This document shows, piece after piece, positions 1 to 64,000 of a DNA stretch of 64,000 nucleotides. How positions within the stretch are numbered: position 1 is the first letter of the stretch; every line of letters starts with the position of its first letter. The translations under genes and the position numbers were made by a program. The notes beneath the pieces are model-generated. The model made no database searches and was not told where the DNA came from. It saw nothing but the letters and a program-made list of their open reading frames with translations. Source of the stretch: Sulfolobus acidocaldarius SUSAZ (lineage in GTDB: Archaea; Thermoproteota; Thermoprotei_A; Sulfolobales; Sulfolobaceae); the NCBI GenBank assembly GCA_000508305.1, contig CP006977.1:1520621-1584620 (forward strand), given 5' to 3'.

Positions 1-527
1 ATTATGCAGTTTTCATGTCGGCAAGACTTACACCTAGTAAAGGTATATATGATATCCTTAGGGTATGGAGAAGAATAAATAAAACCTTGATCATCATGGG
101 TAGGCTTGAAAATTATGAAAAAAACTTTTTACGTCTAGTGAAGAAAATGGGATTAGATGACAGGATCGAGTATAAGGGATTCGTACGAGGAGAGGAGAAA
201 GAGAGAATCCTAGGAAGGGCAAAGGTGCTTGTCTATCCAACTCACGATGATACAAATTCGCTGACAATTCTGGAGTCTCTTTTCCACGGAACGCCTGTTG
301 TTTCTTATGATATCCAGGGCATAAGATATGTTTATCAAAGTGTACCAGGAGTAGAATTAGTAAAGGAATTTAATTATGAAGAGATGTCAAAAAGAGTCCT
401 AGATTACATGGAAGATAGAAGGACATTCCCATACGAATCTGAGGAGTTAAAGAAGTTTCTACTGAATCACTCATCCTGGGATAGGGTTATTGCTCAAGAG
501 ATTGAAATTATAAAAAAACATCTATAA
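1..527 (+). CDS. Glycosyltransferase (GT-B fold, GT4-like), C-terminal part
   Basis: The frame is open from the window edge, so the start lies upstream. The visible 170+ residues are the C-terminal nucleotide-sugar binding half of a GT-B glycosyltransferase. It begins with the strand and loop 'SARLTPSKG' that opens this domain in GT4 enzymes. It then has a region like 'EYKGFVRGEEKERIL' and the donor-binding stretch 'YPTHDDTNSLTILESLFHGTPVV', in which the Glu of 'ILESL' is the usual E of the E-x7-E motif. The family transfers a sugar from an NDP-sugar to a glycan, lipid or protein acceptor at the cytoplasmic face. The acceptor cannot be told from this fragment. More than 1 kb without an intact gene follows, so no downstream operon partner is visible. 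Confidence 0.85.
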   Translation, partial: YAVFMSARLTPSKGIYDILRVWRRINKTLIIMGRLENYEKNFLRLVKKMGLDDRIEYKGFVRGEEKERILGRAKVLVYPTHDDTNSLTILESLFHGTPVVSYDIQGIRYVYQSVPGVELVKEFNYEEMSKRVLDYMEDRRTFPYESEELKKFLLNHSSWDRVIAQEIEIIKKHL

Positions 528-1200
528 AATAAAATTTACCTAGTCTTTCTTTGATAAGAATTAGAAATTGAGACATAATTAGGATTAATTATTGGGCTAT
601 GAAATATATATTCTGTTAAAGGAAGAAACTGGGAAATTACACAATGATCGATAATCTCCTTAATTTCACATAGATCTAAATTATATTCCCAAACTCCCTA
701 GTCTCAAAAGATTGACATAAATGTTATTGTAAAAAATGTATATATTTTTCCTTCTTACTTAACATTACTAAAGCTTACAGAATTCGATTTTTTGAGTAAT
801 TTTCTCAATAACAATCTATAATTATTCTGTGGTCGTGGTAATTCTAATTTGTCTCTATGTTTCTTAAATTGATAGTAAACACTCTGTAGTTTGTCCTCAT
901 GATACATATTTACTACTTCTGAATATTCTGAATTTTATTTAAGAGACTACTTGTCGTTTGTTAAATAAAAGTAAATGTACTGTATAAGAATCCTAGTATC
1001 TATAATCTAAATAAACTCTCACTATAGGCATTCAATAGTATTATTTAAAATGTTGCGATTAAAATATTGCTGTCAGTATCGGAAATATCTATAATTGTTT
1101 TAATATGTACCATAAACCTATCTTTTCACAAAGCCAAATTTTGGTTATCTAGCAAGCCAATTCTGAGTAAAGAGGTAACATTACTGGAATAATTATTTAC
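528..1200. other. Gene-poor stretch
   Basis: Very AT-rich, with stop codons in all frames and no ORF, tRNA-like fold or repeat that I recognise. Its right part may hold further, unrecognisable pieces of the MFS relic that follows. Confidence 0.5.
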
Positions 1201-1482
1201 ATCCTTAGTGCAACACTCTTTTCTTACAAAATCACTCTGGCCGAGCTCATACTATCTGTCTCTAATTCAGCTCTATATTCTCCATAATCGTCGATCTTTG
1301 TGGATTTGTTCATGAGCAAATATAGGGTGTCAGGCACTAGCTTTTCCTATCAGCTAGCCAGTATGCTTAGAGGATCCATAGTACCTTCTGTATTAGCTTT
1401 ATATCATTTACCATTACTTAGCTTAGTAATTCCCATTTCAATAATTTCACTTTTTTCAATAAGTTACGCAGAGGTAAAGTAG
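1201..1482 (+). pseudogene. Remnant of an MFS (sugar/MHS-type) transporter, C-terminal end
   Basis: Reading the frame that ends at 1482 upstream through a TAA at 1285-1287 gives 'SNSALYSP', then the stop, then 'SSIFVDLFMSKYRVSG' and about 45 hydrophobic residues. This matches the conserved segment of MHS-family permeases before the last two helices; the intact gene at 53627-54928 has 'FFAENFPTKYRYSG' there. The stop replaces a position that is often Gln, so one C-to-T change could explain it. The N-terminal ten helices are missing. I infer a truncated, inactivated transporter gene. A 60-codon ORF with a GTG start remains after the stop but would not make a functional carrier. Confidence 0.65.
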
Positions 1483-1550
1483 GATGTAAATTGATCAATG
1501 TTTGATCCAAGGGAAAACATAAAACAAGGTTTACAGTTTACACTTTTCAC

Positions 1551-2246
1551 TCACACTAAAAACTTCGATGAACTTACACCATGTGATACATAAACCATGA
1601 TAGGTTTAAGTTTCTTTATCTTCTCGACACTCCTTTTAAGCTCCTCAAAGTCCTCGTATATACTAGGGTATTTTAGTCCTCTCCTCGTACCTTGTAACAT
1701 ATCACCTACTATTACAGAGCCTATTTCAGGTAGGTAGATCGATATAGAATCACTTGTATGACCCGGTGTCTTCATTATCTCAACGCCATCTACAAGTTTT
1801 CCATCCTTCAATTCAAGGTCAACTTTTGTACCCTTTAACCCTCTAACAATAAACGGTCTTGTCAAGCCGAAAAGGAACTTCTGAAGGGAGGAGTGCAATA
1901 CAGGATTCCTGATTTTACCCTCTTGTAAATAGGAAACTCCGCTACTTTCTATACTGAACTTAGCATTAGGTAGAAGGTCTTTAAGCTCGTGGGCACTGCC
2001 TATATGGTCTCCATGTGAGTGTGTGAAAATCACGTACTTTATGTCGTCTAGACTCTTACCTCGCCTTGTTATCTCTGCGGCTATCTTCTTACCATTTCCA
2101 GGAGTACCTGAATCAACTAATATCAATCCTTCTTCAGTCTCAATTAGAAACACTTTCATAAACGACAGTGATATCTCAAACACATTCATGATATAAGTGT
2201 GGTGAATTACCCTAAAATACATTTGTAATTGGATGAGTAGTTTCAT
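1551..2246 (-). CDS. Metallo-beta-lactamase fold hydrolase
   Basis: The protein has 231 residues and the MBL-fold signature 'THSHGDH' at about residues 75-81. This follows 'LILVDSGTPG', where the Asp precedes the first strands. Later it has 'TPGHTSDSISIYL' with a metal His, 'VIVGDML' with the bridging Asp, and a final 'VSHG' His. The family binds two metal ions and hydrolyses varied substrates such as thioesters, lactones and phosphodiesters; nothing here fixes which. The start is uncertain. The ATG at 2246 has an AT-rich TATA-like stretch about 25 nt upstream, consistent with leaderless transcription. A start at Met20 (2189) would fit the family's usual N-terminus better. It converges with the MFS remnant and follows the CARF-PIN gene on the same strand after 93 nt. 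Confidence 0.8.
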   Translation of the reverse strand: MKLLIQLQMYFRVIHHTYIMNVFEISLSFMKVFLIETEEGLILVDSGTPGNGKKIAAEITRRGKSLDDIKYVIFTHSHGDHIGSAHELKDLLPNAKFSIESSGVSYLQEGKIRNPVLHSSLQKFLFGLTRPFIVRGLKGTKVDLELKDGKLVDGVEIMKTPGHTSDSISIYLPEIGSVIVGDMLQGTRRGLKYPSIYEDFEELKRSVEKIKKLKPIMVYVSHGVSSSKFLV

Positions 2247-2339
2247 GTATGGATGGTAAAATTAAATAAAATCTCTATGACTTAGCGCTAGCGAGTTAGA
2301 ATTTTCATTTAAAATCTCTCCTATTTACGGTACAGATGT

Positions 2340-3623
2340 TTAAGACCGGATTAATTTCTCTTCAGTCTGTAATAGACTAGCGTAGTTTAGGTTCTCGGAA
2401 ACTACCTGAACTTCAGTTAATCCCTCACTAAGAACTTTGTTGGCGTCTTGTTTCTTTATTTTCATGGCGATCTTATCATTTACCTCAATACCAATCTCTT
2501 TAATCTCGAAATTATGGTCAACATAAAAGCTTAAACAATGCAGAAATTCACCAATATCTCCTGATCTAGCTTTCTCCACAATGTTTAGGTATACAGTTTT
2601 AATATTACTGGAGCTTGCTAGTCTGTTAACACTCGAATCTGCTGTTACTAGTACCACGCTCTCAGGTAAATACGACTTTAAGGTAACAGTTTCCTTGACA
2701 AGTGGTATATCTCCTGACCCCAGATTACCTACACTTATAGGTGGAGGGTGGAGTTTGTTAAATGTTGCCATAGCTAGATTGAACTTGAAAATGCTCTTGT
2801 CCTTCTGAGTCGATGTCACCTTATTGTTAAGCTCATTATAGGTAGCTTTTGATGGTAGGAGTCTTCTTCCATAGGTCTTTGAGTAAGTTAAGTATCTGAG
2901 CCTAAACCCTAGTCTTATATAAACGTTAGTGTCCGCAACAGTGAAGTATCCCTTCTCGACATTTTCCTTCAAATCTTTTTCCTCTCTATATCGCAAGAAG
3001 CCAGACCTAAAACCACATATGCTAATTTCCTCGTCATTGGAATCATGTACATATTTAACTAATTCTTCTATTGTATATGAGTCTCTATTAAGGGAAATCT
3101 TTACCTTACCTAGTAGAGAGTATATATTTATCAGGGCATTAAGGCTCTCGTTCGTTAGATATACACTCTTCTCATGACTTCTAGCAATCATTGGAGGATC
3201 CCACTCAACAGTTTCCCCAGACCTCATATCAAAAACTTTTATCTCGTTGAAGGGTATATATCCAAAGACTCTGTACCCGGAACTTTCATTCTTTACATAG
3301 ACGTATCTGACATGTTTTGCTTTTGAGTAAGCATATACTGATGTAGCCATGTACTTCCTCCCAGGGGTTATGTCAGTAACATCAACCTCAATTTCTGACA
3401 CTTTTTGTCTCCACTTTTCAATCCCCTCACCTATAACCTCAGTCCTCACAGTTGGTGTGACACCGAAGTATGATACCAATTCTTTAATGCCCTCCACACT
3501 CTTGGAGGGATGATCCTCAGATAGTATTACTATCTCATCAGGTATTACCCCCGTAAATATCTCTGTTAAAACCGCATTAGCTGTTGTCACAAGTTTATCT
3601 GACCCAAGCACCGCAAGTTTCAT
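2340..3623 (-). CDS. CARF-like domain fused to PIN ribonuclease domain
   Basis: The protein has 427 residues in two parts. Residues 1 to about 135 look like a CARF (CRISPR-associated Rossmann) domain: a first strand 'MKLAVLGSD', a helix, then 'VTDITPGRKYMA' at 82-93. This resembles the D-x-T-x-G-x-K loop that binds cyclic oligoadenylate in Csx1/Csm6-type sensors. Residues about 228-340 look like a PIN nuclease, with four acidic residues in the expected order: D231 in 'VADTNVYIRLG', E264 in 'SKATYNEL', D305 in 'GSGDIPLVKE' and D329 in 'LVTADSSVN'. I infer a ribonuclease switched on or off by the second messenger of type III CRISPR systems. No cas genes lie beside it. Domain assignment is by eye; a Rossmann domain of other specificity is the main alternative. 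Confidence 0.7.
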   Translation of the reverse strand: MKLAVLGSDKLVTTANAVLTEIFTGVIPDEIVILSEDHPSKSVEGIKELVSYFGVTPTVRTEVIGEGIEKWRQKVSEIEVDVTDITPGRKYMATSVYAYSKAKHVRYVYVKNESSGYRVFGYIPFNEIKVFDMRSGETVEWDPPMIARSHEKSVYLTNESLNALINIYSLLGKVKISLNRDSYTIEELVKYVHDSNDEEISICGFRSGFLRYREEKDLKENVEKGYFTVADTNVYIRLGFRLRYLTYSKTYGRRLLPSKATYNELNNKVTSTQKDKSIFKFNLAMATFNKLHPPPISVGNLGSGDIPLVKETVTLKSYLPESVVLVTADSSVNRLASSSNIKTVYLNIVEKARSGDIGEFLHCLSFYVDHNFEIKEIGIEVNDKIAMKIKKQDANKVLSEGLTEVQVVSENLNYASLLQTEEKLIRS

Positions 3624-3819
3624 GTTTATATATATTTAAGTAGTTAATTAAAATCTTAATGTGAGAAACATTAATAGGAATTCCTCTCCAACTTTACTGA
3701 AGCGTCACAACGCTATTTTGATAGAGTGTTTTAGTTAGAGTGATATTTTCAGGAAAAACATGTTACACAAAATGTATATAACAAAAGTAGAGAAAAAGAA
3801 AATATAATAATAATATTAT

Positions 3820-4821
3820 TTAAAATCCGATATACGGTATTCCTCTTCCTAGACCAATGATAAGTAGTATAGCCGTAATAATATACAGTAATAAAGTCAA
3901 ACCGATTGCTATGTAATCTAATCGGTTAAAGACAATAGGTTTCATGTAGGTTCTCTTTGGCATAGCGTTGAACCCTCTAGTATCTGCAGCTATTGCAGTG
4001 TATTTAGCTTGCCTCATTAGAAATATAAGTGTGGGCACTATTCCGTAAAGACCACCCAATAGAAGGTAAAACGGTCTCAATGCCTTAGGCTTACCATAAC
4101 CCAATCCCCTCATCATCTGTAGCTTAACTATAGTGTCTAATGTATCGAATATCCTTGGTATGCTTCTCATGGCAACTGTCAATGCGAAGATAAATACCAG
4201 TGGAAATTTGACCTTTTCAAGATAACGCAATACATCAGATGGAGTTGTAGTTATAATAAGTAATAATCCAGATAACATGGGTGCAATGAACCTAAATGCA
4301 ACCTGAAAACCATAGTACAAAGCCTCTAACGTCAAACCTGGTTGATAACCCATGTAAACGAAATAAGATGGCCAGTACCAGATGACATGGAGTGTGTCTG
4401 TACCTATTGCTTGTGTCAGTATGTAGTACGGAGTGTAAAACGAGAAACTACTTACTACACCTAAAGATGTTGAGAAGGTTAAGAAGCTCGCGTACAAAAT
4501 TTTCTTCCCTGGGTTATTCAGGGTTAAGAACAAAAGTAGGTAAATTAAGGCTAATATGGCTCCAAACCACCATATTGTTAATGAAACAGCTATGGTCGTA
4601 CTGATCACTAAGATTAGCTTGGTTAATGGACTGATTTTGTAGAGGACACTCTCCCCCTTTTCAAAACGGGTAATTTCCATGAATCCCCTAATTCCAATTA
4701 AGCCTAAAATTATGACTATAGGTCCTATAAGTCCAAAGAAGAAGACGAGCCAGCTTATTACCTGATCTGCCACTGGTGGTACAAGCGGTGCCCAATTTAC
4801 CATACTTAGATAGATCACCAT
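3820..4821 (-). CDS. ecfT: ECF transporter transmembrane (T) component
   Basis: A 333-residue polytopic membrane protein, the last gene of a three-gene operon that runs S, A, T on the minus strand. It starts 4 nt after the ATPase stop. The cytoplasmic coupling region carries 'LQMMRGLGYG' and 'AADTRGFN', matching the two short Ala-Arg-Gly-type helices by which EcfT docks onto the ATPases. These are separated by the usual 60 or so residues. It acts in the plasma membrane as the scaffold linking the substrate-binding S protein to the ATPases for vitamin or metal uptake. The N-terminus has an extra hydrophobic segment before the conserved 'FEKGESVLYKISPLTKL'. The substrate is not evident. Confidence 0.85.
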   Translation of the reverse strand: MVIYLSMVNWAPLVPPVADQVISWLVFFFGLIGPIVIILGLIGIRGFMEITRFEKGESVLYKISPLTKLILVISTTIAVSLTIWWFGAILALIYLLLFLTLNNPGKKILYASFLTFSTSLGVVSSFSFYTPYYILTQAIGTDTLHVIWYWPSYFVYMGYQPGLTLEALYYGFQVAFRFIAPMLSGLLLIITTTPSDVLRYLEKVKFPLVFIFALTVAMRSIPRIFDTLDTIVKLQMMRGLGYGKPKALRPFYLLLGGLYGIVPTLIFLMRQAKYTAIAADTRGFNAMPKRTYMKPIVFNRLDYIAIGLTLLLYIITAILLIIGLGRGIPYIGF

Positions 4822-4825
4822 CTTT

Positions 4826-6403
4826 CTACCACCTGAGAAGGAAGTCTGAAGGTGGGTTTATTCCATATCTAGAGGAACTTATAAAAACTTCCTCTGGTCT
4901 ACCTTCGAGAACTTTCTTCCCATCACTTATTACTATTAACCTGTCGGCAAAATCATAGACAAATTTTGAATCATGTGTAACCACCAGAACAGTGTAGCCT
5001 TTGTCGGTAAGTTGGCGTAATTCTTTACCTAGGTTCATCTTATTTGAGTAGTCCTGACCTGAGGTTGGTTCATCCATTAACATAATTTTTACGCCTGAAG
5101 CTAAAACTGATGCCATAGCTACCCTTCTCCTCTCACCCATACTTAGTAACGTGGGATCCCTATCCCTATAATCGAATAACCCAAACTCTCTCATGTACTT
5201 CTCACTTATCTCCCTGTAGTTCTTTACTTTTCTCTTCTTCAAACTATACTCAATTTCCTTTCTCACTTGGTTTGTGACTAACATAAGGTCAAAGGACTGT
5301 GGCATATAAATCATGTATTTACCTCTATACCAGACGGGTTTATTGATTAGTTCCTCCCCTTGATATTTTATTGATCCCGTTATAGTGTATTCAGACGCAT
5401 CTAGAATTCCAGCTAACGCTTTCAGCGCAGTTGTCTTCCCTGCACCATTTTTCCCCATTATGGCAATTAGTTCTCCCTCCCATAAATCCAGAGAAAAATC
5501 TACTATCTGTTTTTCCTTAACATTAATCTTCAGGTTTGCAGCTAGTATCTTGTTCTCAGGAGTCCTCCTCTTAGGGTGTTCCAATTTAACATTATTTTGT
5601 GCTATCAATTTCTTCACTGTATCTAGATCCGGTGACTTGACTCCGAACTTTTTTGCATAAATGAAATACTCAGGTACTTCGACTCCAGCTGAATGTAAGG
5701 TCTCAGCTCCCTCCAATATTTCATCCTTTTCAAGGTCAAGTGAAACCTTACCCTTATCCACGAGAATAACTCTGTCCACAAATGGTAGTACCCTCTCCAC
5801 CTTATGTTCTACTATGATGAGTGTCTTTTGCCCCCTGAGGTCTTTCAGTGTAGAGAAAATTTGATCAGTTCCTTCCGGATCTATATTTGAAGTTGGCTCA
5901 TCTAATATTAGCACCTCTGGTCTCATGGTGAGGACAGAAGCTAATACTGTCCTCTGTAGCTCTCCTCCCGATAGCGTTGTAGTCTCCCTTCCCCATAAGT
6001 GTGATATCCCAGCTATCTCCATGGACTCCTTTACTCTCTCCACAATCTGTTCTGGAGGAAAATTCAGGTTCTCCGGTCCAAAGGCAACTTCTTCCTCCAC
6101 AGTGTAATTCACAACTTGGCTTTCAGGGTCTTGTAAGACTGTGCCTACAACTGTGGACAGCTTAGACAAAGGCGTATCCTTTACACTCTTCCCTAGTACG
6201 TAAACTTCACCTTTTAGATCTCCACTTGTCATATGGGGAATAATTCCATTAATGCAACTAACTAGTGTGGACTTACCTGATCCTGATCTACCTGTAATGA
6301 GTACCGACTCTCCCTTCTCGATGAAGAGTTCATCAACTGTTATAGCTGGTGTTGAATATCCCAAGTAAAAAAATTGTAATCCCTTTATCTCTACTGCGTA
6401 CAT
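4826..6403 (-). CDS. ecfA: ECF transporter ATPase, two ABC domains fused
   Basis: At 525 residues it holds two complete ABC nucleotide-binding domains in one chain, where many organisms have separate EcfA and EcfA'. Domain 1 has Walker A 'GRSGSGKST', the Q-loop 'LQDPESQ', signature 'LSGGE' and Walker B 'VLILDEPTSNID', with a switch His in 'VEHK'. Domain 2 has 'GKNGAGKTT', 'MPQSFD', a signature altered to 'LSMGE', Walker B 'IMLMDEPTSGQD' and 'VTHD'. ATP hydrolysis at this dimer drives uptake through EcfT and the S component. It lies 4 nt downstream of the S gene and 4 nt upstream of the T gene, so the three are surely cotranscribed. ATP-dependent uptake by this set is well supported; the substrate is not. 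Confidence 0.93.
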   Translation of the reverse strand: MYAVEIKGLQFFYLGYSTPAITVDELFIEKGESVLITGRSGSGKSTLVSCINGIIPHMTSGDLKGEVYVLGKSVKDTPLSKLSTVVGTVLQDPESQVVNYTVEEEVAFGPENLNFPPEQIVERVKESMEIAGISHLWGRETTTLSGGELQRTVLASVLTMRPEVLILDEPTSNIDPEGTDQIFSTLKDLRGQKTLIIVEHKVERVLPFVDRVILVDKGKVSLDLEKDEILEGAETLHSAGVEVPEYFIYAKKFGVKSPDLDTVKKLIAQNNVKLEHPKRRTPENKILAANLKINVKEKQIVDFSLDLWEGELIAIMGKNGAGKTTALKALAGILDASEYTITGSIKYQGEELINKPVWYRGKYMIYMPQSFDLMLVTNQVRKEIEYSLKKRKVKNYREISEKYMREFGLFDYRDRDPTLLSMGERRRVAMASVLASGVKIMLMDEPTSGQDYSNKMNLGKELRQLTDKGYTVLVVTHDSKFVYDFADRLIVISDGKKVLEGRPEEVFISSSRYGINPPSDFLLRW

Positions 6404-6407
6404 TAAT

Positions 6408-7124
6408 TTACACCTGTACAGCCTTGCCTACTCTATTTGCTGATAGTCCAGCCAATATTCCAACAATTACATCTCCGGGTATAGAAGCTACTAAGATAAA
6501 GAGAATCCTCGACCAATTTACTATAGCCCCATAAATAAATGGGTCGAAGAAGCCATAGAAGAATATAGGGTCAGGTATAGACCACAAAACCCCAAGTATT
6601 GCTCCTTCTAATGCTGATATAGCATTTACGTATGTCGGACCTTTGGTTAATCCTAATCCAAATATCTTTCCTCCTGTGAAAGCTATCATGAGGTCAATAA
6701 ATAGACCATATGTTAAAGCTTCATAAATGAAGAACATAGGTTCTCCACTGAATCCGTAATGGAAGAGGCTAGATAGAAGGTCAAATAAAAATAGGGATAT
6801 CATTCCTACGCCAACTTTTCTAACTAATCCCGCTACGATAAATATTATGAATATCCTTCCCCAAAACGGTATTTGAATGAAATTTGTAAGTCCTGATGGT
6901 ATTGCTCCTCCTGCTACCGCACCTATAATGAATTGCCAAATGTAAGCAGCTGCTGCTCCTATTCCAATGTATACCCAGTCAATAGTTTTGAATGCTTTTA
7001 ATCCACCTGTTCTTTTACCAAAAATGAAGACTACAACCAAAGCTATAATAAAGTAAGCAGCTATTACTTCAACTGGAATCTCTCCTGGTTTATTGGTATA
7101 AAATCCTATTCCGTTAAATGACAT
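6408..7124 (-). CDS. ECF transporter substrate-binding (S) component
   Basis: A 238-residue hydrophobic protein with about six membrane spans, first in the operon with the fused ATPase and the T component. Its place and size identify it as the substrate-capture subunit. I do not see the signature of a characterised S family such as BioY, ThiT, RibU or CbiM. Motifs such as 'GRIFIIFIVAGLVRKVG' and 'ASIPGDVIVGILAGLSANRVGK' suggest the conserved ends of an archaeal S family. The gene begins after an AT-rich promoter region. No riboswitch-like structure was recognised upstream, so the substrate (vitamin, metal or other) remains open. This is a dedicated (group I) system, because S, A and T are together. 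Confidence 0.75.
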   Translation of the reverse strand: MSFNGIGFYTNKPGEIPVEVIAAYFIIALVVVFIFGKRTGGLKAFKTIDWVYIGIGAAAAYIWQFIIGAVAGGAIPSGLTNFIQIPFWGRIFIIFIVAGLVRKVGVGMISLFLFDLLSSLFHYGFSGEPMFFIYEALTYGLFIDLMIAFTGGKIFGLGLTKGPTYVNAISALEGAILGVLWSIPDPIFFYGFFDPFIYGAIVNWSRILFILVASIPGDVIVGILAGLSANRVGKAVQV

Positions 7125-7828
7125 TTTAGTCGATTATATATAAATAGTATTAAAAATAAACTTTTCCCATATAGTAAATATAAATTGTTGTAAACTATAT
7201 AGTAATACCTCGGCTATATTGGGCCGTTACTTAAGAATTTTTCATTTTCTCATCGGTCATATTAAAAAATGTTCATTTCTAATGATAATACCATCAAAAA
7301 AGTATAATCAATAAAAACACGTCTGAATTGTAAAATAAAGCGGGACTAAAATACAAATATTGGGAGAAATAAAAAATATATTCAAAAATATATAGGAGAG
7401 CAGAGACTTCTTCTCCATTAATCTGTTAAAAATAACTAATGTGAAAAATATACAGACCTTAAACTCGTGAGAATTAGATTTTCCATCAATTCGTGTAAAT
7501 AACTAGTTTCCACCACGGTCTCCTCTGCTTTGCTTAAAAATTTATGAAACATCAGAGGGTTATTCTCTACTTTTTTATGACTTTCTCTCAAATCCTTTTT
7601 CTTCAGTAACTTCGTAACAACTGATGAGAGTAAAATAAACCCTAGACCTACTGGTTGTGATAAACACATCAGGTTTGTATGAACGAGATTATGTGAACAC
7701 TGTATTGCTCTACAATAAATGAGTGGGATAATGAATTAAGGACGTGAAAATATGAGGGAATTTATGGTATATTGCAGTCATAAAAAACACAATCAACTTT
7801 AATGTAATTAATCCCTTATATTAGGTAA
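7125..7828. other. Intergenic region between ECF and vapBC operons
   Basis: About 700 nt, very AT-rich, holding the divergent promoters of the ECF and vapBC operons. A 77-codon frame on the minus strand (7436-7669) has no recognisable motif and I do not call it a gene. No hairpin element or RNA gene is visible. Confidence 0.5.
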
Positions 7829-7842
7829 ACCTTATATAAGTC
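7829..7842 (+). promoter_or_regulatory. TATA box of vapBC, leaderless transcript
   Basis: The sequence 'ACCTTATATAAG' is centred about 26 nt upstream of the vapB ATG. That is the normal distance from a crenarchaeal TATA box to the transcription start, so the transcript should begin at or within a base or two of the start codon. No Shine-Dalgarno motif is present. VapB-VapC complexes commonly bind this region to repress their own operon. Confidence 0.6.
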
Positions 7843-7861
7843 TACTCATATAAATTATTTT

Positions 7862-8095
7862 ATGGATACCAGTGGATATGTTACTGTATCTGCTAAAGTC
7901 CCTCGTGAGTTAAAGGAGTTGATGGACAAATATGGTATAAAACCTGGTCCAGTAATCAGGAAGGCATTAGAGGAGGAAGTAAGGAGGAGAGCAATTCAAG
8001 AGTTAGAAAAGGGACTCAAGGACTTAAAAGAGAAATCACATATATCAGATGAGGAGGTTGCAAGACTGATACGTGAAGATAGGGAAAGTCGTTGA
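7862..8095 (+). CDS. vapB: VapB-type antitoxin
   Basis: A 77-residue protein starting with a short strand 'YVTVSAKVPRELKELMDKYG', typical of ribbon-helix-helix or AbrB-like VapB DNA-binding ends. An acidic and basic helical tail follows ('EEEVRRRAIQELEKGLKDLKEK') that would wrap around the toxin. It overlaps the next gene, a PIN-domain toxin, by four bases (TTGA), the usual translational coupling in these pairs. It should neutralise VapC and autoregulate the operon. Sulfolobales genomes carry many such pairs, some linked to heat shock. Confidence 0.85.
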   Translation: MDTSGYVTVSAKVPRELKELMDKYGIKPGPVIRKALEEEVRRRAIQELEKGLKDLKEKSHISDEEVARLIREDRESR

Positions 8096-8511
8096 CCGAG
8101 TACCTGTTTGACGCAAGTTCAATCATAAACCTTATAAAAAGGGGCATCGTTTCCCCATTAGCTAATGGAGAGACATTAAACTTAGCGCTATATGAGTCCA
8201 TGAGTGCCGTATGGAAGGAATATCGGAAACTAAAAGTAATTAGTAGGGATTTAGCAGCAAAATACATAGGAGCAATAATAAAGGTGATGAACATAATACC
8301 CGTAAATTCCATCAATGGATCAGAAGAGGAAGTATTTGATTTAGCATTAAAGGAGGACTTGACTATCTATGATGCCTCCTATTTACTAGTCGCCATCAAT
8401 AGGAACCTCATATTAGTAACGGATGATAAGGTGTTGAGAGATAAGGCATCAAGGTACGTAATTGCTATGAGTACAAAGGAACTTCTCACCAGATCTGGAT
8501 TCGTAGACTAA
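8092..8511 (+). CDS. vapC: VapC-type PIN-domain toxin ribonuclease
   Basis: This 139-residue protein starts at a TTG that overlaps the vapB stop. It has the PIN signature 'YLFDASSIINLIKRG' (first catalytic Asp at residue 7). Later acidic positions lie in 'EDLTIYDASYLLVAINRNLILVTDDKVLRDKA', where two Asp residues belong to the metal-binding cluster. VapC toxins cleave RNA, commonly tRNA or rRNA, in the cytoplasm when VapB is degraded. Length and motif order are normal for the family. The target RNA cannot be predicted. The overlap with vapB decides the unusual TTG start. Confidence 0.88.
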   Translation: MTEYLFDASSIINLIKRGIVSPLANGETLNLALYESMSAVWKEYRKLKVISRDLAAKYIGAIIKVMNIIPVNSINGSEEEVFDLALKEDLTIYDASYLLVAINRNLILVTDDKVLRDKASRYVIAMSTKELLTRSGFVD

Positions 8512-8529
8512 TGACCTTAGAACAATAAC

Positions 8530-8570
8530 GAAATGAGGAAACCCTTGCCATTTATGGTGAGGAAAGTCAG
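8530..8570 (+). repeat. Degenerate copy of the hairpin micro-element
   Basis: Retains 'AAATGAGGAAACCCTTGCC', a loop region and 'GAGGAAAGTCAG', 19 nt after vapC. The left flank has 'TAAC' in place of TTAC, and the stem is weaker than in the good copies. Confidence 0.6.
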
Positions 8571-8694
8571 TTTACGCGTCATTTATAATTGATCCTTTTC
8601 GTATTTCAGAATAATACTCGATTTGGGACAGAGTATCCAAAAAGAAATAAAAAATATATGTAAGACCAATTTCCCACTTTAAGTACGACAAGTT

Positions 8695-9087
8695 CTAGTC
8701 CCTATTTCCTTTCTCCCACTCTTCTGTTACTTCCTCGGCGATCTTAAATGCGTCCACTGCAGCAGGAAAACCACAGTACACTGTAGAATGGATTAGTAGT
8801 TCCCTGATCTCCTCTTTAGAACACCCATTCCTAAGAGCACCCTTAATATGTATTCTCAGTTCATTTGGTCTATTCAGTGCTATTAGCATGGCTACAGTTA
8901 TTAAACTTCTTGTTTTCCTATCCAGTACGGGTCTAGACCATATATTTCCCCAAACATGCTCAGTAATAAGGTCTTGCAAGGGTTTAGTGAAATCAGTTGC
9001 TGTAGATAGTGCTCTGTTGACGTACTTCTCTCCAACAACCTGTTTCCTTAACTCAAGACCTTTTTGATACCTGCTTTCGGAGCTCAT
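8695..9087 (-). CDS. Carboxymuconolactone decarboxylase family protein
   Basis: A 130-residue protein with the whole CMD domain. It has 'WSRPVLDRKTRSLITVAMLIALNRPNELRIHIKGAL' followed by 'GCSKEEIRELLIHSTVYCGFPAAVDAF', the closest match being gamma-carboxymuconolactone decarboxylase (PcaC-like) proteins. In that family the reaction is decarboxylation of an aromatic breakdown lactone. Many archaeal members have unknown substrates, and some relatives are peroxidases. The AhpD-type CxxC is absent, which argues against a peroxidase role, although a lone Cys sits in 'VYCGF'. It stands alone, without other beta-ketoadipate pathway genes nearby, so the substrate is open. Confidence 0.82.
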   Translation of the reverse strand: MSSESRYQKGLELRKQVVGEKYVNRALSTATDFTKPLQDLITEHVWGNIWSRPVLDRKTRSLITVAMLIALNRPNELRIHIKGALRNGCSKEEIRELLIHSTVYCGFPAAVDAFKIAEEVTEEWEKGNRD

Positions 9088-9214
9088 ATTAATAGATTAA
9101 CACGACTTAGCATAAAAATTAAAATGGGTGTCGTTTTCCATTTGCCCTCTAACGTAAAATACTCGTGATCTAAGGAATAAAGCATGATCTTATTATGGTG
9201 GTTCAGAACTTGTT

Positions 9215-9550
9215 TCACTCCTCTTTATCTAAGAATGCGTCATCCTCACTCTCCTGAGGTCCTGAGGGCTTAGTCTTCTTTCCTTCGTATGTCTTCCTAT
9301 TCTTCTCCTCTAACTGTATGTACTCCTTTGAGGTCTCGTTCAAGACATAGTTTAGCCTATGGTAAAGTAAGGCTGCTTCTGACTGATTTAACTGAAAAGC
9401 GACCCTGTTATTTCCATCATCGATTACTATAAGGAACTTAGCCTCTTGAGGAAACCCCTTATCATTTGTTGTAGGCGAATCGACAAATAATTCCAGAGTT
9501 TTTGTCTTCCCTTCTTTCATGAACCTAGGGATTCTCAGAACTCTTTTCAT
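9215..9550 (-). CDS. Conserved-looking small soluble protein, function unknown
   Basis: I do not recognise this 111-residue protein. It starts with a basic stretch 'MKRVLRIPRFMKEGKTKT' and continues with an alternating strand-rich core ('TLELFVDSP', 'AKFLIVIDDGNNRVAFQLN'). It ends in a helix plus a highly charged, disordered tail ('KNRKTYEGKKTKPSGPQES'). The fold pattern and charge would suit a nucleic-acid or protein-binding role, but that is only an impression. It is a single gene with its own promoter region, between the CMD protein and a hairpin element. Codon use looks like that of the neighbours, so I consider it real. Confidence 0.6.
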   Translation of the reverse strand: MKRVLRIPRFMKEGKTKTLELFVDSPTTNDKGFPQEAKFLIVIDDGNNRVAFQLNQSEAALLYHRLNYVLNETSKEYIQLEEKNRKTYEGKKTKPSGPQESEDDAFLDKEE

Positions 9551-9725
9551 GAGTTATATGGGTAAAGCAGAAATTTATGCTTTTCCGAATAAAAAGGAAA
9601 AGGATTTTAAATCTTAAATACTCTGCGTCTTTTTCAAGAGGAAAAAATACTGATTATTTAACACATGGCTGTTCTTCTTGGTTTTTCACCCCCAATCTCC
9701 CTTGAGTGTAATGAGGTCTTATCTT

Positions 9726-9769
9726 CTGACTTCCTCCCCCGCCATAAATGGCAACGCTTTCCTCATTTT
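9726..9769 (-). repeat. Hairpin micro-element (44 nt copy)
   Basis: Reads on the minus strand from TTAC through 'AAAATGAGGAAAGCGTTGCC' to 'GGGGGAGGAAGTCAG'. It sits 3' of the GH15 gene. One base longer than the 43-nt consensus. Confidence 0.85.
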
Positions 9770-9809
9770 GTAAGCTAATATTTTATGGGTTAAGCCAGAG
9801 TCTGCAATA

Positions 9810-11486
9810 TCATGTACTTAGACCTTTTACCTCCTTCAGAGCTAGTAACAACTGAGCGTGTACAAAAGCCTGAGGGTAATTACCAGTATACTCCATATTC
9901 TTTACATCAATATGTTCACCAATTAGGTACAACGTCCCAGACGGTTTCAACACCTTGTTCAATAACTCCATTGCTCTCTCCTTCCTTCCAAGTCTTATAT
10001 ACACTCTAGCCAGCCAAATTGTCGCAAGTGCAAATGGGTGCTTAGCTTCCCCCATAAAGTCCTGAGAATACCTCTTTACGAAACCGTCAACATACAACTC
10101 ATCTTCAATTCTCTTCAGCGTTCTAAGGAATATTGGGTCTTTAACATCTATGAAATCGTACAATGGTAGGGTTAACAAGTTTGCGTCCACGTCATTCGAG
10201 TCTGAACTTCTCACAAAGCTTCCGTCCTTAATGCAATTTCTCATGATCCATTCCTTTATTTCATCCTTTTCATGAATCTTCACATTCATAATTTTCTCTA
10301 TTCTGTCTAACGTGACCCACATCATGACTTTAGAGTGAGTGTAATGTTTGGGGTCTCCTCTGTCCTCCCACATTCCAGCATCCTTTAGCATCCAGTTCTT
10401 GGAAACCCAGTCTCCGATATACTTTATTTTATCCAAATTCTCCTCAACGAACACTTTATCACCAGTGTACTTATAGTATTTATAGATGGCATCTATAAGG
10501 AATCCCTCAATGTCCAGTTGTATCTGTGATGCAGCCGCATTACCTACTCTGACCGGTCTTGAGTTCATGTATCCTGAGAGCCATGGTATTTCAATTTCTG
10601 GGGGAGGATCAGAGCCATCTACTGTATATAATGGATGTAGTAATGGTTTTGCGGTGAAATTAACTAAAGCAAGCATGAAGTTCAGTATCCTCCTTGCCTC
10701 TACAACATAGCCTGAATATAGTAGGGCTTCAGATATCATGGAAGAGTCTCTGACCCATATAAATCTGTAATCCCAATTTCTACTATCACCAACAGCTTCA
10801 GGTAATGATGTAGTAGCAGCAGCTATACTTGAGCCTGAAGGGGAGTAAATTAAGCCTAAGAGAACTCCTACACTTGTTTTCCACACCTCATCATTTGATC
10901 TTATTTTATCTTTCCAGTAATCGATGGTGAGGTTAAAGGAATTCTCCAGATCGATTTCCAGTTGTTTTCCCTTATCTAAGGGACCATACGCACAGTCAGA
11001 ACTGTAAACTAGGTATAGTGTTGTCCCAGGTGGTTTAATGTCCTCAGCAGGTGCATCACTTAAGAGTGATAGGCACTCTCTAGAAACGGGATTAAGAAAC
11101 TGTATACCGTCGTCTTTCCGTCTTATAATCGGTCTATACAGTCCGTAATTAAACATGGGAATTACTTTAAAAGTGAGGGGGATTTCGGTTCTTACTTTTC
11201 TGATAATAGCCTTTTCCCCTATTGGCATCAGATCTACGATTTCAGCCTTGCCATTACTATTCTTGAATGTAGTCGAAAGAACATTAGGCACAAGATAACT
11301 TTGAGAAACTTTGAATTCATCCTCTACGGGTCTAATAGAGAACTCTCCAGCATTATCGTCTAACAATTTTCCAAATACTGACGGTGAATCAAATCTAGGG
11401 AATGTGAGCCACACAATGGATCCATTGTCAACAAGGGCAGATGTTAATCCATTTCCAATAAATCCTAAAGGTTTCATACCTAACAT
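9810..11486 (-). CDS. GH15 glycoside hydrolase (trehalase or glucoamylase)
   Basis: At 558 residues this is the usual archaeal GH15 length. It has an N-terminal beta-sandwich domain ('GFIGNGLTSALVDNGSIVWLTFPRFDSPSVFG') and a C-terminal alpha/alpha barrel. Landmarks are 'RNWDYRFIWVRDSSM', the general acid candidate E374 in 'GMWEDRGDPKHYTHSK' and the general base candidate E524 in 'LIGEHID', followed by 'GNYPQAFVHAQLL'. The family hydrolyses alpha-linked glucosides by inversion; Sulfolobales members include both glucoamylases and trehalases. TreT, a trehalose synthase, lies 10 kb away, which favours trehalase, but sequence alone does not settle it. There is no signal peptide, so the enzyme is cytoplasmic. 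The promoter faces away from the membrane protein at 11790. Confidence 0.88.
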   Translation of the reverse strand: MLGMKPLGFIGNGLTSALVDNGSIVWLTFPRFDSPSVFGKLLDDNAGEFSIRPVEDEFKVSQSYLVPNVLSTTFKNSNGKAEIVDLMPIGEKAIIRKVRTEIPLTFKVIPMFNYGLYRPIIRRKDDGIQFLNPVSRECLSLLSDAPAEDIKPPGTTLYLVYSSDCAYGPLDKGKQLEIDLENSFNLTIDYWKDKIRSNDEVWKTSVGVLLGLIYSPSGSSIAAATTSLPEAVGDSRNWDYRFIWVRDSSMISEALLYSGYVVEARRILNFMLALVNFTAKPLLHPLYTVDGSDPPPEIEIPWLSGYMNSRPVRVGNAAASQIQLDIEGFLIDAIYKYYKYTGDKVFVEENLDKIKYIGDWVSKNWMLKDAGMWEDRGDPKHYTHSKVMMWVTLDRIEKIMNVKIHEKDEIKEWIMRNCIKDGSFVRSSDSNDVDANLLTLPLYDFIDVKDPIFLRTLKRIEDELYVDGFVKRYSQDFMGEAKHPFALATIWLARVYIRLGRKERAMELLNKVLKPSGTLYLIGEHIDVKNMEYTGNYPQAFVHAQLLLALKEVKGLST

Positions 11487-11789
11487 AATTAATTATAATG
11501 TATTAAAAATTAAGGAGTTGGAAGAGGAGAAATTGATTTCGACAAGGAGAAAATCTGACGATAACAAGTATAACCATATCCTTAACTTTCACCGATCAAG
11601 TATTCTACTCACTAGAGGACAGCGTTATTTTATGCTGAAAATTTTAGACTATGTGTGTTCTCTCAATGGAAATTTACGTTAGCATTACCTGGTGGGGCAA
11701 GAAACAAAAACCAAACATTATACTAGATCCTTTCAATTAAATATAAAGTTTCGATAGACTTATTATTAAACAGCAGTTAAAATTTAATC

Positions 11790-12413
11790 ATGGATTTTTC
11801 AGTTCTTTTGGCTTCTCTTGGTATAAGCATTTTAGAACTGTCTGAGGCAAGTGCAGTAGCTGTCATATTTCAAGGGATATACAAGAACAGTAAGCCATTC
11901 CTATACGCCATTGCTGGAATACTTATAGTTTTAGTCCCTGTTTTCACCCTAGGTCAGTATATAGTTCTACTTCCCATAAATTACGTGTTACTAGTAGCTG
12001 CTGTTATTTTAGCTTACTTCGGTTATAAGCTATTACGTAGCGCAAGAAGGAGTTTTAAGGGCTCTAAGAAGAAACATGAGGAAAAAGAAGAGGGAATAAT
12101 GACTGTCTTTGTTGTTTCATCCACCGAAGCCCTGGAGGCAGGACTTGTAATATTAGCCCTAATCCCTCAAAGCTTTTCCTCAGCTTTGTTAGGGACTGGA
12201 ATAGCTGTGATAATTGTAATTGCCTTAACAATTGCACTTAGGTCTCAAATCATGAGGATACGCGTTCCACATTTAAAATTCGTGTTATCAGCTTTACTAT
12301 TTGGGCTTGCTACCCTTTTCGTTGCAGAAGCACTAGTTGATATCGATGAGGTCTTCTTGCCCTTGTTCTTTGTAATATACCTAGGAATAAATTACCTGGT
12401 GATAAAACTATGA
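11790..12413 (+). CDS. Predicted multi-spanning membrane protein (COG4280-like)
   Basis: A 207-residue integral membrane protein with about six spans and an internal duplication. Each half begins with an acidic motif in a helix: '[18 protein letters not shown]' at about 11-28 and '[17 protein letters not shown]' at about 108-125. A basic and acidic cytoplasmic loop ('[13 protein letters not shown]') joins the halves. Paired acidic intramembrane motifs of this kind recall cation permeases of the FTR1 or UPF0016 type, so ion transport is a reasonable guess but no more. It stands alone, preceded by a TATA-like stretch. A hairpin micro-element lies 70 nt downstream. Confidence 0.7.
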
Positions 12414-12483
12414 TTCTTCAACATCTAATGATTTAAAATTAGGTGATAAGCTTTTGCATCCCTTGTAAATAAATCTTTTTTAC

Positions 12484-12528
<45 letters not shown>

Positions 12529-12650
12529 GATTAAGTAACTATATTTCAGATGAATAGCTGAATTAAATTATCCATTTTAAACAAAGTGTATTTGTACCTT
12601 TCATATTCAAATATCTTCATATAAAACTTTTTATATAATTCACGTTTTTA

Positions 12651-13110
12651 CTGACTTCCTCCATGCCAAGAGGGTTCCCCTCATCGATTGTGATTTCAAA
12701 TTAGATGGGTAATCCAGAAGCTCAGAAAACCCCTCCCATAAAGATTAACTACAGCAATAACATCCCTATCTCATAACCACAACCTGAGCAAGAAAAATAC
12801 CTATGTGAAATCTCAATCATCTCATTTTCACATTTGGGATAATGAGTAGGGGAATAATGAGGGCATTAACACTCTTTGGATTTTTAAGCAAACCCTTGTA
12901 CTTCACAATAGCATATCTTTAATAATCTTAAGCTATAGGTGAAGATCAAACTTTGCTTTAACACTTCATAATTTGCATTATGAACCAATTTTACTATGTC
13001 TTTTTTCGACTTGTTCTCCCTCAACTACTCAAGAACATGCCTCAACCCTTTTTCACACTTGGAAAATAGAGACCAGGTGAGGGATAGGGGGAATCATAAG
13101 GGTGAGTGTA
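12651..13110 (-). pseudogene. tnpB relic with IS605-type right end
   Basis: Reading the minus strand leftwards from about 13110 gives pieces of a TnpB protein in several frames: 'ENKSKKDIVKLVHNANYEVL', then the zinc-finger stretch 'KCENEMIEISHRYFSCSGCG' followed by 'YE'. The finger is that of the C-terminal Cys4 finger of TnpB, with one Cys of the first pair lost. It ends in 'GATGAGGGGAACCCTC' and 'CATGGAGGAAGTCAG' at 12651, the right-end hairpin seen in the other relics. Frame breaks and the missing N-terminal nuclease part make it inactive. TnpB is an RNA-guided nuclease whose guide RNA is encoded in this same 3' end region. Confidence 0.72.
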
Positions 13111-13287
13111 GTCCTAATTCCGTTCCTTCCCTTCTTATTAACTCCACTGCTCGCTGTGAGAAAAATGATAGAGATAGTCATATTAAAAATATTTTCTTTT
13201 CCATCTCAGCCCTCCGAGGCTCTCATTAGTTGTAATTTGTGGTTAGTTTCAGATAAGGTCAACGCATGTACACATACTACTCACTTT

Positions 13288-14427
13288 CTACCTCTCGCTA
13301 ACAACCAATATTATTAGGAATGCTATGAGTGATGTGAAAAAGGCAAACACATATGCATAACTATAGCTTAATTGATAAAGAAATCCCATTATGGTATTAC
13401 CCAGGAATATTCCTATACTCCTTCCTGCAGATAAATACCCCATTGCTGAACCATAAGCATATTCATTTGTCAGTTTCGATATTACTGTTGGTTCAAAGGT
13501 TTCTGCAGAAGCTACAGCTATCCCCATTAGAAATGACAGTGTGTAAAGTGATGTTATACCATAACCTGAGATAAATGCAAAACCTAAGGAGACAAGAGCT
13601 GAAAGTAAATATCCCAGAAAGGCTAGGGCTCTGAGTTCCCTAAATTTTGATATACCAAATAAGTATCCAAACAAAGATGAACCTGCTAGAAATATGCCGT
13701 AAGAGATTGTTCCCAAATACTCCTGCCCTGTAATCTCAGTAGTCGTCAATATAGGGAAACCGAAACTGTATTGGCTATATCCAAAGAAGAAAGTGGAAAT
13801 AATAATACCCCAAAAGACTCTCTTGTTTGTTACTGTGACCTTGGTTTTACCTGAATTATTATTTTGACGATGACCAGCTTTCACAATAGATAGCAGTATT
13901 GTAGAGATTATTAGGGGAAGAACAGTGAAGGGAAGATATGATAGTAAGGATAAGCGGAAATATAGCACTAGTGTAAGTATGGTAATTGATAGTAACGCTC
14001 CAGCTATGTCTATTGAATGAAGAATTCCAAAAGCCTCTGCTCTCTCATCAGGATTTGTTACCTCAGCCATCATAGCCCTTCTTGGAGGAGATCTAAAATT
14101 TCTGAACCACCATCCTAACATGAAAAGTAACAGAGCTTGAATGTAATCTCTTGCAAAACCCATAAAGGAGACTAAGATGATAAGGGAATTTCCCAGGACT
14201 GCAGTCCTCTTCCTTCCGTACCTATCTCCAGCTATTCCCCCAATATAAGACATTAACGTTCCTAAACCGTAGTTTAGAGCCTCACCTATACCGTACATAT
14301 AGAAGGGGGCTCCAAATATGAGTACAAAGACTATCGGGAAAGATGCCACAGTTGATTGATATCCTAAATCAGCAAAGAAGGCTGAGAAAGCTATTTTGAA
14401 TACCTCAGATCTATTTCTGATTGTCAT
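13288..14427 (-). CDS. MFS transporter
   Basis: About 379 residues with twelve predicted spans. I place the start at the ATG at 14427 ('MTIRNRSEVFKIAFSAFFADLGYQ'). The frame runs 43 codons further upstream, but that part is polar, unlike a transporter N-terminus, and would overlap the divergent gene. The motif A loop between spans 2 and 3 is 'GGIAGDRYGRKRTA', diagnostic of the superfamily. The second half has 'LFGYLFGISKFRELRAL' at the matching place. The substrate is unknown. It is divergent from the DMT permease, with only 41 nt between the starts, so the two may share a control region. Confidence 0.85.
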   Translation of the reverse strand: MTIRNRSEVFKIAFSAFFADLGYQSTVASFPIVFVLIFGAPFYMYGIGEALNYGLGTLMSYIGGIAGDRYGRKRTAVLGNSLIILVSFMGFARDYIQALLLFMLGWWFRNFRSPPRRAMMAEVTNPDERAEAFGILHSIDIAGALLSITILTLVLYFRLSLLSYLPFTVLPLIISTILLSIVKAGHRQNNNSGKTKVTVTNKRVFWGIIISTFFFGYSQYSFGFPILTTTEITGQEYLGTISYGIFLAGSSLFGYLFGISKFRELRALAFLGYLLSALVSLGFAFISGYGITSLYTLSFLMGIAVASAETFEPTVISKLTNEYAYGSAMGYLSAGRSIGIFLGNTIMGFLYQLSYSYAYVFAFFTSLIAFLIILVVSER

Positions 14428-14468
14428 ATAATAAGAATTAAAACTGTAAATGTATAAAACTGTTAGGC

Positions 14469-15290
14469 ATGAGGGAGAGAGCACTTCTGTTTTTTGGTGG
14501 GGTCGCCTTTGGGACAGCGGCAATCTTTGTGAAGTTTTGTAGTATAACTCCACCATACATTACATTATTTAGATTTCTCTTTGCGGGATTAGTATTACTC
14601 CTGATAGGTAGGGTGATCAGAAAGGAGGCGAATAACAAAAATAGTCATAACAACCCCAATTTCATCAGCCTGAGAAAACTGGTTTTGCCATCACTATTCT
14701 TATCCCTTCATATGGTACTCTTTGTCTTCAGTGTTTTCCTAACCGCCATTGCAGCCTCAACTATTCTCGTCTCCACCAGTCCCATATTCGCTATGATCTT
14801 TAAGAGGAGAGTGGATTTGTTTGTGATAGTAGCTATCCTGGGTATAGTAATTATGAACCTAAATTCCCCTTTCGGCAGTATAGTAGGGAATCTCATGGCT
14901 ATTATTTCAGCTCTATCATTTGCCTTATATACCTACTTCCTGTCAAAGATTCAGTACGACTTCTTCACAGTGACCCCAAGAATCTATATTATTTCATCAG
15001 CGTTTATGATACCTGTCTTACCGTTTTTCTCGATGGGAAATTTTAACCTTGAAACCCTCATGGCTATTCTGGGGCTCGTATTTATACCTACAATTATAGG
15101 TCATGGATCAGTCATTTATTCTGCGAATAAGGTTCCAATAAGCTTAGTAACGTCGGCAGAACTGATTGAGCCTGTCGTAGCAACACTGTTAGCCTTCGTA
15201 TTATTTTCCCAAGTACCTAGTTTAGAGGAAATCGTTGGTGGGGTATTAACTTTGATTTCACTGTTCTTCGCGTTCAGAAGGAGAGATTAA
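14469..15290 (+). CDS. EamA/DMT-superfamily permease
   Basis: A 273-residue protein with ten short hydrophobic helices in two homologous EamA halves. It starts 'GGVAFGTAAIFVKFCSITPPYITLFRFLFAGLVLLLIG', the typical first two helices. The second half has 'ALSFALYTYFLSK' and ends 'SAELIEPVVATLLAFVLFSQVPSLEEIVGGVLTLISL', the conserved EamA end. Family members export or import amino acids and other small metabolites; the substrate here is unknown. It converges with the Nramp-like gene (stops 6 nt apart) and is divergent from an MFS gene. Confidence 0.88.
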   Translation: MRERALLFFGGVAFGTAAIFVKFCSITPPYITLFRFLFAGLVLLLIGRVIRKEANNKNSHNNPNFISLRKLVLPSLFLSLHMVLFVFSVFLTAIAASTILVSTSPIFAMIFKRRVDLFVIVAILGIVIMNLNSPFGSIVGNLMAIISALSFALYTYFLSKIQYDFFTVTPRIYIISSAFMIPVLPFFSMGNFNLETLMAILGLVFIPTIIGHGSVIYSANKVPISLVTSAELIEPVVATLLAFVLFSQVPSLEEIVGGVLTLISLFFAFRRRD

Positions 15291-15296
15291 TTCCTC

Positions 15297-16508
15297 TCAG
15301 TATCCAATTATGCTCAGGACTCCAATGACCCCTCCTATGAATATCAATGATACAGTGAGGAAGTATATAAATACCCTAAACTTTGGGTATGCATAATTAC
15401 CCATAATTCTTCTGCTAGAAATTATCATCCCTAGGAGAGACGCGGTAAAGGTGAACACAATAGGGGCTAAGGCTAAGAGTGTGGTGGCAAACTGTAGTAT
15501 TTCTGCATAATTTTGGCTTGATAGGTAAACAATAAGTAAAGCTGGTAAAGACTCTAACCCGTAAATTGTTAACACGTCCCTCATGTTATACTTGTTATCT
15601 TTACTGCTACCCCTTCCTAAGGCTTCAAGAACTCCCCAGGCACTACTTAATGACACAACGACAAGTGCTAAAAAGCCTGCACTCATTATTAAAACTCCAA
15701 ATACAAATGGCAAGATGCTTGAGAACGAGCTCAAAACTGAGGAAAGTTGAATTGTGTTTGTTGGGGCAACTTTCCCCAGACCTGTCCCTACAACCTCTGC
15801 GAAAACTATTATTAATTCCGTAGTTAGTGCACCTAGTATTGTCTCTTTAGTGACCCAGGATAGCTTGTCTTCGGTCGAAATATCTAGTTTATTGTACTTA
15901 ACAGAGGTTGCAGAGGCTTGGTAGATCAGCATACATGGAGGTGTGACAACTGCACCTATATTTATTGCAAGATAGGTAAGGAAGTCATTTGATGTAGAGA
16001 AGTAAGGTGATAGATCTAAATTAGAAGCTTTAGGTATGCTTACGATAATAGAGGACAACACTAAGATGAATGAGACTATGATTAATGCCCTCTCTGTCTT
16101 CTCATATTTTCTTGTTAATATCACCAAGAGGTGAAATAGGAAGAATGATAAGAGACCAAGTGTAGGTGGTATACCGATTAAGTAACTACCTATTGCTATT
16201 CCAACGTATTCGCTTATATAAGTGAAGACATCAATGGAGAATATGGGAAGGGTTGCGACTATTGCAAGTTTTCTTGAGTAATAAGTCTTGATTATCTCTC
16301 CTAAACCTTTTCCAGTAACTGCAGATATCTTTCCTGCAGACTCCTGAACAACGAATAAGGGTAATGCTAATAATAATACGAACCATGTCAGCCCTAGACC
16401 ATATTGTTGACCCGTTATAAATCCCCCTATGATACTAGCTGCGTCAGCGTCAGCTAAGAGTGCTATCCATGCTGGTCCGAATAGTTGCATCATTTCTCTC
16501 CTGCTCAT
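15297..16508 (-). CDS. Nramp-family transporter, divergent metal-site motif
   Basis: A 403-residue protein with about eleven spans. The first helix 'FGPAWIALLADADAASIIGG' aligns with the Nramp TM1, but the metal-binding Asp-Pro-Gly-Asn is replaced by D22-Ala-Ala-Ser. The TM6 Met-Pro-His is replaced by 'VVTPPCMLIYQAS'. Classical Nramp proteins import Mn2+ or Fe2+ with protons through those residues. The changed motifs place this protein in a divergent subfamily whose cargo could be another divalent metal or something else. The region 'QESAGKISAVTGKGLGEII' is conserved Nramp sequence. It converges with the DMT gene and is transcribed towards it; the Dps-like gene lies upstream on the same strand. 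Confidence 0.82.
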   Translation of the reverse strand: MSRREMMQLFGPAWIALLADADAASIIGGFITGQQYGLGLTWFVLLLALPLFVVQESAGKISAVTGKGLGEIIKTYYSRKLAIVATLPIFSIDVFTYISEYVGIAIGSYLIGIPPTLGLLSFFLFHLLVILTRKYEKTERALIIVSFILVLSSIIVSIPKASNLDLSPYFSTSNDFLTYLAINIGAVVTPPCMLIYQASATSVKYNKLDISTEDKLSWVTKETILGALTTELIIVFAEVVGTGLGKVAPTNTIQLSSVLSSFSSILPFVFGVLIMSAGFLALVVVSLSSAWGVLEALGRGSSKDNKYNMRDVLTIYGLESLPALLIVYLSSQNYAEILQFATTLLALAPIVFTFTASLLGMIISSRRIMGNYAYPKFRVFIYFLTVSLIFIGGVIGVLSIIGY

Positions 16509-16602
16509 CAGTTAACCCCTTTCCAATATTTTGTAATTATAAAAAATGATAAAAGATATATCTAATTATAAGAGTAAAAAGAAGTAAAAATACTTTTCTT
16601 TT

Positions 16603-17193
16603 TTACTCTATGGACTTCTTAGATAGTGGACCTTCACCTGGGAAGGATCTCCTGAAGTGACCTGATGGTCTGGCGTACAGTAGCTCTATGAACCAAGCTT
16701 CGTGTTCAATCTCTTCCTGTAGAATCCTCTGTGCCAAGTCATAAGTCCTTGGATCTTTGCCGTAGGTTAAATCACACACTTCTTTCCAGGTCCTAATTGC
16801 ACACTGCTCAGCTTCAAGTAGAACTTTTAATATCTCCTTGGGGTCTTTCCAGTTTTGAGGTAAGTACGCATCGGCACAAGCGGATATATCAGCAACTTCC
16901 CTTATATCCCTGGGTAATGATCCTCCAAGCTCATATATCCTCTGCGTCATTAACTCGAAGTGTAATCTGTCCTCAAGCCTGGCATCTTCTGCAATTTCCT
17001 TCAATCCCTCGCCCTCTAGACCAGTCAAGTGCATCCTAAGTATTGTGTAGTAGTAATAGGTAGTAAACTCAGCAGCTGTCGCCTTTACCAGTTTGTCTAT
17101 TAGTTTTTTAACATCTAAACCAGATTTTTCTAATATTTCTACTCCAACAGGTTTAATTTCGATTTGACTTGGATTATTTTTGTTTTGACTCAT
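16603..17193 (-). CDS. dpsL: Dps-like (DPSL) ferritin-fold protein
   Basis: A 196-residue four-helix ferritin-like protein closely resembling the oxidative-stress DPSL protein of Sulfolobus solfataricus. Metal ligands appear as 'AEFTTYYYY', '[20 protein letters not shown]' (an ExxH pair), '[11 protein letters not shown]' and '[16 protein letters not shown]' (a second ExxH pair). Two Cys, in 'DISACADAY' and 'EAEQCAIR', match the pair that defines the DPSL branch and lies near the ferroxidase site. The family stores iron in a dodecameric cage and consumes H2O2, protecting DNA. Rieske and thioredoxin genes nearby fit a redox neighbourhood, though each has its own promoter. Confidence 0.9.
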
Positions 17194-17377
17194 CTTTTTT
17201 CTCTCCCAATATTATAATGAACCTGTAGTTTAAAAGGTTTTCTAATTAGAAGTGATTCTTAATTAGAAGTAAACCTTGCACTCAAAGTTTGAAATTATGT
17301 TAGGAAAGACGTTATACTGTCTTGATAGTAGATAGAAATAAATTTTAATTAGTGTATATTTTAAATTACTGAAAGAC

Positions 17378-17710
17378 ATGATAAAGTGTACTGGGTTAAA
17401 TAATGTTAAAGAAGGGGAAATTAAGAAAATAGAGATAGAGGGAAAAGATCTGCTCATCATAAATATTGGAGGTGAGTTAAAGTGTTTCTCTAGGTGGTGT
17501 CCACACAAGGGAGGTGACTTAGCTTATGGTGACTTTCTAATTAAAGACCAAATAAGGTGTCACTTACACGGTTATATATATGACCTAAATACCGGTAAAG
17601 CTGTTTATATACCTTATAAAGAGGGTTACGGAAAATGGAAAGACACATTAAACTTGGAGGTCTACAGGGTGATAAATAAGGATAATGAGCTATGTATAGA
17701 CCTGGAATAA
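17378..17710 (+). CDS. Rieske-type [2Fe-2S] ferredoxin
   Basis: A 110-residue soluble protein with both Rieske cluster motifs: C41-P-H43 followed by 'KGGDLAYG', and C61-H-L-H64 followed by 'GYIYDLNTGKAV'. Two Cys and two His therefore hold one [2Fe-2S] cluster. There is no membrane anchor or signal peptide, so it resembles the small Rieske ferredoxins of ring-hydroxylating oxygenases, or the free Rieske proteins of Sulfolobus, rather than the respiratory subunit. No oxygenase subunit is beside it. The partner enzyme is unknown. It is divergent from the Dps-like gene. Confidence 0.9.
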   Translation: MIKCTGLNNVKEGEIKKIEIEGKDLLIINIGGELKCFSRWCPHKGGDLAYGDFLIKDQIRCHLHGYIYDLNTGKAVYIPYKEGYGKWKDTLNLEVYRVINKDNELCIDLE

Positions 17711-17755
17711 GTGAACAAAATTTAGAACAGTACTACATATTACTTACAGATCTCA

Positions 17756-18181
17756 TTAACCCTTAATAAATCTCCTTAATTTATACTCAATGACCTCCCT
17801 GGGTACTGCACCTAGCACATAATCTACAGGTTTGCCCTCATAGAACAACAGAACCGTGGGTAAACTAACCACACCGTAACTAGATGCTATCTCCGGGTAT
17901 TGGTCAACGTTTAACTTACCAAACCCCACTCCTTGGTAGTCCTTAGAGAGTTCCTCAATTATTGGGGACAGTAAGTGACACGGAGGGCACCACTCAGCCC
18001 ATAAGTCCACTACTGAAACTTTAAAACTACTGAGAAATTCATTGAAGTTTTTGTCTGTCAGATGATGGATTTTGCCTCCATGAAATCTGTTAGTGTTCTT
18101 CTCCGAGTTGGATCTCAAAATATTTACTAACTTCTGATTCAACAACATTTCTAACTCAGAGTCTTCATTAGACCAACTCAT
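17756..18181 (-). CDS. Thioredoxin
   Basis: This 141-residue protein has the active site W64-C-P-P-C68-H in 'VDLWAEWCPPCHLLSPIIEELS', then 'GKLNVDQYPEIASSYGVVSLPTVLLFYEGK' with the cis-Pro after Leu. The Pro-Pro active site differs from the common CGPC. It has a charged N-terminal extension of about 38 residues before the first strand, which lengthens it beyond the usual 105-110 residues. It should reduce disulfides in the cytoplasm. It converges with the Rieske gene (46 nt between ends). The ATG at 18181 is supported by its own upstream AT-rich promoter. Confidence 0.9.
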   Translation of the reverse strand: MSWSNEDSELEMLLNQKLVNILRSNSEKNTNRFHGGKIHHLTDKNFNEFLSSFKVSVVDLWAEWCPPCHLLSPIIEELSKDYQGVGFGKLNVDQYPEIASSYGVVSLPTVLLFYEGKPVDYVLGAVPREVIEYKLRRFIKG

Positions 18182-18311
18182 AATTTCATTTTTACTATAT
18201 TTAGTTAAAAAGATTTTTGTTGAGTTATTCCCATGTAACTCATTTGGAGCTGAATAATTTATAGACCACTGAGAGATATAATTATAAATATCTAATTAAC
18301 TATAAATTTAT

Positions 18312-18899
18312 ATGGCAATTGATTTGATACTTTCAATATTTCTCATAATAATTATTGCTATCCTCATAAGACACTATTCAAGGAGAATAAATTAGATTAA
18401 GGAGGAATCTAAAAAGGAAGCTCAACAGATGTTCTCTCAATGGATTCAGCAACATTCTGATGAGTTGAGAACTCAAATGGAGCAGTCAGTGGAAATGAAA
18501 TACAAGGCAATGCTTGAGCAATGGAAAAGCCAGAAAGAGGAAGAAATTAGAAGCGATGCCATAAAAAATCAATAAACACCTTATTGGGAAAAATAAGTGA
18601 GGAGTTTTACCCTATTTTTATTGCTCAGAAATTACAATATGAACCCCAAAGATTTTAGGCACTTAGGTTCTCCAGTAGATTTCATAGCATTCAAGGTTCT
18701 TTCTGATGAATCAGAACCAGAGATAATATTCTTTGAGATCAAGACTGGGAAAACTTCAGCATTAACTGATAGAGAGAAGAAAATTAGGGACGCGATAGAA
18801 GCAAGAAGAGTAAAGTATGAAGTTATAAATCTTAACAACCTTGTAGAGCACGCTAAAAGAAAAATAAGCGAGGAGATTGATAAATCTACAAAGGAATGA
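18312..18899 (+). pseudogene. Broken membrane-anchored endonuclease related to Holliday junction resolvase (COG4741-like)
   Basis: Starts at the ATG at 18312 with one membrane helix ('MAIDLILSIFLIIIIAILI'). The frame then meets TAG at 18393-18395, where a Trp codon would differ by one base, and continues as a coiled coil ('KEAQQMFSQWIQQHSDEL'). Near 18566 an A-run causes a frameshift: the next frame reads 'SINTLLGKISEEFYPIFIAQ'. A second shift near 18640 returns to the first frame for the nuclease core 'GSPVDFIAFKVLSDESEPEI' then 'IFFEIKTGKTSALTDREK'. Here the D of VDF and the E-x-K of FEIK are the PD-(D/E)xK residues. One nonsense and two shifts show that the gene is dead, although the catalytic residues survive. 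Confidence 0.8.
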
Positions 18900-18921
18900 T
18901 AATAAGGGAGATCTAAAATTA

Positions 18922-18966
<45 letters not shown>

Positions 18967-19186
18967 TTTTAAATTGTCTTCTGACTTTAACCTCTAAATT
19001 TTATATGAGGGGTTTAAATGAGATTAAGTGATTTTTCATTACTGTCTCTGAAGTTTTATTGAATAAGTCTGAATATTGAGTTTATGTTAAACAGTACGTG
19101 GACAAACTTAAAATTTCTCGCGTCTTCAGTCTAGTTTTCTTAAAATATATAGAGTAAGTTTTTAAAAATGAAATATAAAATGTTAA

Positions 19187-19705
19187 ATGGAAATGAATAG
19201 GCTAGTATTATTAGGAATAGCTTTAGCAGTTATAATAGTAGTGGCTGTTGTAGCTTACTATGCTTATAACTACTACACAACAGGTAATCTTAACATTTAC
19301 GTACAAGACCCTCCAGTGACCTCCACTCTTAAAATATACCTAACTATCTCATCTATCATGATCCATAAAGCAAATTCCACTTCCAACAGTACTGCGTGGA
19401 TAACTATTTCTAACAAGACTATGACTGTTTTGCTAACTTATAACATGACATTCTTGACCTCAGCTAAGTTACCTCCTGGTGAGTATAACGAGATATTCAT
19501 CCAGGTCTTATCTGCAGAGGCGAGTATTGGAACTGTAAATGTTTCAGTTATATTACCCAGTTCAGTGTTCAAGATACATATTGTTGGTGGTGTATTCTTA
19601 AGTGGAGGCTCTTCAGAGTCCCTATTAATTACTATCCCTCATACGATTAGTGCTAATGGAAGTATTATGATCAGCCCATCTGTGACAGCAAAAGTTATTA
19701 CGTGA
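19187..19705 (+). CDS. DUF4382-like secreted or membrane-anchored protein
   Basis: A 172-residue protein with one N-terminal membrane helix ('LVLLGIALAVIIVVAVVAYYAY') acting as a signal anchor. Next comes a beta-rich outside domain: 'GNLNIYVQDPPV', 'LKIYLTISSIMIHKA', a Trp-containing strand, then 'AKLPPGEYNEIFIQVLSAEA' and 'LPSSVFKIHIVGG'. That order is typical of DUF4382 domains. Several Asn-x-Ser/Thr sequons agree with an S-layer-side location. The role of the domain is unknown; ligand or surface binding is a guess. A hairpin sequence begins just after the stop. The third codon is also ATG, so the start could be six bases later. Confidence 0.75.
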   Translation: MEMNRLVLLGIALAVIIVVAVVAYYAYNYYTTGNLNIYVQDPPVTSTLKIYLTISSIMIHKANSTSNSTAWITISNKTMTVLLTYNMTFLTSAKLPPGEYNEIFIQVLSAEASIGTVNVSVILPSSVFKIHIVGGVFLSGGSSESLLITIPHTISANGSIMISPSVTAKVIT

Positions 19706-19712
19706 CTAAGAA

Positions 19713-20073
19713 TCGACAAGCCTCGCCTTTTAAGGCGGGGTGAGGTTTTTATAGTATCGTTAAGATGTTAAATTTGGTTAAAATGATGCGTGAGGAAACC
19801 CATGGAAATGGGTATATTAGTTCAATTAAGTGTCCTCATGCTGAAAAACAATATTCTTGAGTCTCAAGGAGGGTGGAATGAGGGTTCCACCACGGGTTCC
19901 TTCACCAGAGGGATAGGGGTAAAGTGGCTGAAGACCTAGCCTTTGGTTTACCGCTGGATGAGTGGAGTGGGGTGGGTGATACCCACTAGTTATGAGACGA
20001 TGAGGGTGAAGGCGGTAAATCATAAACCTGTGAATCGCTCTAAAGGAACCCTTTAGGGTGGGGAGGAGGTCAG
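19713..20073 (+). mobile_element. Short IS605-type remnant between two terminal hairpins
   Basis: The left boundary is a hairpin 'AAGCCTCGCCTTTTAAGGCG' at about 19718-19745. The right boundary is 'AACCCTTTAGGGTGGGGAGG' plus 'AGGTCAG' ending at 20073. The 300 nt between are unusually GC-rich and, on the plus strand near the end, read like a TnpB tail ('YRWMSGVGWVIPTSYETMRV', 'KAVNHKPVNRSKGTL'). I infer an internally deleted element that keeps both ends. The protein match is weaker than in the other relics. A 65-codon frame on the opposite strand is not a gene. Confidence 0.5.
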
Positions 20074-20275
20074 TTTTTAATTATTGGGTTTTCGATGGTT
20101 TTTTATCTTTCATTAAAAATTCTTTTCTCTTTATACGCTATGACAGTGGTTACAAGTATTGGACAAGACCAGGGTAAAAGCCAATGTGAATATCATGGAC
20201 ACATTGTCAAAATAAACCTGAAAATCTGATAATGTCTAAACAATATTTATTATTAAGGAGGACATATGATTCTTT

Positions 20276-20932
20276 ATGATAGACCTGGACTCAAAAGGAA
20301 AAGGAATACAGTTTCAGTTTTACGCAGCATATTATCCTCCAATATACTCCAAGCTTAAGGCTAATAACATAAGAGAACTAATTGAGGGGGTAAAGAAGTG
20401 TGATAATTACACTCTATTTTATCACATATTTCACCCCGTGTTCAGCTCACATCTAATACCCGAGGAGTACTCAAATGACTTTGCGCACTGGATATCGGAG
20501 AGTGTAGGAGACAAGGAATTAGCTGAGCTAGTATCTGATATTCCTGGCGCGGAGCCAAGGACAGTGGATAATATTAGGAGTGATCTGATAAACGTCTTAA
20601 GTATGAGGTCTAATGATAGGGTGGCTCTATCGCTTTTTGTATTTGTCTCCTGTAGGGTTATAACTTATAAAACTAATTACGTTGCAAATACTCTAGGTGA
20701 GTTTCTAGATTGTTTATCTGAGATTCCCGGAAGGTCTCTAGTGTGGCACTTTGTAACTAGGAGAGTATTAGGTTACACTAACAGGAATGATTTCTCCAGT
20801 TGGTTAGAAACTAATTTTGGGTTGAGTGAGGTTGCAGAGGAGTTAAGCAAGATTGATCCACAAACTTATGTTGATGAAGAGGTACTGAGAAGCGATATAA
20901 TCAAAACGTTAGAGAGGTGGTTGTTGAAATGA
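20276..20932 (+). CDS. DUF5752 family protein, partner of TreT
   Basis: A 218-residue soluble, helix-rich protein made of two similar halves. Both carry a phrase of the type 'YTLFYHIFHPVF...EYSNDFAHWISESVGDKELAE' and 'RSLVWHFVTRRVLG...NDFSSWLETNFGLSEVAEE'. I recognise it as DUF5752, often found directly before trehalose glycosyltransferring synthase in Sulfolobales. The ATG at 20276 is chosen because the earlier ATG at 20266, just after 'AAGGAGG', opens a short different frame. The stop overlaps the treT ATG (ATGA), so the two are translated together and probably act together. Its biochemical role is not known to me. Confidence 0.78.
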   Translation: MIDLDSKGKGIQFQFYAAYYPPIYSKLKANNIRELIEGVKKCDNYTLFYHIFHPVFSSHLIPEEYSNDFAHWISESVGDKELAELVSDIPGAEPRTVDNIRSDLINVLSMRSNDRVALSLFVFVSCRVITYKTNYVANTLGEFLDCLSEIPGRSLVWHFVTRRVLGYTNRNDFSSWLETNFGLSEVAEELSKIDPQTYVDEEVLRSDIIKTLERWLLK

Positions 20933-22137
20933 TAGAAAAATATGAGAAATTTATTGGTGAGCACGAACTCGATTCGTTGTTCAAAATAGCAGAGAGAATC
21001 AAGGACTTATCTATACTTCACGTCAATTCTACTAAAGCCGGCGGAGGAGTAGCGGAGATTCTCAATAGAATGGTTCCTTTAATGAAGGAGCTGGGACTTA
21101 ATGTTGACTGGAAGGTGATAAAGGGAGACAACGAGTTCTTCAATGTCACAAAGACTTTCCATAACTCATTGCAGAATGGTATAGGTAACATCAGTGAGAA
21201 ACACTTCAAGATCTACGATAAATGGCAGGAGATTAATCTATCTGAGATACCTTTAGACTATGACGTTATGTTCATCCATGATCCTCAGCCCGCAGGTCTA
21301 ATTAGATTTAAGAAAGGTAATAATAGATGGATATGGAGGTGTCATATAGATATTTCGAACCCATATCCACCTGTTTGGGATTTTCTGAAGAGATATGTCT
21401 CTGAGTATAATGCGTCAATAATATCGGTCCCGTCTTTTGGTAGGGACGACATAGACATTCCTCAATTTATAATACCTCCGTCAATTGATCCATTGAGTGA
21501 AAAGAACAAACAAATTTCGGAGACAACAAAGCTCAGGATAATCAGTAAGTTTGGAATATCAGAAGATAAACCATTTGTAACTCAGATATCTAGGTTTGAT
21601 TATGCTAAAGACCCATTAGGTGTTATTAAGGCATACAAGTTAGCTAAGAGGCACGTGGATCTTCAGTTAGCCTACGTAGGAAGTCCTGCTACAGATGATC
21701 CTGAGGGAGAAAAGGTCTATAATGAGGTTATAAGAGAGTCTAAAGACGATAAGGACATCCATATACTCATGTTACCTCCATATAGTGATTTAGAAATAAA
21801 TGCCTTCCAATCGGCTTCCACTGTAGTAATGCAGAAGTCAATTAAGGAAGGATTTGGGTTAACTGTCAGTGAAGCCATGTGGAAAAATAAACCTGTAATA
21901 GGTGGAAATACCGGAGGAATACCTCTCCAGGTTATCAATGGAGTCACAGGGTTTCTGGTAAACAGTCCCCAGGGTGCTGCGCATTACACAATATATTTAT
22001 CAAGAAACGCTAAGGTGAGGAATACTATGGGAGTAAATGCAAGGGAACATGTGAGAAGGAATTTCCTAATTACCCGTGAGTTAAGAGATTACTTAATGAC
22101 TATACTATACGTTAGCGAGAGGAATAGTGAACAGTAA
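20929..22137 (+). CDS. treT: Trehalose glycosyltransferring synthase (GT4)
   Basis: About 402 residues from the ATG at 20929, which overlaps the preceding stop and has 'GAGAGGTGG' upstream as a ribosome site. It is a two-domain GT-B enzyme. The N-domain has 'ILHVNSTKAGGGVAEILNRM' and 'DVMFIHDPQPAGLI'. The C-domain has 'PFVTQISRFDYAKDPLGVIKAY', 'LAYVGSPATDDPEG' and the donor motif 'SIKEGFGLTVSEAMWKNKPVIGGNTGGIPLQ', whose two Glu flank the EGFG loop. TreT makes trehalose from an NDP-glucose and glucose in one step, providing a compatible solute against heat, salt or drying. Identification with archaeal TreT is strong by motif and context. Confidence 0.9.
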   Translation: MIEKYEKFIGEHELDSLFKIAERIKDLSILHVNSTKAGGGVAEILNRMVPLMKELGLNVDWKVIKGDNEFFNVTKTFHNSLQNGIGNISEKHFKIYDKWQEINLSEIPLDYDVMFIHDPQPAGLIRFKKGNNRWIWRCHIDISNPYPPVWDFLKRYVSEYNASIISVPSFGRDDIDIPQFIIPPSIDPLSEKNKQISETTKLRIISKFGISEDKPFVTQISRFDYAKDPLGVIKAYKLAKRHVDLQLAYVGSPATDDPEGEKVYNEVIRESKDDKDIHILMLPPYSDLEINAFQSASTVVMQKSIKEGFGLTVSEAMWKNKPVIGGNTGGIPLQVINGVTGFLVNSPQGAAHYTIYLSRNAKVRNTMGVNAREHVRRNFLITRELRDYLMTILYVSERNSEQ

Positions 22138-22148
22138 CTAGTGAATTA

Positions 22149-22191
22149 CTGACTTCCTCCCTGCCATAAATAGCGAGGCTTTCCTCATTAT
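22149..22191 (-). repeat. Hairpin micro-element, 43 nt, TTAT flank
   Basis: On the minus strand it reads 'ATAATGAGGAAAGCCTCGC', loop, 'GGCAGGGAGGAAGTCAG' and is preceded by TTAT instead of TTAC. It begins 11 nt after the treT stop. Confidence 0.88.
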
Positions 22192-22280
22192 ATAACAGGA
22201 CAAAGGGTTGCTAAGTGAGGCTGAAGTCATGATCAGTGAAACTCTGAATCTGAATAGAGCAGTGAATCCCCTAAGATCAC

Positions 22281-23579
22281 TTACCTTTTCTCTTCCTTCT
22301 CCTCCACACTTCCCTTTACAATATCCAATGCTTCTGCGTAAAGGAAGCCAAATATTAGCCATCCCAAGAAGATGTTAGTGACATAAGGGTTTACACTGAA
22401 AAGAGAGGAGACTAGAACCCATAGCGATATGATTGTGGCTATGATACCTATCATCAGCTCGTCGATGTGTTTTCTCAGCCTCCTAGAGGCTAGTCTTATT
22501 AGAGATATATTAGCTGAAGTGTGTATGAAGATATTTCCAAGTCCTGCTAGTGCACCTAAAGTCACAAATGTGTCATAGAGTCCTATGTAATGAACAGCCA
22601 AGGTAAGTATCGTAATAAATATTATGGCGATAAATATTTCAGATATCAGGGGTCTATTTCTCACCGATTTACTCAAAAATTTAGGGAATATTAAATCTTC
22701 AGACATTGCTTTCACAGTTCGTGAGTTTGCTAATATATAAGATACTCCTCCTAGAATTCCGTCATTTAGAGCCAAAAAAGAGAGAAATATGGTGCCGATT
22801 ATGCTAAAACTCACTAATAAATAATCAACCAAATTTCCTGTGAAGTTTATTGCTCCAAGTGAATAGAAGAATAATGAAGCTAGTCCACCACCAAAGATGA
22901 GTACTAGTATAGCTGCTTTCCCAATAGACTTTCTGGTGTCTGCTTCCTCTCCCAAAGGAGCAATGGATCCATACCCTGTAGGTATACCCAAACCGAAGAG
23001 GACTGCACTAGCTAGTTTAGAGGGAAAACTTATTGGGTTGTAAAAGTGCCAGCCAGAGAGGTACAGAAAGTAAATGGATAAAATGACGATTGCCCCCATT
23101 TCAATAAGTGACATGATCATGGCATATTTAGCTGAAACTTTAACACCTGATAATACTATTGCAGAGGCAACTATGGAAACTATTAATGCCAAAATTGTCT
23201 GATTCCATCCTGTTATGTAGTACAGGACGTAGGCACCACCAGTAACCAACGTTCCACCGTAAGATATTGCATATAAAATGTAACTCCAGCCCGTCTCTAG
23301 ACCAAGTCTAGTTGTGAGGGAGTAGACGGCATATGTGTAATATCCCCCTCCTCTTTTAAATCTCCTGGAGAGATAGTATACAACTAAACCGTTAAAGAGT
23401 ACCACAAGGGTAGCTATGATCATAGCGAAAACTCCTGCTGTACCTACAAGAGCAATCATAACTGTGCCGAAAGTTAACAACGAGATAAAAGGGGCTTGTC
23501 CGCCAAAGGAAATAAAGAAGAGATCCACGAAACTTAGTTTCTGTTTAGAGTCATCGCTAATCTCCTTTTTAGCTCTCAT
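22281..23579 (-). CDS. APC-family amino acid permease
   Basis: A 432-residue protein with about twelve spans. The first helix is 'LSFVDLFFISFGGQAPFISLL', with the unwound Gly-rich segment that binds amine substrates. It is followed by 'RRFKRGGGYYTYAVYSLTTRLGLETGWSYIL', the conserved G-G-x-Y-x-Y loop of APC permeases. Later parts include 'GLGIPTGYGSIAPLGEEADTRKSIGKA', matching the conserved TM6-TM7 region with its Glu. It probably imports amino acids or amines with protons; the exact substrate is open. It ends 90 nt before the micro-element that follows treT and faces treT convergently. Confidence 0.88.
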   Translation of the reverse strand: MRAKKEISDDSKQKLSFVDLFFISFGGQAPFISLLTFGTVMIALVGTAGVFAMIIATLVVLFNGLVVYYLSRRFKRGGGYYTYAVYSLTTRLGLETGWSYILYAISYGGTLVTGGAYVLYYITGWNQTILALIVSIVASAIVLSGVKVSAKYAMIMSLIEMGAIVILSIYFLYLSGWHFYNPISFPSKLASAVLFGLGIPTGYGSIAPLGEEADTRKSIGKAAILVLIFGGGLASLFFYSLGAINFTGNLVDYLLVSFSIIGTIFLSFLALNDGILGGVSYILANSRTVKAMSEDLIFPKFLSKSVRNRPLISEIFIAIIFITILTLAVHYIGLYDTFVTLGALAGLGNIFIHTSANISLIRLASRRLRKHIDELMIGIIATIISLWVLVSSLFSVNPYVTNIFLGWLIFGFLYAEALDIVKGSVEEKEEKR

Positions 23580-23777
23580 ATAATCATCTTGTCTAGGGTA
23601 ATACTTAAGACTTGTTATAATTTCTGAATAAATAATGATTTATAAACCATGAATATCTTTAAAAACTTCACCTAACTAAATAAAATACACACTAATTAGA
23701 TATCTCTAAATACGCCTTGGTTTTCTTCTCTATTCAGATGTGAGACCTAGACATCCACACGATCAAGAATAAAACTA

Positions 23778-24116
23778 TTAACCTCTGAATTCTTTATATA
23801 ATTGTGAAGCTACCTTTCTTCCCTTCTTAGTTAAATCATAGTAGACACCATTTGGCTTAGCCCCAGTCTCTTTTGCCTTCACCTTTAACCAAGGTTTAAC
23901 AGAAGACGTGACAGATCTCTTAAGAGAGCCGTTGTATACTGTCAAGAGACCTATTTCTTTCAATCTCTTACAATTAATTTCGATCTCATCCTCATCAAAT
24001 TTAGGTGCATAACCACTTTCTCCCAATAATCTCCTAGCCATATACCAAGAGTTGTCTGGACCATACTTGTAGATATGAATCAGGATCTTTTTCATTAAAT
24101 CCGTTAATTCATCCAC
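23778..24116 (-). CDS. Winged-helix DNA-binding protein
   Basis: This 112-residue protein has a helix-turn-helix pattern: 'LMKKILIHIYKYGPDNSWYMARRLLGESGY', a recognition helix region 'EDEIEINCKRLKEIGLLTVYNG', and a wing 'NGVYYDLTKKGRKVASQLY'. The last phrase is typical of small archaeal winged-helix regulators. The 'KYGPDNSW' motif resembles that of DUF2250 proteins such as the one at 24976. It is probably a transcription regulator binding DNA as a dimer; the targets are unknown. It stands alone between the APC permease and a micro-element. Confidence 0.68.
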   Translation of the reverse strand: MDELTDLMKKILIHIYKYGPDNSWYMARRLLGESGYAPKFDEDEIEINCKRLKEIGLLTVYNGSLKRSVTSSVKPWLKVKAKETGAKPNGVYYDLTKKGRKVASQLYKEFRG

Positions 24117-24264
24117 ATCTTCTAATTTGTGGACTATTATTAATCTTTTTAGTTATTTCATTTACCACACCTGTGCTAGAGAGTTGAAATAGGGTAGAAA
24201 CCAAAAGCTGAAACACATATTCTCCCCGGTAAATACACTGACTGAAGTAATAGATTGATGATAT

Positions 24265-24307
24265 CTGACCTCCTCCCCGCCCTAAATGGCGAGGCTTTCA
24301 TTCTTTT
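24265..24307 (-). repeat. Hairpin micro-element, 43 nt
   Basis: Minus-strand copy preceded by TTAC: 'AAAAGAATGAAAGCCTCGCC', loop, 'GGGGAGGAGGTCAG'. It lies upstream of the alpha/beta hydrolase promoter (73 nt before the GTG start), so it could influence that promoter. Confidence 0.9.
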
Positions 24308-24379
24308 GTAATAGTTTACAAAGTTAAATTGATATTATTTTGGAAAAGTTTTATAACTGTTAAAAGAAACTAAAAACTA

Positions 24380-24991
24380 GTGAGCAAGGATCAATTAGAT
24401 GATGAATTTATTGAGATTAATGGTAGTAAAATACACTATATTCAATCAGGATCTGGGGATCCAGTTCTCTTATTTCATGGATCAAGATTTAATGCCTACA
24501 CCTGGAAGGAGACTAAGACACTTGACTCAATAGCAAAGGCTGGTTTTAGAGCTATATCTGTAGACTTTCCAGGATATGGCAAGTCTGAAAGGGGTAAGTT
24601 TACTTCACTCTCTGACTTTATACATGACTTTATCTCCTCACTGTCCTTAAACAAACCATTTTTGTTAGGTGCTTCAATGGGAGGGGAGGCAGTATTATCT
24701 TATTCAGTTTATCATCCACAGGACATTAAAGGACTCATTTTAGTCGGTGCAGTTGGAGTTAAAAAATATGAGAAACTACTGACCAATTTGGAGGGAGTCC
24801 CCATACTTTTAATATGGGGTAAAAAAGATAGAATTTCCATTGAAGAGAATTACAAACTAATAATAAACAGCGTTAAAACTACTTACTTTGTTCATATAGG
24901 GAATAATCACGCGTGTTATCTTGACGATCCTACCACATTTAATGATATTGTTATGAAATTCATTAAGGGATCTCTATGGATGATCTCCTAA
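24380..24991 (+). CDS. Alpha/beta hydrolase
   Basis: A 203-residue protein from a GTG start; no ATG in this frame gives the conserved N-terminus 'FIEINGSKIHYIQSGSGDPVLLFHGSRFNAYTW'. The oxyanion-hole segment is 'LFHGS', the nucleophile elbow 'GASMGG' (Ser), the acid 'LLIWGKKDRIS' (Asp) and the His 'GNNHACYLDDP', a full catalytic triad in the right order. The cap domain is minimal, so it is shorter than the usual 260-280 residues. Substrate is probably an ester, but unknown. Its end overlaps the next gene by 16 nt, indicating cotranscription with the winged-helix protein. Confidence 0.88.
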   Translation: MSKDQLDDEFIEINGSKIHYIQSGSGDPVLLFHGSRFNAYTWKETKTLDSIAKAGFRAISVDFPGYGKSERGKFTSLSDFIHDFISSLSLNKPFLLGASMGGEAVLSYSVYHPQDIKGLILVGAVGVKKYEKLLTNLEGVPILLIWGKKDRISIEENYKLIINSVKTTYFVHIGNNHACYLDDPTTFNDIVMKFIKGSLWMIS

Positions 24992-25599
24992 AGGAAGTGT
25001 TGAAAGATAAGAGACTCTTAGAAGTCTTGAGACATCTCAAAAGAGCTAATGTGGATTACGGTAAGTCAATAATGTTAAACACTAAGATACCTTTAACCGA
25101 AGTCCTAGATGTTTTGGATAAACTTGAAAGTCTAGGTTTAATAGAGAGAGTAACTGGAGCCACTCTGAAAAACACTGAGGCTAAATTTAAGCTGAGTCAA
25201 GAAGTACATAAACACCACACTTACTATAGGTTAACCAGAGATGGAGATCACCTACTGAGAAGACTAGACGAAAAGGATATAATAAATGCTTATGCGGAAA
25301 TTGTTAAGGATGACGAAGTAGGGCTGAAATTACTATATTACGCTGAGGAACTGAACAGTGACCACGCATTAACTTATTCTAAATTGCTTAGGAAACCTCT
25401 GGAGGAGATCACTCCAAAGATAGAGGAATTAGAAAGGATGGGTTTGATGGAGGAAAAGAACAGCAAGGTCATAAAATTCAGAGAGAGAAGAGCTAAGCCG
25501 AAGAAGGAAACAAGGACTCACCATAAATACTATGGTCTAACGAGATTAGGAGAGTTGTTGGTGAGAGAGCTAAAACGAAGAGGTGTACTGGAGAAATAA
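24976..25599 (+). CDS. DUF2250 winged-helix protein, two domains
   Basis: A 207-residue protein made of two winged-helix units. The first is 'LLEVLRHLKRANVDYGKSIMLNTKIPLTEVLDVLDKLESLGLIERVTG' with the wing 'HKHHTYYRLTRDGDHLL'. The second is 'LKLLYYAEELNSDHALTYSKLL' with the wing 'THHKYYGLTRLGELLVREL'. The paired 'HKHHTYY' and 'THHKYY' phrases are the DUF2250 hallmark. It is probably a DNA-binding regulator whose two domains could grip an inverted site. It overlaps the alpha/beta hydrolase gene by 16 nt, so it may control that enzyme's operon. No operator is evident to me. Confidence 0.82.
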   Translation: MDDLLKEVLKDKRLLEVLRHLKRANVDYGKSIMLNTKIPLTEVLDVLDKLESLGLIERVTGATLKNTEAKFKLSQEVHKHHTYYRLTRDGDHLLRRLDEKDIINAYAEIVKDDEVGLKLLYYAEELNSDHALTYSKLLRKPLEEITPKIEELERMGLMEEKNSKVIKFRERRAKPKKETRTHHKYYGLTRLGELLVRELKRRGVLEK

Positions 25600-25866
25600 G
25601 GTAGAGTGTCATTTTACTTCTGTATGTGGAGTATTCCTTGATGTAGCTGAGCGTAAATATTTCTTTCCCCATATGTGGAGAAGTACACGATTATACCTCA
25701 TGTATCTGGAGGACGTACATGGAATTTAAAACAAGGTAAAGGAAAAGGAGTCAGTAAGGGAGATATATAGTAGAAAGTAAGATGGAAAAAGGGAAAAAAG
25801 GAAAGGAAAAAAGAAGGAAGGACTTCCTTGGCTTTATACGGTCCTTTGACATCTTAGTCTAGATGG

Positions 25867-26478
25867 TCATGTTATTAGCTTGTAGCTAAACCTTGATTTC
25901 AGCTCCTCATAGAGTTCTCTAGATGAGGGTTCTCTACCGAGTCTCTTTGTCATTTCATCAATGATTTTTTTGATTATTTCTCTTACTTTCTTACCTGCTA
26001 TGCAGAACTCAGGTAGCTTGAACTCAGGGATACCCTCACCCTTATAACTATCCATTACTTCCTTTTGTTCATCTTCAGTTGAAAAGGGAAAGGAAAGACA
26101 TGCATATGGTTTGAAGGAATGAATTCCACAAGCCCATCCCCTTTTATAAGGACAAGGTCTTTCAAGTATTCTGAAGTCCACACCCTCCCTTATTTCTGAT
26201 ATACCTTTAGCCACTCCTAATTTATTCACAATCTCTTTATAATCAAATTCATAGACTGGAATCCCAAAACCATAGTCGCAACACTTTCCCCCACACCTTT
26301 CACAATAGGAGGAAACATCTAGAAACACATTCATGGCTAGCTGAAATACCAGGGAGTAAAGCCCAAATTTCACTATGGGAATGTTTTCGAACTTCTCAAG
26401 TGCATCAAGAATCCTTTCAAACGCCTCCAAATCCCCCCGTAACCCTTTCTTAGTTTCGAACTCAATACTTACAGACAT
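25867..26478 (-). CDS. YkgJ-type cysteine-cluster protein
   Basis: A 203-residue protein with the cluster motif 'SYCERCGGKCCDYG' (CxxCxxxCC), then 'RPCPYKRGWACGIHSFKPYACLSFPFS', in which three further Cys are spaced as in the YkgJ/UPF0153 family. The eight or so cysteines probably bind zinc or an iron-sulfur cluster. In bacteria and archaea the family has no agreed function, though some members may modify proteins or RNA. A helical N-terminal part of about 55 residues precedes the cluster. It is divergent from the unknown gene at 26529 with a 50-nt shared promoter region. Confidence 0.82.
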   Translation of the reverse strand: MSVSIEFETKKGLRGDLEAFERILDALEKFENIPIVKFGLYSLVFQLAMNVFLDVSSYCERCGGKCCDYGFGIPVYEFDYKEIVNKLGVAKGISEIREGVDFRILERPCPYKRGWACGIHSFKPYACLSFPFSTEDEQKEVMDSYKGEGIPEFKLPEFCIAGKKVREIIKKIIDEMTKRLGREPSSRELYEELKSRFSYKLIT

Positions 26479-26528
26479 TCATTATAATATACAGCATTTT
26501 TATATTTAAATATCTGAATAATTATCAA

Positions 26529-27104
26529 ATGTTAGCGTATATATTTTGGCATGAGAGGGGGAAAGAGTTCAAAGAGGACGAATATAACAAAGCGCTAATA
26601 GAATTTCACATTTATTATAACCGTGAAGTTAGAATCGAAGGTTATTTAGGCTCCATGGTAGTCAAGGTGGATAAGGTCCCATGGTCTAGTAATAATGTGT
26701 ATGAGGATTGGTATTTTGTTGATAGCTCAAAATCACTGGATCTACTGAATGATTCAATAACTGGTGATCAGAAAATAAGAGAGGTACATGATAAAATCGC
26801 TAAAATGGCTAGAAATGGTAAGGGAGGACTATATAAGCTTATTAATGGAGATCCTTTATCACCCTCATTTCCTCATGCAGTGTGGATATCTAAACCCGTT
26901 GGAGTTTCATATGATGTTTTCTACACTGAAATTAGGGAAATATCAGGTAATCTATGGAGAAAGCAGTTAGCCATGGCACCCATGAGTGAGTTTTGTATTT
27001 TTTCCAAAAGGGAAATTAGAGTGGATGAAAAATTCTCCCCGGTTTTCCAAAAGAGAAATCTCTTATATATCTCAGATGAGTTAAAGAAGAAAATGAATAC
27101 TTAG
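26529..27104 (+). CDS. Conserved-looking protein of unknown function
   Basis: I do not recognise this 191-residue soluble protein. It starts with a strand-like 'MLAYIFWHERG' and contains 'LIEFHIYYNREVRIEGYLGSMVVKVDKVPW', 'DWYFVDSSKSLDLLNDSI' and 'FPHAVWISKPVGVSYDVFYTEI'. It looks alpha/beta with several aromatic residues and no Cys cluster or membrane helix. The start is fixed by the TATA-like AT stretch about 25 nt before the ATG. It has an ordinary composition and neighbours on both sides that are real genes, so I believe it is expressed. It is divergent from the YkgJ-type gene and convergent with the DsrE gene. Confidence 0.6.
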   Translation: MLAYIFWHERGKEFKEDEYNKALIEFHIYYNREVRIEGYLGSMVVKVDKVPWSSNNVYEDWYFVDSSKSLDLLNDSITGDQKIREVHDKIAKMARNGKGGLYKLINGDPLSPSFPHAVWISKPVGVSYDVFYTEIREISGNLWRKQLAMAPMSEFCIFSKREIRVDEKFSPVFQKRNLLYISDELKKKMNT

Positions 27105-27146
27105 TGAAGTTATTCTCTTCCCATTTTTAACGGGATTCAGTACTAT

Positions 27147-27509
27147 TCATGATACGACAATTTGATATCCTTTATCCACAAGATCTGTCAACGCATAGTG
27201 GTGGTCTTCGTCTCCTATCAGCTTTATGATGTTAGGTAGCTTATCCCTTATGTTTAAGTGTGGTGGAGATGCACAATATCCACATGCACCTAGAATTAAA
27301 CCCTCCTTCATTGCCTTCTCGTAAGCAGGCTTTAAGCCTTTGTAAGGACTTTCGGTTATTGGTATTTTAGTACCTAGTCCGTCGAAATAGACGTAGACAT
27401 CATTTCCCTTTTCTTTCAATTCCACTGCGTAATGAAGAATATGTGCTGCCTTAATTGAATCTGCTAGGTTTGTAGGGTCATTCATTACAACAAATAAGAT
27501 CTTAGCCAT
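27147..27509 (-). CDS. DsrE-family protein
   Basis: A 120-residue protein with the DsrE/DsrF-like fold pattern: 'KILFVVMNDPTNLADSIKAAHILHYAVELKEKGNDVYVYFDGLG', a Rossmann-like start. Next comes 'GLILGACGYCASPP', where two Cys lie at the position of the active Cys of DsrE/TusD, and 'QIVVS' at the end. In sulfur-oxidising archaea such proteins carry or transfer persulfide or thiosulfate with TusA and heterodisulfide reductase-like complexes. None of those genes is adjacent here, so a role in sulfur trafficking is likely from the family but not shown by the context. Confidence 0.83.
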   Translation of the reverse strand: MAKILFVVMNDPTNLADSIKAAHILHYAVELKEKGNDVYVYFDGLGTKIPITESPYKGLKPAYEKAMKEGLILGACGYCASPPHLNIRDKLPNIIKLIGDEDHHYALTDLVDKGYQIVVS

Positions 27510-27829
27510 GAGTTTCTCGTGGTCTTCATGTTTTATAAAGTTTTGCCTAAATGTATCAACCCTTCAACTCACTCCATTTCTAACACAAACTTACCCTTCC
27601 CCTTTCGTAAGAAGCTTAGAATCCTCTAGTTTAGGAGTATTGACATCATTAAGTCTGAGCTGTTTTCTGATCTCCATGAGTCTAATTGACCTTACGGTCT
27701 TCAAACTCTCATTTTATACAATTAACCGATATATCCCCTTAAATAAATTTTAATCACAGAATTAACACGTTTATATAAATTATAAATTTTGCAATCACAA
27801 TATTTGTCTGTTTATATTATTTACAATCC
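27510..27829. other. Intergenic region, dsrE-like to MHS permease
   Basis: Holds the promoters of the divergent DsrE-like gene and the permease operon. A TATA-like 'GTTTATATTAT' lies at about 27805-27815. An 81-codon frame on the plus strand overlapping the dsrE start has no recognisable features and was not called. Confidence 0.5.
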
Positions 27830-27874
27830 ATGATATTAAAAATTCTTATAAGCCTAAATAAAGTATATAGTGTT

Positions 27875-29155
27875 ATGAAAGATGAAACAAGGGCGTCCAT
27901 AGCGGCGTCCATTGGCATAGCATTTGAATTTTACGATTTTTTAATATTCGGATTCATTAGCGGTATCTTAGCAAAGCTTTTCTTTCCATCAACTAACTCA
28001 TTAGTATCTCTCTTGGAAACTCTTGCAGTATTCGCAACAGGGTTTGCAGGAAGACCAATTGGTGCAATTATTTTTGGTCATCTTGGTGATAAGATCGGGA
28101 GAAAGTATACTTTAATACTTACAATGACATTGATGGGGCTCTCGTCATTATTCACAGGACTCCTTCCAGGGTATGCTTCAATAGGTATATTAGCTCCTCT
28201 ACTCCTGACCACGTTAAGGATATTACAGGGAGTTTCTCTCGGAGGAGAATTCGGGGGAGGTATAACACTTTCGGCAGAGTTTGCTGAGCCATCGAAGAGA
28301 GCTTTTTATGTAGGTATTGCTCAAATGGCTCAAGGTACTGGTCCTCTGTTAGCTACGGGACTAATTTTCCTGTTCAGCTCATTTATGTCAACTCAAGAGT
28401 ACAATTCCATAGGATGGAGAATATTATTTGTGATAGGAGCATTAATAGCAGTTATAGGAGTGATAATAAGGCTTAAGATATCAGAATCCCCTGTTTTCAA
28501 GAAGGTCAGAGACACAGGTAAGATATCTAAAATACCCTTGGCAGAAGCATTTAGACATCACTGGAAAAAGATACTTCTGGGTCTGGGTTTCATAGTGGGA
28601 GGAACTACAATGACTTATGCAACAGGAGTTTTCGCCTCCAGTTACTTAGAAAACGTTATCGGAGTGCCCACCAAAGAGGTGTCACTAATACTGGTCATAG
28701 GTTATATAATTCAAACTATAGCCATATTCCTATTCGGTTATCTCGCTGATAGGATAGGGAGGAAACCATTGATGATAACGACCGCTGCCGGTCTGGTGAT
28801 TTTCGTTTATCCGTACTTTTACTTACTATCTACAGGTGCATTTTCTAGTGTACTCTTAGCTCAAGTAATTTACTCTATAGTCGGCTCAGCTAGCACAGCA
28901 GCTTATGCGACAGCGTTGACAGAGATGTTCCCTACGTCAGTGAGATACACTGCCCTCTCATTTGACTATCATGTGGGAGTTGCAGTGTTTGGTGGTACAA
29001 CACCATTTATAGCTACATATCTAATTTACGCAACAGGTTACAAACTTGCCCCAGTGTATTGGGGGATAGCTGGAATGATAGTTACATTAATAGCTTATAT
29101 ACTATACAAGGAAACATTAGGGACAATGTTTGAAGGTCAACAAAAGGTGAGCTAA
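27875..29155 (+). CDS. MHS-family (MFS) metabolite:H+ symporter
   Basis: About 426 residues with twelve spans. I place the start at the ATG at 27875, giving 'MKDETRASIAASIGIAFEFYDFLIFGF', the normal MHS N-terminus; the frame extends to an ATG at 27830, and a TATA-like box near 27811 fits the later start better. Motif A is 'GHLGDKIGRKYTL'. The conserved 'GVSLGGEFGGGITLSAEFAEPSKR' of MHS symporters is present, as is a second-half motif 'FGYLADRIGRKPLM'. These carriers import dicarboxylates, betaines and similar acids with protons. The stop codon abuts the ATG of the amidohydrolase (TAAATG), so the cargo is probably that enzyme's substrate. Confidence 0.87.
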   Translation: MKDETRASIAASIGIAFEFYDFLIFGFISGILAKLFFPSTNSLVSLLETLAVFATGFAGRPIGAIIFGHLGDKIGRKYTLILTMTLMGLSSLFTGLLPGYASIGILAPLLLTTLRILQGVSLGGEFGGGITLSAEFAEPSKRAFYVGIAQMAQGTGPLLATGLIFLFSSFMSTQEYNSIGWRILFVIGALIAVIGVIIRLKISESPVFKKVRDTGKISKIPLAEAFRHHWKKILLGLGFIVGGTTMTYATGVFASSYLENVIGVPTKEVSLILVIGYIIQTIAIFLFGYLADRIGRKPLMITTAAGLVIFVYPYFYLLSTGAFSSVLLAQVIYSIVGSASTAAYATALTEMFPTSVRYTALSFDYHVGVAVFGGTTPFIATYLIYATGYKLAPVYWGIAGMIVTLIAYILYKETLGTMFEGQQKVS

Positions 29156-30385
29156 ATGGATATATTAATTAAGGGAGGACAAGTATTTAATGGGAAGGAC
29201 TTTATAGGAAAAGCTAATGTGTACATCAAATATGGTAAAATAGTAGAAGTATCAAAGGAAGTGAAAGAGGCAAAGGAGGAAATCGACGCCAGAGACATGT
29301 TCGTAATGCCCGGATTAATCGATGCTCATATCCATCTATCGGGAATCAAAGGAGGTAGCCTAATGAAGACAATGTTTGAAAGACCTGAATATAGGGTACT
29401 TAGAGCATCAAAATGGCTCGAGAAATTACTGTTAGCAGGTTTTACCACGGTCAGGGACTGTGGTGAATATGTTTCTCTTGCCCTTAAAAGAGCTGTCCAG
29501 GAAGGAACCATAAAGGGTTCAAATATTATAGCTGCAGGTAGACCAGTTACACAGACTTTTGGACACGGTGAAATAAGTCACGATATTCCCCTTGAGTTCT
29601 CCCATAAGGTGGGTTTCTCTGAGTTCTGTGATGGTACTGAATCATGTATACATGCAGCTAGGAAAATCCTCAGGGACGGAAGTGACTTCATAAAGGTATT
29701 TGCAACTGGAGGTGTACTATCTCAAAGAGATAAACCTGAAAATCCTCAATTAAGTTACGATGAAATTAAGGCTATAGTAAACGAGGCTCATAAGGTTGGT
29801 ACATACGTGGCTGCACATGCACATGGTGATGCGGGAGCTAAAATCGCAGTTGAAGCAGGTGTAAAAACCATTGAGCACGGTACCTTACTCAAGGACGATA
29901 CATTAAAACTAATGGTGAATAAGGGAGTAAGCCTAACCCCCACCCTAACAATTCAGGAAGTTATTTACAGATATGGAAAGCAAATTGGTGTAGATGAATG
30001 GGGATTGCAGAAGATTTTCGAGGTGAGGGAGAGGGTCGCTGATGTAGTTAAAAAAGCAAAGGACTACGGAGTGTTAATGATCAGTGGTACTGATCTTGGC
30101 TTTGAGACAGGTCTATGGGATATCGATATGGGGAAAAATTGGTATGAATTGGTTTTGTTAGTTGAGAGGGGAGGTTTGACACCTAAAGAAGCCCTTACAA
30201 CGGCTACATATAATAGTTCTATAGCTCTAGGGATCAACTCAGGGTTTATCGATATCGGAAAAGAAGGTGACCTAGTGGTTATAGATGGAAACCCCTTAGA
30301 AAACATTTATGACATAGCTAAAGTCACTCACGTATTAAAAGCAGGGAGAGTTGAAGTACGAAACGGTAAGTTAGAGTCTAAATAA
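29156..30385 (+). CDS. Metal-dependent amidohydrolase (imidazolonepropionase/prolidase-like)
   Basis: At 409 residues it has the full amidohydrolase set: 'GLIDAHIHLSG' with H58 and H60, 'FTTVRDCG', the likely carbamylated Lys in 'GSDFIKVFATGG', His in 'VAAHAHGDAGAKIAVEAGVKTIEHGTLL' and the catalytic Asp in 'ISGTDLG'. The C-terminal 'GDLVVIDGNPLENI' returns to the small beta domain. The closest group (COG1228) includes imidazolonepropionase, Xaa-Pro and Xaa-Arg dipeptidases and cyclic imide hydrolases. The cotranscribed MHS permease suggests a scavenged cyclic or peptide-like acid. The exact substrate is open. Confidence 0.86.
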   Translation: MDILIKGGQVFNGKDFIGKANVYIKYGKIVEVSKEVKEAKEEIDARDMFVMPGLIDAHIHLSGIKGGSLMKTMFERPEYRVLRASKWLEKLLLAGFTTVRDCGEYVSLALKRAVQEGTIKGSNIIAAGRPVTQTFGHGEISHDIPLEFSHKVGFSEFCDGTESCIHAARKILRDGSDFIKVFATGGVLSQRDKPENPQLSYDEIKAIVNEAHKVGTYVAAHAHGDAGAKIAVEAGVKTIEHGTLLKDDTLKLMVNKGVSLTPTLTIQEVIYRYGKQIGVDEWGLQKIFEVRERVADVVKKAKDYGVLMISGTDLGFETGLWDIDMGKNWYELVLLVERGGLTPKEALTTATYNSSIALGINSGFIDIGKEGDLVVIDGNPLENIYDIAKVTHVLKAGRVEVRNGKLESK

Positions 30386-30508
30386 TTAGAGGGGAAGTCA
30401 AATGACAAACATCACTCTATAAGTCGTAAGGAGATCAGAACTAAGTTTTACATTATAGTTTTTCCTCTCTTTCAAAAATTTTTTATTATTCATTTATGAC
30501 TTGTACAA

Positions 30509-31594
30509 ATGTATCCTGAGTTTTGCCTAGAAAGATGGCAATCTCTGAGGGACTGGAGAGCTAAGTATGTTCTGTCTGAAAGTGGAGTTGAACCTTTGAA
30601 CTTGAAGGACTTTGAGTTAGTTGATATTAAACTGGAGTATGGACATACTAAAGGGCAAATAAGACTCAGAGAACTGATCAGTAACATGTATTCTACAAGT
30701 AGCGATAACGTGATTATAACCAATGGTGGAGCAGAGGCTAACTACATTACAATTTTATCTGTGATTAAACCTGGTGATCATGTTTTAGTGGAGATGCCAA
30801 ACTACATGCAAATACCTGGACTACTGAAGGGTTTAAACGCTAAAATTGATTACTTTTGGCTTAGAGAGGAAAACGGTTTCAGAATTGATATAGAGGAAAT
30901 TAATGAGAAGGTGACTAGAGGCACTAAAGCCATAGTGATAACAAATCCAAATAATCCCACAGGGATGGCTCTGTCAGAGAGTGAAATTAAGGCTATAGCT
31001 GAAATAGCAGAGGACAACAAAACTTGGATTATAGCAGATGAGGTTTACAGAGGGTCAGAGCATGAAGGCAATGTAAGACCTAGCTTTATTGATGTGTATG
31101 ATAAGACAATTAGTACGAATAGTATGTCGAAAGTTTATGGTTTGCCTGGAATAAGGGTCGGATGGGTAGTCGGGAACAGGGAAATAGTTGATAAGATGTG
31201 GAGTGTAAAGGACTATACTTCGATCTCACCCTCAGTAATAAGCCAGGAGATTGCTCTTAGTGCATTGATGAACAAGGAAAAGCTTCAGGCAAGAAGTAGG
31301 GACATTGCGAAAAGGAATATGAGACTGTTTGAAGAGGTGATAAGGGATGTTGATATGAAATGGATAAGACCCAATGCCACTGTACTTGCCTTTCCGAAAA
31401 CTCCCTTGAAGGACACGTATAAGTTCAGTGAGGAATTATTTGAAAAATACAGTGTATTAGTTAATCCTGGTGAGTGTTTCGAAATGCCTGGGTATTTGAG
31501 GATAGGTTTAGGATCTGAGAACACCACATATTTAAGGGAGGCTCTCACATTGTTCATAAAATATCTGCAAGAGCATGTAGAGAAAGGGACTTAA
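30509..31594 (+). CDS. PLP-dependent aminotransferase, class I/II
   Basis: A 361-residue fold-type I aminotransferase. It has 'GGAEANYITILSVIKPGDHVLVEMPNY', 'ITNPNNPTGMALSESE' (the substrate-binding Asn), 'WIIADEVYRGSEHEG' (Asp and Tyr contacting PLP) and the Schiff-base Lys K208 in 'SNSMSKVYGLPGIRVGW'. A late Arg in 'GYLRIGLG' binds the substrate carboxylate. It moves an amino group between an amino acid and a keto acid; which pair is not determined. The N-terminus ('MYPEFCLERWQSLRDWRAKYVLSESGVEPL') is that of a subgroup resembling capreomycidine synthase-like and archaeal aspartate transaminase-like proteins. It follows the amidohydrolase on the same strand after 123 nt with its own promoter. 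Confidence 0.88.
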   Translation: MYPEFCLERWQSLRDWRAKYVLSESGVEPLNLKDFELVDIKLEYGHTKGQIRLRELISNMYSTSSDNVIITNGGAEANYITILSVIKPGDHVLVEMPNYMQIPGLLKGLNAKIDYFWLREENGFRIDIEEINEKVTRGTKAIVITNPNNPTGMALSESEIKAIAEIAEDNKTWIIADEVYRGSEHEGNVRPSFIDVYDKTISTNSMSKVYGLPGIRVGWVVGNREIVDKMWSVKDYTSISPSVISQEIALSALMNKEKLQARSRDIAKRNMRLFEEVIRDVDMKWIRPNATVLAFPKTPLKDTYKFSEELFEKYSVLVNPGECFEMPGYLRIGLGSENTTYLREALTLFIKYLQEHVEKGT

Positions 31595-31774
31595 TTGAAG
31601 ACAAACTGAGGAGATTGGCTAAGTGGGTTTCAGAGAGAGCCTCTCAGGAAAGAATCTGAATTATTCCTTGAAAAAAAAAAAACTTTTTAGCATTTAATGG
31701 TTAAGGATTTTGAGTACATTATAGGCGGAACAAGGAAGCATCACTTTACCACTAACCATGCATCAATGGGAATA

Positions 31775-33049
31775 GAATTATACTTCCTCTTTGTAGCTTT
31801 TTCCAAGGGCTATGAATACAGCGGGTAACGCTCCAGTAGTTCCAGCTTCTCCTACTCCTCTGCTTCCCGATAACAGGGCAGAGGGATGTTCCACGTAATC
31901 TTCATGTATCCTCAACGGCGATTCCATGGCAGTGGGGACACCGCAGTCAGTGATTAAAGAACATAAAGGTATTCCTCTTTCATCATACCTCATTGCTTCC
32001 ATTAAAACCTGTGATACGCCTTGTAACATACCGTTTGTCCCCCCATTATCTGTCCTTCAATCTCCTCTTTTTTGTTTAGTACTCAACCAACATCATCGAC
32101 TGCGCAGTAGTCAATAACCTTAACAAATCCTGTCTCCTTATCTACATCAACCACTACAACGTGAGCACCTGGAGCAAAGATGTCGTCAGCCCTATAAAAT
32201 ACCTCAACTTCTGTTCCCTCAAACTTCGATAAGTCCATCGACTTTAGGGAACTTATGTTAAATTTCTTCAATAATTCTTTCCCAGCAGCGATAACTGCAG
32301 AGCCTCCTATAGCACCTGCTCTAGATCCAAAACTTTCTATTCCCTCTTTTACTGTGTCGGTATTACCAGTTATCACCTCAATACTTTCCTCACCTATACC
32401 CAATGTCTCAGAGGCAAGTTTCTTGAAGGTAGTAGAGTAAGCTTGACCATGGGGACCTAAACCCAAATAGAAATAGACTTTGCCATCTCTTACCTTGACT
32501 CTAGCCCCTTCGCCTGGTGAGGTCCTCACTATTTCCGTAAAGATAACTAACGATACCCCCTTGTCCTTATACATCTCCTTAGCCTTTCTGTATTATACCC
32601 CAGCTCTGTTTAAAACGTCTTGATATCCAGCTGGATCTAGCTTAGTGCCAAGTGAAGTTATATACCCTGAATTATTAACTAGGTTTTTACGTCTCAGTTC
32701 AACAGGATCCATACCCAATTCTTCAGCGAGATCCTCTACTAACGTTTCGTTTATCATCTACAACAAAGGCTAGAACAGGTTGTCCAACAAAGATCACCTT
32801 ACCGTTAGTTAGTACAGGCATTCTAGCAACTTGTGCTCCAGTCAATCCTGGGAATAATCTAGCTGACATAAATGACTTTATATCGTCCCAAGTAAGAGCT
32901 AAGAGGGCATTCGAGGGTTTTGATATGCTCTTGATAACTCCTCTGGCTATAGAGGATCTGATCACGTGAAGATATACAACGTTCTTTGGGGATATGTCAT
33001 CTATGTATGTGGATTTGCCCGTAATTATGGGGAAATGTTCATTAATCAT
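31775..33049 (-). pseudogene. Wrecked CO/aldehyde dehydrogenase-type molybdenum hydroxylase large subunit
   Basis: Three reading-frame pieces match consecutive parts of one CoxL/xanthine-dehydrogenase large subunit. The N-part (33049 to about 32748) has 'ITGKSTYIDDISPKNVVYLHVIRS' and '[11 protein letters not shown]'. The middle runs from '[20 protein letters not shown]' through 'YKDKGVSLVIFTEIVRTSPGEGARVKV' and 'GLGPHGQAYSTTFKKLA'. The C-part has 'AMESPLRIHEDYVEHPSALLSGSRGVGEAGTTGALPA', including the catalytic Glu. About 290 family residues are missing between the N-part and the middle, so there is an internal deletion near 32748. A TAA near 32595, a TGA near 32083 and a frameshift near 32030 follow. 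The medium and small subunits are not present. Confidence 0.85.
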
Positions 33050-33229
33050 AAAAGATTGTTCGGCACCGACCTAATAAAGTCAATTAATACTGTATACCTG
33101 AGAGTCAAAGCGAGATAAGTGGTCATAACTGAACAGACAGAAACACTGTACATGATTAGTTAAAAATCGAGAATTTTAGTTTTAAAGATACTAAAGACAG
33201 AAATGAGAAAGTTGGTTAAAGTTAGACTA

Positions 33230-33551
33230 ATCAGGATTTACGAAAGAGTTTTAGAGATAAGCTTTATTTAATGTAGTACCGTAAGGTTCAATACAGGATT
33301 GAGTGTGAAGTTGAGAAGAGTGGTCTGAAAGTGGTATATGTAGATCATTCTATTCTTTTTCTACTACATGTTTATATGTGGTATGAAAATGAGAGATGTC
33401 TCTCACAGGTATTTTACATGTGAAAACTGTGGTTATTTAACGTGATTGCAGTTTTGTATGGGAGGATTTCTCTGAGCCTTTCGACTTGCCCCATATAAGG
33501 GATTTAAACCCGAATTGATGAGGGGATCCCTCATGGCGGAGAGGAAGCTAG
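33230..33551 (+). pseudogene. tnpB relic (C-terminal) with right end
   Basis: Plus-strand frames read 'YRKVQYRIECEVEKSGLKVV', 'YVDHS', then a decayed zinc-finger zone ('YENERCLSQVFYM', 'KLWLF') and 'LYGRISLSLSTCPI', matching the end of TnpB. The 3' boundary is the right-end hairpin 'GATGAGGGGATCCCTCATGG' with 'CGGAGAGGAAGCTAG' at 33511-33551. It is parallel to the relic at 56455-57344. The N-terminal half is absent and stops interrupt it. Confidence 0.72.
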
Positions 33552-33659
33552 TTTAAAACTCATTATTAGTTAATCTCTTCTTCGTTTATGATAAGAACTA
33601 TTTATACGTATATATCATGATAATTACATATATATGTTTGTTATTCCATCTAAAGGATA

Positions 33660-35318
33660 ATGAATTCAATTCAGATATATCTTATCCTAGCTACATTCTT
33701 GGTCTCAATAGGCTTACTGATAAGTAAGAAAGTGAGATTTGACATAGTAGGTATAGTATCGTTAGTTGTCCTCATCTTGATAGGTGGAATTTCAGTAAAC
33801 CAAGCCTTAATAAACCTTGCTAACCCAGCTGTGGTAGTCTTAGGTAGTTTAATGGTGATAAGTAAGACTCTTGAGAAGTCAGGCTTTTTAGAGAGTTTTG
33901 GAGAGCTTATTTCATCTAGGTTAAAAAATAAGTATGTAATATTTGGGACTCTTTTAGTCATCACTGCTCTTTCATCAGGTTTCATGAGTGATGTTGCCCT
34001 TACTGCAGTGCTTATACCAGTATTCTTTTATGTATCTAAGAGATTTAATGATAGTCCATCAAAATATCTCATACCATTGTCCTTTACAGCTATCTTAGGC
34101 GGAAGATACACTATTATAGGTACGACACCTAATTTAATACTAGACCAATTATGGTTTGAGAAAGAAGGGAAATTCCTCCCTCTGTTTCAGTTTGCACCAA
34201 TCGGGCTAATAGTGGTTGCAGTAGGTCTTTTGGCAATGGTCATAATTGTACGTATTTTACCATCAAACTTAACTAGGGTGGGAAATGTTGAGGATTTCAA
34301 GATTTCCAACTACTTAGTAGAAGCCAAAGTGGAAGATGGCGATTTAATCGGAAAGTCAGTAAAGTACCTAGAAAAACTTGGGGTGAAGATATTAGACATT
34401 TACCCAAGGAGGATAAGTTTTGGTCCAAGAACAATACTTAAGGGAGACCTGTTATTGTTACAGGTTAGCCCAGATAAGTTGTCTGTTCTTACATCCATAC
34501 AAGGACTTAAACTGGCACCGTCGTCTGAGGAGGTCAAAGGGGAAGACTTATATGAGCTGCTGATCCCATCAGGATCAGAGGTAGTCGGGAAGACTTTAGC
34601 AGACCTAGAGCTGGATTTCGTCTACGGAGTTAAAGTTCTTGGAATATCGGGAAAGTTCATTAGGGGGAAACTAAGTAGGGTAACTCTAACCCCAGGAGTC
34701 ATATTACTGGTTCAGGGAAAGGAAGAGAGGATAACAAAAATGATGAATAATTTAGGGCTCGTCCCACTCTACAAGAGGAGTGTTAAAATATTTAATGTGA
34801 AAAGAGGAGTGCTTGCTCTGTCTTCACTTGGTCTATCCATTGCACTATCGTTATTGGGAATTAACATAGCAGAGGCGTTTTTGGTAGGCTTAATTCCTGT
34901 TGCCGTAATGGAGTACAGAGAGATTTACAGGAATATAGAATGGTCTATTCTTGTTTTTGTTGGTACTTATATTTCCATGGGTGATACCCTTGCGTCAACT
35001 GGGTTATTAACACATATACCACTCATAGGGAACCCAATAATATTATTCTTCATAACAGCCTTAGTAGCTAACTTTGTTAGTAACACTGCAGCAGCAGTTA
35101 TCTTGGGACCAGTTGCACTAACTATGAGTAATCCGTTATTAGCTTTAACAATTGTAGCCATGGGAAGTTCATGTACATTTATAACCCCGTTCAGTCATCA
35201 AGCTAATCTTTTAGTTAGCGAAGCCGGAGGTTATAGAGTGAAGGATTTCCTGTTGGCAGGTTCTATAATGCTGGTCATTGTAGGATTAGTCACATTGCTC
35301 TTTCTTGGGCAAATTTGA
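33660..35318 (+). CDS. DASS/SLC13-family permease with two TrkA-C domains
   Basis: A 552-residue protein. The N-terminal transport half has 'ANPAVVVLGSLMVISKTLEKSGF', 'FMSDVALTAVLIPVFFYVSKR' and 'YTIIGTTPNLILDQLW', the 'TTPN' turn being the first SNT-type substrate motif of the family. Residues of about 215-365 form two RCK-C/TrkA-C modules ('GKSVKYLEKLGVKILDIYPR' and 'GKTLADLELDFVYGVKVLGI'). The second transport half ends 'LVANFVSNTAAAVILGPVAL' (second SNT motif) and 'CTFITPFSHQANLLV'. The family imports dicarboxylates, sulfate or similar anions. The soluble modules may gate it by ligand binding. It stands alone with its own promoter. Confidence 0.88.
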   Translation: MNSIQIYLILATFLVSIGLLISKKVRFDIVGIVSLVVLILIGGISVNQALINLANPAVVVLGSLMVISKTLEKSGFLESFGELISSRLKNKYVIFGTLLVITALSSGFMSDVALTAVLIPVFFYVSKRFNDSPSKYLIPLSFTAILGGRYTIIGTTPNLILDQLWFEKEGKFLPLFQFAPIGLIVVAVGLLAMVIIVRILPSNLTRVGNVEDFKISNYLVEAKVEDGDLIGKSVKYLEKLGVKILDIYPRRISFGPRTILKGDLLLLQVSPDKLSVLTSIQGLKLAPSSEEVKGEDLYELLIPSGSEVVGKTLADLELDFVYGVKVLGISGKFIRGKLSRVTLTPGVILLVQGKEERITKMMNNLGLVPLYKRSVKIFNVKRGVLALSSLGLSIALSLLGINIAEAFLVGLIPVAVMEYREIYRNIEWSILVFVGTYISMGDTLASTGLLTHIPLIGNPIILFFITALVANFVSNTAAAVILGPVALTMSNPLLALTIVAMGSSCTFITPFSHQANLLVSEAGGYRVKDFLLAGSIMLVIVGLVTLLFLGQI

Positions 35319-35500
35319 ATCTACATAGTCGTTAGAACAGATTAGACATGAGTTTGAACTGAAACACTTTTCCACAATTAGGGTTAAATTATGAACAAAA
35401 AAGGCAAGTCTGCTCTTAATTCAAATAACGACAGGTCATGAGTTTATAGAGGAGGCAATCTCTTGTCGTCAAAAAGAGTAACAAGTAATGTGATTTAAAG

Positions 35501-35543
35501 CTGACTTCCTCACCTCCCTGGAGGGCCAGGCTTTCGTCATTTT
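35501..35543 (-). repeat. Hairpin micro-element, 43 nt, stem variant
   Basis: Minus-strand copy after TTAC: 'AAAATGACGAAAGCCTGGCC', loop region, 'GGGAGGTGAGGAAGTCAG'. Stem bases differ from the consensus on both arms, but a GC-rich hairpin is still possible. It lies in the 407-nt gap between the DASS permease and the NiCoT-like gene, which otherwise holds no gene. Confidence 0.85.
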
Positions 35544-35725
35544 GTAAGCTATGCCTAATAATTTCCCCGCCCGTCCTAAATTATGGATTCTAGTTAAATT
35601 CCTGTAAACATTTTTACATCTAGAAATGATATCAGGTGAGTTCTCTCGTATACCTACTCAATCCCCAGAAACAACTACTACAAGAAAAACAAATGATTTA
35701 TACCTCAGTTACTTGACTTTATATC

Positions 35726-36277
35726 ATGCCAGATATATTATATTTATTACTGATATCTGCTCTTCTAGGTTTAGGACACGGACTGGATGCGGACCATATT
35801 GCAAATGTTAGGATTTTTAAGAGCTTAAAGAAAATTTTCCAATTTTCTCTTTTTCATTCTGCAGGATTTTTGATAATGGCCATTCCGCTTAGTCTGTTGT
35901 CTCTAGTCACGATCTTGGAATTTCCCCTCCTAATAACTTCCTATTCCATAGGACTACTGGTTAGTGGGCTGTTACTTTACGGGACTGTAAAGGGAAAGGA
36001 ATTTGAAATTGAGCCCAAGAGCCTTGGACTACTTCAAGGCGCATTAGTGATCAGTCCTTCTAAACTAATAGTGATAACACTAAGTCTAATGTCCGAGAAC
36101 ATACTCTATTCCGTTCTTATATTATTTGTCTTTATAACTACTTCAGTATTGTCTTTCATGATATTCTCTTTATTAAACTTTATTCCAAAGAGGTTTGATA
36201 AAATAGTCAATATTCTTATATCTATAGGTAGCATCATTTTTATTCTGTATGAATTCATTACAACAATTATACACTAA
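35726..36277 (+). CDS. NiCoT/UreH-like membrane protein
   Basis: A 183-residue protein with about six spans. The first helix ends 'ISALLGLGHGLDADHIANVRIF', which carries the H-x4-D-H core of nickel/cobalt transporters. The classical NiCoT form is R-H-A-x-D-A-D-H-I, so the second His and Asp residues are kept while Arg is replaced by Gly. The second conserved His of the family may be in 'FSLFHSAGFLIM'. At 183 residues it is shorter than typical NiCoT proteins (about 300-350) and nearer UreH-like proteins. It probably transports nickel or cobalt, or helps to do so. No urease or hydrogenase genes are nearby. Confidence 0.72.
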   Translation: MPDILYLLLISALLGLGHGLDADHIANVRIFKSLKKIFQFSLFHSAGFLIMAIPLSLLSLVTILEFPLLITSYSIGLLVSGLLLYGTVKGKEFEIEPKSLGLLQGALVISPSKLIVITLSLMSENILYSVLILFVFITTSVLSFMIFSLLNFIPKRFDKIVNILISIGSIIFILYEFITTIIH

Positions 36278-36357
36278 TTCATGGTTTAAATAGACATTAA
36301 TAAAGTGAGGGAATGATGAATCCATGATTAGCGCAATGGATGTATTAGACAGTCTAG

Positions 36358-36400
36358 TTGACTCCCTCCTTACTATTTATCGTGAGGCTTTCCTCATTTT
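36358..36400 (-). repeat. Hairpin micro-element, 43 nt, diverged
   Basis: Minus-strand copy after TTAC: 'AAAATGAGGAAAGCCTCACG', loop, 'GGAGGGAGTCAA'. Its last base is A instead of G. It lies downstream of the NiCoT-like gene and about 80 nt upstream of the secreted-protein pseudogene. Confidence 0.82.
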
Positions 36401-36485
36401 GTAAATACAGTTTATATTTTAGTTTATAAAGAAATATTAGGTAGACATTAAAAAATCTTATAAATTCCTATTAGAATATATTATA

Positions 36486-37035
36486 ATGAAATATTAAGGA
36501 AGATAAATCTTGTAACAGAAGAACAAATAAATTTAAGATTTTGATCGCACCTTTAGTGTCTTTAGCTATAGTACCTATGGGAATTTTACCGATAATATCT
36601 AATGCATAATATGTCTGGTCAACTTAGTACGTCTACACAGTCAATTCTATTGGTCAGAAAGGTACTGAAGTGAACGTTACATTATACGCGATACAAGATC
36701 CCTCAGGCTTGATAGATACACGATTCAGTTATACCAACCATAATGTGTGGGTGGCATGGTGGTGCTTTTTAGGATGTTATGCAGAAATAGATAATGTTAA
36801 TAGGAGTGTAACCCCATACGCCATATACGAACATGACCAATGGAGACAAGGGAGTGCTATCTCAGGTTATTCTGGATGGACTAACGTAGAATTACAAATA
36901 ATAAATGGTCAATAGGTAATCATGAAATTGAGTTGTGAACTAGACGGCCAGAATCAAAATCTGATGCCAATAATAACACAAATAGAGCAGTGGAACCATA
37001 ATATTGTACTTACAGAGCCCGGTACATTAAGTTGA
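36486..37035 (+). pseudogene. Decayed secreted-protein gene heading the ABC transporter operon
   Basis: From 36523 one frame reads a signal peptide ('KILIAPLVSLAIVPMGILPI' then 'ISNA') followed by a mature part including 'TLYAIQDPSGLIDTRFSYTN', 'VWVAWWCFLGCYAEIDNV' and 'NIVLTEPGTLS'. It is interrupted in frame by TAA at 36607, TAG at 36625 and TAG at 36913. The likely ATG (36486) is in another frame, so there is also an early indel. The last stop (37033-37035) overlaps the next ATG as TGATG, the coupling expected of a working operon. I infer a once-secreted, Trp- and Cys-containing small protein, now dead. The product could have been a toxin or ligand; I do not recognise the family. Confidence 0.7.
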
Positions 37036-38036
37036 TGGTCATGAAAGGCATTTCATATCTTCTTGCCTTTGTCATTTTGTTTGGATTATTATTTTATCTG
37101 GTAATTTACCCATATGCAGTTCTGTTTGTGAAATATCTCCAATCTCATAAGGACTTTGATCAAGGGGCTTGGGCTACCTATCATATCTTTGTGGAGATAA
37201 CTATAGTGGATAGGTTGACTAATCCTACACATATTATGGATTACGCCTATGAGTTTAAGCTTAATTTCTCATATTTCAGTAATGATGTCGTTAATGCATC
37301 AATTACTCTAATGAATCAGAGAGTAACAGATAATTACCCTAATAATTATACCACTAATCCATATTCCTCTTGGATCCTAGTAAATAAGAGCAATGACCTT
37401 TTTGAGTTTTTCTTCCCTGAGAGTAACTCCCTTATGATTGGGAGGTACTACAATCTATCCATCTGCCCTAATACAGGTGATACAAGATTTGGACCAATTT
37501 TAGGTATGCCATCAAATTTAGGCGTCCCTTACAGACATTATGCGTCAAACTTGATCGATCACATTTTAATATCTGCTGATATAAGTATAAACTGTTCCAT
37601 CATGAAGGGCGAACCCACGATGCTCCATTTCGACAATTATGGGAAGCTCCAAAAAGGCTATATACTACTTTACTATTCACAGGACTTTTCACCTATAGGT
37701 GCAGGTGACGCTCCTGGAATTCTTAGAGTTGAAACCTTCGTAAATTACGGTTCACCGTTACTGAGCTTGATTACATCCAATTTCAATATTCCCCAACTGA
37801 ATATGGTGTTAAACGAAGCTAAATCAATAATCCAAAAACACTTAATGTTTAACCAGAGTCTTATTGTAGATGATATAGTCACTCTTTACGAAGGGACTAA
37901 TCTCGATAGCACTAACATCCTCCCGGTCGAGCAGAACTTCTTAGGTGGAGTAACTGCAGCTTATTTGTCCATAACTCCTGTCTCGGAAATATTAACATTA
38001 GGTGTTATAACAACTCTATTTCTGTTCTTTAGATAG
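37035..38036 (+). CDS. Membrane-anchored extracytoplasmic protein of the ABC operon
   Basis: About 333 residues. An N-terminal helix ('ISYLLAFVILFGLLFYLVIYPYAVL') and a C-terminal helix ('SEILTLGVITTLFLFF') bracket a 270-residue outside domain with many Asn-x-Ser/Thr sequons ('NFSYFSNDVVNASITLMNQ', 'NNYTTNPY', 'INCSIM'). Glycosylation at the cell surface is therefore expected. I do not recognise the fold. The start is the ATG overlapping the preceding stop; a TTG directly before it is also possible. It is followed after 26 nt by the ABC ATPase, so it may be an accessory, sensor or immunity-like protein of that transporter. Confidence 0.65.
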   Translation: MVMKGISYLLAFVILFGLLFYLVIYPYAVLFVKYLQSHKDFDQGAWATYHIFVEITIVDRLTNPTHIMDYAYEFKLNFSYFSNDVVNASITLMNQRVTDNYPNNYTTNPYSSWILVNKSNDLFEFFFPESNSLMIGRYYNLSICPNTGDTRFGPILGMPSNLGVPYRHYASNLIDHILISADISINCSIMKGEPTMLHFDNYGKLQKGYILLYYSQDFSPIGAGDAPGILRVETFVNYGSPLLSLITSNFNIPQLNMVLNEAKSIIQKHLMFNQSLIVDDIVTLYEGTNLDSTNILPVEQNFLGGVTAAYLSITPVSEILTLGVITTLFLFFR

Positions 38037-38062
38037 GGAATAGGTAACCGTGGGCTGATCAC

Positions 38063-38908
38063 ATGAGAATTACTGCAAGAAATCTCGTAAAAAAATTCGG
38101 TAAGTTTTCAGCGTTATACGACCTGAACTTCGATGTGGATGGGGATATAATCGCAATAGTTGGTCCAAACGGTAGTGGAAAATCAACACTCCTAAGTATA
38201 GTTGCCGGTCTTAGGCACCCTAGCAGGGGTAATCTCTATCTAGAAGGTATCGAGCCGTATAAAAGAAGGGAGGACATAAGCAAATATATATCGTACTCCT
38301 TTGAAAAGCCTAGGTTTGATCTGAAAATCAGAGTTAGAGATGTATTAGAAGCGTGTAGGGAAACTTGCAAAGACTATGACCATATAGTCTCTATGATGGA
38401 CGAGGTTGGCATAAAAAACTTAGAGGACAAGTCACTCTATCAGCTTTCCAGTGGTCAGTCACAACTATTAGCCCTATCATTGGCTCTTTACTGTGATGAG
38501 ACCTACATCGTCATATTGGATGAACCTCTCTCCCACTTGGATATCAGATTTCAGCATTTGCTCATAGATAGAATATACCAGAGAAAAAGAACGGTTTTTA
38601 CTACGCATGTAATGGAGGAGGCTGAGTTGATCGCAGATAAAATACTGATTTTAGAGGATGGCAAACTTAAGTGGATAGGCGATAGTCGGGATGTATATCA
38701 GTACAGCATATATGAGGTCATTATACCTAGGCAGAACTATCAAAAGGCAGTCGAGATGCTCAACTCCTCTGGAGCAGAGATCATAACGAACTTGGGGACC
38801 AGTACCTTAGTCAAAAACGTTAAAGAAGAATATCTAGTAAAGTTATTTGACGAGAGATTGATTATAGGCTTCAGAAGGGCAGGACTTAGGGTGAAAATAT
38901 ATGGGTAG
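38063..38908 (+). CDS. ABC transporter ATP-binding protein
   Basis: A 281-residue single ABC domain with Walker A 'VGPNGSGKSTLLSIVAG', Q-loop region 'SYSFEKPRFDLKI', signature 'LSSGQ', Walker B 'YIVILDEPLSHLD' and the switch His in 'FTTHVMEEAELIADK'. A C-terminal extension of about 65 residues is like that of ATPases driving drug or natural-product export (DrrA type). The ATPase gene overlaps the permease gene by 8 nt. With the permease it forms an ABC-2-type exporter or resistance pump in the plasma membrane. Confidence 0.92.
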   Translation: MRITARNLVKKFGKFSALYDLNFDVDGDIIAIVGPNGSGKSTLLSIVAGLRHPSRGNLYLEGIEPYKRREDISKYISYSFEKPRFDLKIRVRDVLEACRETCKDYDHIVSMMDEVGIKNLEDKSLYQLSSGQSQLLALSLALYCDETYIVILDEPLSHLDIRFQHLLIDRIYQRKRTVFTTHVMEEAELIADKILILEDGKLKWIGDSRDVYQYSIYEVIIPRQNYQKAVEMLNSSGAEIITNLGTSTLVKNVKEEYLVKLFDERLIIGFRRAGLRVKIYG

Positions 38909-39593
38909 GCTTAAAAGCGCTGTTAAGTGGTACATGAAAGGCGGAATATTTAACCCTGCACTCATAGTGTTTTACTTACTACCAACCATTATTATATTGA
39001 TTTCATCAAGTAATTATAATATGTTCTTACAAAACTTTGTGGTATACGTAGATATAATCCTCACACCCGTAGTCATGACAGTAATGATGACCCACTTTAT
39101 TAGGGAGAGACAAGTCACCATATTTGAGCTAAACCTAGTGAAAAGTTATAGAATTATCTTCTTATCAAAGATCATATCGTTCTTAATAGCATCTGCAGTC
39201 CAATTTATTCCACTATTTCTGATATTATATTTTCAAAGACTACCAAGCGAAATAGGGATAGCTATACTCTCAAAAATTCTCATGTATACCATGATCCTGA
39301 GTGTAGGGATAGTATTGGCAGGTCAAAGAAGTACATTGATCTTTTTTATACTTGCAAACATACTATTACCTTACATACCTTCAGCGATGTTAGGTAGAGC
39401 ACTCACATACCAGTACACATTAGATCCCTTAAGCAGCGTATTCAGCTACACTATAACTCCAATATTGGCTACCACTAGCAGACATTTATTAAGTATTAGT
39501 CTGCCTACAGTACAGGTAGCTTCAACCGTGCTTTGCGTCGTTATAATATTAATTTGTTACATTATTTATATGAGAAGAGAGTGGAATGTGTAG
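38901..39593 (+). CDS. ABC-2-type transporter permease
   Basis: A 230-residue protein with six predicted spans, starting inside the end of the ATPase gene (8-nt overlap). The pattern of a cytoplasmic N-terminus, the phrase 'VVMTVMMTHFIRERQVTIFELNLVKSYRIIFLSKIISFLIAS' after the second span, and a last helix followed by 'YMRREWNV' fits ABC-2 exporters. The Arg-Glu-Arg near span 2 is where such permeases touch the ATPase. The substrate is unknown; the decayed secreted protein at the head of the operon suggests a peptide or its self-protection. Confidence 0.8.
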   Translation: MGRLKSAVKWYMKGGIFNPALIVFYLLPTIIILISSSNYNMFLQNFVVYVDIILTPVVMTVMMTHFIRERQVTIFELNLVKSYRIIFLSKIISFLIASAVQFIPLFLILYFQRLPSEIGIAILSKILMYTMILSVGIVLAGQRSTLIFFILANILLPYIPSAMLGRALTYQYTLDPLSSVFSYTITPILATTSRHLLSISLPTVQVASTVLCVVIILICYIIYMRREWNV

Positions 39594-39956
39594 AAGTGCA
39601 GATACATTATCAATTCACAAAAATTAAAGAAGTGTTGTGTACATTTACATTAGTACATCTACATGAGTGTGTAAGGCAAAGTAAGTCTCCGCTTTTCTAT
39701 TTATGATGGATTAAAAACTCCAATAGCCTCTCAAAAAAAAAAAAAAAACGATGTTATATTCTTTATAGACAAAGGAGAAGTAGAATTTTTTATATAACCA
39801 TTTAGGTAGACTATTGATAAACAAAGGGAAGTTGACATTATGAAGTTTACATGTTTTTTGTTGATTTCTAAGTAAAATCGGCATGACTAAGGGCAAAGTA
39901 ATTGCCTTCTAATTTAATTAACCTTATATAATAACGTATTTTTACTTACAACTAAT
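39594..39956. other. Intergenic region before the antiporter gene
   Basis: AT-rich, with an A15 run near 39735 and a TATA-like 'CCTTATATAATA' about 28 nt before the antiporter ATG. No gene or hairpin element seen. Confidence 0.5.
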
Positions 39957-41474
39957 ATGAACACCCTTGAAATCACACTTTTAGACCTCGGCATTATGTT
40001 GATTTTATCAAAGATCGCTGAGCAAGTATTTTCTAGGCTAGGCTTAATCCCTTTTGTGGGGTCCATATTCGTAGGAATTGTTCTAGGTGAAGGGGTCACC
40101 AACTTAATCCAGGTAAACACAATAATCTCGTTTATATCATCTCTAGGTATAGTATTTCTACTCTTTCTAGCAGGTGCTGAAGAAATAAACACAGAGTATA
40201 AGATTAGTAATAAACTGCTCTTTACTACTATTATTCAAATTATCTTGCCCTTCCTTCTCATATTTCTTATTTTACATGAGGTTCTTAATATACCGGATTA
40301 CTTAGTACTCATAGTCCCTCTAATTATGACCAGTGCAGGTCCTTTAACTAGACTACTGATTGACTTAGGGATAAGTAGAAATGAAGTTGGAGCAAACCTG
40401 TTCTATCAAGCAACGTTAGTAGAAATTATCTCCGTGATTTTATTCTCGATATTTTCACAGTTCAACAAAAATTTGCTCCTAGTAACATTGGAGATAGTAT
40501 TAATCTTCCTCTTGATACTCATCTTAGGTCCCTTTATAACAAGGGTACTGGAGAAAATTGAAGGTTACATAAAAGTTAGAGAAGTAGAATTTGCAAGTAT
40601 AATTTCACTTGTGCTTATAATTGGTTTCTTGGCTGAGTTCTTCAACTTCAACTCTGCCATAGCTGCACTATTTCTTGGTTTCCTACTGAGAGACTATTTT
40701 AAGGATAGACCGGACCTCCTAGAGAAGCTACATGGGTTTACTTATGGCTTTTTTGAGCCTCTATTTTTCGTCAGTATAGGTTTATTCTTTGTCAAAATTA
40801 ACCTTCAAATACTTGTTGTGGGTTTCATCCTCTTCTTATCTGTCTTGGTATCAAAGTTTCTTGCAGGTTTAATTTCTGGTAAAATAATGAGAAATGATCC
40901 AATTACAAATGGTCTAGGGACATCAACTAAGGGAGGAGTTGACGTTTCATTACTAATTAGTGCGTTGACTGCTGGTATAATTACCCCAATTGAGTATTCT
41001 TACACAACTCTAGCAATATCTCTCGCCTCATTAGCTATTCCGTTGTTGTTCAAGCTAAGGACAGGCTATAGGGTAAGTCATGGAGAGCGGGTAAAGCTTA
41101 ATACTAAACTATCCTCCCTAACGAATGTTACATCAACAGTTTTCGTTAGTTGTGATAACACTTTGAGAGAGGCAATATTAAAGATTAATGAGAAGGGTGT
41201 CAGAGCACTAGTTGTTGTGGATGAAGAGATGAGAGTAGTAGGTTTAATAACTGTAAAGACTTTGCTTGAAATAAGTCCAGACGATTACGATAATTTGAGA
41301 GTTTGTCAGGTTTATCTTGATGATGCTGAAATAATTGATGAGGACTATAAAGTGTCTGACGCATTGAGAAAATTTAGGGAATCAGAGACGCCAGTGATAG
41401 CTGTAGTAGATAAGAGAAGAAAATTGAAAGGAACAGTTTATGAAAGAGAGTTGTTGAGGTTTCTAATGGGCTGA
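39957..41474 (+). CDS. CPA2-type Na+/H+ (or K+/H+) antiporter with CBS pair
   Basis: At 505 residues it begins with about twelve spans of the monovalent cation:proton antiporter-2 family. These include 'GLIPFVGSIFVGIVLGEGVTN', 'SLGIVFLLFLAGAEEI', 'NFNSAIAALFLGFLLRD' and 'GLGTSTKGGVDVSLLI'. Residues of about 390-505 form two CBS motifs ('VFVSCDNTLREAILKINEKGVRALVVVDEEMRVVGLITVKTLLE' and 'EDYKVSDALRKFRESETPVIAVVDKRRKLKGTVYERELL'), which bind adenine nucleotides or sense ionic strength. It probably exchanges Na+ or K+ for protons to keep the pH of a cytoplasm bathed in acid. It is a single gene. Confidence 0.88.
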   Translation: MNTLEITLLDLGIMLILSKIAEQVFSRLGLIPFVGSIFVGIVLGEGVTNLIQVNTIISFISSLGIVFLLFLAGAEEINTEYKISNKLLFTTIIQIILPFLLIFLILHEVLNIPDYLVLIVPLIMTSAGPLTRLLIDLGISRNEVGANLFYQATLVEIISVILFSIFSQFNKNLLLVTLEIVLIFLLILILGPFITRVLEKIEGYIKVREVEFASIISLVLIIGFLAEFFNFNSAIAALFLGFLLRDYFKDRPDLLEKLHGFTYGFFEPLFFVSIGLFFVKINLQILVVGFILFLSVLVSKFLAGLISGKIMRNDPITNGLGTSTKGGVDVSLLISALTAGIITPIEYSYTTLAISLASLAIPLLFKLRTGYRVSHGERVKLNTKLSSLTNVTSTVFVSCDNTLREAILKINEKGVRALVVVDEEMRVVGLITVKTLLEISPDDYDNLRVCQVYLDDAEIIDEDYKVSDALRKFRESETPVIAVVDKRRKLKGTVYERELLRFLMG

Positions 41475-41653
41475 GAGCATGGAAGTCTAGATGACAAGAA
41501 GTAATTGTATTCGTCGGATATCAGGTGAAATAAGAAGTATATCGCGGCATCCCTATGTTACTGTTAAAAGATAGTAGACTCAGCAAGATTTTTATATAGA
41601 AATACATTTAGTTGAGGACAAGTATTTTATTGCTGTAAGTAGATTAAATATCT

Positions 41654-42328
41654 GTGGTAACTGCTGAGGAGATAAAAAAAGTACTAGTAGAAAATCCTTC
41701 TATTTTAGTGGATGTACTCACTGCTAGACCTGAGATAATTTATCAGGTCTTATCAAGATTAACTCCTTGGCAGAACTTAGCTACTAAAACAGACCTGGAG
41801 AATTTAAGAAAAGACATTGACACTAAATTTGATACATTTAGGAAAGAATTAGAGGGGAAGATGGCTACTAAGGAAGACCTTCAGAAGATGGCTACTAAGG
41901 AAGACCTTCAAAAATTGGAGAAAAGACTGATTACTATGATTAATGGCATAGGAGCGAGATGGGGAGTAAAGAATGAGGATTCCTTTAGGCAAGGAGTAGT
42001 AGAATTACTCAGTGATGTAGGATTTACCGCTAACAGAGAGCTACTTTATGACAATACAGGCTATGTTTATGGTGATCCGTCTGATGTAGAAATAGACGTC
42101 GTACTAAAGAATGGAAAAGTGATAATGATAGAAATAACTTCTGGTATCAGGAGAGGGGATGTGGGAATAATACTCAAGAAGAAGGAATTTTATGAAAAGG
42201 CTAAAGGAGTTAAGGTAGACGAGGTCATTGTAATTACCTCAATTATTGAGGACAGGGATCCTGACAGGGTCAAGGCTAGGGCGGAGAGCTTAGGAATTAA
42301 AATCATAACTCCATCAGACATCCAGTAA
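41654..42328 (+). CDS. Coiled-coil PD-(D/E)xK-like protein (DUF3782-like)
   Basis: A 224-residue protein from a GTG start. The N-terminal part is helical, ending in a coiled coil that holds a perfect tandem repeat of nine residues, 'MATKEDLQKMATKEDLQK', from a duplicated 27-nt unit. The C-terminal part is a nuclease-like core: 'DSFRQGVVELLSDVGF', 'DVEIDVVLKNGKVIMIEITSG' with Asp and Glu where a PD-(D/E)xK enzyme has them (Thr in place of the usual Lys), and 'VDEVIVITSI'. Archaea have many such proteins of unknown role. The Lys loss could mean that it binds rather than cuts DNA. It is a single gene. Confidence 0.75.
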   Translation: MVTAEEIKKVLVENPSILVDVLTARPEIIYQVLSRLTPWQNLATKTDLENLRKDIDTKFDTFRKELEGKMATKEDLQKMATKEDLQKLEKRLITMINGIGARWGVKNEDSFRQGVVELLSDVGFTANRELLYDNTGYVYGDPSDVEIDVVLKNGKVIMIEITSGIRRGDVGIILKKKEFYEKAKGVKVDEVIVITSIIEDRDPDRVKARAESLGIKIITPSDIQ

Positions 42329-42473
42329 AATGACTGTAATGTGTCTTCACTGGCTTAATACACACAAAAAGTAAGTTTTACCGTAAGATTTAGACGTATT
42401 ATGATAACGTCATTAGAGAAGCTAACCTCAAATCATGTTGCTACAATCGATTCAATCCTTATTCCCTTCACCC

Positions 42474-43507
<1,034 letters not shown>

Positions 43508-43943
43508 TATTTAACCTATTAAGTAAATTTAAAAATCTTCTTCCAATAGCTACAAGAAGTAAGTTAAGCTGATTAAAAATTTGTAGATTCTTACTACATA
43601 AAATATCTCGTTGTTTCAGTTGTATAATTTTTAAAACCTTTTACACTTCTGCGTTGTACTCCTTACTCACACGGTTACAATTACCTCTCCAATTCGTACA
43701 TAAGAGACTATACACCTCGTGTAGATCGCAGAACTTCATAGGTTGAGTAGTGTTATAAAGAGAGGCTTTCGTTATTTATGCATCTGACCTCCTTTCCCCT
43801 AGGGCGAGGCTTGTCGTTCCTTTGCCATGAGACTAAGAGATCCTTATTGTACAAATTGACCACAAGTAATTTCTCATAACTATACTTAATTTTAAGGGTA
43901 GGACTATTTACTATTCTACTCCATATGTAAATTGTGAGCCTGA
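43508..43943. other. Intergenic region with two decayed hairpin copies
   Basis: Minus-strand degenerate micro-element copies lie at about 43761-43783 ('AGAGGCTTTCGTTATTTATG' on plus) and 43784-43823 ('CTGACCTCCTTTCCCCTAGG' on plus). They look like two overlapping or nested insertions. No gene seen. Confidence 0.55.
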
Positions 43944-44384
43944 ATGTCGTTACAGGTCTACTCTGTTCCTTTCTGGACGGAAAAAGAGTACAAAAGAGAG
44001 TTTATAAATAAGACCCTAGAAGTGCCTGTGGGTGGGTCTATTTTCTACTATGACATCCCTAATAATCCAATGGTATACGTAAGCGAGACTAAAGGAGTGT
44101 TATACATAAACGGTTCATGTTACTGGGAACCCATGGTATATATGTTGCAAGACATTAAGAGTGAGTTCCTCTATAACGTAAATGTATTAGCCCACTCTCT
44201 GGGAAAATCTATAACAAACGAAAAGGACGAACTATTGGGAATTGATGATACAAAGAAAGCAGAGAAGAGAAAATATTACGTGGTAGTAGAAGATACAGAA
44301 ATCGGATTCTATTATAATTTGTATTTACCTTACAATGGCAGAAATGGATTCATAGAGATAGTGCACTACTTCAGGAAAAAGTGA
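43944..44384 (+). CDS. Small protein of unknown function
   Basis: I do not recognise this 146-residue protein. It is strand-rich ('LEVPVGGSIFYYDIPNNPMVYVSETKGVLYINGSCYWEPMVYM') with a central helix and ends 'YYVVVEDTEIGFYYNLYLPYNGRNGFIEIVHYFRKK'. There is no signal peptide or membrane helix, one Cys and many Tyr. It could be a ligand-binding or barrel-like cytoplasmic protein. The TATA-like stretch is weak. It is convergent with the thermopsin-like gene (47 nt between stops). The ordinary amino-acid composition supports a real gene. Confidence 0.55.
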   Translation: MSLQVYSVPFWTEKEYKREFINKTLEVPVGGSIFYYDIPNNPMVYVSETKGVLYINGSCYWEPMVYMLQDIKSEFLYNVNVLAHSLGKSITNEKDELLGIDDTKKAEKRKYYVVVEDTEIGFYYNLYLPYNGRNGFIEIVHYFRKK

Positions 44385-44431
44385 AAAAATAGATGGGCAA
44401 AGAGGTAAAGTAAACTGGCATCAGAGTGTAT

Positions 44432-47404
44432 CTAAGGTCTCTTTTTATGTAATAAAACACCTGTCACTACTATTCCCAAAACAACTATAATGATCAAGGC
44501 TCCTATTCCAATAATTACTGGTAAGTTAATGGTCTCAGTAAGGTTTTCAACCAAAGGTCTATTTACAACTAATTCCGCACCAGGAGAGACATTATAAGTG
44601 CCAATATACTTGCCAGTCATGTAGAACGGTATATTTGCATTGAGAACTACTGTTGAACCGTTATTATACCATGACGAGTTTCCATTTATGGTGACTAAAT
44701 ACTGTGTTTCAGTTTTTATCTCTATTGTTATAGGACTCGTTACTATGAGGTTGGAGGAGATAAATGTTGGAACCAGTCTCTCGTTGTCTGAGACATAATA
44801 CGTGTAATTTATAACCTGTATCTTTGTTTCACTGTTTACCCAAGATGAGTTTAAGGTTGTTTCAGTCCCGTTAACTAGAGCTTTAACAGGAATAGGAGAT
44901 ATGACGTTAATGTAATACTGTTTTATGAAATTGGCTGAAATATTTAATGGTCGATCTACGGTAAATGACTTAAAGGAAATATAGGTCATAACGTACCTTT
45001 GATCATTGGATATGTATATTGTTATGTTCTCTATCTGTATTTTTGTTCCGTTGTTGTACCACCCTGTTGTCAGCGTCACATTAGTTCCGTTAATTAGTGA
45101 CTCAACTGGTAAGATGGAGTTAACCGTTATGTACATCTGAGTTACTGTAGTCACGGTAATTATCATAGGTGAGTTTATCATGAAGTTTAGCCCTGGGGAA
45201 ATTCCACTTAATATAATTCTGACGCCGTTAGTTACGGGGTACGTCTCATTAATTATTGAGATATTAGTACCTTGAATATACCACCCTGAGTTCAATGTAT
45301 TTTTGGTGCCATTTACGTAAGCATAGACAATCACAGGGGTTTTCACTGTCACGTAATACTCGTTATAGTAGAACGCTGTAACATTTCCTGGGGAACTGAT
45401 GACACCTGTTGGGGATAAGTCTACCCACCTTTCATTGTCTCCTTGTAAGATGTTTTGAAAATAGTACTGAGAGTTTGAATCGACCCAGACTGTAATAGGG
45501 ACTGTACTCTCATAACTCTGACCGAATGAGGTGTATTTCAATTGAGGAGTTGGATAACCTGAACCTCCCTGTACTATAAAGTTAAAGTTCACTAGGTACT
45601 GTTGGTAATATGTAATGTATATACTAATGGAACCGTTTACTGTGCCATTTATAGGTGAAGTGCTTGCCCACCTTATATTTCCCGAACTCACAATTTGTTG
45701 TACGTTGTAGATTGTACCAGTCGGCAGATAGAGGGTTTCCCCCGGACTTATTGTTAAGGTCGATATAGTGCCGTTAGGAAATTGAAGTGTCAATGTTGGT
45801 GAGGTAGGTAACTGCGAACCTATTACGTTTATATTAAATTTTACCGAATATAAGGCTTGGACATAAACTGAAAATGTAGCCCTCAAGTAATATCCGTTCA
45901 ATAGGTCAAGTATCACTGTAACGGTATAAAATCCGGGGGACTGTGGGTAAATCCTTAAATTTACACTCCCGTCTCCATTTAAATTAAGGTACACCTGAGA
46001 TAGAGAGTAGCTCAGTCCACTTGATGAATTAACGTAAATGTACGCAGGACCTTCTCCTATTATGTTTATTGCCTCGTTATATGATTGATTAGCATATAGC
46101 TTTATCAAATCACTGGAGAGGTTTAATGCAAATCTCTCAGTATTCACCACATTAAGACCTTTGTCACCTGGGGAGTAACCCTCATAAGCTAACTGACCAT
46201 TTTGATACACTAGGATCGAGTAAGGCATAGGATATAATGTCAGGATGAACTCTCCTCCAGTAAAGTAAAACTGCTGAATATTAGACGAATCAGAGAATGG
46301 TACTGAGAAATTATATACTGTCGCATATCCACTCTGTACAGGAGTGCTAACTTTAAGGACTGTCACGGAATTATAATTCCACAATTCACCCAATGAGCCA
46401 CTACCTGAAGTCAGCCCTGCCACGGGTAATCCCGTATAAGTATAATAGTAATATGAATCAATTACATTCTCAGCAGACTCTCCAGTATCTGAACCAAAAT
46501 TATAGGCATTTTCAACTTCTTGAAAGTTATGACCATTCCAGAACAACAGTTGGAGATAAACCTCAGAAGAGTAAACATACGTTGTTGAACCACCACCCGG
46601 TCCTGCTAATACCATTTCAGAGTCCCAAAATGTTCCGTAACCATTGTACTGAAACCCATCCACCATGAAGTATACCTGAGATGAACCCTGTGCATTAGTA
46701 ACAGTAACAGTGTCATAAAGTATCCACCCATATCCGTCATTATAATAGAAATAGATTACTGGCTCCCCTAAGGAATTGGTGGAAACATTTACAAGTAAAA
46801 ACACAGTTGCAGGCAAAGTGAGGGTTGCAGGACTTCCAGGATAACCTGATGCCTCATATTCGTAAAAAGTGGTGTTTAATCTGGAGTATGAGTAAATATT
46901 GCCATTTCCTTGGACAGAAGTTATGTATGCTTGAGGGGAGGAAAGATTCCATATATTGTCTAGTATTTGTATGATATTGTTTTGAGTATTAAAGAATGCC
47001 ACATCTTGAACCCATAAGTCATAGGTATAACCATTCAAATAATAGTGCAAGTTCAAATTTAGTTGAAATGATACAGAAGTGGTGTTTGTACTCAAGCCAT
47101 ATAGATTTATTACACCCATCCACTGTGTAGTAGTCAAAATATAGGAACCGTTAGGGCTTAAACCATAATCAGCTATTCCCATAGGGGCAGGCTCTGAATA
47201 GTGTAAACGATATAAAGAGATATAGTCAGGAAAGTATTTCCAACTGAGTGACACATTTGGAGATATAGGTATCTCAGAATTTGGAATTATTTCGGTTTTT
47301 ACGACTCTTTGAGTAGTACTTCCGACATGCATGTTCACGTATGACTGTACAAGGAGTGAAACTAATATTATGAGGAGGACAAATGATATAAGTGCTTTTC
47401 TCAC
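44432..47404 (-). CDS. Large thermopsin-family (peptidase A5-like) secreted protein
   Basis: At 990 residues it is about three times the length of thermopsin. After a signal peptide ('ALISFVLLIILVSLLVQSY') comes the thermopsin domain: 'EPAPMGIADYGLSPNGSYILTTTQWMGVINLYGL', 'YTYDLWVQDVAFFNTQNN', 'ILDNIWNLSS' and 'GDSEMVLAGPGGGS'-like sequence near 260-280. From about residue 520 it has repeated beta modules of 65-85 residues, each with 'Y-x-V-x-x-P-I-x-V-x-A-x-V-N-G-T' and 'W-x-N-x-x-T-K-I-Q-I'. A final helix ('VIIGIGALIIIVVLGIVVTGVLL') anchors it. Thermopsins are acid proteases at the cell surface. The repeats may hold it out through the S-layer. Confidence 0.82.
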   Translation of the reverse strand: MRKALISFVLLIILVSLLVQSYVNMHVGSTTQRVVKTEIIPNSEIPISPNVSLSWKYFPDYISLYRLHYSEPAPMGIADYGLSPNGSYILTTTQWMGVINLYGLSTNTTSVSFQLNLNLHYYLNGYTYDLWVQDVAFFNTQNNIIQILDNIWNLSSPQAYITSVQGNGNIYSYSRLNTTFYEYEASGYPGSPATLTLPATVFLLVNVSTNSLGEPVIYFYYNDGYGWILYDTVTVTNAQGSSQVYFMVDGFQYNGYGTFWDSEMVLAGPGGGSTTYVYSSEVYLQLLFWNGHNFQEVENAYNFGSDTGESAENVIDSYYYYTYTGLPVAGLTSGSGSLGELWNYNSVTVLKVSTPVQSGYATVYNFSVPFSDSSNIQQFYFTGGEFILTLYPMPYSILVYQNGQLAYEGYSPGDKGLNVVNTERFALNLSSDLIKLYANQSYNEAINIIGEGPAYIYVNSSSGLSYSLSQVYLNLNGDGSVNLRIYPQSPGFYTVTVILDLLNGYYLRATFSVYVQALYSVKFNINVIGSQLPTSPTLTLQFPNGTISTLTISPGETLYLPTGTIYNVQQIVSSGNIRWASTSPINGTVNGSISIYITYYQQYLVNFNFIVQGGSGYPTPQLKYTSFGQSYESTVPITVWVDSNSQYYFQNILQGDNERWVDLSPTGVISSPGNVTAFYYNEYYVTVKTPVIVYAYVNGTKNTLNSGWYIQGTNISIINETYPVTNGVRIILSGISPGLNFMINSPMIITVTTVTQMYITVNSILPVESLINGTNVTLTTGWYNNGTKIQIENITIYISNDQRYVMTYISFKSFTVDRPLNISANFIKQYYINVISPIPVKALVNGTETTLNSSWVNSETKIQVINYTYYVSDNERLVPTFISSNLIVTSPITIEIKTETQYLVTINGNSSWYNNGSTVVLNANIPFYMTGKYIGTYNVSPGAELVVNRPLVENLTETINLPVIIGIGALIIIVVLGIVVTGVLLHKKRP

Positions 47405-47635
47405 AATTAATGTTTTTTAAAAAACGTTAATATACATTACCAAGATCACATTAAAGTGGGAGAAAAGAAGAAAATCCTAGATGAAACAATGACTTTCTGA
47501 AACTAACGTGAAGTTTCGTAAAAATCTAACCCAGAATTTATGCTAAGCGAAATACATGGATTCTACTTCATGATAGCATTTTTCTAAGGAACACGCAGGA
47601 TAGACTTGTGGTTATTACTCTTCAGTCCTCTACCA

Positions 47636-48376
47636 TCACGTTAATCTCATCTTCTCTCCTAACTTAGTTAAGTTACCATATTCAGCCTTTCTCTCTCCTA
47701 ATTCATTACAATAATATGACAATGTTGAAGAGAAAACTGAGACTCCATATTCATTATTGATGTAAAGGTCATAATAATTCGGTGAAGCACTTGTTCTACC
47801 GCTTTTAACACGATCCCAGTGAGAAGGGCTTACGTAATTCAGATAATATAGTTCTGCCTCTCCTTGTCTAGAGATGTTTACCACAATTAGGTTAAGTGCT
47901 GACTTCGTGTAGTTCTTCAAGGCTTCAACTCCCTCAGAGAGGTCTTTGTAACTTGATAGAAACTTTAAGGCTAGTTCAGAGTCGACCACGTATTCTGAGT
48001 CTATGGAGAGTTGCTTCACTAGTCCTTCCTTATCCACACTTCCATTATGGGCAAGAAAAATTGAACCGTTCTGGTTCACTTCTAAATAAGGGTGAGAAAA
48101 CTGTGAACCTACGGGATTACCACTACTAGCCTGTCTAGCGTGAAATACAACAATCATCTCTTGATCGTCCAATTTAATGGGTAATCTATCCTCAAATATT
48201 GGTCTTCCACTTCTATAATGAATTACTTTATCTCTAGTTACTATGACGAACCCCCACCCGTCCTTATGGCTAGAGCCATTAAAGTATGGGTCTCTCTGGG
48301 CTGATCTACTCAAACAGTTAAACAACTCTTCAACCTTAGACCATGATGAGCCATAATAAGCGAACATTCTGCACAT
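47636..48376 (-). CDS. Class II glutamine amidotransferase (YafJ-like)
   Basis: A 246-residue protein starting Met-Cys: C2 is the N-terminal nucleophile after Met removal. 'MCRMFAYYG', 'SSHKDGWGFVIVTRDKVIHYRSGRPIFED', 'VVFHARQASSGNPVGSQFSHPYLE', and 'IFLAHNGSVDKEGL' are the conserved Ntn-hydrolase blocks. The last supplies the Asn and Gly of the oxyanion hole. It hydrolyses glutamine or another gamma-glutamyl amide. No synthetase domain is attached, so the true substrate is unknown. The length matches stand-alone YafJ-type proteins. It is a single gene upstream of the thermopsin gene on the same strand. Confidence 0.9.
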   Translation of the reverse strand: MCRMFAYYGSSWSKVEELFNCLSRSAQRDPYFNGSSHKDGWGFVIVTRDKVIHYRSGRPIFEDRLPIKLDDQEMIVVFHARQASSGNPVGSQFSHPYLEVNQNGSIFLAHNGSVDKEGLVKQLSIDSEYVVDSELALKFLSSYKDLSEGVEALKNYTKSALNLIVVNISRQGEAELYYLNYVSPSHWDRVKSGRTSASPNYYDLYINNEYGVSVFSSTLSYYCNELGERKAEYGNLTKLGEKMRLT

Positions 48377-48506
48377 AGGTTTCTATTATGATGATAGATA
48401 TTGATGGTTTATAAATATATCTTAAGCTAAAAACTATTCCATTTTGTTTTTAGACAAATTCACGTTGTTATAAAAACCTTTTACCTTGCTTTTCACTTTT
48501 CTGCAT

Positions 48507-49721
48507 TTATATTTTATCTAAATTCACATTATTAGTCTCAGGTCCTATGGCTAACCCAATTATTGCTATTAACCAACCAATTGCGAATATGGAGAAGGTA
48601 GCGACGAATACGTTAATACTTTGTGAGAGCAGTGAGATAATCAGCTGTGTCCAGCCTGCTACCATAAATGCACCATTGTAAGCTGTCCCTACACCTGTAG
48701 CCCTTGAGAAGGTCTTAAACCTCTCAGCTAAGTATGCAGGGGATATTGACGAGGCTAGATTAACTAGGAATCCAAACAGGAAAGTGTAGTCTGCCAGGAG
48801 ATATGTAGAGGGTAAGTGGAAATAGAGTAGTGCACCACTAATTATCCCTATTACAGAACCTATTATACCTAAAAGTTTCCTTCCCACGTAATCTGACAGA
48901 AACCCTGCTAAAAGCATTGCAGGAATCCCTATGATATTCATGTACAGTATGATTTGCCCATAATAAGCTGGGTTTAGCTTCATCACTGTACCATAAAGGA
49001 CAGGTAGGAATTGTGGTCCTGCATAAATTGCCATCCAAAAACCTATCATAACTATTAGTGGTTGCCAAACGTCCTTAATACCTGATAGTGGGTTTTTGCC
49101 CTTAGCCTTCAACCACATCTCAGGTTCAGACATCTTAAACCTTATTAGAACAGCCAAAAGAGCCGGTATCATGCCAATACCAAATATTATCCTCCAGTAA
49201 GTAGTGAAGAAAGCTTTTCCGTAAATACTTGCTAAATAGGTAAAGAGGGAGTCAACTATCACAAACCCAACTAAAACCCCAGCCTGCATTAGTCCTGATA
49301 ATATCCCCCTTCTCTTTACAATGCTTTCCATTGATATTGTAAAACTTCCTGCGACATCTCCACCAATAAAGATTCCCTGTAATATCCTAAGTACGGACAA
49401 GAGGACAGAGGCGAGAATTCCTATCTGAAGGTAAGTCGGTAAGAACGCAGTCAATCCTATTGACAGAGAGTATCCCAGGACTGTTATGAGCATACTTGCT
49501 CTTCTGCCTAACTTGTCACCTATATAACCAAAGAGGAAACCCCCAAGAGGTCTGGATATTATAGTGAATATAATTGGGAGTGTTGCAGCAAGTAGTGCCA
49601 ACTGCTTAGGGTAAAACAATTGACCCAGTATAGAGGACGTAATAACCACTGCTCCTAGGTCGTAACCATCCATGATCCAAGATACGTATGCACCGATCAC
49701 ATTAGTGGTATTGTTCCTCAT
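48507..49721 (-). CDS. MFS transporter, divergent from lacS
   Basis: A 404-residue protein with twelve spans. It starts 'NVIGAYVSWIMDGYDLGAVVITSSILGQLFYP', with the acidic residue in helix 1 common to sugar and acid symporters. Motif A is 'GYIGDKLGRRAS', and 'ILQGIFIGGDVAGSFTISMESIVKRRG' is the conserved TM4-5 region; the second half has 'GFLSDYVGRKLLG'. It is divergent from the beta-glycosidase gene with 284 nt between starts. Import of disaccharides for LacS is an attractive guess, but the family also moves carboxylates. Confidence 0.83.
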   Translation of the reverse strand: MRNNTTNVIGAYVSWIMDGYDLGAVVITSSILGQLFYPKQLALLAATLPIIFTIISRPLGGFLFGYIGDKLGRRASMLITVLGYSLSIGLTAFLPTYLQIGILASVLLSVLRILQGIFIGGDVAGSFTISMESIVKRRGILSGLMQAGVLVGFVIVDSLFTYLASIYGKAFFTTYWRIIFGIGMIPALLAVLIRFKMSEPEMWLKAKGKNPLSGIKDVWQPLIVMIGFWMAIYAGPQFLPVLYGTVMKLNPAYYGQIILYMNIIGIPAMLLAGFLSDYVGRKLLGIIGSVIGIISGALLYFHLPSTYLLADYTFLFGFLVNLASSISPAYLAERFKTFSRATGVGTAYNGAFMVAGWTQLIISLLSQSINVFVATFSIFAIGWLIAIIGLAIGPETNNVNLDKI

Positions 49722-50005
49722 AAATTTATAAAAGGTGGATGAAAATAAAAGATTTTCTCAGAAAAATTTTCATATTCATAGTTGTAGATTTACTTATTAT
49801 TTTAATTTTTACTAAATAGTGACAAAAACTCACCTATTAAGTAAGTCATGAAGATCTCCTTGCATCCCGCTAATTAAGCCAAGTTAAAACCATAAGAGAC
49901 TCTAATACGTCGATTTTGAAACAAGCTTCCATAGTCTCAGCTCAACAATTTATATGAGGAAAAACCCGTTAAAGTAATAAAGCCTTACTCAACTTATATC
50001 TGTCT

Positions 50006-51481
50006 ATGTTGTCATTCCCAAAGGATTTCAAATTCGGTTGGTCCCAGTCCGGATTTCAGTCTGAAATGGGGACTCCAGGTAGCGAGGATCCGAACAGTGA
50101 CTGGTACGTTTGGGTTCATGATAAAGAGAATATAGTCTCACAAGTTGTTAGCGGAGATTTACCTGAAAATGGTCCAGGGTATTGGGGGAACTATAAGAGG
50201 TTTCATGACGAGGCAGAAAAAATAGGACTAAATGCAGTGAGAATTAACGTGGAGTGGAGTAGAATATTTCCTAGACCAATGCCAAAGCCTGAAATAGAGA
50301 CAGGGACTCATAGGGAAACCAGTCCTGTCATTAGTATAGACTTTAACGAGTCCAAGCTGAGAGAAATGGACAACTACGCTAACCACGAAGCGTTAGCCCA
50401 TTACAGGCAAATATTGGAGGACTTGAGAAACAGAGGGCTCCACGTAGTACTGAACATGTATCATTGGACTTTGCCCATATGGTTGCACGATCCTATCAGA
50501 GTGAGGAGAGGGGATTTTACAGGACCAACAGGTTGGTTGAACTCAAGGACTGTTTATGAGTTCGCTAGGTTCTCAGCTTATGTAGCTTGGAAATTAGATG
50601 ATCTGGTTAATGAATACGCAACAATGAATGAACCTAATGTGGTTTGGGGAGCAGGTTACGCTTTTCCGAGAGCAGGTTTCCCTCCCAATTACCTAAGCTT
50701 TAAGCTTTCAGAAATAGCCAAATGGAACATAGTTCAGGCTCATGCAAGGGCTTATGACTCCATCAAGAGCATATCAAAAAGGAAAGTTGGCATAATATAC
50801 GCAAATACCTCATATTATCCACTTAGGACACAGGACGCTGAGGCTGTGGAAATAGCTGAGAGTCTGAACAGGTGGAATTTCTTCGATACCATAATAAGAG
50901 GCGAGGTGAATAGTGAGGAAAAGGTCATTAGGGAGGACCTAAGGAACAGGTTAGACTGGATTGGTGTAAACTACTACACGAGGACTGTGGTCACAAGAAC
51001 TGAGAGGGGTTATCTAGCCCTTTTAGGTTACGGAGATCGCTGTGAAAGGAACTCACTGAGTTTAGCTGATCTACCTACAAGTGATTTCGGTTGGGAGTTC
51101 TTTCCTGAGGGGCTATATGATGTACTTCTTAAGTACTGGAATAGGTATAAGTTACCGTTATACGTAATGGAGAACGGTATCGCTGATGACGCTGACTACC
51201 AGAGACCGTATTACCTGGTATCCCACATCTACCAGGTGTACAGGGCTTTAAATGAGGGAGCGGATGTAAGAGGTTACTTACATTGGTCTCTGGCAGACAA
51301 CTATGAGTGGTCATCAGGATTCTCAATGAAATTTGGTCTATTGAAGGTTGATTACTCTACAAAGAGATTATACTGGAGACCTTCTGCCTTAGTCTACAGG
51401 GAAATTATCAGGAGCAATGGAATTCCTGAAGAGTTAGAACACCTGAATAGAGTACCTCCCACAAAGCCCTTGAGACACTAA
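50006..51481 (+). CDS. lacS: Beta-glycosidase, GH1
   Basis: A 491-residue GH1 enzyme of the Sulfolobus LacS type. The N-terminus '[25 protein letters not shown]' is diagnostic. The general acid/base is E209 in 'TMNEPNVV' and the nucleophile is E389 in '[10 protein letters not shown]', at positions very near those of the S. solfataricus enzyme. Other subsite residues include '[14 protein letters not shown]' and '[24 protein letters not shown]'. It hydrolyses beta-galactosides, beta-glucosides and cellobiose-type products in the cytoplasm. A TATA-like 'ATTTATATGAGG' lies 55 nt upstream. With the secreted GH12 enzyme 5 kb away it could complete beta-glucan breakdown. Confidence 0.96.
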
Positions 51482-51558
51482 CAAGTTAAGGGATTGCAAT
51501 TGGGGACAAACAAAAAGGGGAGTACCTAATTAACTTGAGACCCTATTTCGCTTCAAGA

Positions 51559-52630
51559 TTATAGTACGAGTAGCAAAACAATTAGAAGGGGTAAACTTAA
51601 CGTCAATCTCAGTATGAGAATGGATTTTTTATTATCATAGTTTAGTGTATAACCAACAAAGGCTCTTTTAGGCACAAAGACCCTATCTTCATCCTTATTA
51701 TAATAAAAGATCCCTCCAATCCCAATACTTGTCATCGTCTATTGTTTCTAGTCCTAAATGACCATCTTTCATAGGCTTTCTTAAAAGGCTAACCTTGTAC
51801 AAGAGATAAATTATTCCTCCCAGAACACACACGTAAAGTATAGAGATAGATAGGACAATTGCAATGTCTATACCTATCATTTCCCAGACTCCAAAGGATA
51901 TAAGTGAGGTAAGAAGTTCAATACCTATAAAAATGATCACCAAACTTTGAACAATATACTTCCTCATAGCCTGTTCTTCTTTAAAGCTCTTCAAGGGGTT
52001 TGAAGTACTAAGTCTGTTTTTAACACCGCTGGTAGCCCAAAACTATGAATGGGAGAACATTCAGTACAATGGTAGAAATAAACTGGCTTAAGAAGACATT
52101 TATGGGAGTTTTTGGTACATATGTGATAGAACCTCCTTGACTTACAAAATGATGAAAGCCTCGCCCTTTAGGGCAGGGAGGAAGTCAGATCAATCAGAAA
52201 CGTGAGAAAGTCTAACACCCATGGGATGAGTAGAAGTAATAAGTATCTCCTCTCGGTCTCATCAGTGTGTAATACTGCATACCTTATGTTGTCCCTCACC
52301 TAAATTTCTCCCCTCTCTTTCCAGCAGGTAACTTCTGAATATGACGTAGTTTAGGGTCTGTAACGAGGAGCTGAGTACTATACTTACAATTACAGCAAAG
52401 ACCTAGTTTATGTACGTCATTAGAGTATATGCTATCAACAAGGCTTATACAGCAGAAGAGGAGATAACATAAGCTCTTATTATCTTCCTGTGTAAGGGCT
52501 CATCGAGTGATTTACTGATTCTTGCACCAATTAACATATCAGGAGGCTGTATGTAAGGGATAGAGACAAAACTGATCCATATCACAACTATGGTGATAAA
52601 AACTGTGAAAACGAGTAAGCATTCCATCAC
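51559..52630 (-). pseudogene. Broken DUF1648/DUF5808 membrane protein gene, partner of ytrA
   Basis: One membrane-protein gene can be followed through six lesions. It starts at 52630, overlapping the ytrA end by 4 nt, with 'LLVFTVFITIVVIWISFVSI'. It meets TAA at 52445, TAG near 52404 and a shift near 52290, reaching 'LLLLLIPWVLDFLTFLI'. A 43-nt element (52146-52188) follows; beyond it 'TYVPKTPINVFLSQFISTIV' continues the same frame once the element is removed. A shift near 52020 leads to 'VQSLVIIFIGIELLTSLISF' and 'DDDKYWDWRD', and another near 51705 to 'FYYNKDEDRVFVPKRAFVGY'. The stop is at 51559. DUF1648 proteins are typical partners of YtrA-type GntR regulators. Confidence 0.82.
52146..52188 (+). 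repeat. Hairpin micro-element, 43 nt, inserted in the DUF1648 gene
   Basis: After TTAC on the plus strand: 'AAAATGATGAAAGCCTCGCC', loop TTTA, 'GGGCAGGGAGGAAGTCAG'. It is identical over all 43 nt to the copy at 53041. Removing it restores the frame 'FLIDVSQGGS' on the minus strand with no duplicated bases. Confidence 0.95.
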
Positions 52631-52992
52631 CTCGTATTCGCCTCACTTATAATCCTATTGATCTCATTAACTATTTCATCCCTATTCTTGTTTGATGCCA
52701 ACGCTCTGTAGATTACGACTCGTAACATACTTTTCCAACTATCATCTCTTACCTCGCTCTTCACTACATATCTTCTCTTCTGGACTACAATAAAACCCTC
52801 GTTAACTAGGTAGTTGTAAGCCTTGTTCACAGTTAGCATGTTGACACCGAGCATTGATGCTAACTCTCTTATAGAGGGTAATTTATCCCCAGGCTTTAAC
52901 TTACCCTTAGCTATTAACTCGATAATCTGGTCAGCTATCTGTTTATAGGTAGGAGTCTTGGACTCTAGGTCAATTTTTATTATACTTGTCAT
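52627..52992 (-). CDS. ytrA: GntR-family regulator, YtrA type
   Basis: A 121-residue protein: a GntR winged helix ('PTYKQIADQIIELIAKGKLKPGDKLPSIRELASMLGVNMLTVNKAYNYLVNEGFIVVQKRRYVV') plus a short C-terminal helical dimerisation tail ('RDEIVNEINRIISEANTR'), the architecture of the YtrA subfamily. A YtrA-type GntR repressor controlling membrane-protein genes has been described in S. acidocaldarius, and this gene is very probably that one or its orthologue. It overlaps its downstream membrane-protein gene by 4 nt (now broken). An 8-bp inverted repeat covers its start codon and probably serves for autoregulation. Confidence 0.88.
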   Translation of the reverse strand: MTSIIKIDLESKTPTYKQIADQIIELIAKGKLKPGDKLPSIRELASMLGVNMLTVNKAYNYLVNEGFIVVQKRRYVVKSEVRDDSWKSMLRVVIYRALASNKNRDEIVNEINRIISEANTR

Positions 52993-53004
52993 ATAGCAAG
53001 TATA
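52981..53004 (-). promoter_or_regulatory. Probable YtrA operator over the ytrA start codon
   Basis: A perfect 8-bp inverted repeat, 'TATACTTG' at 52981-52988 and 'CAAGTATA' at 52997-53004, separated by 8 nt. It covers the ATG (52990-52992) and lies just downstream of a TATA-like 'TTTTTATTTTC' at about 53018-53028. Binding here would block transcription of a leaderless message. Size and spacing suit a GntR dimer. Confidence 0.65.
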
Positions 53005-53040
53005 TAATTTGAGAAAATAAAAACCTTATCTTCTAATTAC

Positions 53041-53083
53041 AAAATGATGAAAGCCTCGCCCTTTAGGGCAGGGAGGAAGTCAG
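53041..53083 (+). repeat. Hairpin micro-element, 43 nt, upstream of ytrA
   Basis: After TTAC; identical to the copy at 52146. It starts 49 nt upstream of the ytrA start codon, just beyond the promoter elements, and could insulate or end antisense transcription. Confidence 0.95.
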
Positions 53084-53626
53084 AGGAATTAGAGTTGACT
53101 TAATCGTTTTTGAGTTCGAGTGCGAGGCAGAAAAGGGAATGAGTATGTAGAAACGCAGAGATTCTAAAACACGGAATTTCATTAAAGGTGTAGAAGTCTC
53201 TCTCCATTATATATTCTCACATTAAATGCATGATTTAGGTCGAGGGAATAGAGTGTCGTGTTGACCTCTTCAAATGCAGGGCAGTGTGGTTGAACATCTA
53301 GTCAGTGATCCAACGTCGAATAAATTTGATAGTCTTGAGCATATACATCAGCCATGGATTGATGAGAGTGTAAGTTACAAATCAAATTCTTACGGAACAC
53401 CTAGTCAAACCCTTAAGGACAGATGATGAAACAAGGAGAAGTGATAAGCAACTGGTCTATCGCTCCTATCAAAATGATGAGATTTGTTCTTTTTTAGTTT
53501 CGGTTCAAAACACTTTATTATATGCAAAAACATGCTAACTTATAGGAATCTTTTAGGTATAACGTGTAAAGGAGAGAAGCGCAGAAAAGAAAAAAACTTA
53601 TTAGGCTTTGTTCTCGGAAATACGTT
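53084..53626. other. Gene-poor stretch
   Basis: No intact gene. A plus-strand open run at about 53278-53427 ('SDPTSNKFDSLEHIHQPWID') has no recognised family and no good start; it may be a relic. No RNA gene seen. Confidence 0.45.
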
Positions 53627-54928
53627 TTATTCCATTTCCTTACCTCTGGTCTCTTTTAATGCCAATAGTGCTCCTATTGATATGGCAAAATAGATAACAA
53701 ATATTAAGGCGAACCAGTACCAGTTAACAGAGTAGTTCTCCCCTACAAGCGCTGCGACAATAAGTGGAGCCAATCCACCTGCTATTGGAGCAGCCATGTG
53801 GTAACTTATTCCTGTCCCTGAATATCTGTATTTAGTAGGAAAGTTTTCAGCAAAGAAGGCGGGGAGTATGGCGTAAGACCCAAGGACTGCTACTGTTATT
53901 AGGATTTGCGCGATCAGAATTAATGCAAAGTTAAGTTGCATTAACATCATCACATAGAGGAAGCTAAATATGAGCCCAAACCCGAAGGCTGTTATCATAC
54001 CCGTTCTTCTTCCTAGTTTGTCCGCATATATTCCGAACAGTATTGTAATGAATATTCCTATAAGTGAAGATATAGTGACTGACAACAGGGCTAGATTTCT
54101 GGAGAAGTGTAATCCTGTTAAGAAAGTCACCGAGTAAACCGAATATAAGTAGAATCCTGCGTTCTGTGCTGCCCATGATCCTGCTAATAGAAGTATCTTA
54201 GTCCAATACTTTCTCCATACTTCTATTGACGGCACCTTAGAAACTTCACCTCTCTCTAGAATACTTTCGAACATAGGGCTCTCCATAATTATCAATCTTA
54301 TGATAATACCAATGATTGCAGCTATTGCCCCTATCCAAAAGGCTAATCTCCATCCGTAGTTATATAAGCCTAGGGGAGAGTCGCTGGGAAATACCGCAAA
54401 AACTCCCAAAATACCTGAAGCCCATAATAGACCTATTGGAACTCCCTGTTGAACCCAACTTCCCCAGAACGCCCTCCACTTTGATTTAGCAGCATATTCA
54501 GTGAGCCAAGTGGTAGCTCCGCCCCATTCTCCGCCTACTCCTATTCCCTGTAAGATTCTGGAAACTGTTGCTATAACCAGTGATCCATATCCTAGGACGG
54601 AGTAACCAGGCAATAGACCTATAATACCAGTCCCTAAACCCATTAAGATTAGATCCCATAGAAGACCTGTCCTTCTTCCTAACTTGTCCCCCAAATGACC
54701 AAAAATCATAGCACCAATTGGTCTTGCTACGAAACCAACAGCATAGGTCGACAGGGATATAAGCAGAGACGTTATTGGTGACGAAAATGGTGGGAAGAAG
54801 AGTTTAGGGAAAATCAGTGTAGCGGCATATCCATACAAGAAAAAGTCGTACCATTCTATTGTAGTTCCTAATGATGTGCCTATTGCAACTTTTATGACTT
54901 GTGTTCTACTTATTTCCTTTCCAGTCAC
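53627..54928 (-). CDS. MHS-family (MFS) transporter
   Basis: A 433-residue symporter with twelve spans. 'AIGTSLGTTIEWYDFFLYGYAATLIFPKLFFP' is the standard MHS N-terminus. It has motif A 'GHLGDKLGRRTGL', 'RILQGIGVGGEWGGATTWLTEYA' and a second-half 'GIYADKLGRRTGM'. It ends with 'ENFPTKYRYSGTGISYHMAAPIAGGLAPLI', the intact version of the segment left in the relic at 1201-1482. The family carries organic acids, osmolytes and aromatic acids with protons. It is a single gene whose substrate cannot be told from context. Confidence 0.87.
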   Translation of the reverse strand: MTGKEISRTQVIKVAIGTSLGTTIEWYDFFLYGYAATLIFPKLFFPPFSSPITSLLISLSTYAVGFVARPIGAMIFGHLGDKLGRRTGLLWDLILMGLGTGIIGLLPGYSVLGYGSLVIATVSRILQGIGVGGEWGGATTWLTEYAAKSKWRAFWGSWVQQGVPIGLLWASGILGVFAVFPSDSPLGLYNYGWRLAFWIGAIAAIIGIIIRLIIMESPMFESILERGEVSKVPSIEVWRKYWTKILLLAGSWAAQNAGFYLYSVYSVTFLTGLHFSRNLALLSVTISSLIGIFITILFGIYADKLGRRTGMITAFGFGLIFSFLYVMMLMQLNFALILIAQILITVAVLGSYAILPAFFAENFPTKYRYSGTGISYHMAAPIAGGLAPLIVAALVGENYSVNWYWFALIFVIYFAISIGALLALKETRGKEME

Positions 54929-55455
54929 ACTTATATATTGTAGATCTAATTTAAAAATTTTACTTTTTATCTTATAATATATTTATTCTTTACAAATATA
55001 AACATATCTTCTAATATTTAATAAAGCCAATAATATTTACAAAAGAATTTAAACCTTTATTTATCAAATAAATATAATTAGACAATCTCATATCGCCATA
55101 CGGGTATTTGGTTAGTTCGCAAAATTGATTTAGAATGAACGTAGTTATGTCAGGTATAGTATCTAAATATAAAATCGAAAGTGATCTTCTGCCCTTATAA
55201 GTATGGCTGAGTATTTCTATTTTAAAATCTAGAAAGCTTTTTTTTCTATATCTAAATTTATTTCAGCTGAACACTCAAATTTATTAAGGAGCCCAGATAA
55301 TTATTTTGACAGTTAGCGAGATCTATAAAGTATTGACTTAGATTCTGTCTAAAATCAACGAAGTCTTAAACCATAAATACTCAATTTTCTTAAAATAATT
55401 AACAAAATTCATGATCGTGTAAAATCTTTTTAACCTTTCCTTCACCAGTAGTATA
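54929..55455. other. Intergenic promoter region, MHS permease to GH12
   Basis: Very AT-rich, no ORF of note. It contains the divergent promoters; a TATA-like 'CTTTTTAACC' lies about 26 nt before the GH12 ATG, consistent with leaderless transcription. Confidence 0.5.
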
Positions 55456-56415
55456 ATGAAATTTAGGTTGATTGTGGTATTATCTACTATTATTCTCCTA
55501 GTTTTTACACTTGTCTCTATCTTTATAGTATTATCACACTATCAATCAAGAAATGACTATATCATAACACTGGGTAACTCATATGGTGGAAAGTTTTCAA
55601 TACTAGGTAACTATCAGAGCGATAGTGCTTACGCTATGGGAATGGTTTATTCTAAGAATGCCTCACTATTTATCTCACCTTTTCTGTGGAACTTGAAGAG
55701 TGCCTCAGGTTACACTAATCTCACTTATATGGGCAACATTTTGCTGGTTAATGTTAACTTTACTAATTTTGAAAAGATAAACTCGAATTTGCAAGTTGAC
55801 GGTTATCCTGGAGTGATGTATGGTAAAGAAGATTGGTTTCCTTTTGCCGGAAAGACTCTTATGCCTTCCTATTTTGTACTTCCTATGAGAGTTATAAGTC
55901 TACCAAACTTTAACTCGACCTTATCATATAAGACCTATGACAACAAAGGGATAATAGATGACCTCTCGTATGATATATGGTTGACCCAAAGTCCAAATAC
56001 TACATATCTACTTTTCCCTGACATGGAGATAATGATATGGCTATATTACAACGAGACACTATCTCAGTATTTTGTTAAGGCTGGTGTTATAAGGGAAAGT
56101 ATCGTGGTAAATGGAACTATGATTCAAGATAATTTCACAGTATATATTTTACCTCACACAGGATCAGTGAACGGTTGGATTGGAGTATATTACATAAGTC
56201 AACTAGAATTACCTGCGGGAAACGTTACTATCCCCATGTCCTCATTAATAAAGGATTCATTTAACTATGTTAGAGGCGTATTTCCTGACTTACAGACCTC
56301 AGCATATTATTTATGTGCAATTCAAGTAGGAATGGAGTTTAATGACATACATGGGGTAGTGAATGTGGGTTATACATTGTATAACTGGACAATGACCATC
56401 CAGGATGAGATGTAA
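55456..56415 (+). CDS. GH12 family endo-beta-glucanase-like, secreted
   Basis: A 319-residue protein with an N-terminal signal or anchor helix ('LIVVLSTIILLVFTLVSIFIVL') and a GH12 jelly roll. Landmarks are 'VDGYPGVMYGKEDWF', 'LPMRVISLPN', 'DLSYDIWLTQSPN', the nucleophile candidate E191 in 'PDMEIMIWLYYN' and the acid/base candidate E294 in 'QVGMEFNDIHG'. GH12 enzymes cut beta-1,4 (and mixed) glucans by retention. Sulfolobus secretes related cellulases active in hot acid. Asn sequons ('NASLF', 'NLTY', 'NETL') agree with a surface location. It stands alone, but the LacS gene lies 5 kb to the left. Confidence 0.83.
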   Translation: MKFRLIVVLSTIILLVFTLVSIFIVLSHYQSRNDYIITLGNSYGGKFSILGNYQSDSAYAMGMVYSKNASLFISPFLWNLKSASGYTNLTYMGNILLVNVNFTNFEKINSNLQVDGYPGVMYGKEDWFPFAGKTLMPSYFVLPMRVISLPNFNSTLSYKTYDNKGIIDDLSYDIWLTQSPNTTYLLFPDMEIMIWLYYNETLSQYFVKAGVIRESIVVNGTMIQDNFTVYILPHTGSVNGWIGVYYISQLELPAGNVTIPMSSLIKDSFNYVRGVFPDLQTSAYYLCAIQVGMEFNDIHGVVNVGYTLYNWTMTIQDEM

Positions 56416-56454
56416 AACTAAATCTTTTTCACAGATAGAGAGCTCATTTATTTT

Positions 56455-57344
56455 ATATAATGAGGAGAGCCTTAATCTTTAGGGCAGGGATGATAAAGTA
56501 TAAAAATCCCTATTTCTCAAGTCATTTCTGTGAGTAGGGAGTTAATAAAGATGGGTTAATAATCAGGGCTACAGTCACTCTCGATCTTAGACTATCCTAG
56601 GAGCTTATCTTTTTATAAAGACTGGCAAATTAGAGAAGTTAGACTATTACTTAGAGGTGGCAGAGCATTTCTGAAGATAACTTTTCTTAAGGGCTAAGAG
56701 AGCCTATTGTAAATGATGGTATTGCTGTTGAGATTAATATGAGTGAAATTATTGTTTGTAAGGACGATAAGGATTATATTAGGTTTCCAACTCGTTTAGA
56801 GGATGCTCACAACTACAATAGCTTAGCTGAGAGTTTGGAGAGAAAATATGATAAGAGATTGAAAGAGAATGAGAAAGTTCTAAACAGGATTAAGTCTTAT
56901 CCTAGAATAACTAGAAAAGTCTTGGAAGACTCTGCTAAGAAACTTGGTAAGTGGGTTTATTAATGTAGCTATTTACACGTTTTAGTTATCTTCTAAGAGG
57001 ACTGAATAATAAAAACATAATAAAACATGATAAGAAGTCACAGACTTGTCTTGGGGATATTTCGTGCAGTACCGTCGTGTTCAATAATGGATTAAATGGG
57101 AAGCTGAGAAGAGTGGTTTTAGAGGTGATATTTATTTATCCTCACTATTCTTCTACCAAATGTGGAAGGGGTGTAGGGTAAGTGTTCTCTCACAGGTATT
57201 TTTCATGTGAAAACAGAGGTTATTTAAAATGATTGTTATAATGAATTTGTATGAGAGCGGTTCTTTATGTCTCTCAATTGCCACTCACGTGAGAGATGTA
57301 AATACGAATTGATGAGAGGAACCCTCATGGCGAGGAGGAAGTCA
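56455..57344 (+). mobile_element. Decayed IS605-type element with tnpB relic and both ends
   Basis: The left end is 'ATAATGAGGAGAGCC' plus 'TTTAGGGCAGGGATG' after TTAT-like flank. The body holds TnpB parts: 'EINMSEIIVCKDDKDYIRFP', 'TRLEDAHNYNSLAESLERKY' and 'RITRKVLEDSAKKLGKWVY' (56739-56963, an open frame of 74 codons but only a fragment). After a large gap come 'WIKWEAEKSGF' and a broken zinc-finger zone. The right end is 'GATGAGAGGAACCCTCATGG' and 'CGAGGAGGAAGTCA' finishing at about 57344. It is about 890 nt long, against roughly 1.3-1.8 kb for whole elements, and cannot encode an active nuclease. No tnpA transposase is present. Confidence 0.78.
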
Positions 57345-57906
57345 TATATTTGCTGGAATAAGTATATAACCTCATCTATTACACTTTTTCTAAGAGTTAC
57401 TCTCTGACCCTATTGATCGTCCCTATCATAGTTCTAATGATAGGATCTTCATTCTTCACCTACTTTGAGACATAGATGAACTATGTGTATCGGGTAAACT
57501 TTAAGGAAACCGAGACTAATATTAAACTCTTTCTGGGCAGACTGTTAGGTGGAGGATTTGGGGAGCACTCGGCAATATCTATAGTCATATCTTCAATCTT
57601 AGTTTTATGATCTCGGCAACTCAAATACCTGAGACTATTAAAAAGTAATTGAAGACCCTTGTAGAGAGATCTGTTTTTCAGCTACCTCCATTTATCATAA
57701 CTGTGTAAGTTGTCCTCTTTTATTTTACCCAACAAAGTCTCTTCAAGTGACAGTTGGATTACTAGATTCCTTTGTATCATAGGTTTTCAGGACAATGTGT
57801 AAAGTGAGAGTACAAACTCTTCTTATCATATGAAGAGGGTCTCGTTAAAAATTAGTTAAGTAAATGACACTAAGTAGTGAGAAGTAAAACCATCACTTAA
57901 CACAAA
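57345..57906. other. Relic-like stretch without an intact gene
   Basis: Plus-strand pieces in several frames ('SLTLLIVPIIVLMIGSSFFT', 'NFKETETNIKLFLGRLLGGG', 'SVFQLPPFIITV') look like a decayed membrane-protein gene, broken by at least five stops. The family was not recognised. Confidence 0.4.
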
Positions 57907-58332
57907 TTAGTGTTGATAAAACTTCTTTAACCACCACTCTGGGACCCTAATACTCTCTACCCTGTCAAAGTAGTCATAGGGCTTTATATCAAGGACTGGA
58001 GTCCCATCCACAGCGTTTATCCCTCTAACATGGAGCACATTACCCTCTACCTTTAGCAACTCGACAACAGATATCCCAATGGGATTGGGTCTTTCATGAG
58101 TCCTAGTGGCGAACACTCCTACCCTTACTCCCTCATGGAAATCTCTCACCAGATTACCGTCAAATTGGGAGAGGTGGAGGTGGTAGATAATTATCAGGTG
58201 TGAGTAGTCCTCTATACCTCTTAACCCTTCCTCATAGTCCTTGTCCACAACAATCTTCACTACATTCCGTCTTGATTGCGAGTTGTCTTCTCTTTTCACG
58301 TAGCCTATATACTTAAAACAGCACGACATCAA
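57907..58332 (-). CDS. trmO: TrmO/TsaA-family tRNA methyltransferase
   Basis: This 141-residue protein has the complete UPF0066 core: 'FKYIGYVKRED', 'VVDKDYEEGLRGIEDYSHLIIIYHLH', 'VRVGVFATRTHERPNPIGISVVELLKVEGNVLHVRGINAVDGTPVLDIKPYDYFD'. The 'R-x-x-x-R-P-N-P-I-G' loop is the SAM-binding signature. In bacteria TrmO methylates the t6A base at position 37 of some tRNAs. Archaeal members are presumed to do the same. The length equals that of the short single-domain form. The first two codons are both ATG; either could be used. It stands alone between relic-rich stretches. Confidence 0.88.
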   Translation of the reverse strand: MMSCCFKYIGYVKREDNSQSRRNVVKIVVDKDYEEGLRGIEDYSHLIIIYHLHLSQFDGNLVRDFHEGVRVGVFATRTHERPNPIGISVVELLKVEGNVLHVRGINAVDGTPVLDIKPYDYFDRVESIRVPEWWLKKFYQH

Positions 58333-59206
58333 AAAACTCTAGACCGACAAGTATTAATCCTTTTCTGAAGGAGAGAGAACAAACCTTGCAAGATGCCTTC
58401 CTACATTTAAGATAAATATAGGACGTATATGTACCTGAGACTGCAACGTAACATGAGAAATAGTTTCTTAAGTTCGTGTAAAATCGTTTGAAGCATGAGA
58501 ATATCTTGTCAGAATGAATTTATGACGACTTACCTCTTGTTAAAGGGCAAGGCTTGTCATTCTCTAGCAGGAGTTAAACTCAAACTTATTGAGGAAATGT
58601 TCGAAGAGGTTAATAGAATAGTTGAACAGCTTTTGATAATTAATGAGATTTTGAGTTTTATATCCTAATTTGTTATCAGAAATCTCATTAAACCGTATCA
58701 AACTACTTTAAGGCTCAATACTGTATTCGGTATAAATGATAATTAAGGTTGATAGTTTTCAAAAAACAGAAAATTATGGGAGCACTCCAGCTACTGTATA
58801 TGATTTAAGGATACTAAATACAGCTGTATCCACGAGTACTTTAAAGAAATTCTCGTACACATATAGGGAGTTATATCCTGACCTTCTACGATGAATAAAT
58901 ATAACCCTTTTAAAAAACATAATATCATGCGATCTGAAAAGTTCATTAATTGCGCAATCGTATACCCAGACATAGAACGTAGTAATCATTCTTCAAAGTT
59001 ATTTGAACAGTTGTACACTGAAAATTCTTCCCTTATTCAACTATACTACTGTCCTTTTTATACTTCAGAAGACAAGTCTAGTTGGAAATATAATCTACCT
59101 CTTGGCTATACTATTAAGTGTAACACACCTCTTACCTAACCACTCAACTTCAATCAATTTTGCGTTAATTATAGGGGTCTCCTTCTGTTCATAAGCCTTT
59201 TACTGA
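58333..59206. other. Gene-poor, relic-rich stretch
   Basis: A degenerate minus-strand hairpin copy lies at about 58524-58565. A 52-codon plus-strand ORF at 58736-58894 ('MIIKVDSFQKTENYGSTPAT' start) has no recognised family and no clear promoter. Other frames up to 80 codons overlap on both strands and look accidental. Confidence 0.4.
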
Positions 59207-59431
59207 TCGGGGTTAGACATTTCCAGGTTAGGAAGTGAATATAACAACTTGCTAACTGAAATAAGTGGGTTACTTGTACTAGAGCTAATAATACCAATCA
59301 CTAGCTTCATCTTTGGACTCAGTGACTTAACTATTGCGTTAGCCGTCATTAGTATTGTTGGTGGTGAATTGACTAGTGTTGGTGCTCACCAAGTCCAGAG
59401 AGTACTAGAGAGTAAGCAAGCAGGGAAATAA
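59207..59431 (+). pseudogene. Possible C-terminal remnant of a membrane protein
   Basis: An open frame without a good start reads 'RLGSEYNNLLTEISGLLVLE' and 'LIIPITSFIFGLSDLTIALA', continuing through a third hydrophobic stretch to a charged end 'VQRVLESKQAGK'. Two or three membrane helices are clear, but the family is not recognised. The lack of a start and the surrounding decayed DNA suggest a fragment rather than a gene. Confidence 0.35.
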
Positions 59432-59579
59432 ATGGTTTACAGGTTGAAAAGAGTTTTGAGGTACAGCTTCGAGAGTGGTATGTGTGGTAATCAAGTAAGC
59501 TTTCTCCCCTTTTTCCCAATCTCCTTCACTCATGAACACAGTACTTCATGACTCACCTCTCCCAGTAGAGGACAACAGA

Positions 59580-59743
59580 GAGAGATTGACTGTGTTATCT
59601 TAGCATTTGAATTTCTGACCGTTGCAATGCGTTCTCCCTCGAACTTGAGAAATATCTGCCTAGATAGGGGTGAGGTACAAAATAAAAGTATGGAGAGTTT
59701 TATAAATACCGTGTTTGACTGCGTTATAATGGAAAAAAAGTAA
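59580..59743 (+). pseudogene. Possible TetR-type regulator C-terminal remnant
   Basis: One plus-strand frame reads 'ILAFEFLTVAMRSPSNLRNI' and 'SFINTVFDCVIMEKK', resembling the ligand-domain helices of TetR regulators ('L-F-E-F-x-x-x-A-x-R-x-P'). No DNA-binding part is present upstream. It lies 240 nt before the FAD oxidase operon and might be the wreck of its regulator. The similarity is short and by eye. Confidence 0.3.
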
Positions 59744-59986
59744 CTGAACATCTTTGCTAACGCTAAAAAACTGTTTTAACGAGTAAGGTCAAGTATCGTC
59801 CTCCCTACACTGTAAAATTAACGTGGTAAAGTCTCACAGCCTAGATAGGAGTATTACCATCACTAAGCATAAGTTAAATTATATAGAGATATTTCTTAAA
59901 AATTCATGTCGTCACTCATTCACATACTTTTAACCTTTCACTGAGAAAAGGTCACGCTTTAATACATAATCAACGTAAATATTATC

Positions 59987-61234
59987 ATGGAAGCTGAGAC
60001 CATAACCAAAACCTTTGAGAAGGAGTTCGGCGACAAGAAGTTCATCACCGACGATAAAGTCCTAGAGGAAGAGTCTAAGGCTCCATATCTGGTCTCCCCA
60101 GTCCTGTCTAAAATGGGCAAAAAAGTGATAGGTGTCATCATGGCAGAGGACGAGGAGGACATATACAGCGCTGTCAGGCTATGTGACACATACCGCATAC
60201 CACTGCTAGCCAGGGGAGCTGGTACCAGTACTATAGGGCAAGTCTTACCCATTTCTCCCTTAACCATTGTCTTAGATATCAACAGAATGAGGGAAGTAAT
60301 AGAGTCAGACGACACCTGGGTGAGGTTAACCCCCAGTGTAAAAGTGTTTAAGGCTCTGCAATACCTGAGAAAAAGGGGTAAAGAGCTAAGGGTCTATCCA
60401 AGTAGCTTCTACATATCCACCCTAGGAGGATACATAGCAGGGGGAGACGTAGGGATAGGCTCATTTCAGTACGGCTATCACTTCGATAACGGAGGGATAA
60501 ACTCCGTCAAAGTCGTTGGACCCACTGGAAAGTATGAGCTAAGGGGTGAGGATACACTGGGAGTAGCCCAAGCTGCCGGGACCACTGGAGTAATCTCCTC
60601 AGCGGAGTTGGCAACAGTGGACTATGAGGACTGGAAGGACCAACTGGTCACGTTCAACAATGTAGAGGAGGTGACAAAGTACTTAGTGAAGATGAGAGAG
60701 TACAAGCCCAAGATAAGGAGGATTACAGTTGAAGACAAGGAAACACTCTCGTCAGTAGCCAAAGACAGGTTAGACAGGCTAGGAGAGTGGAACGTAATAA
60801 TTGCTAGTACACTGAGCCTAGGAGAAGAGGTTAATATGAGGTTCCTAGACGAATTGGCATTTGCTGCAATTTACGTCACAATGAGTAGGTTGACCAGCCT
60901 CAAGGACTACTTCTACGAGGTCAGACTACTACCCTTAGAGGGCTTCTCAAGGGTGGTAAGGCAGGTTAAGAAAGCTTTAGGCAGTAATGTCTTTATTCAC
61001 GGAGATGTTATGACCCTGAGGGGAGAGACAATAATCTACACAGTGTTCATGTCAGATAGGGGCAATTTCCCGGTCATAGACAGCATAATGACAAGGGAAG
61101 GGATCCCCTTTGAGATTCACTCAATAGAGGTGAACTACAGGGTAGACGAGGAATCCAGGTTAAACTTAATAAAGAAGTTGAAGAGAACCATAGACCCAAA
61201 CAATATACTTAACCCGGGGAAGTTGATACTATGA
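59987..61234 (+). CDS. FAD-linked oxidase (PCMH/GlcD-like)
   Basis: This 415-residue protein has a PCMH-type FAD-binding domain: 'VIGVIMAEDEEDIYSAVRLCDTYRIPLLARGAGTSTIGQ', 'TIVLDINRMREVIESDDTWVRLTPSV', 'YPSSFYISTLGGYIAGGDVGIGSFQYG' and 'AAGTTGVISSAEL'. It then has an oxidase C-domain ending in 'IDPNNILNPGKLIL', the standard GlcD/D-lactate dehydrogenase end. Such enzymes oxidise 2-hydroxy acids, aldonolactones or similar alcohols and pass electrons to quinone or O2. It is probably cytoplasmic. Its stop overlaps the start of the DUF1177 gene. The substrate is unknown. Confidence 0.88.
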   Translation: MEAETITKTFEKEFGDKKFITDDKVLEEESKAPYLVSPVLSKMGKKVIGVIMAEDEEDIYSAVRLCDTYRIPLLARGAGTSTIGQVLPISPLTIVLDINRMREVIESDDTWVRLTPSVKVFKALQYLRKRGKELRVYPSSFYISTLGGYIAGGDVGIGSFQYGYHFDNGGINSVKVVGPTGKYELRGEDTLGVAQAAGTTGVISSAELATVDYEDWKDQLVTFNNVEEVTKYLVKMREYKPKIRRITVEDKETLSSVAKDRLDRLGEWNVIIASTLSLGEEVNMRFLDELAFAAIYVTMSRLTSLKDYFYEVRLLPLEGFSRVVRQVKKALGSNVFIHGDVMTLRGETIIYTVFMSDRGNFPVIDSIMTREGIPFEIHSIEVNYRVDEESRLNLIKKLKRTIDPNNILNPGKLIL

Positions 61235-62121
61235 TGTTGAAGACCTTAATGGAAGTCATTGACGTCTTAGAGTCCAAGGACCCAGTGGACAAGGTCAGGG
61301 AGAGGTTAAAGGGAAAAGTAGATGGATACGAGGAGAAGCAGTTGGGCGAGGTCACCTACGTTAAGTGCCTATACCGGGGTAGAGGTAAGGAAAGAGTAGA
61401 GGTCCTGGGTAGGTTAGGGGCGATACAGGTGAGACAGGAAAAAGGCTTAGTGTCTGACGCTGACGGTGCAATAGTGAGCCTAGCTATCCTGTTTGAGTTG
61501 TTGAATTTAAGGGAGAAGGGGATTGAACTTGATGTTGACGTATCTTTCGTGACAAACATCTCCTTGGACGCCAAGCTAATACGCCATAGACCATTTAACT
61601 TCATGGTTCCACTAATTGGTCTTGACGAGGCGTTAAGAGAGGAGGTAGACGGGGAGGCTAACCTGATACTGTCCATAGACTCAACAAAGGGGAATAGAAT
61701 AGCCAAGTATGATGACTTTGCCATAACCCATGTTATAAAGGACGGGTACATCCTGAAGGTGAATGACGAGTTAGTGGATATCTACAACAGGGTCACTGGG
61801 CATGAGGTATACTTCGTACCCCTGACCACGGGTGACCTCACTCCAATGGAGTATAATGTCTACCACATAAGTACTTTGGTCTCGCCTTGGCTGTACTCTA
61901 GCTCTCCTCTTATAGGGATAGCCACTGTATCGAAGCAAGTTGTCCCAGGTTACGTAACTGGAGTTCAAGACGTGGAGATGTTGGAACACGCCTCTAGGTT
62001 CTGCCTAGAAGTACTTAAGTACGTGGAGAAGGGAGGGAGGGTCTACGAGGAGAGTGAGCTGAAGGAGTTAAGGGAAAAGTTAGGAGAGTCGAGCCTCATG
62101 AGGTTAAAGAGGAATTTTTAG
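61231..62121 (+). CDS. DUF1177 family protein
   Basis: A 296-residue soluble protein with the DUF1177 pattern: 'LMEVIDVLESKDPVDKVRERL', 'RLGAIQVRQEKGLVSDADGAIVSLAILFELLNLREKG', 'DVSFVTNISLDAKLIRHRPFNFMVPLIGLDEALREEV', 'ILSIDSTKGNRIAKYDDFAITHVIKDGYIL' and 'VVPGYVTGVQDVEMLEHASRFC'. The His, Asp and Glu residues in an order like that of zinc peptidases or AroX/DUF1177 proteins suggest a metal hydrolase, but the function is unproven. It is translationally coupled to the FAD oxidase (ATGATG over its TGA). The pair should work on one substrate. Base composition is richer in G than nearby genes. Confidence 0.82.
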   Translation: MMLKTLMEVIDVLESKDPVDKVRERLKGKVDGYEEKQLGEVTYVKCLYRGRGKERVEVLGRLGAIQVRQEKGLVSDADGAIVSLAILFELLNLREKGIELDVDVSFVTNISLDAKLIRHRPFNFMVPLIGLDEALREEVDGEANLILSIDSTKGNRIAKYDDFAITHVIKDGYILKVNDELVDIYNRVTGHEVYFVPLTTGDLTPMEYNVYHISTLVSPWLYSSSPLIGIATVSKQVVPGYVTGVQDVEMLEHASRFCLEVLKYVEKGGRVYEESELKELREKLGESSLMRLKRNF

Positions 62122-62902
62122 AAAGTCCAGGTATCCTAAACACTCAACCTCCTGAGTCCGATAACATAACACCTCATGTATATAAGACACATAGGCTCTA
62201 AGCCGCAGCCCAAATCACTGAAAAAAGACGCTATAGATTCTCCCAACATAAAAATCACAGAGGTTTTCCCAGAGATTAGTAAATCTCTACGCCTCCCTCT
62301 CGTCTATATATCCTCTTACTTACTGGAGAATGACCCTTGAAAGTACTAGACATATAGTGAAAGTGTATTAAAAGAGGAGGAGTACCAAAGATGTGTGAAG
62401 TCTAAGCAGAGAATAATATTTTCCCATATTAAACATCCTTGATACTTGATGGAAGGTATACGAAACAATTTAGTTTTTACAAGTTAGAACCAGCATAATG
62501 TCGTGGGTGAGCTAAGCTTTACTGAGAAATATCTGGATTTCTAAGCGTTTAACCAACGTTGATATTGCTTATGCCATTATACAATGTATTACTAAAAGGC
62601 ACTCCTGTGTTTTAACTCTTCAGTGAAAACCCTCAATGTATAATTGGGCTTGTTAGATGTAAATAAGTGGAGGAAATTTCCCTTATATCACCACATTTAA
62701 GAGATTAACCTAAAATTTATAAGGGCACTGCAAAACAACTCATTACTCACATGATTAAAAGGAGCTGTCTAAAGGTATGACTTAATTAGTTCACCTATTT
62801 TGACCACTAGGAGTTCCAACATCGTTTATTACTATCTCAATGAGATCTCGCTTATTCTGCACAGAACACTTTGCTTTAGATTCTCATTATTAAAATTGTT
62901 AC
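62122..62902. other. Gene-poor stretch after the DUF1177 gene
   Basis: About 780 nt with no ORF that I can support in any frame, and no hairpin element until 62903. It may hold untranslated relics. Confidence 0.45.
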
Positions 62903-63000
62903 AAAATAATGAAAGCCTTTCCCTTTAGAGCGGGGATGTAAAAGAATAAATATGGAATGATAAGAGGAATTCTCGTCATTTATGGCAGGGAGGAAGTCAG
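62903..63000 (+). mobile_element. 98-nt mini-element with both IS605-type ends
   Basis: After TTAC: left end 'AAAATAATGAAAGCC' with stem 'TTTCCCTTTAGAGCGGGG', about 35 nt of spacer, then the right end 'GATAAGAGGAATTCTC', 'GTCATTTATGGCAGGGAGG' and 'AAGTCAG' finishing at 63000. It has two hairpins where the 43-nt elements have one, and no coding capacity. It looks like a deletion derivative of a tnpB element. Confidence 0.75.
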
Positions 63001-63027
63001 GTATTTGTGGGTTAATAAGAGCTCTAC

Positions 63028-63106
63028 TCCTCACTCAGTTATTCCATTAAGGCTCCCAATACACATATTCCTTTAATCCTGATCCTCACTCAGTTATTCC
63101 ATTAAG
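63028..63106. repeat. 24-nt direct repeat, two copies
   Basis: 'TCCTCACTCAGTTATTCC' plus 'ATTAAG' occurs at 63028-63051 and again at 63083-63106, with 31 nt between. It is a local tandem duplication; the unit does not match the CRISPR-like repeat at 63733. Confidence 0.8.
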
Positions 63107-63340
63107 CCCCTATTCAGCCACTCAGCTTCTAAATAATAGTCCATGAGTAAATTACATAAACTGAGTTTTAATAAATGAGAGAAACCATATAACCCCTAAC
63201 CAGCTATTGGAGACCCCCATGCGAAGTTGAACCGATGTAAGCGTTAACTATGAAATATTGTTGAGGTTTCTCTGTTCTCATTTCATGAACACTTCACTGG
63301 GTCACGTTAATATCAGAATTTCACTTGGTGTACCGTAAGG

Positions 63341-63559
63341 TTATAAAGTAGAAGGCATACGCTCCAATAAAACTCCCGCCCAGATGATAGCTCCGCCATA
63401 AGAAAAGCCCGAGATAACAAATAGGAATCCCCTTAAACAGGCACTGACTATTGCGCCAAGTGCAAAGATAGAGGTTAGAATTACTTTCCAGCTTCTGTAT
63501 CTCAAGGAGAGGCTCAAAGTGATAATGTTCAGGGCTAGTATAACGATGCCTTCGAGCAT
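63341..63559 (-). CDS. Small membrane protein or remnant
   Basis: From the ATG at 63559 it has 72 residues with two to three hydrophobic helices ('MLEGIVILALNIITLSLSLR', 'VILTSIFALGAIVSACLRGF', 'YGGAIIWAGVLL'). The frame runs upstream to 63655, but that part ('FNPLLLYSPRLSLGRLQPRI') looks non-native, though 'HSSHG' just before the Met could belong. The pattern of short helices with Arg-rich loops resembles small four-helix membrane proteins of Sulfolobales. It may be the shortened end of one. The family was not identified. Confidence 0.4.
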   Translation of the reverse strand: MLEGIVILALNIITLSLSLRYRSWKVILTSIFALGAIVSACLRGFLFVISGFSYGGAIIWAGVLLERMPSTL

Positions 63560-63732
63560 GCCATGTGAGGAATGGATCCGAGGCTGTAATCTACCTAATG
63601 AAAGCCGAGGGCTGTATAGGAGTAGAGGGTTGAACTGTAATGAACACATTAACATAATCTCCAGTCAAACCCAGGAGGAAAGAAAAGCCAGATCCATTAC
63701 TAAGAGTGCCCTAATTGGCCTCCAAGGGTCGG

Positions 63733-63756
63733 CTTTTAGTTTCTTGTCGTTATTAC
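63733..63756 (+). CRISPR. Solitary CRISPR-repeat-like sequence (24 nt)
   Basis: 'CTTTTAGTTTCTTG' followed by 'TCGTTATTAC' matches, as I remember it, the 24-nt CRISPR repeat of S. acidocaldarius and relatives at 23 of 24 positions; only the first base differs (C for G). Only one copy exists in the window, so this is not an array. It begins exactly where the csx1 fragment stops, and supplies that frame's stop codon. Confidence 0.65.
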
Positions 63757-63980
63757 GCCCTCTTTGTGGCTTCAACGTTTTCGTCTGGAGAGCCGCAATC
63801 CTCAGTCACTATGAGACTGTCGGGTGATAGGGCTATTACTTCTCTAGGGTTTAACGCTTGCCATAGGGCATGGGCGGAGAAGAAGGTACGGTATGAAGTA
63901 CCCTTGAACTTGTAGTCGACTACTGAGTAGTTAGTTACGTCTCCTGCTACATAAATTAAGCATGTCCGTTGAGAGCTCAT
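63753..63980 (-). pseudogene. csx1: csx1 5' fragment (CARF domain) truncated at a CRISPR repeat
   Basis: A 75-codon frame whose product 'CLIYVAGDVTNYSVVDYKFK', 'GTSYRTFFSAHALWQALNPR' and 'EVIALSPDSLI' closely follows the start of Sulfolobus Csx1 proteins, which open with the same AGDV-NYS and TFF-AHAL phrases. Csx1 is a cyclic tetra-adenylate-activated ribonuclease of about 400-450 residues with an N-terminal CARF and a C-terminal HEPN domain. Here only the first seventy or so residues remain. The HEPN domain is missing, and the frame ends at a TAA belonging to the CRISPR-like repeat at 63733-63756. The gene is dead as it stands unless the window end hides a rearrangement. Confidence 0.75.
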
Positions 63981-64000
63981 ATTTAAGTCTCAGTAGAGAG

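Follow-up and report, generated by a model that had tools for sequence, protein, structure and literature searches.

One gene in a 64,000-nucleotide stretch of the Sulfolobus acidocaldarius SUSAZ chromosome (the window, positions 1520621 to 1584620 of a single 2,061,920-bp contig) encodes a protein in which a CARF-type domain is joined to a PIN domain. Its position raises the question of whether a gene that stands far from any cas operon might specify a nuclease controlled by cyclic oligoadenylate (cOA). The open reading frame (window positions 2340 to 3623, minus strand) starts with an ATG at 3623, stops at 2340 to 2342, and encodes 427 amino acids. The evidence presented below indicates that the product, a member of the SiRe_0806 (CARF_m3) family, is very probably a cyclic tetra-adenylate (cA4)-activated PIN ribonuclease. 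This assignment is based on the domain layout and fold established here, which include a full-length PADLOC match, a cA4-bound ortholog (TM score of ca. 0.9), and invariant CARF and PIN residues. It is further based on the CRISPR setting of the host, which has a Cas10 with HD and GGDD motifs, type I-A and type III operons, CRISPR-like repeats, Crn1-like proteins, and Csx1-HEPN, and on relatives in which the gene abuts type III or cas1/cas2/CRISPR loci, together with a proximity statistic. Counted against it are the distance of 350 kb from Cas10 in the host and five relatives in which no Cas10 was detected.

Family and fold of the CARF-PIN protein

The PADLOC profile CARF_m3--CARF_PIN (PDLC01982) matched residues 1 to 426 of the window protein (E = 2.3e-162), and a second PADLOC profile, CARF_PIN (PDLC01068), matched nearly its full length (E = 1.1e-53). 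Pfam and NCBIfam searches with the window protein alone yielded no match. The sole full-length relative in the PDB (E = 7e-100) was SiRe_0806 of Sulfolobus islandicus, represented by two crystal structures released on 2025-07-23, one of the apo protein (9JXW) and one that is, according to the entry title, a complex with cA4 (9JXX). An alignment-based AlphaFold2 model had a mean pLDDT of 90.4 and a pTM of 0.88, and a single-sequence model with a pLDDT of 36 was discarded. Foldseek comparison of the retained model with 9JXW and 9JXX gave TM scores of 0.88 to 0.94 at ca. 42% identity, followed by matches to Can2, Card1, Cdn1, Cad1, Sis0455, and Sso2081 and, lower, to Csa3. Judged from these matches, the window protein is an ortholog of SiRe_0806, the protein crystallized with cA4, and belongs to a kind that is already known and profiled in PADLOC.

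The preliminary description had regarded CARF-PIN proteins as a minor, little-studied class. This underestimated what is known: the family is in PADLOC, an ortholog has been crystallized with cA4, and reviews name PIN among the effector domains activated by cOA, without biochemistry (PMC12669027, PMC7854544). No paper on the biochemistry of SiRe_0806 or of CARF-PIN proteins was found in the open literature searched.

The CARF domain, a Rossmann fold, spans approximately residues 1 to 150 (3174 to 3623, minus strand, as for all features of this gene) and was modeled as alternating strands and helices with pLDDT values of at least 90 in most blocks. The motif-I position, G7-S8-D9-K10, lies in the loop after strand 1 (3594 to 3605). 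The motif-II loop, D84-I-T-P-G-R-K90 (3354 to 3374), is the predicted ligand contact. An N-terminal CARF-type Rossmann domain with this DITPGRK loop had been proposed from inspection of the sequence, with a predicted fold unlike CARF named as the outcome that would speak against it; the PADLOC CARF profiles and the Foldseek matches of the AlphaFold2 model to CARF proteins instead bear the proposal out. A linker of helices and strands, with approximate boundaries taken from the AlphaFold2 secondary structure (residues ca. 158 to 220; 2964 to 3152), connects the CARF domain to the PIN domain.

A profile restricted to the PIN domain (residues 222 to 366; 2526 to 2960) matched the solved PIN domain 1O4W (E = 2.5e-4). 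The four acidic residues attributed to the protein at the outset were found at the same positions and aligned with those of 1O4W: D231 (2931 to 2933) with its first Asp, E264 (2832 to 2834) with its Glu, and D305 (2709 to 2711) and D329 (2637 to 2639) with the remaining two. Pfam PIN_4 was matched by 8 of the 29 family members. The match to 1O4W and the PIN_4 matches make the PIN assignment independent of the family name. The C-terminal extension (residues 367 to 427; 2343 to 2525) consists of strands and a helix that were mostly confident in the model, and it is poorly conserved.

Conservation of the CARF and PIN motifs

Orthologs were gathered by whole-genome searches, and 29 of them were aligned. 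Identity to the window protein was 92% for the ortholog in G032, a sister genome in the same genus, and fell to 32 to 33% in the most distant orthologs, with a mean column identity of 40%. Eight CARF residues (S8, K10, D84, T86, P87, R89, K90, and M92) and five PIN residues (D231, N233, E264, D305, and D329) were invariant. The retention of the motif residues at such low minimum identity reflects selection rather than chance. Binding of cA4 by the window protein is predicted, given the complex named in the title of 9JXX and the conservation of the motif loops.

A degenerate-pattern search of genome contigs and viral contigs found no relatives, and none were found in the phage and plasmid records searched, which gives no indication that viruses or plasmids carry the gene. 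In G114 (L029, L069) CARF-PIN is broken into two frames, and in G131 an additional, degraded copy contains a stop codon (L070); members of this family are thus both lost and duplicated.

The cOA pathway of the host

The host has a type III operon at ca. 1870 to 1879 kb that includes several genes for RAMP proteins and a gene for an 866-amino-acid Cas10 (ca. 1873 to 1876 kb). HDIGK and LGGDD motifs are present in this Cas10, and its cyclase motif is intact. PADLOC matches in the operon were to Cas10 and a Csm3-like protein. A type I-A operon (Cas3, Cas7a, and Cas8a) and frames packed with repeated CRISPR-like peptide units adjoin the type III operon. The genome also encodes two Crn1/CARF5-like proteins, at 818 kb and 1884 kb, and a Csx1-HEPN protein at 1003 kb (PF09455). 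The Csx1/Csm6 profile PDLC01031 matched only the Crn1-like proteins, a result that was not taken as evidence of Csx1 absence. The 818-kb Crn1/CARF5-like copy retains the GTS motif I. The 1884-kb copy (L035, 6498 to 7106, plus strand; genome positions 1884575 to 1885096), which lies beside CRISPR arrays, has GKT at this position and, to judge by that substitution, may bind cA4 without cleaving it.

These components suggest how the CARF-PIN protein might function. The host type III Cas10 would recognize viral RNA and synthesize cA4, which two CARF domains would bind through their GSDK and DITPGRK loops across a dimer interface. RNA would then be cut by the PIN domains, with D231, E264, D305, and D329 as their metal-dependent active site, slowing both cell and virus, and the Crn1 ring nucleases of the same genome would turn the signal off. 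Binding of the ligand by the window protein, activation of a dimer, RNA as the substrate, and the defense outcome are the parts of this scheme that we infer.

It is possible that the CARF domain not only senses cA4 but also cleaves it, functioning as a ring nuclease so that PIN activity times itself out. The motif-II GRK is the same as that of Crn1 proteins (G88-R89-K90 of the window protein is identical to G104-R105-K106 of Sso2081 [PMC10018336]), unlike the arginine-less motif II of Can2 and Card1, and S8 and K10 are invariant. However, motif I is GSD or GSN rather than GTS, which has been described as characteristic of CARF domains that degrade cOA (PMC10018336), and the same genome encodes separate Crn1-like proteins. 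The combination of a Crn1-like GRK with a GSD motif I makes ring nuclease activity possible yet less likely, and we consider a self-limiting effector rather unlikely.

Association with CRISPR loci in relatives

The host CARF-PIN gene is ca. 350 kb from the Cas10 gene, neither in nor beside the type III locus, a location that is common but not obligatory for genes of the type III cOA pathway, and no closer than expected by chance. This placement agrees with the initial impression of a stand-alone, probable cOA effector far from any cas operon, and the window had no RAMP or Cas10 match. Stand-alone position is normal for Sulfolobaceae CARF-PIN genes and is not remarkable. Some relatives are arranged differently. 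The ortholog in G096 directly follows a type III operon, and the one in G022 shares a 20-kb region with a type III Cas10 gene, beside what appear to be other cas genes. CARF-PIN genes in G008, G081, and G078 lie beside cas1/cas2-like genes or CRISPR arrays, calls that were made by eye on translations; a profile confirmed Cas1 in G078 alone, ca. 17 kb away. In the 21 genomes that carry CARF-PIN and Cas10 on the same contig, CARF-PIN was nearer to Cas10 than random positions were (Fisher combined P of ca. 5e-4; Kolmogorov-Smirnov P = 0.002), with related genomes treated as independent and coordinates rounded. This proximity is only supportive of a link to CRISPR loci. The Cas10 proteins of G096 (L039, 9189 to 11849) and G022 (L038, 914 to 3715) have LGGDE where that of the host has LGGDD.

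CARF-PIN was found in 28 of the 31 Sulfolobaceae genomes and Cas10 in 26. Since almost every genome of the family has each of them, their co-occurrence there is uninformative. Cas10 presence was scored with PDLC01444, since the Cas10 proteins of G096 and G119 escaped detection by PF22335 alone. Neither profile detected Cas10 in G011, G078, G108, G163, or G171, all of which have CARF-PIN; the assemblies are incomplete for G163 (93%) and G171 (87%). RAMP matches were also absent from G011, G078, and G171, and Cas1 matches from G011. All CARF and PIN motif residues are intact in the five genomes, as seen in the 29-ortholog alignment. Four of them (G011, G078, G108, and G171) retain Crn1-like proteins, and three (G011, G108, and G171) retain Csx1-HEPN. 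An apparent decayed remnant of a type III locus was found in G108, which favors recent loss of Cas10 there. In the five genomes, Cas10 may have been lost recently, or the signal may have a different source. The dN/dS ratio was 0.25 for the G011/G050 pair, compared with 0.13 in two pairs in which all genomes have Cas10, suggesting that CARF-PIN in the former is still under purifying selection that has perhaps been relaxed; the pairs are too few for a firmer statement.

The genomes without detectable Cas10 invite the explanation that a ligand not produced by type III Cas10 can also trigger the CARF domain and that the protein is a general stress RNase. Intact motifs in all five, together with the lack of RAMP and Cas1 matches in G011 and the wide distribution of the gene, speak for it. 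However, the ortholog was crystallized with cA4, the decayed-looking remnant in G108 indicates that losses may be recent, and the retention of Crn1 in four and Csx1-HEPN in three of the five points to the same cOA signal, making a general stress RNase improbable. We assign a similarly small chance to a variant in which CARF-PIN, along with Crn1 and Csx1, is maintained after Cas10 loss because a cOA-like ligand is produced or supplied independently of any chromosomal type III complex.

Gene neighborhood in the window

The neighbors of CARF-PIN in the window, a gene for a metallo-beta-lactamase-fold protein and a CbiQ/ABC transporter set, resemble housekeeping genes. This block is common to the host and G032, and gene order around CARF-PIN varies across the family. 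The transporter set (3820 to 7124, minus strand) is of the ECF type and comprises a CbiQ-like permease, a double ATP-binding protein, and a 238-amino-acid membrane protein that had no Pfam match and is perhaps the substrate-binding component. A VapBC-like pair at 7862 to 8511 (plus strand) consists of a 77-amino-acid antitoxin-like protein overlapping a 139-amino-acid PIN-domain protein, whose Pfam PIN match (1.4e-4) was slightly below the cutoff. The PIN catalytic core and the presence of this pair in the window might suggest that the CARF-PIN protein is itself a VapC-like toxin with a Rossmann regulatory domain and no tie to CRISPR signaling, but this is very improbable because no antitoxin-sized gene adjoins CARF-PIN in the open reading frame list of the window, the protein matches CARF profiles and has a cA4-bound ortholog, and CRISPR loci lie near CARF-PIN in relatives.

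Implications and comparison with known systems

Identification of the window protein as a probable cA4-activated PIN ribonuclease assigns to the CRISPR cOA pathway a gene found in nearly all Sulfolobaceae genomes. The host would accordingly be equipped with two ribonuclease effectors, one PIN and one HEPN, and with ring nucleases, every one of them at scattered loci. Genomes that keep cOA sensors without detectable Cas10 prompt the question of what supplies the signal.

The closest known counterpart is SiRe_0806, which is colinear with the window protein over the full length of CARF and PIN and has in common with it DITPGRKYMA, ADTNVYIRLG, and the four PIN acids; the two differ only by sequence divergence, including a loop at residues ca. 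180 to 200 that is longer in the window protein. The Crn1 ring nucleases Sso2081 and Sis0455 share the CARF fold and the motif-II GRK but have GTS rather than GSD at motif I and lack a PIN domain. Card1 and Can2 also sense cA4 with a CARF fold, whereas their nuclease is PD-(D/E)xK and their motif II is without the arginine. Csx1 and Csm6 resemble the window protein in combining CARF with a cOA-activated ribonuclease, but that ribonuclease is a HEPN domain, whereas the C-terminal domain of the window protein is PIN.
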